Shown here in pieces: positions 1 to 37,967 of a stretch of DNA of 37,967 bases. The notes below the pieces were generated by a model. That model did not search any database. It was not told the DNA's origin and worked only from the letters and a program-made list of their open reading frames with translations. The DNA comes from a virus. The stretch's first letter is position 1. The number at the start of each line of letters is the position of its first letter. A program made the translations under genes and the position numbers. Location of the stretch: the IMG/VR virus record IMGVR_UViG_3300038825_000954, positions 1 through 37,967 of that record; one strand, written 5' to 3'.

Positions 1-39
1 TCCCTAATAAATCACGCTATTCACTCTCGTATAGCACCA

Positions 40-64
40 CCAGGCCTCGCGCGCGCGCGCCTGG
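40..64. repeat. Alternating CG tract inside an inverted repeat
   Basis: A 13-nt alternating CG run (48-60) is flanked by CCAGGC (40-45) and its complement GCCTGG (59-64). It lies in the non-coding stretch before the first gene. The role is unknown. It marks the start of the GCGC/CCGG-rich left arm and could form a hairpin or a Z-DNA-prone tract. Confidence 0.5.
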
Positions 65-129
65 ACTTGTCTTTAATTGGATCAATTGCGTCATTCCTAC
101 CGGTTGCAATTGCTACCGGCTTAATGCAA

Positions 130-150
130 GTATGTTGTTGTTGCGGTTAA
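130..150 (+). promoter_or_regulatory. Putative early promoter/activator motif, copy 1
   Basis: Contains GTATGTTGTTGT (130-141) followed by TGCGGTTAA. The same 12-mer occurs at 2163-2174 upstream of the gene at 2222, and a related motif lies at 5794-5809. All three sit upstream of the first gene of an operon. No convincing -35/-10 pair accompanies them, so this could be a phage-specific promoter or an activator site. Confidence 0.4.
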
Positions 151-186
151 ATCAATCGCAAGTAACTAATGAAGAGAGTTAGATTA

Positions 187-507
187 ATGCGAAATAGAAT
201 AGGCACGTTTGGAGTAGATTCAGGACAAGTCTTAATTGGTGATCCGTGTTATTTGCGCGACTTTGATAATGACGATTACGACGGCAATCCGGATATAAAT
301 CAGATAGGCGCGTTTAGTTATTCCGGTTCGTGTAATACGACGCGTCAAATAGAATCCGCCGGTACGTTAACCGGCAAGTTTGGCGAAGATGCCGCGGTTG
401 TAGCCTCTACAGGCGATGGTGACGGTGTGTATGAGGTATTCGCCACGTACACCGAAGATAATCGAATAGCGAAATTAGAAATAATATTCATTAAGGAATC
501 AGATTAA
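187..507 (+). CDS. Small phage protein with VDSGQ-GDPCYL motif, unknown function
   Basis: A 106-residue protein carrying the N-terminal signature VDSGQVLIGDPCYL, which recurs in a widespread family of small phage and bacterial proteins (DUF4241-like; assigned by motif only). The rest is acidic and beta-rich with no catalytic motif I can name. The ATG at 187 is preferred over an in-frame ATG at 169 because the purine-rich GAAGAGAG (171-178) sits 8 nt upstream, matching the ribosome sites of other genes here. It is the first gene of a three-gene operon (187-1520) ending at a hairpin terminator. Its DNA belongs to the GCGC/CCGG-rich left arm, unlike the genes from 2222 onward. Confidence 0.75.
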   Translation: MRNRIGTFGVDSGQVLIGDPCYLRDFDNDDYDGNPDINQIGAFSYSGSCNTTRQIESAGTLTGKFGEDAAVVASTGDGDGVYEVFATYTEDNRIAKLEIIFIKESD

Positions 508-508
508 T

Positions 509-1297
509 ATGATTGAACTACTCAAGTTTCAAAACATGCGCGAGAACGCGAAATTGCGCCAAACATTAATCGAGTTTGGATTGATAGCCGGTATTAGAAA
601 CCCCGTCGGGCTAGCGTTCTCATTGCCTAGTGGTTTTATGTGCGGCAAGGTAGCGAAAGAATGTTTAACCTATTCACATCCGATAACCGGCAAAATCAGC
701 CGCGGCAAGGATGCCGAATATTATTGCTTCTCTGCTATCAGTGAGAGTTATTCCGGCAATGCGCGCCGGGCTCGTTGGCACAATTGGGAATTGCTTAACC
801 GTATGTGGAGTTATGCCGGTACTGACTACATCGACATAGCGAATTTCATTATCGAATCATTGCCCAAACGCTACCCGGATCTAATCCGCGTTCACGTTGG
901 CGGAGAGTATCCGGGAACCGAGTTTGGTAGGGAATATATGCGCGCTTGGTTTCATGTTGCGAGAGTTACCGGCATTCACGTTTATTCCTACACGAAGAAT
1001 GTTGAAACCTATCTCGAAGTTAGAAGTGAGCAACCGGTTAACTTCAACATGACTATGTCAATTGGAGGACTACGCGATGATCTAATTATTCGCCACAATC
1101 TCAAGCACGCGCGGGTCATTTATCATCCATCAGAAGCGGATGGCATGCCGATAGACCATAACGACATAAACGCGGTGTTTGGTGATCACTCGTTTAACTT
1201 GCTATTGCATGGTACGCAACCGGCAAAATCTGAAGCTAGCGCGGCAATTAAGCGTATGAAATCCGAGAACGTCAAATTTAGTTATTCGAGTAAATAG
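509..1297 (+). CDS. Gp88-family phage protein
   Basis: A 262-residue protein resembling the gene-product-88 family of phage proteins. Supporting features are FSLPSG (residues 37-42), followed by Cys45, Cys52 and Cys73, an HVGGEY segment near residue 130, and HGTQPAKSEA near residue 235. Family members share the FSLP-C-C-CF order and the terminal HGTQPAGSEA-like block. The molecular function of the family is not established, to my knowledge. The start is one base after the preceding stop, with AAGGA (494-498) as ribosome site. The spaced cysteines suggest metal binding, which is inference. Codon use is enriched in GCGC and CCGG like the rest of the left arm. Confidence 0.8.
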   Translation: MIELLKFQNMRENAKLRQTLIEFGLIAGIRNPVGLAFSLPSGFMCGKVAKECLTYSHPITGKISRGKDAEYYCFSAISESYSGNARRARWHNWELLNRMWSYAGTDYIDIANFIIESLPKRYPDLIRVHVGGEYPGTEFGREYMRAWFHVARVTGIHVYSYTKNVETYLEVRSEQPVNFNMTMSIGGLRDDLIIRHNLKHARVIYHPSEADGMPIDHNDINAVFGDHSFNLLLHGTQPAKSEASAAIKRMKSENVKFSYSSK

Positions 1298-1307
1298 GGG
1301 AATCAAT

Positions 1308-1520
1308 ATGAAACAATCACAAGTCTTAAAGCCCGGTCAATTTACAATTGTTTCGGAATTGCCGAAATGCGATTTTGGCGATACTTGCAAACCCGCAAAA
1401 TTTGACAGTGTCTGCAATATTAATATGCGTAGTTGGGCAAATATGTGCGCGGCACATTACCGCGAATATGGCATCGGTAAATTAGGCGTTGGACTAGGTC
1501 AAAAATTGTTAACCGAATAA
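1308..1520 (+). CDS. Small putative zinc-binding phage protein
   Basis: A 70-residue protein with Cys21, Cys27, Cys36, Cys47 and His50, and a conserved-looking tail ending in LGVGLGQKL. The pattern (paired Cys, then W-A-x-x-C-x-x-H, then G-x-G-Q-x-L) recurs in small phage proteins that look like degenerate zinc ribbons. The function is unknown. GGGGA lies about 8 nt before the ATG. It is the last gene of the left-arm operon, followed within 25 nt by a strong terminator. Confidence 0.7.
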   Translation: MKQSQVLKPGQFTIVSELPKCDFGDTCKPAKFDSVCNINMRSWANMCAAHYREYGIGKLGVGLGQKLLTE

Positions 1521-1963
1521 CTCCAATAACTTAACCGACAATCTGCCCGGCATTTATTGCCGGGCATTTTTGTTTAACCGACAATCGCACAAACGCCGCG
1601 CAACATCTAACCCGGCATAACGTACGCAATGAGCACGCGGTTACCTGTATGGCGCATATAGCAGCATTTAACCGCGTGTTACTTGTACCGGTTAACCGCC
1701 ATTAATCCCTGCAGATATCCACATAGACGCCGCGCACGCGGTTAACCGTCGTAATGCTTAGTTATGGCCTACGCGTTGCCGCGTGTATCAGCTGCTTAAA
1801 CAATCCCAGGGTTATCAGCTGTTAAGACATTTAAATTTAGATATCGGTTAATGCGCGTGTTAATAATGTGGTAGCTCTCGCGTTACCTGGTAATGAATTT
1901 AATCAGGATCGGCCCGGCAATATTTCGCAATGTTTAACCGACAAAATCCGAACTATTTAACCG
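1509..1963. repeat. Cluster of TTAACCG repeats
   Basis: TTAACCG or its complement occurs at 1509, 1531, 1574, 1668, 1692, 1742, 1934 and 1957 (forward) and at 1689, 1739 and 1845 (reverse). At 1689-1698 and 1739-1748 the two orientations fuse into the palindrome CGGTTAACCG. Several forward copies extend to TTTAACCGRCAA. Further copies are at 144, 367, 795 and 1035, and one at 37940. This density in non-coding DNA suggests an iteron-type origin or a protein-binding array. Confidence 0.7.
1544..1574 (+). terminator. Rho-independent terminator
   Basis: Perfect 9-bp stem TGCCCGGCA (1544-1552) / TGCCGGGCA (1558-1566) with a 5-nt loop, followed by TTTTTGTTT. It closes the operon 187-1520. Confidence 0.9.
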
Positions 1964-1973
1964 GCAAATATAC

Positions 1974-2057
1974 AACTGGACTTTTCAAAATTTTCTAGTT
2001 GGGTGAGTAGGTGGCATTGTGCGAACTTTTTTTATCGAATTTTTCAAAAGTCCAGTT
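1974..2057. repeat. 12-bp inverted repeat, arms 60 nt apart
   Basis: AACTGGACTTTT (1974-1985) and its exact complement AAAAGTCCAGTT (2046-2057). The pair lies just beyond the last TTAACCG copy, at the point where the GCGC/CCGG-rich composition ends. CTGGACTT also occurs at 61-68. It may be an operator, an origin element, or a scar of insertion of the left arm. Confidence 0.55.
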
Positions 2058-2162
2058 CAAAATTGGCAGCAAAATAAACAACAAAAGAGATCCGCCAACA
2101 ACCTCGATTTTGCAAAAAAATGTGTTGGTGAGGTGGCGGGGTGGCGTGGCGACATCGCTCTT

Positions 2163-2180
2163 GTATGTTGTTGTGGTAAT
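2163..2180 (+). promoter_or_regulatory. Putative early promoter/activator motif, copy 2
   Basis: GTATGTTGTTGTGGTAAT. It shares GTATGTTGTTGT with 130-141 and GTTGTTGTGGTA with 5798-5809. It lies 42-59 nt before the ATG at 2222. Confidence 0.45.
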
Positions 2181-2221
2181 TTGCTAAAGTACTTAATACG
2201 AAGAGACACAAGGAGAATCAA

Positions 2222-3205
2222 ATGTCTAAACAGGCGCAACGTCTTGCAGAAGAGTTTGCAGAGACTATCCGAAAAGACTTGACCGAAACTGAGTTACTGA
2301 CCGTCAACGAGCGCAACGATAAGCGCAACTACGAAGAACTGTCTTGCGCTACGCACGATTTCATCGACTCAAACGAATCTATGCTCACTGCCATGAAGAG
2401 ACTCAACATCAAAGTTGACCTCGACAGTGACAAGCAAATCGAATTGATAAACGAGGCGTGGCAGATAGCTCAAGAGTCTAACTTCGCACTAAGCAAGTGG
2501 AATCCCGGTGACCAAGCCAACCCTGCGGTTATGTGCGAGATGTGTCAGGCCATCGATACGCCAATTGGTGGCAATTACATAATGACTGTGAGCGAAGAAG
2601 AGTGTAAGTGGATCGACCGAAAAAATCACAAGGAGAATCAAGTGTCAGTAGTAAGCAAATTGAACGAGATCGCAAGCCTAGCCAACGAACTTTGCGAAGC
2701 TTGGGAAGCCGAAGGTAACCGCGACGCTAGCACCATCCCTGCTCCATGGCCTTTCAGTACCGATAAGAGCGGGGGATTGAGTATCGATGAGTGGGCATCG
2801 GAAGTGTCAGGACTAGCGGAGGCTTACGAGCCTGACACTAGTACATCATTCCGAAACAACCCATATCGTCGTGAATGGCGCGACTATTGGAAAGACTACA
2901 CAGACGATCTTGCGATCCCGGAAGATTGGGTAGACAACACATGGCACAACAACGAATTGCCATCATTTATTGTGAATGGCTACCACATTTGGATAAATTC
3001 TCCAAGAGCAGAAGAACGTAAAGAAAACTACACATCAAACGGTTGGAATCCCGACGATTACGAGGATTGGAGATTCGCAGTAAATCTTACTAATGCTGAT
3101 GGCGAAATTATCTATACTCAGTGCCAATCCGAAGACGGTAGCGATCTATTCATAACCCTCGACTTTGACGAGTTAGTTGCCTTTGTAAGTAAGCCTCGCT
3201 CATAG
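2222..3205 (+). CDS. Hypothetical early phage protein, possibly two genes fused
   Basis: A 327-residue acidic protein with no catalytic motif I recognise. The N-terminal part (about 1-70) resembles small phage proteins with a C-A-(S/T)-H-D-F-x-D-x-N pattern (here CATHDFIDSN). The C-terminal part (141-327) looks like a separate domain. The join is marked by an in-frame ribosome site: CACAAGGAGAATCAA before the start codon at 2222 is repeated at 2627-2641 and followed by GTGTC at 2642. The open frame may therefore also yield a 187-residue product from 2642, or be the fusion of two formerly separate genes. It is transcribed alone, between the motif at 2163 and a terminator at 3232. Confidence 0.7.
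   Translation: MSKQAQRLAEEFAETIRKDLTETELLTVNERNDKRNYEELSCATHDFIDSNESMLTAMKRLNIKVDLDSDKQIELINEAWQIAQESNFALSKWNPGDQANPAVMCEMCQAIDTPIGGNYIMTVSEEECKWIDRKNHKENQVSVVSKLNEIASLANELCEAWEAEGNRDASTIPAPWPFSTDKSGGLSIDEWASEVSGLAEAYEPDTSTSFRNNPYRREWRDYWKDYTDDLAIPEDWVDNTWHNNELPSFIVNGYHIWINSPRAEERKENYTSNGWNPDDYEDWRFAVNLTNADGEIIYTQCQSEDGSDLFITLDFDELVAFVSKPRS
2627..2644 (+). promoter_or_regulatory. Internal ribosome binding site with GTG start
   Basis: CACAAGGAGAATCAA followed by GTG (2642), in frame 2 inside the 2222-3205 gene. It is almost identical to the site that starts that gene (2207-2221) and similar to the one before 8764. It predicts a second, shorter product from the same frame. Confidence 0.55.
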
Positions 3206-3231
3206 CCCTCAGATCGCCATACAGCCCACTC

Positions 3232-3262
3232 GCCTCTGCTACTTGTTAGCAGGGGCTTTTTT
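3232..3262 (+). terminator. Rho-independent terminator
   Basis: Stem GCCTCTGCTA (3232-3241) / TAGCAGGGGC (3247-3256), 10 bp with one wobble pair, then six T residues. It lies 27 nt after the stop at 3205. Confidence 0.9.
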
Positions 3263-3308
3263 GGCACTGAGTGCCTTTTACGACCTCGCCAGATCGACGC
3301 ACAGCCCG

Positions 3309-3336
3309 TTGAGCGGGGTCGAGGGTGCTTTACTAT
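3309..3336 (+). promoter_or_regulatory. Possible sigma-70-type promoter
   Basis: TTGAGC (3309-3314), a 16-nt spacer, then TACTAT (3331-3336), located 17-44 nt before the ribosome site of the gene at 3367 and just after a terminator. Each hexamer matches 4 of 6 consensus positions. Confidence 0.35.
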
Positions 3337-3366
3337 TACTGGTTTTGAACTTAGAAGAGGAGAACG

Positions 3367-3669
3367 ATGGATAAGAGAATCATGGATACGAAGACCACAT
3401 TCAGCATGGTCACAGGGGAGCTGCACGAATCGTTGCATTGGATGCGCGAAGCATTCGACACAGACAACAAGGATCGGCTGGCTGGAGAGATCGGATACGC
3501 AGTCAAACTTTTGCACCAGGCTGTTCTTTTGGGCGAACTGGACTCTCATTTTATTTTTAAAAAAATTACGGAACTCGAGGATGAATTGGGTGCGATGGTG
3601 TCTTCGGGTGACGGGGCGACGGCGCGTGAGTGGCCGACATCGCTTGGCTCAATGGGAGGTCAAGAGTGA
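3367..3669 (+). CDS. Hypothetical protein upstream of primase-helicase
   Basis: A 100-residue, mostly helical, acidic protein with no recognised domain. The start is set by AGAAGAGGAG (3353-3362), a strong ribosome site. The last codons overlap the primase-helicase start (GTGA at 3666-3669), so the two are translationally coupled. The function may relate to replication; that rests on position only. Confidence 0.65.
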   Translation: MDKRIMDTKTTFSMVTGELHESLHWMREAFDTDNKDRLAGEIGYAVKLLHQAVLLGELDSHFIFKKITELEDELGAMVSSGDGATAREWPTSLGSMGGQE

Positions 3670-5735
3670 GTATCTTAACTCCAAGAGAAGCTGCGATCGA
3701 GTACGTGACAAAGCGTGGATGGGGTGTGATTGCGACATCGCCCGGCTCAAAGATTCCAGTCGCAGACAAGGAACTACAACCGAACGGCTCAAAGAGTTGG
3801 ACAAAAGATTTAGAGGTCATCGAGAAAATCTACAAGCTTTATCCGAAAGCTGGCGTAGCCGTGGTTTGTGGCGAGGTGTCGAATCTCACAGTGGTGGACT
3901 TAGACTCCAAGGACGTTATGCCATTGCTGGAAGAAGCAGGTCTGAAGATTCCAGAAGGTGGCTACATGGTGCGTACACCGCGTGGTTACCATATTTATCT
4001 ACGCCATGACCCGCTGCTAAAACAAACAGCGTCGGGATTCATACAACATCTCGACGTACGGTCAACAGGTGGCTATGTAATTAGCCCGCCTACCAAGATG
4101 CCCGACAACAAGTTGTATGAAGTCATTCGTAATGGTGAACCGGGTACTTGGCCCGAACTAACTGCCTACAGTCAAGAACACTCTCGAAAGCCATCGCTTA
4201 ACGGAACAGGTGTTTCGGTGTCATCGGTTGCTGATCAGCCCCAATGGGTCACAGAAGCTTTGATGGGTACAGCTGAAGGCAATAGAAATGACGTTCTTGC
4301 AAGTCTCGCAGGGTTCTTCCATTCCAAGCGTCTGGGCGAGGATATAACAGTCCAGATCCTCACGGCTTATGCAGCTAACTGCACCCCACAACTATCGATG
4401 CAAGAACTGACTGCAACAGTGAGGTCTATCTACTCCCGATACCAGTTAGCCGGTGATGGTTATTCCAACGAGGAGCATGAAACGCCCATAATTGACTCGA
4501 GTATCGCTAACCGGAGAGTTATTCGATGGCCGGGGGCGTTAGATCTGATATGTGACTTATCAAGAATTTATGCTTCACGCGAAGGTGTTACTTGCTGGAT
4601 TAAATTTGCAACATCCAAAGGTAAACTCTTTGGTCCGATACGGCTGAACCTGCTCTCGAGCAGTGCAAGAGACAGTCTGGTCAGAGTATTAAACCGTCGG
4701 GTAGAGAAGAACTGGACACTGATACTTGATCAGGTCGCCTCACTGTGTGTCGATTCGATGGACGAGCAGTCGACATCGTACGACATGCGGAAGTACCAAC
4801 TGAGTGAATCTAGTACCAGCTGGTGCATCAAGCCGATGGCATCCAAGGGTGTCAGTAACATCATCTACGGAGCAGCCGGACAAGGTAAAAGCACCATGAT
4901 CATAGCACTGATGCTGTCTTTAGCCTCAGGTAGACCACTTCTCCCCGGAATTGTAGTAGACGAGCCGGGTTCAACCCTTATGTTGGACTGGGAAGACACA
5001 CCAGATGCCTTCTACAAAACGTGTTCAGCCTTACTGGCAGGTGCGGGGATGTCGTGGCAGGACGTAATCTGCGATGTCCGCTATCACAACTTCGCAGGCC
5101 CACTGCAAGATCAAGTGGATACGCTCCAGCGCGAGGTGTCTGAATACCAAATAGAACTGGTGGTAGTCGATAGCTTGGTCGCCTCGAGTGGTATGGATGC
5201 GAACGATGCTGAAGCAGCACGTATCTACCACCAGATCATCGGAGGTCTAGGCGAAAACATCACTGCTATAGGTGTCACTCATATCGCGAAGTCCGGTAAG
5301 GATTCCAACAGCTTCGGCAGTGTGTACTGGGATAACCTCTCCCGCAATAACTGGTTAGTCGCAAGGGAAGAAGAAGAGTTAGAAGAGAACAGCAGTGTGA
5401 TCGCCCTGACTCATAAGAAATCTAACCGAACCTCGTTGATGAAGCCGATAGGTTACAAAGTCAAATACGAAACAGACGAGGATGACCAAGCCACGAAGAT
5501 CTGGTACGAAGAGGCTGACTTAGCACTGTCGGAAACATTGTCTAAGAAGCTGTCTACCACCGATCAGATCCTTTCGCTCATTCGCGACATAGCTATGACT
5601 CCATCCGACATTTCGGAAGAGCTGAGCATGAAGCCAACAACAGTGAGACAAGCACTTCTTCGCGCCAAAGAGCGTGGATTAGTAACAGTTAACTCTGCTG
5701 GTCAGTACAGAAAGAAAAATGACGCTTCTGTGTGA
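3666..5735 (+). CDS. Primase-polymerase / RecA-like helicase fusion with C-terminal winged helix
   Basis: A 689-residue replication protein. Residues about 8-150 form an archaeo-eukaryotic-type primase-polymerase domain: metal site VVDLDS (about 76-81), GYHIYL (about 106), and HLDVRSTGGYVISPP (about 128-142). Residues about 395-610 form a RepA/RecA-like ATPase: Walker A GAAGQGKST (about 402-410) and Walker B ELVVVDSL (about 497-504), with a following THIAKSGK segment. Residues about 633-689 look like a winged helix (IREL-type repeat, TTVRQALLRAKERGLV). Start: GTG at 3666 after GGGAGG (3654-3659); a longer in-frame GTG at 3630 lacks a ribosome site. It should prime and unwind DNA at the fork. 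No separate DNA polymerase is visible, so host polymerase or this protein itself must copy the genome. Confidence 0.9.
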   Translation: MSILTPREAAIEYVTKRGWGVIATSPGSKIPVADKELQPNGSKSWTKDLEVIEKIYKLYPKAGVAVVCGEVSNLTVVDLDSKDVMPLLEEAGLKIPEGGYMVRTPRGYHIYLRHDPLLKQTASGFIQHLDVRSTGGYVISPPTKMPDNKLYEVIRNGEPGTWPELTAYSQEHSRKPSLNGTGVSVSSVADQPQWVTEALMGTAEGNRNDVLASLAGFFHSKRLGEDITVQILTAYAANCTPQLSMQELTATVRSIYSRYQLAGDGYSNEEHETPIIDSSIANRRVIRWPGALDLICDLSRIYASREGVTCWIKFATSKGKLFGPIRLNLLSSSARDSLVRVLNRRVEKNWTLILDQVASLCVDSMDEQSTSYDMRKYQLSESSTSWCIKPMASKGVSNIIYGAAGQGKSTMIIALMLSLASGRPLLPGIVVDEPGSTLMLDWEDTPDAFYKTCSALLAGAGMSWQDVICDVRYHNFAGPLQDQVDTLQREVSEYQIELVVVDSLVASSGMDANDAEAARIYHQIIGGLGENITAIGVTHIAKSGKDSNSFGSVYWDNLSRNNWLVAREEEELEENSSVIALTHKKSNRTSLMKPIGYKVKYETDEDDQATKIWYEEADLALSETLSKKLSTTDQILSLIRDIAMTPSDISEELSMKPTTVRQALLRAKERGLVTVNSAGQYRKKNDASV

Positions 5736-5754
5736 CAAGCCCTTAAGGGCTTGT
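5735..5754. repeat. 20-bp perfect palindrome after the primase-helicase gene
   Basis: ACAAGCCCTTAAGGGCTTGT, overlapping the stop codon. Preceded by GTG, it gives GTGACAAGCC (5732-5741), the same 10-mer found in the control array at 37668-37677. No T-run follows, so it is more likely an operator than a terminator. Confidence 0.6.
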
Positions 5755-5793
5755 ATCACTAGCAGTAAATCGTGGCTTAGAGTGATAGATAGA

Positions 5794-5809
5794 TATTGTT
5801 GTTGTGGTA
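5794..5809 (+). promoter_or_regulatory. Putative early promoter/activator motif, copy 3
   Basis: TATTGTTGTTGTGGTA, sharing GTTGTTGTGGTA exactly with 2168-2179. TATATT follows at 5814-5819 and could be a -10 element. It precedes the long early operon that begins at 5906. Confidence 0.45.
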
Positions 5810-5823
5810 GGATTATATTGCCG

Positions 5824-5884
5824 ACAGGAAGTTGACGCTTCCACCTGTTGGACAGGGGCAGTGGCACGGACATGCTGCTGCCCC
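5824..5884 (+). promoter_or_regulatory. Structured leader with two hairpins
   Basis: GGAAG (5827-5831) pairs with CTTCC (5838-5842), extended by ACAGG/CCTGT. GGGGCAG (5855-5861) pairs with CTGCCCC (5878-5884). They lie between the promoter-like motif and the ribosome site at 5891-5905, so they would be in the mRNA leader and may affect stability or translation. Confidence 0.45.
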
Positions 5885-5905
5885 GCTAAAGAAGAAAGAA
5901 GAGAG

Positions 5906-6175
5906 ATGTTTAGTCAACCTGATTATGAATCGATTCCTAACCCGTCCAGTGTGGAGACAGTCAAAAGGTATATCGAAGCCGGGATACCACCAGGTCAATT
6001 CCTAAAGGCTTTGTTTTCATACCACTTGTCTGCGCTGAAATACGCAGATCCGATCAACAAGCCGTTGCTTGAGTATTGGATTGACTGGATGCACTTTGAG
6101 ATGCCTCGTGGAACAACCGGATCTGTAGAAATTGTTGAACAGCACATTCGGAAAGGAGGAATGAATGCCAATTAG
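5906..6175 (+). CDS. Hypothetical protein, first gene of the long early operon
   Basis: An 89-residue protein without a recognised domain; the middle (GQFLKALFSYHLSALKYAD) looks like one or two helices. ATG at 5906 follows AAGAAGAAAGAAGAGAG closely, a strong purine-rich site; upstream in-frame starts would run through the leader hairpins. The stop overlaps the start of the next gene by 11 nt. Confidence 0.6.
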   Translation: MFSQPDYESIPNPSSVETVKRYIEAGIPPGQFLKALFSYHLSALKYADPINKPLLEYWIDWMHFEMPRGTTGSVEIVEQHIRKGGMNAN

Positions 6176-6395
6176 CAGTAGCACCGCAATCAATCACATC
6201 AAGACATTGCGTGATCGTAAGAAACTTAGCACATCAGAAATCCAGAAAGAACTTGGACTGCGCGCACAAGAAACCGTGCGCCGGTGGTTGAGAGGCGAGA
6301 GTAATCCATCGCCAACGATGTGTACGAAGATCGAAGAACTCAGTGAAGCTCAAGGGATTATCAAAAATCCTGCAGCACCTAACCCGTTTGAATAA
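6165..6395 (+). CDS. HTH DNA-binding protein (Cro/CI-like), probable regulator
   Basis: A 76-residue protein. Residues about 9-60 fit a helix-turn-helix of the Cro/CI/XRE kind: a first helix (HIKTLRDRKKLS), a TSEIQKELGL turn, and a recognition helix (AQETVRRWLRGESNP). The ribosome site AAGGAGG (6153-6159) is 5 nt before the ATG at 6165; another ATG at 6161 belongs to the upstream frame. As the only small repressor-like protein near the early promoters it is the best candidate to bind the palindrome at 5735 or the array at 37654, but that is inference. Confidence 0.7.
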   Translation: MPISSSTAINHIKTLRDRKKLSTSEIQKELGLRAQETVRRWLRGESNPSPTMCTKIEELSEAQGIIKNPAAPNPFE

Positions 6396-6412
6396 TTAGA
6401 AAGAAGAGAGAT

Positions 6413-7225
6413 ATGGCAATTAGCCAAAAAGACCCAGAGAACTGGCCCCACAATGTTCATTTGTACGACCCCGAAGCTCGAGGCAAAACACTCAACCGTA
6501 CAGTGTTTGATTGGGTAACAGTAACGGTTGCTCGAGTTTTTGCTGGAAATAGCTACGGTCTAAAGTTTGTTGAAGACAAACCTAGAGTAGATGAAGAGAC
6601 TCAAGAAAGAACTGGTGGAGATATCTGGAATCTCTACGGAGCGTGGAACGATGCAACAGGGAGATCTGATGCATACGATGGTTACGAGTATGCAGAAGGT
6701 GAAGTAGTTGACGTACAACTACAGTTGTCAGAAACGAAACGAAACGATGGTGGCACTGGGCAAACTCGTACCGTTACCCGGAAGTCAAAAACTAAAGATG
6801 GTAAGCCCGGTGATTTGAACATTCGTATGAATAACGAATACGCCAGAACTGCCCCACCTCCAGCTGAAGCCCCACCAGCAGAGCAACCTGTTGAACAACA
6901 GCCACAAGAAGAACCTGTGGCAGCTGAAGGATACCTAACGGTCGATCAGAAAATTGCAAAGGCTCAGTGCCTAAACATCATCAAAGACTTTCATCTTGCA
7001 GGGAAGTCTGAAGATATTGGGTTATCCCCAGATGCTTCTAAAGAGATTGTAAGAAACGAGAGTATGAGGCTTGCACAAGGCAAAGCAGTAGATCTCTCGT
7101 ACCTATCTCCGCTTGTTGCAGTAGCGATCGAGAATGGTGGGATTGTTCTCGAGATTACAGATTCCTCCACACCTGATTTTGAGGACGCACCTGAAGGTGA
7201 GAATGTGGAGAAGCTCGAATGGTAA
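6413..7225 (+). CDS. Hypothetical replication protein, possible ssDNA-binding protein
   Basis: A 270-residue protein with an N-terminal globular part (about 1-140), a Pro/Glu/Gln linker (about 145-172), a helical segment (about 173-245) and an acidic C-terminus ending EDAPEGENVEKLEW. The beta-rich N-domain, flexible linker, acidic tail and position directly before a recombination nuclease are reminiscent of single-strand DNA-binding proteins, but I see no diagnostic motif. Ribosome site AGAAAGAAGAGAG. The end overlaps the nuclease start by 7 nt. Confidence 0.6.
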   Translation: MAISQKDPENWPHNVHLYDPEARGKTLNRTVFDWVTVTVARVFAGNSYGLKFVEDKPRVDEETQERTGGDIWNLYGAWNDATGRSDAYDGYEYAEGEVVDVQLQLSETKRNDGGTGQTRTVTRKSKTKDGKPGDLNIRMNNEYARTAPPPAEAPPAEQPVEQQPQEEPVAAEGYLTVDQKIAKAQCLNIIKDFHLAGKSEDIGLSPDASKEIVRNESMRLAQGKAVDLSYLSPLVAVAIENGGIVLEITDSSTPDFEDAPEGENVEKLEW

Positions 7226-8148
7226 CCATCACTAACAACAAGGGATTCCCAGAGGCTCTCGTCAAGGCTGTCGAGAACGATTCCTACAGCAAAGGGAGGG
7301 CAGACCGGAGCGTTACCGGGCTGCTCGCCCCACCGAGGCAAGCTGCACTCAAAGACATACATGAAGCTGACCTCACCGAGGATGTGGCTGATCGAACCTT
7401 TGCTCTGTACGGTCAGCTTGTCCACCTACTACTAGAACGATCTGGTGAACAGGATCGCAATGCTCTGACCGAGGAACGAATGTTCACCGAGGTATTGGGA
7501 TGGACTATCTCTGGACAGACAGACACCATCACGCTCACCGAAGATGAAGCATGGGTAGTATCCGACTACAAGTTCGTGACTGCTTACAAGTTCAAGCGAA
7601 ACTACTCTGGTGAACTTGTCATGCCAACCGAGTACGAGCAGCAGTTAAACATGTACGCCCACTTGCTGCGAGAGAACGGATTCAAGGTAGACGGGCTAAA
7701 GATTGTCGCCATCTATCGTGACTGGTCGAAACTGGAAGCCAAGCGTGACAAGAACTACCCGCAGTTAGGCGCAGAGACACACGATGTAAAGTTGTGGTCT
7801 GAAGAAGATGCAAAGGCTTTCATGGAAGAGCGTGTCCGGTTACATCAGGATGCTATGACTGGCAACATGCACGGCAGCATTACTCAGGAAGACCTGCCTT
7901 ACTGCGATGACGAGGAACGCTGGGCTAAAAAAGATTCGTGGGCTTTGAAGACAACGCCTAATAGCAAGAGAGCCAAAAAAGTTTTCTACGGTTCTAACTC
8001 TGAAGCTATTAACTGGGCTATGAATCCAGACAACAAAATCAAACGTGGGTTTGTAGTAGAACATCGTCCAGGCGCAAACATACGTTGCGAGAACTACTGC
8101 TTAGTTAGTGAATACTGCGAGCAATTCCAAGAATTACAGGGGTTCTAA
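7219..8148 (+). CDS. PD-(D/E)XK nuclease with four-cysteine Fe-S cluster (Cas4/RecB-like)
   Basis: A 309-residue nuclease. Motifs: GQLVH (65-69), GQTD (99-102) and DYK (116-118) supply the metal-binding His, Asp, and Asp-Lys of the PD-(D/E)XK fold; QQLNMYAHLL (141-150) is the following QxxxY helix. Cys229, Cys290, Cys294 and Cys300 (LPYC ... RCENYCLVSEYC) are placed as in phage exonucleases that hold a 4Fe-4S cluster. It likely resects DNA ends for recombination or replication. It lies in the replication block together with the putative ssDNA-binding protein and RusA resolvase. It is not linked to any CRISPR array. Confidence 0.85.
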   Translation: MVTITNNKGFPEALVKAVENDSYSKGRADRSVTGLLAPPRQAALKDIHEADLTEDVADRTFALYGQLVHLLLERSGEQDRNALTEERMFTEVLGWTISGQTDTITLTEDEAWVVSDYKFVTAYKFKRNYSGELVMPTEYEQQLNMYAHLLRENGFKVDGLKIVAIYRDWSKLEAKRDKNYPQLGAETHDVKLWSEEDAKAFMEERVRLHQDAMTGNMHGSITQEDLPYCDDEERWAKKDSWALKTTPNSKRAKKVFYGSNSEAINWAMNPDNKIKRGFVVEHRPGANIRCENYCLVSEYCEQFQELQGF

Positions 8149-8213
8149 ATCGGACATTAGAAAACTGTCCTACTAACTTGGAATGTATTCCAAAAAGAAG
8201 AGAGGATTGGAAT

Positions 8214-8750
8214 GTGAATAGTTTATTGAAATATGTAGATCATCTACAAAGAGAAAACGCTCTTGATCTAGCATTTTACCCCCTTACTACTCTCGAAAAA
8301 GCAATAGAAGCCAACCACGTTATTACCTGCAAAGAAAATGATGAGCCAGCAGGTTATTTGTGGTATGGCTCTGCTCGCAGTGGCTTTGATATTACGATTT
8401 ACCAAGCCTGTGTTGATTATTCTGCAAGACGCAGACATCTAGGCTGGTCAATGGTTAAAGAGTTGATCGATATAGGGAAAACTGCTAACTCCCTGGGGTT
8501 ACGGTTACGCTGCGCTTCTTCTTCGGAAGCTAACGAATTCTGGGAGTTGATTGGTTTCTACTGTACCCGAGTATCTGATGGGGGATTAAAAAGAAGTAGA
8601 AAAATTAATCACTGGAGAACTGATTTATCTCAACCTTTATTTACGTTACCTGCAGTAAAACCTTCTGTTAAAAACATCGATGAACGAGGTTACACAAATA
8701 AAGCTAAAACTATGCCAACTGGAGATAGATTTAGCAGAAATCATTACTAA
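8214..8750 (+). CDS. GNAT-family N-acetyltransferase-like protein
   Basis: A 178-residue protein whose middle matches the phage GNAT pattern: GYLWYGS, IYQACVDYSARRRHLGWSMV (acetyl-CoA pyrophosphate-binding region with the RRRHLG turn) and SSEANEFWELIGFY (the N-x-F-W-x-x-x-G-F motif). The substrate is unknown. GTG at 8214 is chosen because AAGAAGAGAGG (8195-8205) precedes it; an in-frame TTG at 8178 has no ribosome site. The C-terminal 30 residues look unstructured and overlap the leader of the next gene. Confidence 0.75.
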   Translation: MNSLLKYVDHLQRENALDLAFYPLTTLEKAIEANHVITCKENDEPAGYLWYGSARSGFDITIYQACVDYSARRRHLGWSMVKELIDIGKTANSLGLRLRCASSSEANEFWELIGFYCTRVSDGGLKRSRKINHWRTDLSQPLFTLPAVKPSVKNIDERGYTNKAKTMPTGDRFSRNHY

Positions 8751-8763
8751 CAAGGAGAATCAC

Positions 8764-9036
8764 ATGAGATTTAACGGTAGCGATTATGACCACCAGAGAG
8801 ACAGGCAAAGACTGAGCAATCAGTACCAGCGAGTGTTCTCTTTGATGCAAGACGGAGAGTGGCGGTCACTTAGAAACATCTCCGATAGCACTGGAGATCC
8901 AGAGTCCAGTGTCTCTGCTCAACTCAGGCACATGCGGAAGGAACGTTTCGGCAACCACACAGTTGAGAAGAAGCACGAAGGCGATGGACTATACCTATAC
9001 AGAGTTCTTGTTGAAGAACAGCAACTGAGTTTCTAA
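8764..9036 (+). CDS. Winged-helix-like DNA-binding protein
   Basis: A 90-residue protein. It has the order VFSLMQDGEWRSLRNIS, a TGDPESSVSAQLRHMRK recognition-type segment and a beta wing, typical of small phage winged-helix proteins with the DGEWR-L motif. Start at 8764 after ACAAGGAGAATCAC; the preceding in-frame codons overlap the acetyltransferase gene. The stop and the next ATG overlap by one base. Confidence 0.7.
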   Translation: MRFNGSDYDHQRDRQRLSNQYQRVFSLMQDGEWRSLRNISDSTGDPESSVSAQLRHMRKERFGNHTVEKKHEGDGLYLYRVLVEEQQLSF

Positions 9037-9362
9037 TGCCAAAAGCACTAAAGAATTGTCCTTATGGACACAAGATGACCAAAGACAACACGTATTGGCA
9101 GCAGAAACACAGCTCTACACACGCAGTTTGTCGCATATGTAAGCAGATTCAAGCTAACGAACGAAAGAAGTATAGGTTTACAAAGGCAGATCAGAAACGT
9201 ATCTCACAAATGGAAGTCGTAACAGAGGACATCACAGGGATAACGAACTGCCCTAAGTGCGAAGGCATTTTGAGGTGGGGCGAAGATTCCAGGCTCGACG
9301 ATGCAGTGTCTTGCGTCTACTGCGGTTGGCGGCCAAGCGCAAAGGTGATGATGGAACTATGA
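9036..9362 (+). CDS. Double zinc-ribbon protein, possibly HNH-related
   Basis: A 108-residue protein with two metal-binding modules. The N-terminal one is C-P-Y-G-H ... C-R-I-C followed by K-x-Y; it resembles the zinc part of phage HNH proteins but lacks a clear catalytic histidine. The C-terminal one is C-P-K-C ... C-V-Y-C. Probably DNA or RNA binding. The TGA stop overlaps the ATG of the next gene (ATGA). Confidence 0.6.
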   Translation: MPKALKNCPYGHKMTKDNTYWQQKHSSTHAVCRICKQIQANERKKYRFTKADQKRISQMEVVTEDITGITNCPKCEGILRWGEDSRLDDAVSCVYCGWRPSAKVMMEL

Positions 9363-9469
9363 ACGTGAAATGGCAACCGACACACCAGTGTCCACATGGC
9401 TGCAACAAGTTCTTCGGCAGCACCGTGGCACTCAACTGGCACTTAGAACAGCACAAGGAAACAACATGA
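9359..9469 (+). CDS. 36-residue C2H2 zinc-finger protein
   Basis: A tiny gene, essentially one classical zinc finger: Cys11-x3-Cys15-x12-His28-x3-His32 with Phe and Leu at core positions (NKFFGSTVALNWH). Start ATG at 9359 overlaps the preceding stop (ATGA), and the TGA stop overlaps the next ATG, so it is translationally coupled on both sides. It may bind DNA or RNA. C2H2 fingers are uncommon in bacterial viruses. Confidence 0.65.
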   Translation: MNVKWQPTHQCPHGCNKFFGSTVALNWHLEQHKETT

Positions 9470-9675
9470 CTAGCACTGACGATAAGGCGATGGTTGACGA
9501 GATCATTGCAGCCAATGGTGGGGAGGACACCACGCACATCATCGAATACCAGAACCAGTTCGACGGGCGTACCGCTTGGAAGCTGTGCCGTAGTAAGGAG
9601 ATGTACGCCTACGCAATGGAAACAGGAGCGTTCATCGAGCCGAAGTTGATCTGGACACAAGAGGAAACACCATGA
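9466..9675 (+). CDS. Hypothetical small protein
   Basis: A 69-residue acidic protein with no recognised domain; it starts at 9466, overlapping the zinc-finger stop, after AAGGAA. The C-terminal stop overlaps the next gene (ATGA). The function is unknown. Confidence 0.55.
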   Translation: MTSTDDKAMVDEIIAANGGEDTTHIIEYQNQFDGRTAWKLCRSKEMYAYAMETGAFIEPKLIWTQEETP

Positions 9676-10046
9676 CTGAAGCAAATGCTCGCTACCTCCT
9701 AGACGAGAAACTAGGAAAGCTGATCTTGTGGCAATGGAAAGAACTAGGATACACAGAGAGTAAGCGAAGACCTTGTTTACATCTTCTATCTGGCGTGAAA
9801 TGTACTGAAGATAAGTTCAAGGGCAAATGTATGCCGTTCTGTGCAGATCATACATCTGTCTGGAACAAGGACGGTAAAGTATCGGCAATCGTTACCCAGC
9901 CTTATGAAATAGATGAAGTTGACCTTGAAGATATTTACACCTTGTGCAAGAACCTTAGGGTGACGGTAAGAATATCTGCCTATTGGAATTGGCATAGTAA
10001 AGATGCAATATCAATAGTTTTTGAAAGAGACAAAGACCGTGACTGA
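9672..10046 (+). CDS. Hypothetical protein with Cys cluster and HTSVWNKDGK motif
   Basis: A 124-residue protein. Residues about 35-60 contain C-x-H ... C ... KCMPFCADHTSVW, a possible metal site; the segment HTSVWNKDGKV and the following TQPY recur in a phage protein family of unknown role. The C-terminal half is a beta/alpha unit (VRISAYWNWH). Coupled to the gene before by ATGA and to the resolvase gene after it by overlap. Confidence 0.6.
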   Translation: MTEANARYLLDEKLGKLILWQWKELGYTESKRRPCLHLLSGVKCTEDKFKGKCMPFCADHTSVWNKDGKVSAIVTQPYEIDEVDLEDIYTLCKNLRVTVRISAYWNWHSKDAISIVFERDKDRD

Positions 10047-10458
10047 AGTACGCATCACAGTCCCTGGCGTTGCTGCGCCTAAAAGCATCCGCATCATTAT
10101 GAAGAACGGTCACCCAAGCATGGCGAACAACAAGAAAGTTCGAGCATGGATGGATGAGGTACGATGGGCAGCACATGGCTCTGAGTCTGCACCAGAGGGT
10201 GTTCCAGTAGGAATCATGGTAGATGTGTACCTTCCGTGGCAGAAGGCAACGCCTAAGAAGCTGGCTGCTACCACCGGAGCGCACGTACAGAAACCTGACA
10301 GTGACAACCTGCTTAAGCCCATCATGGATGCGCTCTCTGAAGCAGAGATTTGGCACGATGACAACCAGGTCGACAGGATCTTCCTGCAAAAGTGGAGATG
10401 TCCTCGTGGTGAGGAGCGAGTAGAGATTGTCGTTACTTGGGAAAGCTTGGAGTTTTAG
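10039..10458 (+). CDS. rusA: RusA-type Holliday junction resolvase
   Basis: A 139-residue protein with the RusA signature KPDSDNLLK (85-93), Asp97, and WHDDNQV (105-111). The acidic residues of these blocks (Asp87, Asp89, Asp97, Asp107, Asp108) form the metal-binding site of the family. It resolves branched recombination or replication intermediates before packaging. GTG at 10039 is preferred over TTG at 10021, with GAAAGAG (10023-10029) as ribosome site. Overlaps the previous gene by 8 nt. Confidence 0.85.
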   Translation: MTEVRITVPGVAAPKSIRIIMKNGHPSMANNKKVRAWMDEVRWAAHGSESAPEGVPVGIMVDVYLPWQKATPKKLAATTGAHVQKPDSDNLLKPIMDALSEAEIWHDDNQVDRIFLQKWRCPRGEERVEIVVTWESLEF

Positions 10459-10460
10459 CA

Positions 10461-11237
10461 ATGAAACATATCGTAATGTTTAGTGGGGGTATCGCATCGT
10501 GGATGGCTGCTAAAAGAGTGGCTGAAGAACACGGAACCGAGGATCTAATTCTTCTGTTTGCTGATACAGGTATAGAAGATGAAGACCTGTACCGATTCCT
10601 AGAAGAAGCAGCTGCAAATGTTGGTGGAACCCTGATTCGCTTGAAAGAAGGCCGAACACCTTGGGAGGTATTCCGTGATGTTAAATACATGGGCAACTCT
10701 CGCGTAGATCCGTGTTCCCGAGTCCTTAAGCGCGACCTTATTCGCAAGATGGTTGAAGATAACTATTCTTCAGACGAGACAATTATTTACATGGGAATGG
10801 ACTGGACTGAAGGACATCGCCTTACGCGAACAGCAGCAGCATGGGACCCGTGGGTAGTGAAGGCTCCAATGATGGAAAAGCCATTGATGATGAAGGAGCA
10901 GATGATGGAAGAATCGATCAAAGCTGGCATCGATCCACCACGACTCTACGACATGGGCTTTCCGCACAATAATTGCGGAGGATTCTGCGTGAAAGCGGGC
11001 CAGGCTCATTTCGCCCTGTTGCTTGAGCGTATGCCAGAACGATATGCAGAACATGAAGCTGAAGAAGCTAAGTTCCAAAAGTTCATAGGGAAGCCAGTAA
11101 CAGTGATGCGAGACAGGTCAGGTAAAAAAACCACGCCGTTATCTATGAAAGAGTTTCGCGAACGCCAAGAGCTATCTCGAGTGGGGTCGTTTGACGATTT
11201 AGACTGGGGTGGTTGCGGGTGTTTTGTAGAGAGCTAA
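10461..11237 (+). CDS. PAPS-reductase-like PP-loop protein
   Basis: A 258-residue member of the adenine-nucleotide alpha-hydrolase/PAPS reductase superfamily. PP-loop SGGIAS (8-13) binds ATP; a DTGIEDEDLY segment follows. CGGFCVKAGQ in the second half and GGCGCF near the C-terminus (Cys252, Cys254) are the characteristic cysteines of the phage subgroup. The true substrate is unknown; options are thiolation or another modification of a nucleic acid, or sulfur metabolism. Start ATG at 10461 after TTGGAG (10448-10453). It is the last gene of the early operon, followed by a terminator. Confidence 0.8.
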   Translation: MKHIVMFSGGIASWMAAKRVAEEHGTEDLILLFADTGIEDEDLYRFLEEAAANVGGTLIRLKEGRTPWEVFRDVKYMGNSRVDPCSRVLKRDLIRKMVEDNYSSDETIIYMGMDWTEGHRLTRTAAAWDPWVVKAPMMEKPLMMKEQMMEESIKAGIDPPRLYDMGFPHNNCGGFCVKAGQAHFALLLERMPERYAEHEAEEAKFQKFIGKPVTVMRDRSGKKTTPLSMKEFRERQELSRVGSFDDLDWGGCGCFVES

Positions 11238-11292
11238 CTATCTGTGCTAAACTCGTTCTAGAGTAATCGGCTCGCCGGTTCTCCTCTCTTCT

Positions 11293-11336
11293 AGACCTTG
11301 CCCTTGACTGATTCTCCAGGGCAGGGTCTTTTTTTT
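11293..11336 (+). terminator. Rho-independent terminator of the long early operon
   Basis: AGACCTTGCCCT pairs with AGGGCAGGGTCT (12-bp stem, one wobble), followed by eight T residues. Confidence 0.9.
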
Positions 11337-11349
11337 ATTACAATAAATT

Positions 11350-11508
11350 ATGCAATTCTTTCAAACGCCTCTATCAACCTTTCCTAAGTGCCAGGCACAA
11401 CCGTGTATTTATCACGCTGTGAAAGGATCGATACTCTGCAAAAAGCATCAAGAGCTAGTCACCATTTCCGAGGAAGTTCGCGAAACACCAAAAATAGCGA
11501 ATCGTTAG
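11350..11508 (+). CDS. Possible 52-residue zinc-binding protein
   Basis: The frame encodes Cys14-x4-Cys19 ... Cys30-x2-His33 (PKCQAQPCIYH ... LCKKHQ), a pattern seen in small zinc-binding phage proteins (C-x-E-P-x-C ... G-x-x-x-C-x-x-H). That spacing is unlikely by chance. However there is no ribosome site, and it begins 14 nt after the terminator T-run, so expression is uncertain. A decayed or leaderless gene is possible. Confidence 0.35.
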   Translation: MQFFQTPLSTFPKCQAQPCIYHAVKGSILCKKHQELVTISEEVRETPKIANR

Positions 11509-11591
11509 TTCTGCGTATTAAAAATTTTAAATAACCGCACTTGTGGTAAGTAAACAACTGTTTAGAAAACATTCTAGGGATTGTATTACTT

Positions 11592-11678
11592 CTAACACCG
11601 ATCGCAAACGTAAATGCCGAACCACAGGAAGACTCCGTAAACAGAGATCAACATAACTATCGGCATCCACTCTTTCAC
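11592..11678 (-). CDS. Possible 28-residue single-TM membrane peptide
   Basis: GTG at 11678 follows AAGGA (complement at 11688-11692) with 9-nt spacing. The product has a short KEW start, about 20 hydrophobic residues (MPIVMLISVYGVFLWFGIYV) and ends CDRC. It is the last gene of the leftward late region, 105 nt after tatC. It resembles a tiny holin-like or membrane-anchoring peptide; the function is unknown. The small size limits confidence. Confidence 0.4.
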   Translation of the reverse strand: MKEWMPIVMLISVYGVFLWFGIYVCDRC

Positions 11679-11783
11679 ACTAACTGTTCCTTAACCAAAC
11701 GCCCCCCGCCAGCCGAAGCCGACAGGGGACGCAAGAGGGCGGTCGCTCTGAAACCAGAGAAGAACAGAACGACCAGCAAATAG

Positions 11784-12695
11784 CTAGACCTGGTTATTCC
11801 ACCACACAATCTTCACGACACCCCACCGGACTGCCCTTACTGGTAAGCCTATAGCCCAACGTACCTTTCGGGCAAGCCAACCGACTGTTGATCTGACCGC
11901 CTTGTATATTTTGTTTAGCAACCGTCGCACCGTCTGGACCATAGGCAAGTCAGCAAAGTAATTGTCTTCCTCTCTGTGTGTAAGCCAACTAGCAACCAGC
12001 CCTATTTCATAGAGCAGCAGCATTGGTATGGCTACGAGTAGGGTCAGAGTTCCGTCAAGGGATGGAGTTATTAATGCAGCAAATATAAACGAAGTCGGGA
12101 TAATCCACTTGCGTAGCGTACTGGCCCTTGCATAAGAGACAACTCTGAACCTAGCCAAGAGTTGCATCACGATAGGTAATTCAAACGACACACCTATCCA
12201 GAAGATTAGCGACAGCAACAGAGCCATGTACTGATCGAGCAGGATTACAGGGACAGCAACCCCTGCTCCAAACGTAAGCAAAAAACTTAGAGACACCGGC
12301 ATCATCACGAAGAAAACAAATGATGCACCCAGGGCAAACATGCCAACAGACAATGCTGTGTATGTTGTTATAAATAACCAGAAGCGTCGTGGAACTAAGG
12401 GTCTGAGCATACTGAGTATGCCGACTATCAACACAGGCAGTGCTACAACCTGCCCACCTTTCATAGATAGACTTAGGGTAGCCCCGAACATATCGGGTAC
12501 GCCTGTGAAGATAGGTAAGCCTCCCTCAAAAGGGGATAGCATTTCCTCTGCGGGGGCTAGCAGGAAAGCGAACACCTGTGGATGCCACCAAAAAGTAGCA
12601 CCTGCCCCGATACTCCATGCCAAGATGCATAGGAATACAGTGTTCCGAAACCGCTGACCGAACTTATACCCCCGCTCGTAAGCGGAGAGAGTCAA
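11784..12695 (-). CDS. tatC: TatC-family protein translocase subunit with cationic C-terminal extension
   Basis: A 303-residue membrane protein with the six-helix TatC core (about 17-240). Conserved blocks: G-x-x-V-A-L-P-V (80-88), F-E-L-P (171-174, with the family's key Glu at 172), L-R-K-W ... AALITPS (195-212) and LLVAIPMLLLYEIGLV (219-234). The N-terminus lacks the usual HLxELRxR twin-arginine contact motif and reads YERGYKFGQRFRN. Beyond the core is a 60-residue tail; residues 257-303 contain 11 Arg/Lys, no acidic residue and five Trp, with VRW repeated. In bacteria TatC recognises twin-arginine signal peptides and exports folded proteins. TTG start at 12695, 3 nt after the stop of the small membrane gene before it. 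A phage copy is unusual. Confidence 0.85.
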   Translation of the reverse strand: MTLSAYERGYKFGQRFRNTVFLCILAWSIGAGATFWWHPQVFAFLLAPAEEMLSPFEGGLPIFTGVPDMFGATLSLSMKGGQVVALPVLIVGILSMLRPLVPRRFWLFITTYTALSVGMFALGASFVFFVMMPVSLSFLLTFGAGVAVPVILLDQYMALLLSLIFWIGVSFELPIVMQLLARFRVVSYARASTLRKWIIPTSFIFAALITPSLDGTLTLLVAIPMLLLYEIGLVASWLTHREEDNYFADLPMVQTVRRLLNKIYKAVRSTVGWLARKVRWAIGLPVRAVRWGVVKIVWWNNQV

Positions 12696-12698
12696 AAG

Positions 12699-12821
12699 CT
12701 ATGCGCCTTTGTCGGTCTTGTCTTTACTTTTCGTACCGTTCATCACACCGCTAATTGCTGTGTAACCAAGCACTGCTATTGCCAGCACTGCGATGCCGAT
12801 GATGATTGGGTCATTTGGCAT
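12699..12821 (-). CDS. 40-residue single-TM protein directly upstream of tatC
   Basis: Starts at ATG 12821 after AAGAGGGC. Four polar residues precede a TM helix (PIIIGIAVLAIAVLGYTAIS) and a Lys-rich polar tail (GTKSKDKTDKGA). Predicted N-out/C-in, as in TatA. The stop lies 3 nt before the TTG of tatC, so the two are coupled. It lacks the FG hinge and K-x-P motif of TatA, so the TatA-like role is only a hypothesis; a holin-like role is an alternative. Confidence 0.55.
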   Translation of the reverse strand: MPNDPIIIGIAVLAIAVLGYTAISGVMNGTKSKDKTDKGA

Positions 12822-12833
12822 TTTTTTGCCCTC

Positions 12834-12938
12834 TTATTTCTTTTTGATGTTCCCTATGTTGAGAACACCTAGCTTGTTTATCTTACCGGAAACATTCCGG
12901 CGTACAGAAGTAATTGAACTATCAAAACTACCCATCAT
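12834..12938 (-). CDS. Possible 34-residue basic peptide
   Basis: ATG at 12938 (second ATG at 12935) follows GAGAGG very closely. The product is basic, with VRRNVSGKINK and a KKK end, and is possibly amphipathic. It overlaps the end of the 55-residue membrane gene by 11 nt and fills the gap to the next gene, as expected in a compact operon. Evidence is positional only. Confidence 0.35.
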   Translation of the reverse strand: MMGSFDSSITSVRRNVSGKINKLGVLNIGNIKKK

Positions 12939-13095
12939 CCCTCTCGTGTTTATCAGGGTGAACACGGTTACGAAATATGATGCCCTCAAGGGTGTTATTT
13001 AACTCCAGCCTTGCTATTTTTACGGCTTGAACAACCGTGGCTGCGCCAACGATCGAGCCGATGAAGTATTTAAACATCCAACCTAGCGGGTGCAT
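12928..13095 (-). CDS. 55-residue membrane protein, TM helix plus amphipathic helix
   Basis: ATG at 13095 overlaps the stop of the lysine-rich gene (TAATG), with AAGAAG upstream. Residues about 7-26 are a TM segment (MFKYFIGSIVGAATVVQA), followed by an amphipathic stretch (KIARLELNNTLEGIIFR) and a charged tail (HPDKHERDDG). TM, amphipathic helix and charged tail is the layout of TatA/TatB, but the sequence lacks their signature. Otherwise a small phage membrane protein, for example holin or spanin-like, is possible. Confidence 0.55.
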   Translation of the reverse strand: MHPLGWMFKYFIGSIVGAATVVQAVKIARLELNNTLEGIIFRNRVHPDKHERDDG

Positions 13096-13469
13096 TAATC
13101 ACGCTTCTTGCGACTAAGTAGTCCAGCGAACGCTCCACCGATCGTGTCTCTAATCGTTTGAGACAATGATCCCGCAGCTTCGAGCGCAGGTTCAATGACT
13201 GCACTTACGAGTTCCTGCTTGGCTTCTCTGCCTTGCTCCTTGAGTTCTTCAAGGGTTAGCGGAGGAGGTGGCGGTGCGCTTGGTCTTGTAGCGGTCTTGG
13301 GTCGTTTGCTCTTAGCAGTCGTAGCCTTGCGCTTGACCGCTGTTTTTTTCTTAGAGCTTTTCTTTGCAGCCACTTTCTTGGGCTTGGCAGTAGTCGCATC
13401 AACAGAGACAGCATCTTTTTGAACAACGCTATCTCCTTCGTCGACTGATTGATCTGGTTCGTTTGTCAT
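13095..13469 (-). CDS. Lysine/alanine-rich histone H1-like protein with helical C-terminus
   Basis: A 124-residue protein. Acidic residues 1-27, then a Lys/Ala/Thr-rich region about 28-68 (KPKKVAAKKSSKKKTAVKRK) like histone H1 tails, a run of prolines, and a C-terminal helical part ending GGAFAGLLSRKKRD. It could bind DNA, or be a linker between a nucleic acid and the membrane. Ribosome site AAAGAGGG before ATG 13469. The low-complexity region makes homology assignment unreliable. Confidence 0.65.
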   Translation of the reverse strand: MTNEPDQSVDEGDSVVQKDAVSVDATTAKPKKVAAKKSSKKKTAVKRKATTAKSKRPKTATRPSAPPPPPLTLEELKEQGREAKQELVSAVIEPALEAAGSLSQTIRDTIGGAFAGLLSRKKRD

Positions 13470-13502
13470 GTTTACCCTCTTTGGTATTTAGTTTGACGTA
13501 GT

Positions 13503-13781
13503 TTACCACTTTACTTTATTAGCCCAATAAGCAGCAGACATTTTGCCCTTTGCAATGTTGCTACCATGTCGGGCCTTGAAAGACTTACGCCTGGCTTTTT
13601 CTTTGGCACTTGTTGGATTCTTGCCAGCACCAGACACACCTTGCTGACCAAAGCGGATCGTCTTTACCTTGCCACCAGACTTAGCCACAACAACGTGAGA
13701 CTTCTTCGGGTGGTTCGGAGTGCGTTTAGGTTTGTTGTAACCTGACACCCCCGCACGTTTTAGCCTTGAATCAGCAGCCAT
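13503..13781 (-). CDS. Small basic phage protein (DUF6321-like)
   Basis: A 92-residue, strongly basic protein with RAGVSGYNKPKRTP near the N-terminus, HVVVAKSGGKVKTIRFGQQG in the middle and ARHGSNIAKGKMSAAYWANK near the end. These blocks recur in a family of marine phage proteins of unknown function often found among late genes. TAATG overlap with the preceding gene. A DNA-associated or virion role is plausible. Confidence 0.7.
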   Translation of the reverse strand: MAADSRLKRAGVSGYNKPKRTPNHPKKSHVVVAKSGGKVKTIRFGQQGVSGAGKNPTSAKEKARRKSFKARHGSNIAKGKMSAAYWANKVKW

Positions 13782-13891
13782 TACTTCTTCCGACGAGACA
13801 TGCCTTTTTTAGCTACTTTCTTTTTAGCAGCTGATGCACGTTTCATTCCGGCCTTTGTGTATGGGTATTTCTTACCTGCTACTTTTGGCAT
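13781..13891 (-). CDS. 36-residue basic protein
   Basis: ATG at 13891 follows AAGGAAAAG; it begins MPKVAGKKYPYTKAGMKRAS and ends in Lys/Arg-rich codons. The stop overlaps the next ATG (TAATG) and the start lies inside the end of the preceding gene. Short K-rich proteins beginning MPKVxGKKxPYT are common in phages; the role is unknown. Confidence 0.65.
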   Translation of the reverse strand: MPKVAGKKYPYTKAGMKRASAAKKKVAKKGMSRRKK

Positions 13892-14054
13892 TTTTCTTTT
13901 CCTTTGCTCGTTCAGCGTTAGATGCTTCGTAAACCTGTTCTGTATTTAACCTAGAAATAATAATTGTTTCTAAGATTTTACCTACTTCTGGGTACTGCCT
14001 AATGAGTACCTGGACATCCGCTCCGGTTGGTTGCATGTTGTTCTCTGGTTGCAT
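13872..14054 (-). CDS. Small hypothetical late protein
   Basis: A 60-residue protein with a helical middle (VQVLIRQYPEVGKILETIII) and basic end. Ribosome site GAGGG before ATG 14054; the repeated AACATGCAACC gives a second possible start six codons later. Lies 8 nt after the previous gene. Confidence 0.55.
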   Translation of the reverse strand: MQPENNMQPTGADVQVLIRQYPEVGKILETIIISRLNTEQVYEASNAERAKEKKNAKSSR

Positions 14055-14062
14055 GTTGCCCT

Positions 14063-14386
14063 CTACGGCTTTTTATACTTAGCTTTGACTGCTGCAATCG
14101 CATCAGCCCATGTGGTCGTACCGTTGACGCTGTCATGGTACTGCATGTCTAACTGGTCGCCAATGCTGGGGTAAGCCTCAACACGGTACTGAGCGTAGTT
14201 AGGAGACTTGCCACCGTTGTCTTTGATGTTGGTTGCAATTTCTTGATTGCGGCTCGCTCTAGCCCACTCGTCAATCGTCTTGTCGTACTCAGCGGTCGTG
14301 AGGGCTATTGAATCCCCATCAACCATCTTGGTCAGGCTAGGATTTTCTGCCTTTATCTGTGTTTTCCATTGGGCTAGTGTTGCCAT
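14063..14386 (-). CDS. Probable tail-fibre accessory protein (YPSIGDQLDMQYHD motif)
   Basis: A 107-residue protein. The C-terminal half has YRVEAYPSIGDQLDMQYHD followed by WADAIAAVKAKY; this Y-P-x-I-G-D-Q-L-D-x-x-(W/Y)-x-D motif is typical of small proteins next to phage tail-fibre genes, some considered fibre-assembly chaperones. Here it follows the last fibre gene with a TAATG overlap, which fits. The exact role is inferred. Confidence 0.7.
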   Translation of the reverse strand: MATLAQWKTQIKAENPSLTKMVDGDSIALTTAEYDKTIDEWARASRNQEIATNIKDNGGKSPNYAQYRVEAYPSIGDQLDMQYHDSVNGTTTWADAIAAVKAKYKKP

Positions 14387-14925
14387 TATCCTACTCCGTA
14401 CATATGAATTGTTCCTGCGTCGATGTTACCGCTTGAGAATTTGAAACTTATATTGTCGATAGCAGTGGTGTCGTTTATATAACCTGCGACATGTCTATCG
14501 TGAAAGAATTGATTCTGAGTAAGAACTTGAACCCTCGCCGTAAAGTGCTTCACATAGGTTGTACTAGATGGGTTGTACAGCGTTAACACTCCACCACCCG
14601 ACTCGTCATTTTCGTTCCCAAAATACCTTGCAAGAATTTGGTAACTTGTACTTTGGGCAAGGTCAGTTTCATCGTCATAATGCAAGTTTGTAGTAATATC
14701 CCCTTCATTGTGATACGCAGCAAAATGCGTACTGGTTATAGCTGAGTCATTGTAGTCTGCACCATCTGTTGCGTTGACTTGGAAAGAAAAATCTACATTA
14801 TCAGTTGCGGGATGTATGTTCACAAAGTGGAACTGGTACTCGTTGTACGTGGCATCAATGCCCGAAGTAAACGATAGGGTCGCTGACGATGACGCTGTTA
14901 CTGAGGCGATGTATGTAAGTCCCAT
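14386..14925 (-). CDS. Tail-fibre paralog 3 of 3
   Basis: A 179-residue, beta-rich protein paralogous to the two genes upstream. Shared blocks: SGID(A/S)TY near 20, FHFVN(I/M)HPATDNV, SSTTYVKHF in the middle, AGYINDTTAID and FSSGNIDAGT, ending in a Y-G-V. Probably a trimeric fibre or receptor-binding tip. TAATG coupling on both sides. Compared with paralog 2 the flanks are conserved and the middle (about 70-110) varies, as expected for a surface loop region. Confidence 0.75.
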   Translation of the reverse strand: MGLTYIASVTASSSATLSFTSGIDATYNEYQFHFVNIHPATDNVDFSFQVNATDGADYNDSAITSTHFAAYHNEGDITTNLHYDDETDLAQSTSYQILARYFGNENDESGGGVLTLYNPSSTTYVKHFTARVQVLTQNQFFHDRHVAGYINDTTAIDNISFKFSSGNIDAGTIHMYGVG

Positions 14926-15461
14926 TAGCTAACTCCAAACATCTTGATAGTGCCTGCGTCGATGTTGCCGCTAGTAAACTTGAAACTGATCTCGTCGATG
15001 GCAGTCGTGTCGTTGATGTAGCCAGCAGCATATATGTTCTGCGTGAAATCATCAGGGTTTGCGCTATGGGTAGTTGCCATAAAATGTTTCACGTACGTTG
15101 TGCTTGATGGTGCGTATAACGTCAACACGCCACTACATTGTTGGTCGGAGTCGGCTCCTACGCTTGACGTTAGGAGTTGATAAGCCGAACCCTGCGCTTG
15201 GTCGATGTCGTAGTAACCAAGCGCACCGGATGTATCATTTTCCCTTTGGACACCCCTAAACGCTGTCGAAGTGATAAGTGAGTCGTTGAAGCCTGCGCCA
15301 TCTGTTGCGTTGACTTGGAAATGGAAGGACACATTATCAGTCGCAGGGTGCATGTTTACAAAGTGAAACTCATACGAGTCGTAGGTCGAGTCGATGCCAG
15401 AAGTAATGTCGATGCTGGAATCAGCCGATGCAGTGTGTGTGGAGATTAGTGTTAGTGCCAT
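14925..15461 (-). CDS. Tail-fibre paralog 2 of 3
   Basis: A 178-residue paralog of the neighbouring genes: FHFVNMHPATDNVSFHFQVN, SSTTYVKHF, AGYINDTTAIDEISFKF and a terminal MFGV. More similar to paralog 3 than to paralog 1, indicating the most recent duplication. Presumed virion fibre. Confidence 0.75.
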   Translation of the reverse strand: MALTLISTHTASADSSIDITSGIDSTYDSYEFHFVNMHPATDNVSFHFQVNATDGAGFNDSLITSTAFRGVQRENDTSGALGYYDIDQAQGSAYQLLTSSVGADSDQQCSGVLTLYAPSSTTYVKHFMATTHSANPDDFTQNIYAAGYINDTTAIDEISFKFTSGNIDAGTIKMFGVS

Positions 15462-16099
15462 TAGGAAGTCGCCACCCCGTACAGGTTGAATGTTCCGTTA
15501 AACGCCCCGCCACTATTTGCCTTGAATTGAATAGCGGTTATAGCTTCCGTTGTGTTGAAGTACCCTGCAACAAATGCCTCATACGCTCCTGCTTCTCCCA
15601 CATAGTCACTAGCCACTTTTGACGTAAAATGCTTCACAAAAGTCGTTGATGAATGTCCGTAAAGCATCAGACTACCACTGCTGTTTGAGTCAGCATCACT
15701 ACTGTTAGTAGCAGAAAGCTGCTGGTAATTTGTTCCCTGTGCTTGGTCTGCTCCACCAGCATAGGCGAGGCTTGATGAATCTGCTTCAGTGTGGTACGCC
15801 CTGAAAAAAGTAGTGGTCATGGGGACGTTGTACGAGTAGCTTGACGTTGTAGCTTGAACCATCAACTTATCGGTCGGGTCAAAATTGACAATATCGAACA
15901 TCAGTACGTCGGTACTGCCCAGACTGGAGAACGTGACAGACGTTGCGCCACCTGCGTCTTGGCTAGAAATCAACGTGTGAGCGTCGCTTACAAGGCTGAC
16001 GCTTTGGTTGTTGACCTTCTGACCGTCGGCAAACGTAATCGAATCTAGCTTAGAGATGTCGGCTACGGCTACGTTGTTGATCTTGGATATATCAGGCAA
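15461..16099 (-). CDS. Tail-fibre paralog 1 of 3, with extra N-terminal part
   Basis: A 212-residue protein with a 30-residue N-terminal addition (ISKINNVAVADISKLDSITF) that may anchor it to the tail, then the same fold as the next two genes: SSTTFVKHF, AGYFNTTEAI, FNLYGV. TTG start at 16099 after TGAGG. Overlaps the long fibre gene by 8 nt. Confidence 0.75.
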   Translation of the reverse strand: MPDISKINNVAVADISKLDSITFADGQKVNNQSVSLVSDAHTLISSQDAGGATSVTFSSLGSTDVLMFDIVNFDPTDKLMVQATTSSYSYNVPMTTTFFRAYHTEADSSSLAYAGGADQAQGTNYQQLSATNSSDADSNSSGSLMLYGHSSTTFVKHFTSKVASDYVGEAGAYEAFVAGYFNTTEAITAIQFKANSGGAFNGTFNLYGVATS

Positions 16100-17981
16100 G
16101 CAAAACCTCAGTTGTGTTGAAGTTGACGTAGATAGAGTCGGCTGTCAAAGCAACACCAACCTTCTGCACTGTGTCACCACTACCTGATGGAGCAGTCGCA
16201 GTTATCTCACCCGCAGTTGTACCAATAAATAAGTCTGCGCCTGGTGTGAAGTTGTAAGTATCGTCACGCAATACACCAGCAACTAATATCTTGGTTGCTT
16301 CTCCGTCACCCTTTGCTTCTAACGCAACACCGATTGCTGGCATTGTTGAAGCAGCGTCCGCATCTGCTGGACCGACCTCTCCGTCACTACGGATATAAAC
16401 AGAATTGAAAGCAGCAACCGACTCACCTGACGCTATCGAAATAACCACACCTGTTGCTGTGTGATCTGACGCTGGGGCTGTGTCTGAAAAATAAACCTGT
16501 CCAGCATCACCAGCAGTAAATCCAGCAGCAGTAATTGTTCCTGTCGTAGTGTCACTTGCATCGTTCTTTAGAAAGGCATCATCAACATTCAAAGTGTTGG
16601 TAGCTAAAGTTATATTTGTGCCAGCTACAAGGGCTGTCTTGGATATTGCTATTGCTGCACTAGCGTTTACATCTGCATCAACAATTACACCGGAAGCTAT
16701 TGCCGTTGCGTTTCCACTAGAGGTGACATCCCCTGTCAGGTTGGCGTTTGTGGTTACGGTGGCAGCAGTACCTGTCAACGCACCAGCAAAGGTGGTAGTT
16801 GTAAGAGTTCCTGTAGACGGGTTGTAGTTCAGTGTTCCGTCAGACTCTAAGCCAATATTGCCTCCATCTAAATCACCACCTGATGTAAAGATAATAGCGT
16901 TGGCTTCGTCTGTATCTTCGTTGTCGGTAATCGTGACTGTTGTTGCCACTGATGCCGTTGTTGCTGTATCAGCAGCAATAGTTCCACTAACAGTTAGATC
17001 ACCTGTAATAGCAACCGTGTTAGTTCCACCTGCTGTACTGATTGTAAGTACATCGGCTGACCCATCAGTAATACTTAGAGCATCAGCAAGCCCATTCACT
17101 AGAACAATGTCGTTAGTTCCGGTTGCACCAGTGAACGTAATATCGTCGCCATCTGCAAAGGTAATGCCACCGTTGGCTGTGATTAATCCACTGACCGTAA
17201 GTGCGGTTAGTGTTCCTAAACTTGTAATGTTGGTTTGCGCTGCTGTTGTTACTGTCGCTGCTGTACCACTTGCATTACCTGTGACATTACCTGTGACGTT
17301 ACCTGTAAATGATGTACTTGTAAGGACTCCGGTACTAGGGTTATAGGTTAGCCCTGTATCTGTTTCTATACCTTGTGCGCTTGTAGCCCCATCTACAAAA
17401 GTAGGGAAAACAGTTTCGTCCGTGGAATTATTAGCAGTAGCAGTAACGGTGGTAGCAAGCGTCGCTGTGTCAGCGTTACCTGTTATATCGCCTGTTATAT
17501 CGCCAACAAAAGCAGTAGACGTAATACTGGTCGCACCAGTTACTACACCAGCATCAATACTGATTGTTCCATCAAGGAGAATCGCAGAGCCAGCAGCAGG
17601 GGTAATGTTTATTGCAGCAGCTGAACCTATTGTTAGCGCACCAGCAGCAGTAGAAATACTCCCTGCATCTGTCAGGCTTATGTCACCTTCGAGGAACAAG
17701 TCCTGCCATGCTGCTGAAGCAGAACCTAAGTCGTATGAGTCATCACTTGCCGGAATGAGATGCCCTGTCGGACTCCATGTTATATCCCAAACAGGGTCAG
17801 TACCATCTGATGTAAGAACAGCACCTGCACCACCAACAGCCAGCCGTGAAAGCTGTGTCGTAGATGATGCGTAGACAATGTCGCCTCTAGCCTGGGAGTC
17901 CAGTACGTGACCGCCAACAGCCTCGAACTCTGTCTGAGTTAGCTCTGTCCCAACTGATTTGTGTTTAAATTCGTTTGCCAT
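16092..17981 (-). CDS. Long tail fibre protein
   Basis: A 629-residue, low-complexity, Thr/Ala/Asp/Gly-rich protein. It begins with a probable anchor (1-60), followed by a segment with YDLGSASAAWQDLFLEGDIS (a fibre motif common in phages), then repeated units of the type GDITGNADTATLATTV and LTGTAATVTT, consistent with triple beta-helix fibre, and a C-terminal domain of unlike composition. Coupled by TAATG to the tail gene before it. Probably binds the host surface. Confidence 0.8.
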   Translation of the reverse strand: MANEFKHKSVGTELTQTEFEAVGGHVLDSQARGDIVYASSTTQLSRLAVGGAGAVLTSDGTDPVWDITWSPTGHLIPASDDSYDLGSASAAWQDLFLEGDISLTDAGSISTAAGALTIGSAAAINITPAAGSAILLDGTISIDAGVVTGATSITSTAFVGDITGDITGNADTATLATTVTATANNSTDETVFPTFVDGATSAQGIETDTGLTYNPSTGVLTSTSFTGNVTGNVTGNASGTAATVTTAAQTNITSLGTLTALTVSGLITANGGITFADGDDITFTGATGTNDIVLVNGLADALSITDGSADVLTISTAGGTNTVAITGDLTVSGTIAADTATTASVATTVTITDNEDTDEANAIIFTSGGDLDGGNIGLESDGTLNYNPSTGTLTTTTFAGALTGTAATVTTNANLTGDVTSSGNATAIASGVIVDADVNASAAIAISKTALVAGTNITLATNTLNVDDAFLKNDASDTTTGTITAAGFTAGDAGQVYFSDTAPASDHTATGVVISIASGESVAAFNSVYIRSDGEVGPADADAASTMPAIGVALEAKGDGEATKILVAGVLRDDTYNFTPGADLFIGTTAGEITATAPSGSGDTVQKVGVALTADSIYVNFNTTEVLLA

Positions 17982-20476
17982 TAGCTTGTTTTTACCTCAT
18001 TTAAGGTTAGCGACAATAAATATGATCGTTCCATTGCAGCACTGCTAATAAATCGCCTACCACGGTCAATCGGAACTAGGGTTCTATTTGTGATTCGCGC
18101 ACGGTACTGTTGACCGTCTAAATCTGTGTATAGGATAAACGGTTGTTGGCGTAATGTATCGATATTGCCAAGAACGGTACTTAGCACTTGAGTGTCTCGA
18201 GACTGGCGTAACCGACGAGCTGTTAGCCGGGCATCAAGCACTTTTGCGTGGATATCCCACGTAAGAAAATCAACAGGGTTAAAGATCGAATGTACGATCA
18301 TGTTCAACACTCTTGGCCCAGGATCTGTTCTGTTCGCAGTGGCAAGCTCAAGTTTAAAACGAATACGTTTGAAAGAAATAGGAGAAGACAAAGACGGTGT
18401 AAGGACTTGAGATCCAGAAGATGTAAGAGTCCCGATCGAAGTCCAGCCTGAGTCATCATCATAAGTGTCGTTATCTACTTTGTAAGACAAAGCGACAGTG
18501 CTATCAGAATCCACGTTGTTCGTTAAGAACGCAACTTTAGACAAGACCTTTTCTTGGTCTGGGAAATTAAAGTCCATAAAGGATGTGTACAACTGACCCT
18601 TTGTTCGGATCTGTTTACTTCCTACTAGGCTAGGATGCTCGTTTTCCACCGGCATAACCAAACGTGTAATGCGTGGCTCTTTGTTATCTGAATGCGATGT
18701 ATCGTCATTAGTGGACGTACCAAATGCAAATGTACTGGAACGGTCAGTTGACCCGCTGGTGTCTTTGTACCGTCCAATCTGCTGGCACTCACCCATGTCC
18801 AAAGATGTAATCGTATGGGCAATTTGTTCTGACGGAGATTCAGGACTGTCTTTCTGAGTACGAACTGTTACAAGGTAAATCTTTTGCGTAATTCCCTGAG
18901 TAGGAAACGAAAAACCTTCTCCAGCCATATTGTAAGGAAATAACTGGGTAAACGGCTTCAGGTCATCTGAGACAGATACAAAAATATTGTTTACATCCTG
19001 TGCCAGAGCTGTGACCCTGCCACCAAACCCTATAAAGCTTGTGGCGCGAAGAAGATAGGAGATATCTTCCCATTGATTATCTGCAACAAGGAACGGGATA
19101 GACCAAAAAGCCCTATCACCAGATGTCGCGTAAATGCGTCCAGCTCTTGCTATGGCCCGTTTGAAGTTATTGCCTCCGCTAAACAAACCTGCTTCAGGTG
19201 AAACATCCCTAAACTGATTTGACCCACGGTCATAAACAAACATGCCATCTTCTTTACCAATGACCAACGTGTCGTTGGCAGCAAAGGCATTTGTTATGTT
19301 CCGGTCAGCTTTGCCTACATCGATCTCTGCTCCCCATACAGGAGAGCCGGTAGCTGGATCAGATATAAAAGCAACCTTGTTTGACCTGACTTTTGCAATG
19401 GCATAATCACCAGAAGCATTTCGCGCTCTAACAAAGAACTGCGCTTGGGCAACAGAAGCTGTCGAACTAATTACCTCAGTTACTGAAATAGTCGTACTGG
19501 CAGGATCTCCACCAACGGTTATGTAAAAATATTTGTAGTTATTACTGCCGTCTTTTACCGTGCTTCCAACAAGCATCTTACCGTCGAAGATCTCGATAGT
19601 ACTTACCGCTCGATCGAAGAAATATCCACAGTCGAACGTGCCTCTCAACTCGTTCCAATACAGCAGCATTTGACCACAGATGGCATACATATAGCCTTCA
19701 AAATTAACAGGTGGCACAGGAAAGTCGACAGCACCTGCAGGAATAACGCAGATGTCATCGATATACCAGACATCGCTTGCAGTGCTAAATGTAAGGGTTA
19801 TTGTGGTTGCAGCTGTAGCAGCCACCCCTGTCACCTCTATAAGAGCATAGTCAGGTGTGCTTGATGTAGCCTCTGTCGTTGCTGTGCCGGTTACGGACAG
19901 TGTGCATGTGCCAGACCCTGACACTCTCGTTGCATATGCAAGAACATGGACATTCTGGCCGTTCAATGCTGCAGCTGACTTAGATCCAAATGACTGGGCT
20001 AAAGTTCCACCATCTGCGCCGACAGTTACTTGTAATGCCTGGTCGCCGGAATGAGGCTTTGTGGTGCTAGTTGCAACAGTTACGTTTGTTGCTGTCCACT
20101 GGTCTGTCTCAGGGGATTCAAACCTGCCGTTTTTTATAAGAAAGTCTGATTCTTCTTGTGAGTACCCAAGTGTTACTTCACCGTTGAACATGGCAAGCAC
20201 ACCGTCCGAGTAGCCGTACCTTGCCGACTTACCAAACTCTCGATCTTCACCTTGACCAAATCCCCTGTGAAAAGAGGTGAGGTCGTAAGTCATTGCTGCC
20301 TTAGGATCTACCTGTTGGTAATTAGCATCGTCTGTCGGCTGCCTGGGGGGCAGAAAAGGAAGAGAACTAAGTTGGTAGCCCCCAGGGAGAGAAGGACTGT
20401 CCTTCCACAACGTCAGGTCTACGACATTAGAACTTTCATCAGTGTGCTGGAGTACAACGTCTGAATTCTGAGGCAT
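17981..20476 (-). CDS. Tail tubular B-like protein with carbohydrate-binding-like insert
   Basis: An 831-residue virion protein in the position of podovirus tail tube protein B. A beta-sandwich module lies at about 112-246: it opens NGRFESPETDQW and closes WYIDDICVIPAG, the pattern of carbohydrate-binding family 4/9-like jelly rolls. The remainder has repeated beta-strand segments with DGKMLVG and KEDGMFVYDRG, suggestive of a propeller. The same module type occurs in the adjacent neck protein. Confidence 0.65.
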   Translation of the reverse strand: MPQNSDVVLQHTDESSNVVDLTLWKDSPSLPGGYQLSSLPFLPPRQPTDDANYQQVDPKAAMTYDLTSFHRGFGQGEDREFGKSARYGYSDGVLAMFNGEVTLGYSQEESDFLIKNGRFESPETDQWTATNVTVATSTTKPHSGDQALQVTVGADGGTLAQSFGSKSAAALNGQNVHVLAYATRVSGSGTCTLSVTGTATTEATSSTPDYALIEVTGVAATAATTITLTFSTASDVWYIDDICVIPAGAVDFPVPPVNFEGYMYAICGQMLLYWNELRGTFDCGYFFDRAVSTIEIFDGKMLVGSTVKDGSNNYKYFYITVGGDPASTTISVTEVISSTASVAQAQFFVRARNASGDYAIAKVRSNKVAFISDPATGSPVWGAEIDVGKADRNITNAFAANDTLVIGKEDGMFVYDRGSNQFRDVSPEAGLFSGGNNFKRAIARAGRIYATSGDRAFWSIPFLVADNQWEDISYLLRATSFIGFGGRVTALAQDVNNIFVSVSDDLKPFTQLFPYNMAGEGFSFPTQGITQKIYLVTVRTQKDSPESPSEQIAHTITSLDMGECQQIGRYKDTSGSTDRSSTFAFGTSTNDDTSHSDNKEPRITRLVMPVENEHPSLVGSKQIRTKGQLYTSFMDFNFPDQEKVLSKVAFLTNNVDSDSTVALSYKVDNDTYDDDSGWTSIGTLTSSGSQVLTPSLSSPISFKRIRFKLELATANRTDPGPRVLNMIVHSIFNPVDFLTWDIHAKVLDARLTARRLRQSRDTQVLSTVLGNIDTLRQQPFILYTDLDGQQYRARITNRTLVPIDRGRRFISSAAMERSYLLSLTLNEVKTS

Positions 20477-20478
20477 AA

Positions 20479-21804
20479 CTATATAGCCGTATTCCTTACC
20501 ATCGCTATTGGAGGCATTGCGCCAACGCGCTCATTGACTCTGTTTCGGAAATGGTTAAACCTGTTTAAGGCTTCTTGCTGTTCTGTAGAGTCGATCGTAT
20601 CGATCTCACCTTGGAACAATTCCATTGCTGCATAGTTGTACAACATTCTTCTTTGAGATTGGTTCAGCTCTACCGTGTTGGCTCCCGTTGTATCCAACTG
20701 CGTAAAATCAAGCATTCCCATTCCGCGAACAAGCAGGTTCCTGTCCTGAGATAGCCCTCCAAAAATTCTTATTGCCGAGCCTTCTTCGCGCCATCCGAAT
20801 ATCTTATTTATAGGAACTCGAGGTATCTCTGACTGACCGGCTGTAACAACAATTTCATCAGCATAAAAGACAAACGCAGTTCCGCTCGTAGCAGACACGC
20901 CTACCTTTATGCTCGAGCTAACACCGTCTGTAACAAGAGTATGTGTCAGTCTTTCCCATCCAAGACCTGAATGGGTAGATCCTAGGCTAACGCTGGAACT
21001 ATCGAGCTGAATAGCAGCACTAACTCTTGAAGCTGTCCTGCTGTAAACCCAGATACCTACGTTTATCTCTTCTCCGACATAGTTCGTGCCGGAGGGAACC
21101 GTCATAAGCAGGGTTCCCACACTACTTGCTCCAACTGTGCATTTACCCGACTGGGTTCCTGCATGGACCATGAAGTTATCCGGGCCTGTTGTCTCTTCTT
21201 CAGCTGCAAGCGTGATATTCGACGTTGTCCAGTCTGTAGAAATTGTGCTGCTTTCAAAATCACAGTTCAAAGAACTAACAATATTGTTCCCGTAAGACTT
21301 CGCATCCATGCGAGGTTCTACTGAGATCTGTCTTACATACCCAGCCGGTATAGAAGTCGGTCTTGGGTATAACTGTTGAGACTGGGCTAGAGTCGTAGTC
21401 CTGTCGTTTACTTCTACATACAACGAAGGGAAAGCACTCTGCGCCCCAGACTGCAGAGTTTCCAAAAGCAAGTTAGGGTCGTACCTGTAGATCTCGAAGG
21501 TAGTCCCTGTACCGGAGTCCGCAGTGAGGTTAGTCCCGGTAACAGTGATAGTCCCGGAAGAACCGGTGAAGTCACTTATTCTGCGGATTGTATTGTCGTT
21601 GTTCCCACTAGTAATCCGAACATAGAAATCATTTAGACTGTCATCTACCGAAAATCCCCTGTCAGTAAGACCGGTAGAAACAATGCTTGTATTAGTGGTA
21701 ACTGTCGTTGTCGTGCTGAACGAGCCTGTGTAAGCACCGAGCCTTCGTGCGTATTCCGGCAGAAGGCTGTCGACGGTTGATGTTGATGAAATAGTTGCTG
21801 GCAT
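20479..21804 (-). CDS. Neck/tail tubular A-like protein with carbohydrate-binding-like insert
   Basis: A 441-residue protein. The N- and C-terminal parts (about 1-175 and 320-441; C-terminal end helical with NQSQRRMLYNYAAMELFQGE) fit a head-to-tail connector of the tail tubular A type. Inserted at about 180-320 is a jelly-roll-like module beginning NCDFESSTISTDW and ending FYADEIVVTAGQ, parallel to the insert in the next gene. TAATG coupling to the gene before. Confidence 0.65.
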   Translation of the reverse strand: MPATISSTSTVDSLLPEYARRLGAYTGSFSTTTTVTTNTSIVSTGLTDRGFSVDDSLNDFYVRITSGNNDNTIRRISDFTGSSGTITVTGTNLTADSGTGTTFEIYRYDPNLLLETLQSGAQSAFPSLYVEVNDRTTTLAQSQQLYPRPTSIPAGYVRQISVEPRMDAKSYGNNIVSSLNCDFESSTISTDWTTSNITLAAEEETTGPDNFMVHAGTQSGKCTVGASSVGTLLMTVPSGTNYVGEEINVGIWVYSRTASRVSAAIQLDSSSVSLGSTHSGLGWERLTHTLVTDGVSSSIKVGVSATSGTAFVFYADEIVVTAGQSEIPRVPINKIFGWREEGSAIRIFGGLSQDRNLLVRGMGMLDFTQLDTTGANTVELNQSQRRMLYNYAAMELFQGEIDTIDSTEQQEALNRFNHFRNRVNERVGAMPPIAMVRNTAI

Positions 21805-22100
21805 TAGACTAGAACCGCCATGTAGTGAATCTTGTCACCGTTAGTCGCAGCATCACAGTAGAACTCTGATAGATCTCCTGGTCTGCCTTCAATGAAGTCA
21901 ACTGTTTCATTTCCTCCTGATGCTGGAAGCTCTATCCCTGCAACGGAAGCTGAAACAGTGGAGATACCAACATACGTGATGCCGGAATTGCCGGGAGGAG
22001 CCTGGAACCTTACACGCCTCACAGGAGTAGGTGTGGTCGTGACCTGGACTCGAGTTCCTGCAGAACTTACAGTTTTAGTTCCTGCTGTAACTGAAGCCAA
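21804..22100 (-). CDS. Small virion protein, unknown
   Basis: A 98-residue, beta-rich Gly/Val/Ser protein; TTG start at 22100 placed 5 nt after GGAGG, overlapping the end of the previous gene's region. Probably a head decoration or completion protein judging by position between capsid and neck genes. Confidence 0.6.
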   Translation of the reverse strand: MASVTAGTKTVSSAGTRVQVTTTPTPVRRVRFQAPPGNSGITYVGISTVSASVAGIELPASGGNETVDFIEGRPGDLSEFYCDAATNGDKIHYMAVLV

Positions 22101-22101
22101 G

Positions 22102-22524
22102 TTAACCTCCCATGGAATCTAACTGATCGATTGTGTAATAAATTTCTTTCATTTCTTGAAGACCACTAGCGTGAGTAAGCCTGGTATAAACCGTATACCC
22201 TTTTACCTGTCCGAAGACATCTTCATCTGGGACTAAAGTGAACTTAGGTTTCTTAGCGTAAACCCGCTTTATAGCGTTCTCACGCTTAAGAGCTTCAAAG
22301 TTAGTAGTTTCAAGTTGCTCTCGAGCCTGTTCGTAAGCACCTTTAGCACCCTCATCATCGGAATGCTTTCCGACAACATCCTGTGCCATCTGAGCAACAG
22401 ACTCGGTGTCACCGTAGGCATAGCGATTGTCCGGCACAAGGACTTTTAAATCTTTGCCCGGAACATCCACTTGTACAAAAGTTTCATCTTGTTTTTTTAC
22501 AAAATGATTTTTACTGTCAGCCAT
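22102..22524 (-). CDS. Hypothetical virion-region protein
   Basis: A 140-residue protein with a charged helical middle (AYEQAREQLETTNFEALKRE) and mixed ends. No family recognised. TAATG coupling to the gene before; likely head or assembly related. Confidence 0.6.
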   Translation of the reverse strand: MADSKNHFVKKQDETFVQVDVPGKDLKVLVPDNRYAYGDTESVAQMAQDVVGKHSDDEGAKGAYEQAREQLETTNFEALKRENAIKRVYAKKPKFTLVPDEDVFGQVKGYTVYTRLTHASGLQEMKEIYYTIDQLDSMGG

Positions 22525-22829
22525 TAGATTGCATCCATTGAAGATGCTACTCCTGACGATGTTGTGCCGTATGCAACTTTCAACGAAGCACTTGTAGAAG
22601 TAGTTCTTATAAATTTAACAGCATTTACAACGTCCGACCCTTTTAGGGTAATACTTCCATCTGCTGCTATTAAAGTGCCTTCAGCTGTAGTTGGATCAGT
22701 TCCATCAAATCGGAACCGGACAGCTGCTGTATCGCATTGGATATGCGCTTCTGATGCTTCTGAAGGAACACTTGCAAGCGCAACAGCTGAAGCAGCTACA
22801 GCGAGCTTTTCATATCCTAATCTTGCCAT
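22524..22829 (-). CDS. Small beta-rich virion protein
   Basis: A 101-residue protein with alternating strands; the pattern IRFRFDGTDPTTAEGTLI-like (here VRFRFDGTDPTTAEGTLI) and a later KFIRTTSTSASLKVAYG recur in phage head/tail accessory proteins. Preceded by a 90-nt spacer with a hairpin at 22865-22901. Confidence 0.6.
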   Translation of the reverse strand: MARLGYEKLAVAASAVALASVPSEASEAHIQCDTAAVRFRFDGTDPTTAEGTLIAADGSITLKGSDVVNAVKFIRTTSTSASLKVAYGTTSSGVASSMDAI

Positions 22830-22864
22830 ATCAATTCTTTCTAGATATAACCCAAATACTTAGT

Positions 22865-22901
22865 AAGGGGAGAGGCCTTGTTTTTTTCAACCCCTCCCCT
22901 T
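22865..22901. other. Intergenic hairpin without T-run
   Basis: AAGGGGAG (22865-22872) pairs with CTCCCCTT (22894-22901); extended by two more pairs. In the leftward mRNA no U-tract follows, so a processing or stability element is more likely than a terminator. Confidence 0.45.
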
Positions 22902-22919
22902 TCCAAATATAACTATGGG

Positions 22920-23255
22920 TTAAGTTTCACCCGTAGTAGTGACCCATTTTGTTCCAGTCCACTGGAAATGCGCCATTTTGTTCTGCTCAATTAGACATAG
23001 AGCAGAGTCAGAGTTGTTTCCATCCCTGACTGTAATTGCCTCGGCTGCGTCTGCAACATTGTCAATAAACAATTCTGCAAAGCTGGTTGTTACGCCAGTT
23101 TCGGCAGTGTCTACGAACAATAGATCAACAGTCCTTGCCCCACCTGCTGGATCGTAGGTGAGAATTTTGTCTGTTGCTGCAGTGACAGTAATATCACCGG
23201 CTGCAAGATCGGCTTGCGTAGCGGACGAGGTGTATTGCCTAGTTCCTGCTGTCAT
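22920..23255 (-). CDS. Hypothetical virion protein (decoration-like)
   Basis: A 111-residue beta-rich protein. ATG at 23255 is strongly favoured by GGGAGG 6 nt upstream; a longer in-frame start at 23312 lies inside the previous gene without a ribosome site. Segments KILTYDPAGGARTVDLLFVD and ALCLIEQNKMAHFQW. Positioned between capsid and neck genes. Confidence 0.6.
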   Translation of the reverse strand: MTAGTRQYTSSATQADLAAGDITVTAATDKILTYDPAGGARTVDLLFVDTAETGVTTSFAELFIDNVADAAEAITVRDGNNSDSALCLIEQNKMAHFQWTGTKWVTTTGET

Positions 23256-23256
23256 T

Positions 23257-23736
23257 TTAATCCTCCCGATGCTTGACGCTAATGTGTTTATTAACGCCAC
23301 GCTCGGTATCAAACCTTCTTCTGCATCCTTTTACAGTGCATCCGAAAGGCTTGGCTTTTCGTTTTTCTCTTGTCTCACGCATTTCCAACGTATTGGCTAA
23401 AGCCTGTAACCCCACCTCCCGATCGCTCTTACCGGTTGCAACCGTGGAACCGGCTTCCAATGTCTCAACCCCAAAGTTTGGAGGAGCCATGAGCCAGTTT
23501 TTTTCCACTGCGGTAGCGAGTCCGTGAGTCACACCCGGATACTTAAGAGTTTCCCATACCCCTTTTACTTGACGATAATAAATCGCCGTATCAGGAGTAA
23601 CGTACTCCGGTAACGGAAGTTCTTCCAAATCGTGCCTCACTAAATATGCCTGGACTGTGTCGGGATGTCGGCGTATAACCTCGCCCCGCCAGTAGTCCTG
23701 CATTGATTTAGGAGGAGAAACAACTGGTTGTCCCAT
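23257..23736 (-). CDS. Head-completion-region protein with C-terminal C2H2 zinc finger
   Basis: A 159-residue protein. The N-terminal two-thirds have no known domain (a PGVTHGLA segment near 70). The C-terminus is a classical C2H2 finger: Cys133-x4-Cys138-x12-His151-x4-His156, with Phe142. The finger resembles the eukaryotic consensus more than the usual phage zinc ribbons. It may bind DNA during packaging or be ejected with it; both are inference. TAATG coupling to the gene before. Confidence 0.6.
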   Translation of the reverse strand: MGQPVVSPPKSMQDYWRGEVIRRHPDTVQAYLVRHDLEELPLPEYVTPDTAIYYRQVKGVWETLKYPGVTHGLATAVEKNWLMAPPNFGVETLEAGSTVATGKSDREVGLQALANTLEMRETREKRKAKPFGCTVKGCRRRFDTERGVNKHISVKHRED

Positions 23737-24101
23737 TACCTTCGTCCTCTCTTTCCTCGTTTGCGTTTTTTCCTACTGATTTTAGAAACAGGTTCAGCTG
23801 CGCTGCCTTTGCTGCTCTCGATTTCAGGAGGTGAAGTCCAGTCAAATAACCTACGTGTTGAATCTTCGGTTTTTACAAGAGTTCCATTTTTTAATTCAAA
23901 AACGGAATAAGGTTTATTTCGGTACATCTCTGCAGTATGACTCGGGACAACTAACGCTGAACCATCAGTCTGATCGTAAAGCGTTACCTTTTCTGCACCA
24001 GCTGGTACTTCGAGGTTTAATTCGGCAATGTTATTTCCAAGAAATCGTTTTACAGATCCTTGTTTTTTATCTAACCATTGCGAAGTGTCTTGAGTAACCA
24101 C
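23736..24101 (-). CDS. Hypothetical protein with basic C-terminal tail
   Basis: A 121-residue protein; residues about 26-80 look like a small beta domain, followed by a polar linker and a Lys/Arg tail (SRKKRKRGKRGRR) able to bind nucleic acid. GTG start at 24101 after AGGA. Lies directly after the major capsid gene. Confidence 0.6.
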   Translation of the reverse strand: MVTQDTSQWLDKKQGSVKRFLGNNIAELNLEVPAGAEKVTLYDQTDGSALVVPSHTAEMYRNKPYSVFELKNGTLVKTEDSTRRLFDWTSPPEIESSKGSAAEPVSKISRKKRKRGKRGRR

Positions 24102-24110
24102 AGATAATTC

Positions 24111-25007
24111 CTAAACTGCGTCTGTCGCAGAGTATATTTCAACTCCCCAAACGTCGACAATCTCTGACTCACCCCAAGTTCCGACAGTTACTACTTCAGT
24201 ACCTCGGAGAGATGCGTCACGTTCCTGCTCTGCATGGATTTCGTTTTCCATAGCAAGGGCAAGAGCTTCTCGAACGAAAACTCCACCCTTAGAGTCACCA
24301 GATCCATCACGAGTGATGTTTCCATCTTCATAGATCGGAACACCAAACACTGGGTCGTTACCTCGCCAGTATGAACTGATGATCTCTGCTGATGGTCCTT
24401 CAGGGACAGTTTGAGCTGGCATACCAGAACCACCTGCCTGAATACCTGCAACTTCTTGAGTCAACCTACGAATCTGTTCTGGGTGCAAGACCGCATTTGG
24501 CTTACTAGGAGCAGGGCCATAAGTTGAATCGTTGTCGGTTCGCAGGTAAGAAACTGCACCAGCAATAGTTACAAATGTTGCATTTGCTCCTGCGCCTGGT
24601 GTTGTGTTACTAAACCCATCTAAAAGAGTGAGAAGGTCACTGTCCAGCAATCGACCCACTGCACGACCGTGCATAGTTCCTACTGCTGAAAGGACATTCT
24701 CGTTGTTTTCGTGCTTAAGTCTGTCACTGACAAACGAAAGGATGCCGTGTTCTGAAGCCGTCAGGTTTACGACAGTTGCCGTTACCTGCTGTGGTACAGA
24801 AATATCAACACCTTCAGTTAAAGCAACCGCAGACTGCCTACCCCAGATCGGCACGTTAACTTGTTTCTCGCCTGAGTTTATGTCATAGCGAGATACAAGA
24901 CTTGCCATAGGAGCAGAAGGCTCTACGTTGTCTATTGCTTCAGCGACAATGATTTTAGACATGTCTTCCAGACTCGAAGAGGCTGAAAGGGAAAGGCCTG
25001 TTGCCAT
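24111..25007 (-). CDS. Major capsid protein
   Basis: A 298-residue protein following the scaffold gene. It has the HK97-type order: a helical N-arm (SLEDMSKIIVAEAIDNVEPS), a strand-rich E-loop region (QVNVPIWGRQ), a helix with LLDSDLLTLLDG, and a C-terminal part with FGVPIYEDGNI and GGVFVREALALAMENEI, a capsid signature. Forms the head shell. Ribosome site AGAAAGAAAAG. Confidence 0.85.
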   Translation of the reverse strand: MATGLSLSASSSLEDMSKIIVAEAIDNVEPSAPMASLVSRYDINSGEKQVNVPIWGRQSAVALTEGVDISVPQQVTATVVNLTASEHGILSFVSDRLKHENNENVLSAVGTMHGRAVGRLLDSDLLTLLDGFSNTTPGAGANATFVTIAGAVSYLRTDNDSTYGPAPSKPNAVLHPEQIRRLTQEVAGIQAGGSGMPAQTVPEGPSAEIISSYWRGNDPVFGVPIYEDGNITRDGSGDSKGGVFVREALALAMENEIHAEQERDASLRGTEVVTVGTWGESEIVDVWGVEIYSATDAV

Positions 25008-25019
25008 TATCTTTTCTTT

Positions 25020-25814
25020 CTATAAAGTTGCCGAACCGCTTGTTTTTATTTGCTTCTTGGCTGCCCTGTATTGAGCAGGGGCAATTTGACCGTCAGCAAA
25101 TAATTGTGCTGCTTCCGACAATGTACTAATTGTTTTAATACTTTTCTGTGGCGCACCTTGTGTTGATGGTGCAGGTGGTGGTACTGAAGCTGGCGCAAGG
25201 TTCGGCTGTGCAGAACTCTGCTGTACCGTCTGGGGAGCCTTACCGGCTAACCGTTCGATATTCTGCCTTGCAATTTCAATTGACTTCGTGACAGGCATAT
25301 TCTGCTGCCACCCCTCCCAAATGCGAGGGTCTTCAATTGCAACTCCAAGGTTGTTTTCAGTTATAAGCTCTTGCCCTGCCGTAGCTAGCGCAGTGAGATA
25401 AGGACTCAAAGTTTCTTGAGCCTGTTGCGGTGCTGCCGTAGCAGTCCGTTGCTGTATCACCATTTCTGCAAGTTCATCTTGCCCAAGGTTCAGAAGTCTT
25501 TCACGCTCTACTGCTTCCGCTTGCTCTAGTAAGGGCTTCAGAGAAGCACTCAGCGAATCAAGTTTCGCATCCATAGCCTGTGTTGCAGCAGCAATCCGCT
25601 GCCCAGATTCCTGGGCCAGTCTTCCCTGCTCTCTACCCATAAAGTCCTGCATGTTTTGTTGCAAGTCTGTAAGGGTAGGTTCTGCGGGGATAACCGCTTC
25701 CTGCTGATCCGTTTGTACTTCTGCTACCGGTTCTGCCTGTTCCGTAGAACTTTCAGCAATAATCTGCGGTGCAGTTTCCTCTGGACTTTTCTGTTGTATG
25801 ACTTCTTCTACCAT
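25020..25814 (-). CDS. Scaffolding protein
   Basis: A 264-residue, helical Glu/Gln/Ala-rich protein: acidic, repetitive N-terminus (about 1-55), coiled-coil-like middle (residues about 60-140), Pro/Gln-rich linker and a short basic helical C-terminus (AQYRAAKKQIK) as scaffolds use to hold capsid protein. Position between internal virion genes and the capsid gene is as in podoviruses. Confidence 0.75.
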   Translation of the reverse strand: MVEEVIQQKSPEETAPQIIAESSTEQAEPVAEVQTDQQEAVIPAEPTLTDLQQNMQDFMGREQGRLAQESGQRIAAATQAMDAKLDSLSASLKPLLEQAEAVERERLLNLGQDELAEMVIQQRTATAAPQQAQETLSPYLTALATAGQELITENNLGVAIEDPRIWEGWQQNMPVTKSIEIARQNIERLAGKAPQTVQQSSAQPNLAPASVPPPAPSTQGAPQKSIKTISTLSEAAQLFADGQIAPAQYRAAKKQIKTSGSATL

Positions 25815-25846
25815 GTCCGTAGACCTTTCCTATCCGTAGATAGTTG

Positions 25847-28800
25847 TTACTTTACACCAGTTTCCTGTTGAGGACTAAACTGGTTATAAATTTCCTCATC
25901 AAAAATTTGTTTACTTCTCCAGTAAAAACCGGAGCCTATATCTTCGTTAGCCGGGTGAGCCAAGGTTGTTGTGTAGGCAAACCTATATAAGAACCCGTCT
26001 AGTCCTTGATCGTTCTCGCGAAGGGCTTTTCTTGTTTTATCAACAAAACGTCTGATTGACTTGATAACTTCGCTTTTACCAAGGATTTCTTTCTGCTGGA
26101 CTGTGCCGGAGTTCCACTGCTTATATTCCTCTTCAATTTCAGCAGTAGATTTCCCAAGGCTCAATGCAGTATTTTCAATTGCTGCTAGTTTTGGAGCCTC
26201 CCAGTAGAAACCGTATTTTTCTCGAGCTTGAATCAGTTCCTGCTCGATTGGATGCAAATCTTTACCGGCTCTCAAGTAATCCTGTACGTAGTTATATGCA
26301 TTTGCACCGAACCGGTCTAACCAGGCACGTTCTGCGTCAGATTTACCGTCGAAATCGTGGTACTCAATACCGAACTCGGTGACTTTTTCAAACTCAGGGT
26401 TATACAACACCTCTTCAAGGAAAGTGCTAATCCAAACATCTTCCTGACGCTCAGTGCCTCCAACATTGTCTAACCTTTCCATAAAGGCGTGGACATCGGC
26501 ATATTTGCCGTCAGCAGTCTTGTCGTAAAGTTCTTCGTATCGTGGAGAGTAATCAGTATTTATATCGTTCAGTTGCGCCCGGAAGTCCCCAGGGGTCTGA
26601 CCTTCAAGTAACTCGAAGTTACGAAGAGCTTCCTGCTTCCGAGCATCTTTTGCCACGTTTATCTCGTCAAGTACGTCGTAGAACTCATCAACAGATGTTG
26701 TCTCTACTTGATTGAGTTCCCGCCTACGGTCGATAAGTTCATTGACTGTTGTAAAGTCTCTCAGGACACTGTCAGACACATCTGAACTTACACCTGCCTC
26801 AAGTTCAGCAAAAAGTTCTCTTTTCCGCTTCGGGTCAAGGCTTTCGTAATTAGTAAATCCTGCCTTGCTGAATTTTTCACTGACCGCTTGGTCACGTAAC
26901 TGCCTTCTGCGTTCGTAAGGTGTTAGAGCGCGAGTGCGAAGTCCCGCAAACTCAGCTCCGACAGTTGCCCATCCAATCCGATAAGGATCACCAACGACCA
27001 CATCTTGCATCCAGAACGGTAAAGCTTTTCTAGCCTGGGCAGTAGCAAGGCTTTTCGCGTTGTCATACGGCTGACCGAAATAATCCTCGTTTGTAATAGC
27101 ATCCATCACTACAGACCCTGCAGGAGCAGAAAAGGCTCGACCTCTTAGAAGCCGGAACCATTCGTTGTCCTTGTACCCGCCATCCTCGTTAAAGTCCTTG
27201 TAGATTGCATCGACATCGTCCGGGCCTGCTATCGCACGGTATGCAGCCCTTGGCAGGGATACCATCTGGCTGCTTGGGCCAACCCAGTCATTGCCTATCT
27301 TTATCTGGAGATAGTGGGGTTCAGTAGGGTCAAGGTTTACATCCTGCCCTAACGCCTGTCCAACTGCCCATGTGTACGCCTGGAGTCCAAACCAAGCACC
27401 AATGACACCTTCTCGAGCAGCATTTCCACTTACGCCTCCTCGAGTCATACCGTCGCTCATTAGGGCGATCATTGACCGGGTCATACGAGGTGAGAAGAAC
27501 ATGAACGTCGTTTCGATCTGACGCTGGAACTTGGAAAGACCTGCTGCCTCTGAACTCAGAGTACCTGTCGACTTGTTTATAAAATCACCTATTCGCAAGA
27601 TCTCATCAGCATCCGTTGTTGCGTCGAGATGTTTTGTCATAGCCTCGAATGACGAGATCTTGACTTCATCTATGAACGTAGACCACGCACCTTCAAACCT
27701 CTTTAGCGTTTGGTGAAGTCCAGTACCACGAAGCCAGTCAACTGGCTTACCAGGCTTTGTCATCCATTGTGTTACTGGTCCACCAGCATTCACAGCTTCA
27801 TAGGCTTCAACTGTTGGTCTGCTTAGAGTCACTCCGGCAAGGTTCATCTTTCGTAAAGTATCTCTACGACTTGGAGCGTACAGTCTTGCCTGTACCTGGT
27901 CAGGTCGAACAAGCGAAATAAAACTATCTATCGTTGCATCAGCTAACGCTTTGTGTAGAGCTTTACCCTGTTGAACAAGGTTCGCATTGCCAGTTTTTAA
28001 TCCTTTGAGAATATCTACTGAAGCTTTACCCATAACAACAGGGCCATAGATAGCAAGAAGACCTACGTCTATGCCGGTTCCCGCAAGTCGGAATATTCTG
28101 CTGATATCAGCTGCAGTCCGGGCGACTCTATTTGTAAGCATCTGGTGTTTTAGAAGACCAAAAAAACCTTGTTCACTTTCAAGGAGTACATCGAAATCTT
28201 TAGCAAATCTGGCAGCAGCTTTATCGTCTGTAAAAAGTAAGCTATCGAACAAACGCTGACGTTCTGATGGGGTAGTTTCATCCGTAACTCTTGTAACTTT
28301 TTTATCTTTTAGGAAATATCCAACTTCTTTTGTTTTCCGACCGCCGGTTTCGCCAAGACCAGCAATGCTTCTGAACTCTTTTGATGTTCCACTTGAGTCA
28401 AGGACGTTCTTTAGATCTTTTACAACCGTGACACCGTACTTCTCCGCAAGACCGTTGGAAGAATCGCTAAACAACTTGATCAAGCGTTCTTCTAGGGCAG
28501 CGTCTGCAATCTGCTTGTAGACCCCACTAGCGTAAACAGAAAGAGTGTCTTCAGGAGTGGCATATGCGACTCGTCCACTGTCAACCGCTGCAAGCAGTTC
28601 ATCGGGATCGAGCAAAGTTCGTGCCTTGTTGTAATATTTGTCAAAAGCACCATCAGTTCCGCGTAAAGCACCGTTCGACTTACTCCAGACAAACCTTGAC
28701 GCAAACGCACCGTCAGTCATCAACTGTGTTATACGTGCTGCGCCTCGTAGCATTATTTCTGCACCGTCGGCAGTTACGCCGATCGGAATACCAGACTCGT

Positions 28801-31222
28801 CCAGCAGTTTTGCAAACTCACCGTAAGCTTTAGCGCGCTGGATTAGGTAGTTACCCTGCCGGGTTATTTGACCGTTTTGAAAGAACGGACTATCTGCCTT
28901 TTTAAAGTTAGCTGCTATGTCATAAACAATTGTCGATGAGCCATTTGCTAACCGTACTTCTGCAACTTCAACTACTGCATTTATAAGATCTGACTCATGG
29001 AACCTTAAATTTTCAGATCCTTCAACAACAGTTCCGTACCGTTTTTTCAAAGCATTTTTGACAGCATTGCCAGTTTTGCCAGTTGGATCAAGTTTGTTTA
29101 GATCGATTATTGCATTTTCTATTGTTTCGCCAAACACCTGTTTTGCAGATCCTGTAACTGCCTGTATCTGGTTCACAACGACTGCAGCACGGTTCTGCAA
29201 GTTGGCATTGATCAGCGCGCTCTTTATGCGTTCGGTATTCAGATCTACTTCATCAAGTTTTGCAATCAACCGGGGCGTTATGGCGTTAATAACACCTGTG
29301 AACGGCATCTGAATTGCTTCAGGGAGCTTGTAGTACATTTCTCTGAATGCACCCTGAACACTAACGGTTTTAGGACTAACCCCTGAAGGAAGTTTTGAGC
29401 CTACTGATGACGGTATTATTTCACCAACTGCCCCTAATCCTATTTGTCCTATTTTGTACCCTAATTTTTGGGCAACATTCATATCATTGGGGTCAACTGC
29501 AACAGCTTCTTTACCAATAGTTATTGCGTCATTTTGCCCACTTCGCAAATTAGCTTCAGCAAGTTCGTTAAGTTCATCTGAAGTATCTATACGGCGTTGA
29601 GCATCAGTTGTACTGTCTGCATCGTCGAAGAACTTTGAACCCTGTGCTGTTCGATCGTCTGCTCTGTTACCGATTATTATCGGCTCTATGTAATCAAAAG
29701 CACCTGCTACCTGCGGAGTAGTGCGTTCTCCCATCTGTGCTTCTGCAACTTCTTTTATTTCTGCACCAGTTCGTATTTTTATCTTAGAAGCAGCTTCTGC
29801 TTCTTCTTCAAGCCTTTTTATAACATCGTCAATGGCATTCCATTGGCTTGTTAAAGCATCTTGCTTCTCGAATAACTCGGCTTTTTCTTTATTATTTGCA
29901 TCTATTCGTTTCTGAATAGTGCTTCGTTCTCTAATGGCTGCATCATCTGTTCTCTTACGAAGTTCTTTCTTCCGATCAAATAATGTTTTACGTTCACTTG
30001 CTAGGATTTTTCTTTTATTTTCAATACCTGCCAACTCTTTGGTGATTGTTGCCTGGCCTGTTTTCTGTTCTGCAATTGCCGTTCTTCTGGCTGCTGCCCT
30101 TGCAGAACCTGCGAGTGATTCTTGCTGAAACTGTCTTTGCAAAACACCGATGTCAGTGTTGTCTATTATCTCTTTACCTGCATCCGCTTTTGCCTTTATT
30201 GCATCTAAAGTCAGTTCTTCAGCAGGGACTTCATTAGCAGCTCGCCAAGTTTCAAGGATTCTTACTTTTGCGCTAACTGCTGTTTTTGGAGAATTTATAA
30301 GGGCGCGAGGGAGGTTTACTGCTCCCTGTGCTGATAACTTCGCTACCTTGGTTACAGCCTTCGCGTCGTTTACCCAACCTGCGCCTGGAAGAAGGTTGAG
30401 CGGATCGAGGGCGATCTCCATCGTACCCTTGTAATATTTCGGAAGGTCTATGTCTTTGTAGGCACGGCGAGAAGCGCGAATATCGGCAGTAAAATTCCGA
30501 AAGAACCCGGTGTCATCCCAAGTTTCTCCTGTTTCTTCCTCGAAATACTGCTCCCTAAGTTCTTGGAACTGGTCAAGAGTTTCTTGAGGAATTCCAACAT
30601 TACCCAGTATGTCCAGCCAAGGCACGGCCCAAGAAGAAAAAATTTCTGCTCCCTGTTGCATAGGTTGAGCGCGACGGGCTGCTTCTGTTCCTGCTGCAAA
30701 AAACTGCCTTATTCCTGCACCCTTGCCTTGTTCAACACGTTCTTCCATGACGTTACGAAACTGTTTGTCAAATTCTTGGTCACCAGGCAAAAGTCTTGCA
30801 CCGACTCCAACAGCTGTGTTGTATGCCGGTTCTATTGCACCTAAAGCTGTTATTGCAGCATTTGCAATATTCGATCGGATACCGGGAGCAAATCCACCTT
30901 TGAAATTGAACGGTTCTTCGCGCTCATCTTCAGGACGTACATCAATGCCTTTTACTATTGCAGGAGGAGATGGGGTTGGTCCGGGTACATATTCTTGCCC
31001 AGGCTGAACCTGTGGTGGCTGCATCGTCCGAGCGTATTGCTGGACAAGGGCTTGTTCTGCCAGCTTTTGCTGTTCTTCCTGCTGTTCTTTTTGTACCCGT
31101 TGACGCGCTTGGGCTGCTCCAAGCATATTAGCTCGGCGTTGTAACCTCTCTCGTTCCAAACGTTGAAGAAACGATTGGTTTTGACTTTCAAAAGGATTTT
31201 GGGTAGAAAAAGGGTTGACCAT
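25847..31222 (-). CDS. Giant internal virion (ejection) protein
   Basis: A 1791-residue protein, the longest here. It opens with two NPF tripeptides, then a Gln/Glu-rich helical stretch (about 15-70). About 375-495 is a highly charged coiled coil. About 1045-1070 is hydrophobic (GIDVGLLAIYGPVVMG) and may contact membranes. The segment around 1305-1400 (LQIKIGNDWVG ... LPRAAYRAIAG ... LLRGRAFSAPAG) matches a module of large phage internal or polyvalent proteins. Such proteins are stored in the head and ejected first to form a conduit for DNA. I see no polymerase or lysozyme motif. Overlaps the gene before by TAATG. Confidence 0.7.
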   Translation of the reverse strand: MVNPFSTQNPFESQNQSFLQRLERERLQRRANMLGAAQARQRVQKEQQEEQQKLAEQALVQQYARTMQPPQVQPGQEYVPGPTPSPPAIVKGIDVRPEDEREEPFNFKGGFAPGIRSNIANAAITALGAIEPAYNTAVGVGARLLPGDQEFDKQFRNVMEERVEQGKGAGIRQFFAAGTEAARRAQPMQQGAEIFSSWAVPWLDILGNVGIPQETLDQFQELREQYFEEETGETWDDTGFFRNFTADIRASRRAYKDIDLPKYYKGTMEIALDPLNLLPGAGWVNDAKAVTKVAKLSAQGAVNLPRALINSPKTAVSAKVRILETWRAANEVPAEELTLDAIKAKADAGKEIIDNTDIGVLQRQFQQESLAGSARAAARRTAIAEQKTGQATITKELAGIENKRKILASERKTLFDRKKELRKRTDDAAIRERSTIQKRIDANNKEKAELFEKQDALTSQWNAIDDVIKRLEEEAEAASKIKIRTGAEIKEVAEAQMGERTTPQVAGAFDYIEPIIIGNRADDRTAQGSKFFDDADSTTDAQRRIDTSDELNELAEANLRSGQNDAITIGKEAVAVDPNDMNVAQKLGYKIGQIGLGAVGEIIPSSVGSKLPSGVSPKTVSVQGAFREMYYKLPEAIQMPFTGVINAITPRLIAKLDEVDLNTERIKSALINANLQNRAAVVVNQIQAVTGSAKQVFGETIENAIIDLNKLDPTGKTGNAVKNALKKRYGTVVEGSENLRFHESDLINAVVEVAEVRLANGSSTIVYDIAANFKKADSPFFQNGQITRQGNYLIQRAKAYGEFAKLLDESGIPIGVTADGAEIMLRGAARITQLMTDGAFASRFVWSKSNGALRGTDGAFDKYYNKARTLLDPDELLAAVDSGRVAYATPEDTLSVYASGVYKQIADAALEERLIKLFSDSSNGLAEKYGVTVVKDLKNVLDSSGTSKEFRSIAGLGETGGRKTKEVGYFLKDKKVTRVTDETTPSERQRLFDSLLFTDDKAAARFAKDFDVLLESEQGFFGLLKHQMLTNRVARTAADISRIFRLAGTGIDVGLLAIYGPVVMGKASVDILKGLKTGNANLVQQGKALHKALADATIDSFISLVRPDQVQARLYAPSRRDTLRKMNLAGVTLSRPTVEAYEAVNAGGPVTQWMTKPGKPVDWLRGTGLHQTLKRFEGAWSTFIDEVKISSFEAMTKHLDATTDADEILRIGDFINKSTGTLSSEAAGLSKFQRQIETTFMFFSPRMTRSMIALMSDGMTRGGVSGNAAREGVIGAWFGLQAYTWAVGQALGQDVNLDPTEPHYLQIKIGNDWVGPSSQMVSLPRAAYRAIAGPDDVDAIYKDFNEDGGYKDNEWFRLLRGRAFSAPAGSVVMDAITNEDYFGQPYDNAKSLATAQARKALPFWMQDVVVGDPYRIGWATVGAEFAGLRTRALTPYERRRQLRDQAVSEKFSKAGFTNYESLDPKRKRELFAELEAGVSSDVSDSVLRDFTTVNELIDRRRELNQVETTSVDEFYDVLDEINVAKDARKQEALRNFELLEGQTPGDFRAQLNDINTDYSPRYEELYDKTADGKYADVHAFMERLDNVGGTERQEDVWISTFLEEVLYNPEFEKVTEFGIEYHDFDGKSDAERAWLDRFGANAYNYVQDYLRAGKDLHPIEQELIQAREKYGFYWEAPKLAAIENTALSLGKSTAEIEEEYKQWNSGTVQQKEILGKSEVIKSIRRFVDKTRKALRENDQGLDGFLYRFAYTTTLAHPANEDIGSGFYWRSKQIFDEEIYNQFSPQQETGVK

Positions 31223-33309
31223 TAGTACGTAAATCTATCGGATACGCTAGAAGTGGAAAAACCACCTCGCCTTGTTGCGCCTCCAAAAGGAGTTACTTCT
31301 CCGAGGTAATCTTCAAGTTCTTTACCGGCTATCGCTGCTTTTGCCTGTGTGCCACCTCTTGCAAACGGAGTTTCTTTTCTGTAACCCCCCAGAGTCTGTC
31401 TTGTTGTTGGAGGTTGAGGGGTAGGCATACGAGATTCTGCAATGTTTGCAGTCATTCCAGATGCTGTTATAGGCACACCTCTATTTGCTGAAATAGGTAC
31501 GCTTCTACCTGTAGATATGGGTACGCCACCAGTCCCCCATTCTGTAGGATCTTGAAAAGGTTCCATTGGTGTTCCGGTAGCAGGAGTCATAGATTGAGGT
31601 AATGCCTGTTGCGCTCCCCAATTAACAGCGGGTGCTGCTCCTTGTGCTGCAAATTCCGGCTGTTGAAAGAAAGGCGACAGATAATTCTGAAGATTTTCCT
31701 GCCCAAAAACTTCTGAAAAACCACCGAGTGATTGCGGTGACATTTGCAACAGACTTGGCATCATTGCAAGCCTTTGTTCTTGGTATCGCTGCTGGGGCGT
31801 AAGACCGCCTCTTGCCTGAAGTCCAGCTAATGCTTGCATCTGTTCTGGAGTTAAGCCACCTCTTGCTTGCATACCTGCCAGCGCAAACTGGTCTTCTACG
31901 CCTAGCCCACCTCGAGCCTGTAATCCAGCAAGGTCAGATTGCTGCTGTGCTGAAAGCCCACCCCGCAGTATTTGGCTAATGTTGTTAATTCCAGCACCTG
32001 TCTGCAATGCTGCAAACGGGCTGTTAATACCTGAATACGCTTGTTGCTCTGCAAGATCTATTGCTTGCTGCGCTGTCCCGCCTGTTCCCGCAATTACACC
32101 GAACGGTGATCCTGCACCGAACCTTGAGCCGGTTTCCATAGCTTCTGCGCCACGTTGGGTGCTAAACGCCTGTAAAGCAGCTTGTGCTACAGGGGAAAGA
32201 ACCTGTTGGGTTATTGCTTGACCATCCGGGCCTATGATTGTTTCGGTTGTGTAATACCTTTCAGGATCTTGATTGAAAATATTGAGCATTTCTTGGATGC
32301 TCGTATTAGTATTACCGCCCATACCAGCGTCATCTTGCGAAAGATCAAACGGTGTGAACTCACCAAGTTGTTCTAAGGCAAGACGGTCAGCTTCTCGTTG
32401 GGTTTGAAGAGCTTGTTGCAAGGTTTGTGAACGAGTATTAGCACCAATTGTAGAATCTCGCATTTCTCCGGTTAAAGGATCAATGTCTCGCTCTCCACCA
32501 AGTCCTTCTTCCCCGGCAAATCTTGCAGGGTCAGCGTTTCTCATTTCTTCTAGTTCAGCACGTTGTTTATCACGTTCTAGTTCTAGTTGCCTTCGTTCTT
32601 CTTGAATTCGCCTTAGCTCTTCTTGAACTTGCCTCTGCGCTTCGTCAGCACTTATTTGCTCTGCTTCTTCTCTTTTTTTAAGTTCTTCAGCTGCTAATCT
32701 CTCTGCTTCTTCTTGTTCAGCAAGTCGTTGCATATTTATCTGTTCTAGTTCCATTGCAGCAATGGCTTCTTTAACAGACTTAGACTCGTCCCCTATGACG
32801 TTTACACCGAACGGATCTGCTGGGGCTTGAAAACCTTGCTCTCCGGTAACAGTTTGGTTTTCAAACGGAGTAGCATCCAGATCGTAAAATGGAGTAATAG
32901 GTCTTTGTTGCCCGTATTCAGCACCTTGAGCAACGTCAATTCCACGTAGCTTTCCTGTCCTACCTCGACTAGCAGCGACATCTTCTGGAGATGAGTCCTC
33001 TAACCGCCAATCATTCCAATTGGGATCATTCTTATTGTCAAGGATTTTATAAGGCTTTTTTTTGCTCCCAACACCTACCATATTGCTTGCAGCCTGGTAC
33101 GGAATTCCATATTCCATCAACTGGTTTATAGCATCACCCTCTGCCTTATCGACCCCCTTCCCCTTACTGACAACGATATTAATTTTTTTATCACTTTTTT
33201 CCCAAACCGAATCATCATCCGGGTCGTAGGGAAGTCCTAGTATCGGAGCGTACCGTACCGGTACATCTAAGATCATCCGGTTGTCATCACCTATTCCAAA
33301 TAGTCCCAT
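31222..33309 (-). CDS. Virion-associated coiled-coil protein with 17-residue repeats
   Basis: A 695-residue protein. About 186-265 is a Glu/Arg/Gln-rich coiled coil; 449-510 contains 3.5 tandem 17-residue units beginning RGGL and ending LAGLQA; near 600 are three VPI(S/T) repeats. The tripeptide TPF recurs at least four times. The protein lies between portal and the giant internal protein and is likely a structural or ejection partner. No enzyme motif seen. Start ATG 33309 after CGGAGG. Confidence 0.65.
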   Translation of the reverse strand: MGLFGIGDDNRMILDVPVRYAPILGLPYDPDDDSVWEKSDKKINIVVSKGKGVDKAEGDAINQLMEYGIPYQAASNMVGVGSKKKPYKILDNKNDPNWNDWRLEDSSPEDVAASRGRTGKLRGIDVAQGAEYGQQRPITPFYDLDATPFENQTVTGEQGFQAPADPFGVNVIGDESKSVKEAIAAMELEQINMQRLAEQEEAERLAAEELKKREEAEQISADEAQRQVQEELRRIQEERRQLELERDKQRAELEEMRNADPARFAGEEGLGGERDIDPLTGEMRDSTIGANTRSQTLQQALQTQREADRLALEQLGEFTPFDLSQDDAGMGGNTNTSIQEMLNIFNQDPERYYTTETIIGPDGQAITQQVLSPVAQAALQAFSTQRGAEAMETGSRFGAGSPFGVIAGTGGTAQQAIDLAEQQAYSGINSPFAALQTGAGINNISQILRGGLSAQQQSDLAGLQARGGLGVEDQFALAGMQARGGLTPEQMQALAGLQARGGLTPQQRYQEQRLAMMPSLLQMSPQSLGGFSEVFGQENLQNYLSPFFQQPEFAAQGAAPAVNWGAQQALPQSMTPATGTPMEPFQDPTEWGTGGVPISTGRSVPISANRGVPITASGMTANIAESRMPTPQPPTTRQTLGGYRKETPFARGGTQAKAAIAGKELEDYLGEVTPFGGATRRGGFSTSSVSDRFTY
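31780..31965 (-). repeat. Tandem 51-bp repeats coding 17-residue units
   Basis: Three full units (31915-31965, 31864-31914, 31813-31863) and a partial one code RGGLSAQQQSDLAGLQA, RGGLGVEDQFALAGMQA, RGGLTPEQMQALAGLQA and RGGLTPQQRYQ. Units differ at the third to eighth residues, so divergence has begun. Confidence 0.8.
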
Positions 33310-33498
33310 TTAAATACCTCCGAAAGGAGTCTGCGGAGTCTGACCGTAGATCGTTTTCTTAGTTCGCTTTTTAGGCTGCTTTACCTGCGGGATCTCACTT
33401 AGATCTTTAAAGCTTGCGTCAATTCGTTTCAACATCCGACTCGCAGTATCGTCAAATTTTGTAAATGCTAATTCCATCGGATGAGTTGGTTTTGCCAT
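33310..33498 (-). CDS. Small protein between portal and virion genes
   Basis: A 62-residue protein with a helical N-part (LAFTKFDDTASRMLKRIDAS), a basic PKKRTKK stretch and a terminal TPFGG that recurs in the next gene's product. Ribosome site AAGAGG; coupled to the next gene. Possibly an assembly adaptor; unknown. Confidence 0.6.
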   Translation of the reverse strand: MAKPTHPMELAFTKFDDTASRMLKRIDASFKDLSEIPQVKQPKKRTKKTIYGQTPQTPFGGI

Positions 33499-33500
33499 TA

Positions 33501-35426
33501 CTAACCTCTTGCTCCCGGAGATATATCTGCTCCAGGAACCCTTACGTTGCCTGAACGTGGGCCTGATATTGAAGCAGCTGTTTGTCTCATTTCATCAATT
33601 GACCCAGGCATTACCGGTCTAGTTGTAGACGGTATTCCTGTTCCGGGTGCTTGGGGTCTAATTCCAGCCTGGTTGCCCTGCTGGAAGTTTCCTGCATTAG
33701 GCAATTGCTGCGCTCCCTGGGTGTTCAAAATATTCTGAGCAGTCTCTTCTGGTGACGGAAGTTGCTGTCCACCCTGTTGCTGTGCCACTTCGAGAATATT
33801 CTGTATCGTTGGTATTCGCGCTGCAGCAGCTGCTTGAAGTTGTTCTTGTATACCCGGTGAGTTGATGAACTGTTCTTCGAGGATCTTCGAGCGAACTTCG
33901 AGCGGGTTGCTTACGCCACCTTTTCTGAGAGCAGTGTCGAGATCAACATATCCTGCCCTCCAGAGGTTCGACCAGAGGTTGAGTCTTCGTTCTTGTTCTT
34001 CCGGGCTAACAGAATTAATACGAACAATGTTGACGTAATGCCCTTTGATATCAGAAGGCTTGATAATTGCATCGAGAACACCCGCTTCTGTCTTTCCGAA
34101 CACGGATACCCTGTCATCGATTACGTGTTCAACAATTCTGAGGATAAGCTCTCCTTTTTCTTGAAGACCTCTTTCCATTGCTGATTTTACGGCTCCGAAG
34201 TTGAGAGATGCAATACCTGCAAGAACTGCTGTGTGATAACCGGAGGCTGCACCACTAGGACGTTGCCCTCTGGCAACAGCCGGTACTGTGTTTGCTTCGA
34301 TCGCTTCATCAAGGAATTGTTTTGCAATACCAATTTCAGAAGGAGGGCTAGGAACATCTGATACTCCAACTTGGACTTGTGGAGGCTTTACGTTCTTTGC
34401 GCCTGGGCTGTCATCCCACATTGCCTGGACTTCTTCGGTAATGCCGGGAGGACCAGTAAATTCAAGTGTGGGCCATGCAGCTTTACTTACGATATCGATG
34501 TAATGAGATGCCAGTTGGCTTTGCGCCCGGAGCATGTCAAGCGATCCGTTCAATAGACCCATGTACAGGTTTTCCGGTTCGGAGTTACCTGTGTCGAGTC
34601 CCATCTGGGGCCAATACATAATCCATGGAAGTCTGCCGTATCCGTGCCGTCGTGGCTCAAGTACCCATTGGTCATCTGCAATATATGCAACTTGGGAGTG
34701 CGTCCAGACTTCTTGGAACGTTACGTATCCCTTTTTCTGGTTGCCCCATTCAGGAAAGTGAGCCTGTACCCATTCGGCATCAACTTCGTACTCATGTATA
34801 ACCCATCTTGGAAGGGTTCCGTTATTCATGTCCCAAATAAGATTTTGTGGATTAACGGCAACAGATTTTATGGGCCATGAGATCGAGCGTTTTTCTATAA
34901 CTTCCCTGACGTTGTCTCTGTATTCGTTGGTAGTATCTTCGCCATGGGGGGGTGGTTCTGGAAAGTCACTCCACTCGTTCGCGATAAATTCGACCTTCTC
35001 CCATGCAATTCCATAAAGCCCTGCGTGTTTAGTTAGTTCTCGATAAACAGGACTTCTGTGTTCGACCATGTGATGTGCGCCAGTTAGGAATTTCTCCATT
35101 GTCTCAGCGCGAGCTTGACCTCTTGGTCCGGGAGGTGGAACAGATATGTCTAAGAACTGGGGGGTAACGTGAGATACGAGAGTGTTGATAACAGACTGGG
35201 CTGTCCCGAGCCGTATCATTGTTCCGCTATCAGGAACACTGAACTCAAAGTCGTTTAGAAAGAACTCGTCGAGTTGTTCGCACTGGGATCGAAATTTCCG
35301 AAACAGGTCATTTGTTGCCTGAGTCTTTTCCGTAATCCAATGTTTAGTTAGTTCAGGTTCATCGACAGGATTTGCAGCTTCCATGTCGATCACAGCGGTG
35401 GGGTCTATTGCAAAATCTAAGACCAT
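33501..35426 (-). CDS. Portal protein
   Basis: A 641-residue protein downstream of the large terminase, the usual portal position and length. It has portal-like segments: N-terminal helical part with LGTAQSVINTLV, a central (D/N)NGTLPRWVIHEYEVD region, YGRLPWIMYWPQMG, and a long helix around 370-430 (KQFLDEAIEANTVPAVARGQ, AASGYHTAVLAG). The C-terminus is Gln/Pro-rich and probably flexible. It forms the dodecameric DNA entry ring. Confidence 0.8.
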   Translation of the reverse strand: MVLDFAIDPTAVIDMEAANPVDEPELTKHWITEKTQATNDLFRKFRSQCEQLDEFFLNDFEFSVPDSGTMIRLGTAQSVINTLVSHVTPQFLDISVPPPGPRGQARAETMEKFLTGAHHMVEHRSPVYRELTKHAGLYGIAWEKVEFIANEWSDFPEPPPHGEDTTNEYRDNVREVIEKRSISWPIKSVAVNPQNLIWDMNNGTLPRWVIHEYEVDAEWVQAHFPEWGNQKKGYVTFQEVWTHSQVAYIADDQWVLEPRRHGYGRLPWIMYWPQMGLDTGNSEPENLYMGLLNGSLDMLRAQSQLASHYIDIVSKAAWPTLEFTGPPGITEEVQAMWDDSPGAKNVKPPQVQVGVSDVPSPPSEIGIAKQFLDEAIEANTVPAVARGQRPSGAASGYHTAVLAGIASLNFGAVKSAMERGLQEKGELILRIVEHVIDDRVSVFGKTEAGVLDAIIKPSDIKGHYVNIVRINSVSPEEQERRLNLWSNLWRAGYVDLDTALRKGGVSNPLEVRSKILEEQFINSPGIQEQLQAAAAARIPTIQNILEVAQQQGGQQLPSPEETAQNILNTQGAQQLPNAGNFQQGNQAGIRPQAPGTGIPSTTRPVMPGSIDEMRQTAASISGPRSGNVRVPGADISPGARG

Positions 35427-35444
35427 CTTGTTCCTAACATATCG

Positions 35445-36962
35445 TTATCTTGAGTCTGATGTAACCAGATCAGCTTCTTCCAGATATTTCAGACGATCTT
35501 TGCTTCTTTGCTGTCGCAGCCTGGTAAGAAACTGAGTCGGTCTTTTTACAGGTCGAGGTCGTATCGGATCTATACGATGTATCGGACGAAGATAATCATA
35601 CTCGCCTTTATCGTAACCCGGCGGGTCACATGCCATCAAGGCTAGTAGTTCAGCATCTACCCAGTCATCGTGCTGTCCAGTCTCGTTGTAAAACAAGTAT
35701 GAACCATTACCGGACGGGCGAATACTAATATCTTCTAATTGCTTCTTGAGAGTTGACCAACTGGCTGGGAAATATACCGTTTCGTTTTCAAGCGCAATGT
35801 AATAGTTCTGGAAGAGTTGATATTTGCTTTGTGCGCTGAATTTGAAGGGATTTACGGGTAAACCGGCGTTCAGGAGGTGGTCAAATACGACATCACCAAG
35901 TCCTGTGGAGTCAACGCGAATGTCTCCAACCTTCCATCGATCGATTTCAGCTGCAATTGTGTCAATCTGGCTTACCCAGTCACTGCCAGAGATCTCGATT
36001 GCGTGTAAAGACTCTCTTGTCCTTGCGTCTTTAATTATAAATACCGTGTAGTCCTGCTTTTTACCGAGGTCAAGTCCTGCAACGTACCTTCGACTCTCAT
36101 CAGGGTAGAGCATTTCTTGACTTTTACCTGCAAGTTCTATCTTGCTTGGTCGGAAAAACCCGCCACCACCGTCTGGTTGCTTGGCGAGGTACATGCGTTC
36201 CCATACGGGTTCCGGCATGGTGGACTTTTCATCGTGAATTGCTTGTTTTTGCTTTTCTGAGAGGAAAACATTGTCGAAACTAGTAGCGTGAAACGCTTTG
36301 TAGTCTTCTGTGGGATTTTCTTGCGACCATTTGAAGAGTTTTGAGAACCAGTGGTTTCTTTGGAAGGGCGGTATCCCCTCGATGCATCCCCTGCCTAGTC
36401 TTCCAGAAGAGTTCAACATTGGTCGAAGCTTGTTCCATGCAGCTTCCTTGATGTCTTGAGCCTCGGTTATCCAGATAAAGTCAGGGCCTGCAGTCTGTAG
36501 AGATTCAGGATCGTCAGCTGATTTTATTTCCATGTAGACATTTCGTCTTGCAAGTCCGGGCGACTTGAGATTCAGCCATACGGATCTCTCGTCTTCTTTC
36601 CAGCCGTCACCTCTGCCACCACCCTGGGTTTTCTTTCTTCTTACCACCATTGACTCGGGTATGAACTGCTTCAGCTCGTTCCAGGCTTGTCTGCTCTGAG
36701 CAAAGTTTGGAGCAACAACCCAGATATGAATAGACGGCTCTAGGGTATGGGTGAGATCATGCCCTTCTTTGAGTCCAGAAGCTTTCGCCATAGCTTTGTC
36801 TGCAAGAAATGGGCTTTTAGAAGCGAGTGTTATTGCTCGCATAAGTTCTGTGAGTACAGCTCTGCCCTTACCAGCGCGTCTTCCAGCCCATACAACTTTG
36901 ATACGAGCAGATGAGTTATGGAATTTTTTTTGCCAAGGGGATGGCGTGTACTGGTAAGCCAT
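35445..36962 (-). CDS. terL: Terminase large subunit
   Basis: A 505-residue packaging motor. ATPase: Walker A-type GRRAGKG (27-33), Walker B with ITEAQD at about 165-170. Nuclease domain: GLDLGKKQDYTV near 295, RVDSTGLGD near 348 and HDDWVDAELL near 432, the three acidic blocks of the RNase H-like site. ATG at 36962 is directly after the terS stop. Cuts and translocates concatemeric DNA. Confidence 0.9.
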   Translation of the reverse strand: MAYQYTPSPWQKKFHNSSARIKVVWAGRRAGKGRAVLTELMRAITLASKSPFLADKAMAKASGLKEGHDLTHTLEPSIHIWVVAPNFAQSRQAWNELKQFIPESMVVRRKKTQGGGRGDGWKEDERSVWLNLKSPGLARRNVYMEIKSADDPESLQTAGPDFIWITEAQDIKEAAWNKLRPMLNSSGRLGRGCIEGIPPFQRNHWFSKLFKWSQENPTEDYKAFHATSFDNVFLSEKQKQAIHDEKSTMPEPVWERMYLAKQPDGGGGFFRPSKIELAGKSQEMLYPDESRRYVAGLDLGKKQDYTVFIIKDARTRESLHAIEISGSDWVSQIDTIAAEIDRWKVGDIRVDSTGLGDVVFDHLLNAGLPVNPFKFSAQSKYQLFQNYYIALENETVYFPASWSTLKKQLEDISIRPSGNGSYLFYNETGQHDDWVDAELLALMACDPPGYDKGEYDYLRPIHRIDPIRPRPVKRPTQFLTRLRQQRSKDRLKYLEEADLVTSDSR

Positions 36963-37514
36963 TTATCTTCCGTTTAGGGTAGCTTCTAACTCGTACAAAC
37001 TGGACTCTTCTGAAATATCGATCGTTGATTGAGTGGTTTTTGATTTATTGACAACAAGTGGCTCGATCTCGAGAAGACCAGTTCTTTCGATCAGTTTATT
37101 TTCTGCTGCTGATACTTTGCCAGTCTCTGCTTTGATGAACGAAGTAATACCTGACTCAAGCATGTACACCTGCTGCAACACAGACCACCTAACCTGGAAC
37201 TTCATGGACATGTTGCCTGAGACAGTAAGTTTCTCGACAAGGCGATACTCATAGTTGTTATCAACAAACTCAGTTACAGCTGCTTGGAAAGTTTTATTGC
37301 GCTTGACCAAACTGGTTGTCGAACTGAGATCCCACTCAAAGTCTTCACACATCGACTCTAAAGCATCAGCACCAACACCGTACGAAGGAAGAGAGACAAA
37401 TATCCTCCGCAACTTTCGCGACCAGGAGGGCCATTCTGGGTAGCCCTCAAGAACAAGATCCCGAAACTTCTCTGCTGGACTACGAGCTTTCGCACCACGT
37501 AAATTTTTTGGCAT
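36963..37514 (-). CDS. terS: Terminase small subunit, probable
   Basis: A 183-residue protein directly upstream of terL with zero spacing. The segment ALESMCEDFEWDLSSTTSLV could be a DNA-binding helix-turn-helix, followed by a helical oligomerisation part. Assigned mainly by position and size. ATG at 37514 chosen; an in-frame TTG at 37523 is also possible. No ribosome site is seen in the leftward leader. If correct it would bind the packaging initiation site, possibly the GTGACA array next to it. Confidence 0.7.
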   Translation of the reverse strand: MPKNLRGAKARSPAEKFRDLVLEGYPEWPSWSRKLRRIFVSLPSYGVGADALESMCEDFEWDLSSTTSLVKRNKTFQAAVTEFVDNNYEYRLVEKLTVSGNMSMKFQVRWSVLQQVYMLESGITSFIKAETGKVSAAENKLIERTGLLEIEPLVVNKSKTTQSTIDISEESSLYELEATLNGR

Positions 37515-37571
37515 AGAAAACAATATACATCAAAAAGGAGGAAAACATTTTTAAGAAAGGTGGTTAAGCAT

Positions 37572-37591
37572 TACAAGCTTTATGGCTTGTA
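37572..37591. repeat. 7-bp hairpin in late leader
   Basis: TACAAGC (37572-37578) and GCTTGTA (37585-37591), 6-nt loop. Related to the ACAAGCC half-site at 5735. Confidence 0.5.
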
Positions 37592-37596
37592 GTGCC

Positions 37597-37620
37597 TAGT
37601 TAAGCTTAACTAAGCTAGCT
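37597..37620. repeat. Two adjacent palindromes
   Basis: TAGTTAAGCTTAACTA (37597-37612), perfect 16 bp, immediately followed by AGCTAGCT (37613-37620). Likely operator(s) between the GTGACA array and terS. Confidence 0.6.
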
Positions 37621-37653
37621 ACGCACACACGCGAGGCAAACAGCAAACCACCA

Positions 37654-37796
37654 GCGTGACAAATGGCGTGACAAGCCGTGACAAGGCGTGACATCCATCT
37701 CAAAAAGATGTCACACCAGGCTTAAATCTGTCACAGCAACTAGCAACCAAACACTTACTAAGTGACACAGCGTGACAGGCTCCGTGACAGTGTCAC
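37654..37796. repeat. Array of ten GTGACA sites with helical phasing
   Basis: GTGACA forward at 37656, 37668, 37678, 37688, 37762, 37772 and 37784; reverse (TGTCAC) at 37709, 37729 and 37791. Start-to-start steps are 12, 10, 10, 21, 20, 33, 10, 12 and 7. Most are near multiples of one DNA turn. The last pair forms the 13-bp palindrome GTGACAGTGTCAC (37784-37796). Several forward copies are extended as GGCGTGACA. A cooperative protein-binding array, possibly an origin, packaging site or late-gene operator. Confidence 0.85.
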
Positions 37797-37838
37797 CCAC
37801 TATGCAAAACTCAGCACTCGAAGGGGGTACATCTATAT

Positions 37839-37946
37839 ATGATTACTCGGCGAAGTGTATCGGCGGGCTTCCTTAACTCGCGCAATCGGCTAGCTAAGCA
37901 CAACGGCAAATTTAGCGTGATAGTTAGCCTAGCTCTACCCGGTTAA
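37839..37946 (+). CDS. Possible 35-residue protein
   Basis: ATG at 37839 preceded by AAGGGGG at 11 nt, beyond the usual spacing. The product is basic with no recognised feature. It could be the first gene of the rightward programme or chance. Confidence 0.2.
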   Translation: MITRRSVSAGFLNSRNRLAKHNGKFSVIVSLALPG

Positions 37947-37967
37947 CAGTGGTGCACTAGCGACGGT

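Follow-up and report, generated by a model that had tools for sequence, protein, structure and literature searches.

The DNA analyzed here, which we call the window, is the virus record IMGVR_UViG_3300038825_000954 at its full length of 37,967 bases, with a GC content of 46.6%. We confirmed a block of six genes in the order P124-P55-P34-P40-TatC-P28 (Table 1), which we class as late by its position. On one side the block is flanked by RusA resolvase, exonuclease, and primase genes and on the other by tail-fibre paralogues, capsid, and terminase genes. A preliminary description of this DNA had noted, where the late region ends, a cassette in which TatC is embedded among tiny membrane proteins, with frames of 55, 34, 40, and 28 residues and coupled starts on one strand. 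It was right in both respects: all four frames are present on the strand of TatC, and the starts of P55, P34, and P40 overlap the preceding stop or lie close to it. The five frames that it listed were real, but it missed a fifth small gene, the conserved and charged P124, which stands at the upstream end of the block in all relatives with contigs long enough to include it. Another frame of 44 residues (11675-11809) aligned in some relatives and was inconsistently present, so it was not counted as a gene.

Table 1. Genes of the TatC cassette in the window
Gene	Product and start	Position	Strand	Features
P124	124 aa	13095..13469	-	N-terminal half rich in Lys and Ala; Pro stretch; C-terminal ~50 aa conserved and amphipathic-looking (LEELKEQGREAKQELVSAVIEPALEAAGSLSQTIRDTIGGAFAGLLSRKKRD)
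P55	55 aa	12928..13095	-	N-terminal transmembrane helix, then charged tail
P34	34 aa	12834..12938	-	Basic peptide; start inside the end of P55
P40	40 aa	12699..12821	-	Single transmembrane helix, acidic N terminus, Lys-rich tail
TatC	303 aa, TTG start	11784-12695	-	PF00902 match; core residues conserved, receptor residues replaced; C-terminal tail of ~60 aa, cationic and rich in Trp
P28	28 aa, GTG start	11592..11678	-	Single transmembrane peptide ending in CxxC; downstream of TatC

The P55 alignment contained the pattern MHPL.W..KYF...IVGAATVVQA, invariant in 11 relatives, and the AF2 model of P55 was a single helix spanning residues 3 to 45. P34 showed the conserved pattern M.SFDSS....RRN..GKINKLG.LN across relatives. 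P28 was found in the window, in L001, L002, L004, L006, and L009, and in the divergent cassettes L141 (7443-7538) and L157 (10307-10408), with lengths of 28 to 33 residues and Y14, G21, C25, and C28 invariant; its C-terminal CxxC is predicted by the positive-inside rule to lie outside the membrane. At the junction of P40 and TatC, the TAG stop of P40 is followed by one codon and then by the in-frame TatC start (window 12696-12701), an arrangement that was shared by L001-L016 and by two distant cassettes, L129 and L141, while the genes overlapped or were spaced otherwise in the other distant cassettes. A readthrough fusion of P40 with TatC is possible, but with a junction that varies in this way translational coupling is more likely. 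In an AF2 prediction of the fused protein, P40 was not placed on TatC, and the mean pLDDT values of blocks along the P40 helix were 56-70. Elsewhere in the window, a PAPS-reductase-like gene (10437-11237; phrog_424, 1.9e-48) runs convergently with the cassette and is absent from this place in the relatives examined, and close to the right end GTGACA/TGTCAC repeats are clustered (37656-37791), possibly as an origin or a regulator site.

Identity of the phage TatC and its partners

The profile search proposed in the preliminary description for the 303-residue protein returned a match to Pfam PF00902 (E = 3.4e-34; 118.9 bits over 210 aligned residues), well above the curated cut-off of 25.1 bits, and four distant phage TatCs scored 106.8 to 141.2 bits on the same profile. 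Among sequences of solved structures, the window protein matched the PDB TatC 4htt (1.9e-23). The clear TatC core that had been claimed was thus borne out, and the gene encodes a true TatC homologue. The AF2 model (pLDDT 83.6) retained the TatC fold, with Foldseek matches to 4b4a, 4hts, 9e01, and 9dzz at E values of 1e-10 to 2e-9 and TM (target) values of 0.70 to 0.75. On the NCBIfam tatC equivalog TIGR00945, which has a curated cut-off of 132.7 bits, the window TatC scored lower, at 101.3 bits, as did the divergent phage TatCs L141 (94.6) and L142 (131.5); L125 was just above it (133.1), and a Chloroflexi TatC used as a control (L056) reached 203 bits.

Residues were compared between 18 phage and 38 cellular sequences, in the numbering of E. 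coli/Salmonella TatC. As in bacterial TatABC systems (PF00902, TIGR00945), P48, P85, Y154, F169, P172, P209, D211 (the Asp of the P3 loop), and P221 were kept by all 18 phage TatCs, position 170 (acidic or Gln in TM4) was Glu in 15, Gln in 2, and Leu in 1, and E227 was kept by 15. In contrast, the signal-recognition residues (HxxELRxR, F94, Y100, and E103) were replaced in all phage copies. None of the 18 kept H12, E15, F94, or E103, whereas E103 was present in 38/38 and F94 and E15 each in 37/38 of the cellular sequences, and a second draw with 80 cellular rows gave the same result. In E. coli, TatC function is severely impaired or lost when F94, P97, L99, Y100, or E103 is substituted, the last by G or K (PMC3712464). 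The phage replacements are themselves conserved, with Arg in place of E15 in 17 copies, Pro at position 100 in 17, and Phe at position 103 in 12 but Glu in none, which points to a new function rather than decay. Additionally, the phage TatCs carry a long, cationic, and Trp-rich tail past the last transmembrane helix (median of 58 residues, net charge of +7.5, and 4 Trp, against 8, 0, and 0 in cells). For the window protein, AF2 predicts this tail as a single long helix. The cationic tail was absent from only one of the 18 phage copies (L127).

The small single-transmembrane genes upstream of TatC and coupled to it recall tatA-tatB-tatC, and the layout of the 55-residue protein had earlier been likened to that of TatA/TatB, although without their signature. 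A relation to TatA/TatB was not supported: neither P40 nor P55 had a TatA/TatB match in Pfam or NCBIfam, and hhalign of the two families against a small TatA/TatB profile gave no match. Among the open reading frames of the window and of 16 related stretches, none carried a consensus twin-arginine signal peptide. A looser RR scan, which recovered two positive controls, gave scattered chance-like hits, mostly in antisense or internal frames, and none was convincing. The cassette thus differs from bacterial TatABC in its partners, its lack of recognizable RR substrates, and its setting in a six-gene phage late block. The earlier suggestion of a phage-specific export system is weakened by the replaced binding residues and by this lack of a convincing encoded substrate.

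Recurrence of the cassette in other phages

A near copy of the block was found in 13 IMG/VR phage contigs, with TatC identities of 72 to 93% and with P124-P55-P34-P40 ahead of TatC wherever the contig extends that far. The major capsid protein, where present in the contig, was only about 29 to 31% identical to that of the window compared with about 72 to 79% for TatC, which ranks the block with the most strongly conserved regions of these genomes. Median dN/dS values were 0.08 for P40, the most constrained gene of the block, 0.14 for both P55 and TatC, 0.23 for P34 (outside the P55 overlap), 0.26 for P28, and 0.27 for P124, and all of the small genes are under purifying selection.

Seven further TatC lineages, 28 to 43% identical, were found on six contigs (L125, L127, L129, L141, L142, and L143, with a second copy on the L141 contig), and all seven kept the gene order of the window: a charged protein with an amphipathic-looking end, a short protein with an N-terminal transmembrane helix, a basic peptide, a single-transmembrane protein, and TatC. 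The single-transmembrane protein before TatC has 30 to 55 residues, an acidic N terminus, and a basic tail in these divergent cassettes. In L142 the second and third genes are apparently fused, and in L127 and the second copy on the L141 contig the third protein is longer and has a hydrophobic stretch of its own. Beyond the window group, the small proteins correspond in gene order and layout more than in sequence; the architecture of the cassette is old. The preliminary description had proposed looking for co-occurrence in related contigs and had named two findings that would speak against it, TatC absent or flanked by bacterial genes in relatives and small frames lacking conservation there. 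In the 13 contigs and seven distant lineages, TatC was flanked by phage genes and the small frames recurred.

Many related contigs (L124, L126, L128, L139, L140, L016, and L006) end or begin inside the cassette, as expected if high conservation breaks assemblies. One viral contig of 64,587 bases (G022; L158/L141 and L157:8505-10408) harbors two complete TatC cassettes that differ from each other and are separated by about 41 kb; they are either two cassettes in one phage or the product of a joined assembly. A membrane gene with a DedA/VTT domain (PF09335) lies convergently beside TatC in several relatives (L023:18433-18996(-), L025:15706-16269(-), and L159:925-1470(+)), and no such gene was seen in the window.

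Origin of the phage TatC, probable host, and earlier sightings

The 18 phage TatCs grouped as one clade (support 100/100) in a 56-sequence tree, on a stem of about 1 change per site, and the branch joining this clade with six Chloroflexota sequences had a support of 97/89. At E values of 1e-40 or better, the phage TatC profile found TatCs in 19 of 151 Chloroflexota genomes, 0 of 150 Pseudomonadota genomes, and 1 of 99 genomes from the phylum of an Ignavibacteriales MAG; in this sampling the other phyla were thinly covered and the Chloroflexota rows were picked by similarity, and the placement of the phage clade among Chloroflexota TatCs is probable rather than certain. A scan of the genome collection with the phage TatC profile detected no cellular or prophage copy of the clade. 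Of 400 Chloroflexota genomes, 18 were matched by the capsid profile at about 1e-58 and two others weakly, compared with none of 349 Pseudomonadota genomes and one weak match in 198 genomes of another phylum. Two Chloroflexota regions (L178 and L179) encode a capsid homologue 34 to 36% identical to that of the window, L179 also matches the window portal and terminase, and both regions are possibly prophages or gene-transfer-agent-like elements.

We infer from these similarities that the host of these phages, which are mostly marine, probably belongs to the Chloroflexota. The capsid of the window is also 35% identical to those of pelagiphages, which leaves a proteobacterial host as a less probable alternative. 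SAR11 in particular, suggested by the likeness of capsid and fibres to pelagiphages, is disfavored by the TatC tree, by the capsid search, and by the GC content of the window, which is far from that of SAR11. Within the Chloroflexota, SAR202 would be our guess. SAR202 isolates are monoderm and do not encode peptidoglycan biosynthesis (PMC10444878), and reconstructions date the loss of peptidoglycan in the Dehalococcoidia to a time before their marine radiation, while other Chloroflexota make it (PMC10284905).

In the literature covered there is one earlier sighting of a viral TatC. The legend of Figure 6 of PMC10564846 includes TatC among the annotations of two circular marine virus genomes, one of which (Virus_1) has a length of 39.7 kb and a GC content of 46.7%. 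These viruses resemble the window in combining TatC with primase/polymerase, portal, and terminase genes, in their circular genomes of about 35 to 40 kb, and in GC content; TatC is an annotation only there, with the gene, its neighbors, its residues, and its host left unanalyzed. The PHROGs family phrog_36238, to which no function is assigned, is TatC-like and was matched by the window TatC at 2.2e-13, but its profile scores cellular TatCs at 92 to 135 bits and the phage clade at 36 to 74 bits, and it was probably built from host-like TatCs. The TatCs of public phage records (L026, L027, L028, L029, and L030) were set aside as apparent contamination, since they lie among host genes (tatA-tatB-tatC operons, efe-like); the tat-bearing records that were opened were labeled Salmonella, Acinetobacter, Listeria, Staphylococcus, and 'Bacteriophage sp.' We found no analysis of any phage TatC in the literature covered, which excluded most subscription journals and all bioRxiv preprints.

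Lysis context and possible functions of the cassette

By comparison with related pelagiphages, the cassette occupies a position equivalent to that of their endolysin gene. In HTVC010P, three fibre paralogues with 35 to 54% identity to those of the window are followed by a peptidase M15 gene, and in HTVC111P, with a capsid 35% identical to the window capsid, a lysozyme gene comes after the gene for the fibre. With P55, P40, and P28, tiny transmembrane proteins stand at the end of the late region as in holin-endolysin cassettes, but the main component here is a TatC homologue and no endolysin was found. The earlier remark that no endolysin is seen agrees with our searches: Pfam and PHROGs detected no peptidoglycan hydrolase among the window proteins tested or, among the matches listed, in related contigs.

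Of the two functions suggested earlier, membrane permeabilization fares better than export, as a putative activity. We tentatively read the block as a TatC-derived, membrane-permeabilizing exit module, the most probable of the readings considered here but still less likely than not. The fuller proposal, that in phages of Chloroflexota without peptidoglycan a captured TatC became a permeabilizing complex that needs no substrate and has its own tiny partners in place of holin and endolysin, is more doubtful. In the exit-module reading, a late phage module would have been built on a TatC taken from the Chloroflexota, which would still assemble in the membrane, with P40 and P55 standing in for TatA/TatB, and would act without waiting for a substrate with a twin-arginine signal. 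The complex would then weaken the host membrane late in infection, with the C-terminal helix of TatC in the inner leaflet or disturbing it, P124 and P34 binding from the cytoplasm, and P28 acting on the outer face. In a host without peptidoglycan, such as marine SAR202, membrane failure alone could free the virions, which would explain why no endolysin is present. The loss of cargo recognition, the membrane-active-looking tail, the tiny transmembrane partners, the endolysin slot without an endolysin, and a plausible wall-less host speak for the exit module. Against it, strong constraint has preserved the transport-linked residues E170, D211, and E227. A Tat complex that works, or one that blocks, would need them, and they fit an altered translocase or an inhibitor of host Tat almost as well. 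Large unannotated virion proteins may also hide an unrecognized hydrolase, the host and the lateness of the block are deduced (the latter from position only), Chloroflexota other than SAR202 can make peptidoglycan, L127 lacks the cationic tail, and modeling did not place P40 on TatC.

A phage translocase of altered specificity, in which TatC with P40 and P55 as TatA/TatB analogues would export or insert proteins without a twin-arginine motif, is in our judgment rather unlikely; its cargo could be phage or host proteins, such as a small cassette protein or a protein acting on the S-layer. The conserved TatC core with D211 and E170 speaks for it, as does P40, the most constrained gene, which with its single transmembrane helix and acidic N terminus lies directly upstream of TatC and translationally coupled to it, in the tatB slot of bacterial operons (tatA-tatB-tatC in Salmonella, the order used for comparison). 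DedA proteins have been connected with Tat-dependent export in E. coli, and the DedA/VTT gene beside TatC in several relatives would fit here as well. However, a translocase has to contend with signal-peptide-binding residues replaced in 18/18 copies, with the lack of any Tat-signal substrate in the open reading frames of the window and related contigs, and with partners that have no TatA/TatB homology.

The phage TatC could instead act as a dominant-negative inhibitor that enters the TatC/TatA complexes of the host and, because it cannot bind signal peptides, blocks them, which would stop the export of respiratory or surface proteins, exclude other phages, or redirect energy. A fold and core largely kept around a lost substrate site, and an origin on the Chloroflexota side of the tree, are what such a protein might show, and E. 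coli TatC must oligomerize in order to function (PMC5102672), which makes such poisoning plausible. We nevertheless consider inhibition improbable, since it leaves unexplained both the cationic tail and the four or five small proteins that always accompany TatC across lineages of about 30% identity, and since the phage TatC has long diverged from any host TatC. That the gene is ordinary host cargo or an assembly chimera, as the contaminated public records might suggest, is extremely improbable: the same block with phage flanks recurs in the 13 contigs and seven distant lineages, its TatCs form a separate clade with replaced receptor residues, and TatC is likewise annotated in a circular marine virus genome (PMC10564846).

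Overall, TatC has been treated as a cellular housekeeping subunit, and here a phage clade lacks the cargo-reading residues, keeps the rest, and is accompanied by a constant set of tiny proteins. This suggests the capture of an export machine for a new role, perhaps the disruption of the host membrane for phage release, and the function remains putative on the sequence data. As a natural separation-of-function variant, the phage TatC could reveal which activities of TatC remain when signal peptides are not bound, and the cassette is a possible marker for phages of the Chloroflexota, whose viruses are poorly known. If the exit module is true, it would explain how tailed phages are released from wall-less bacteria such as SAR202, which are abundant in the dark ocean.
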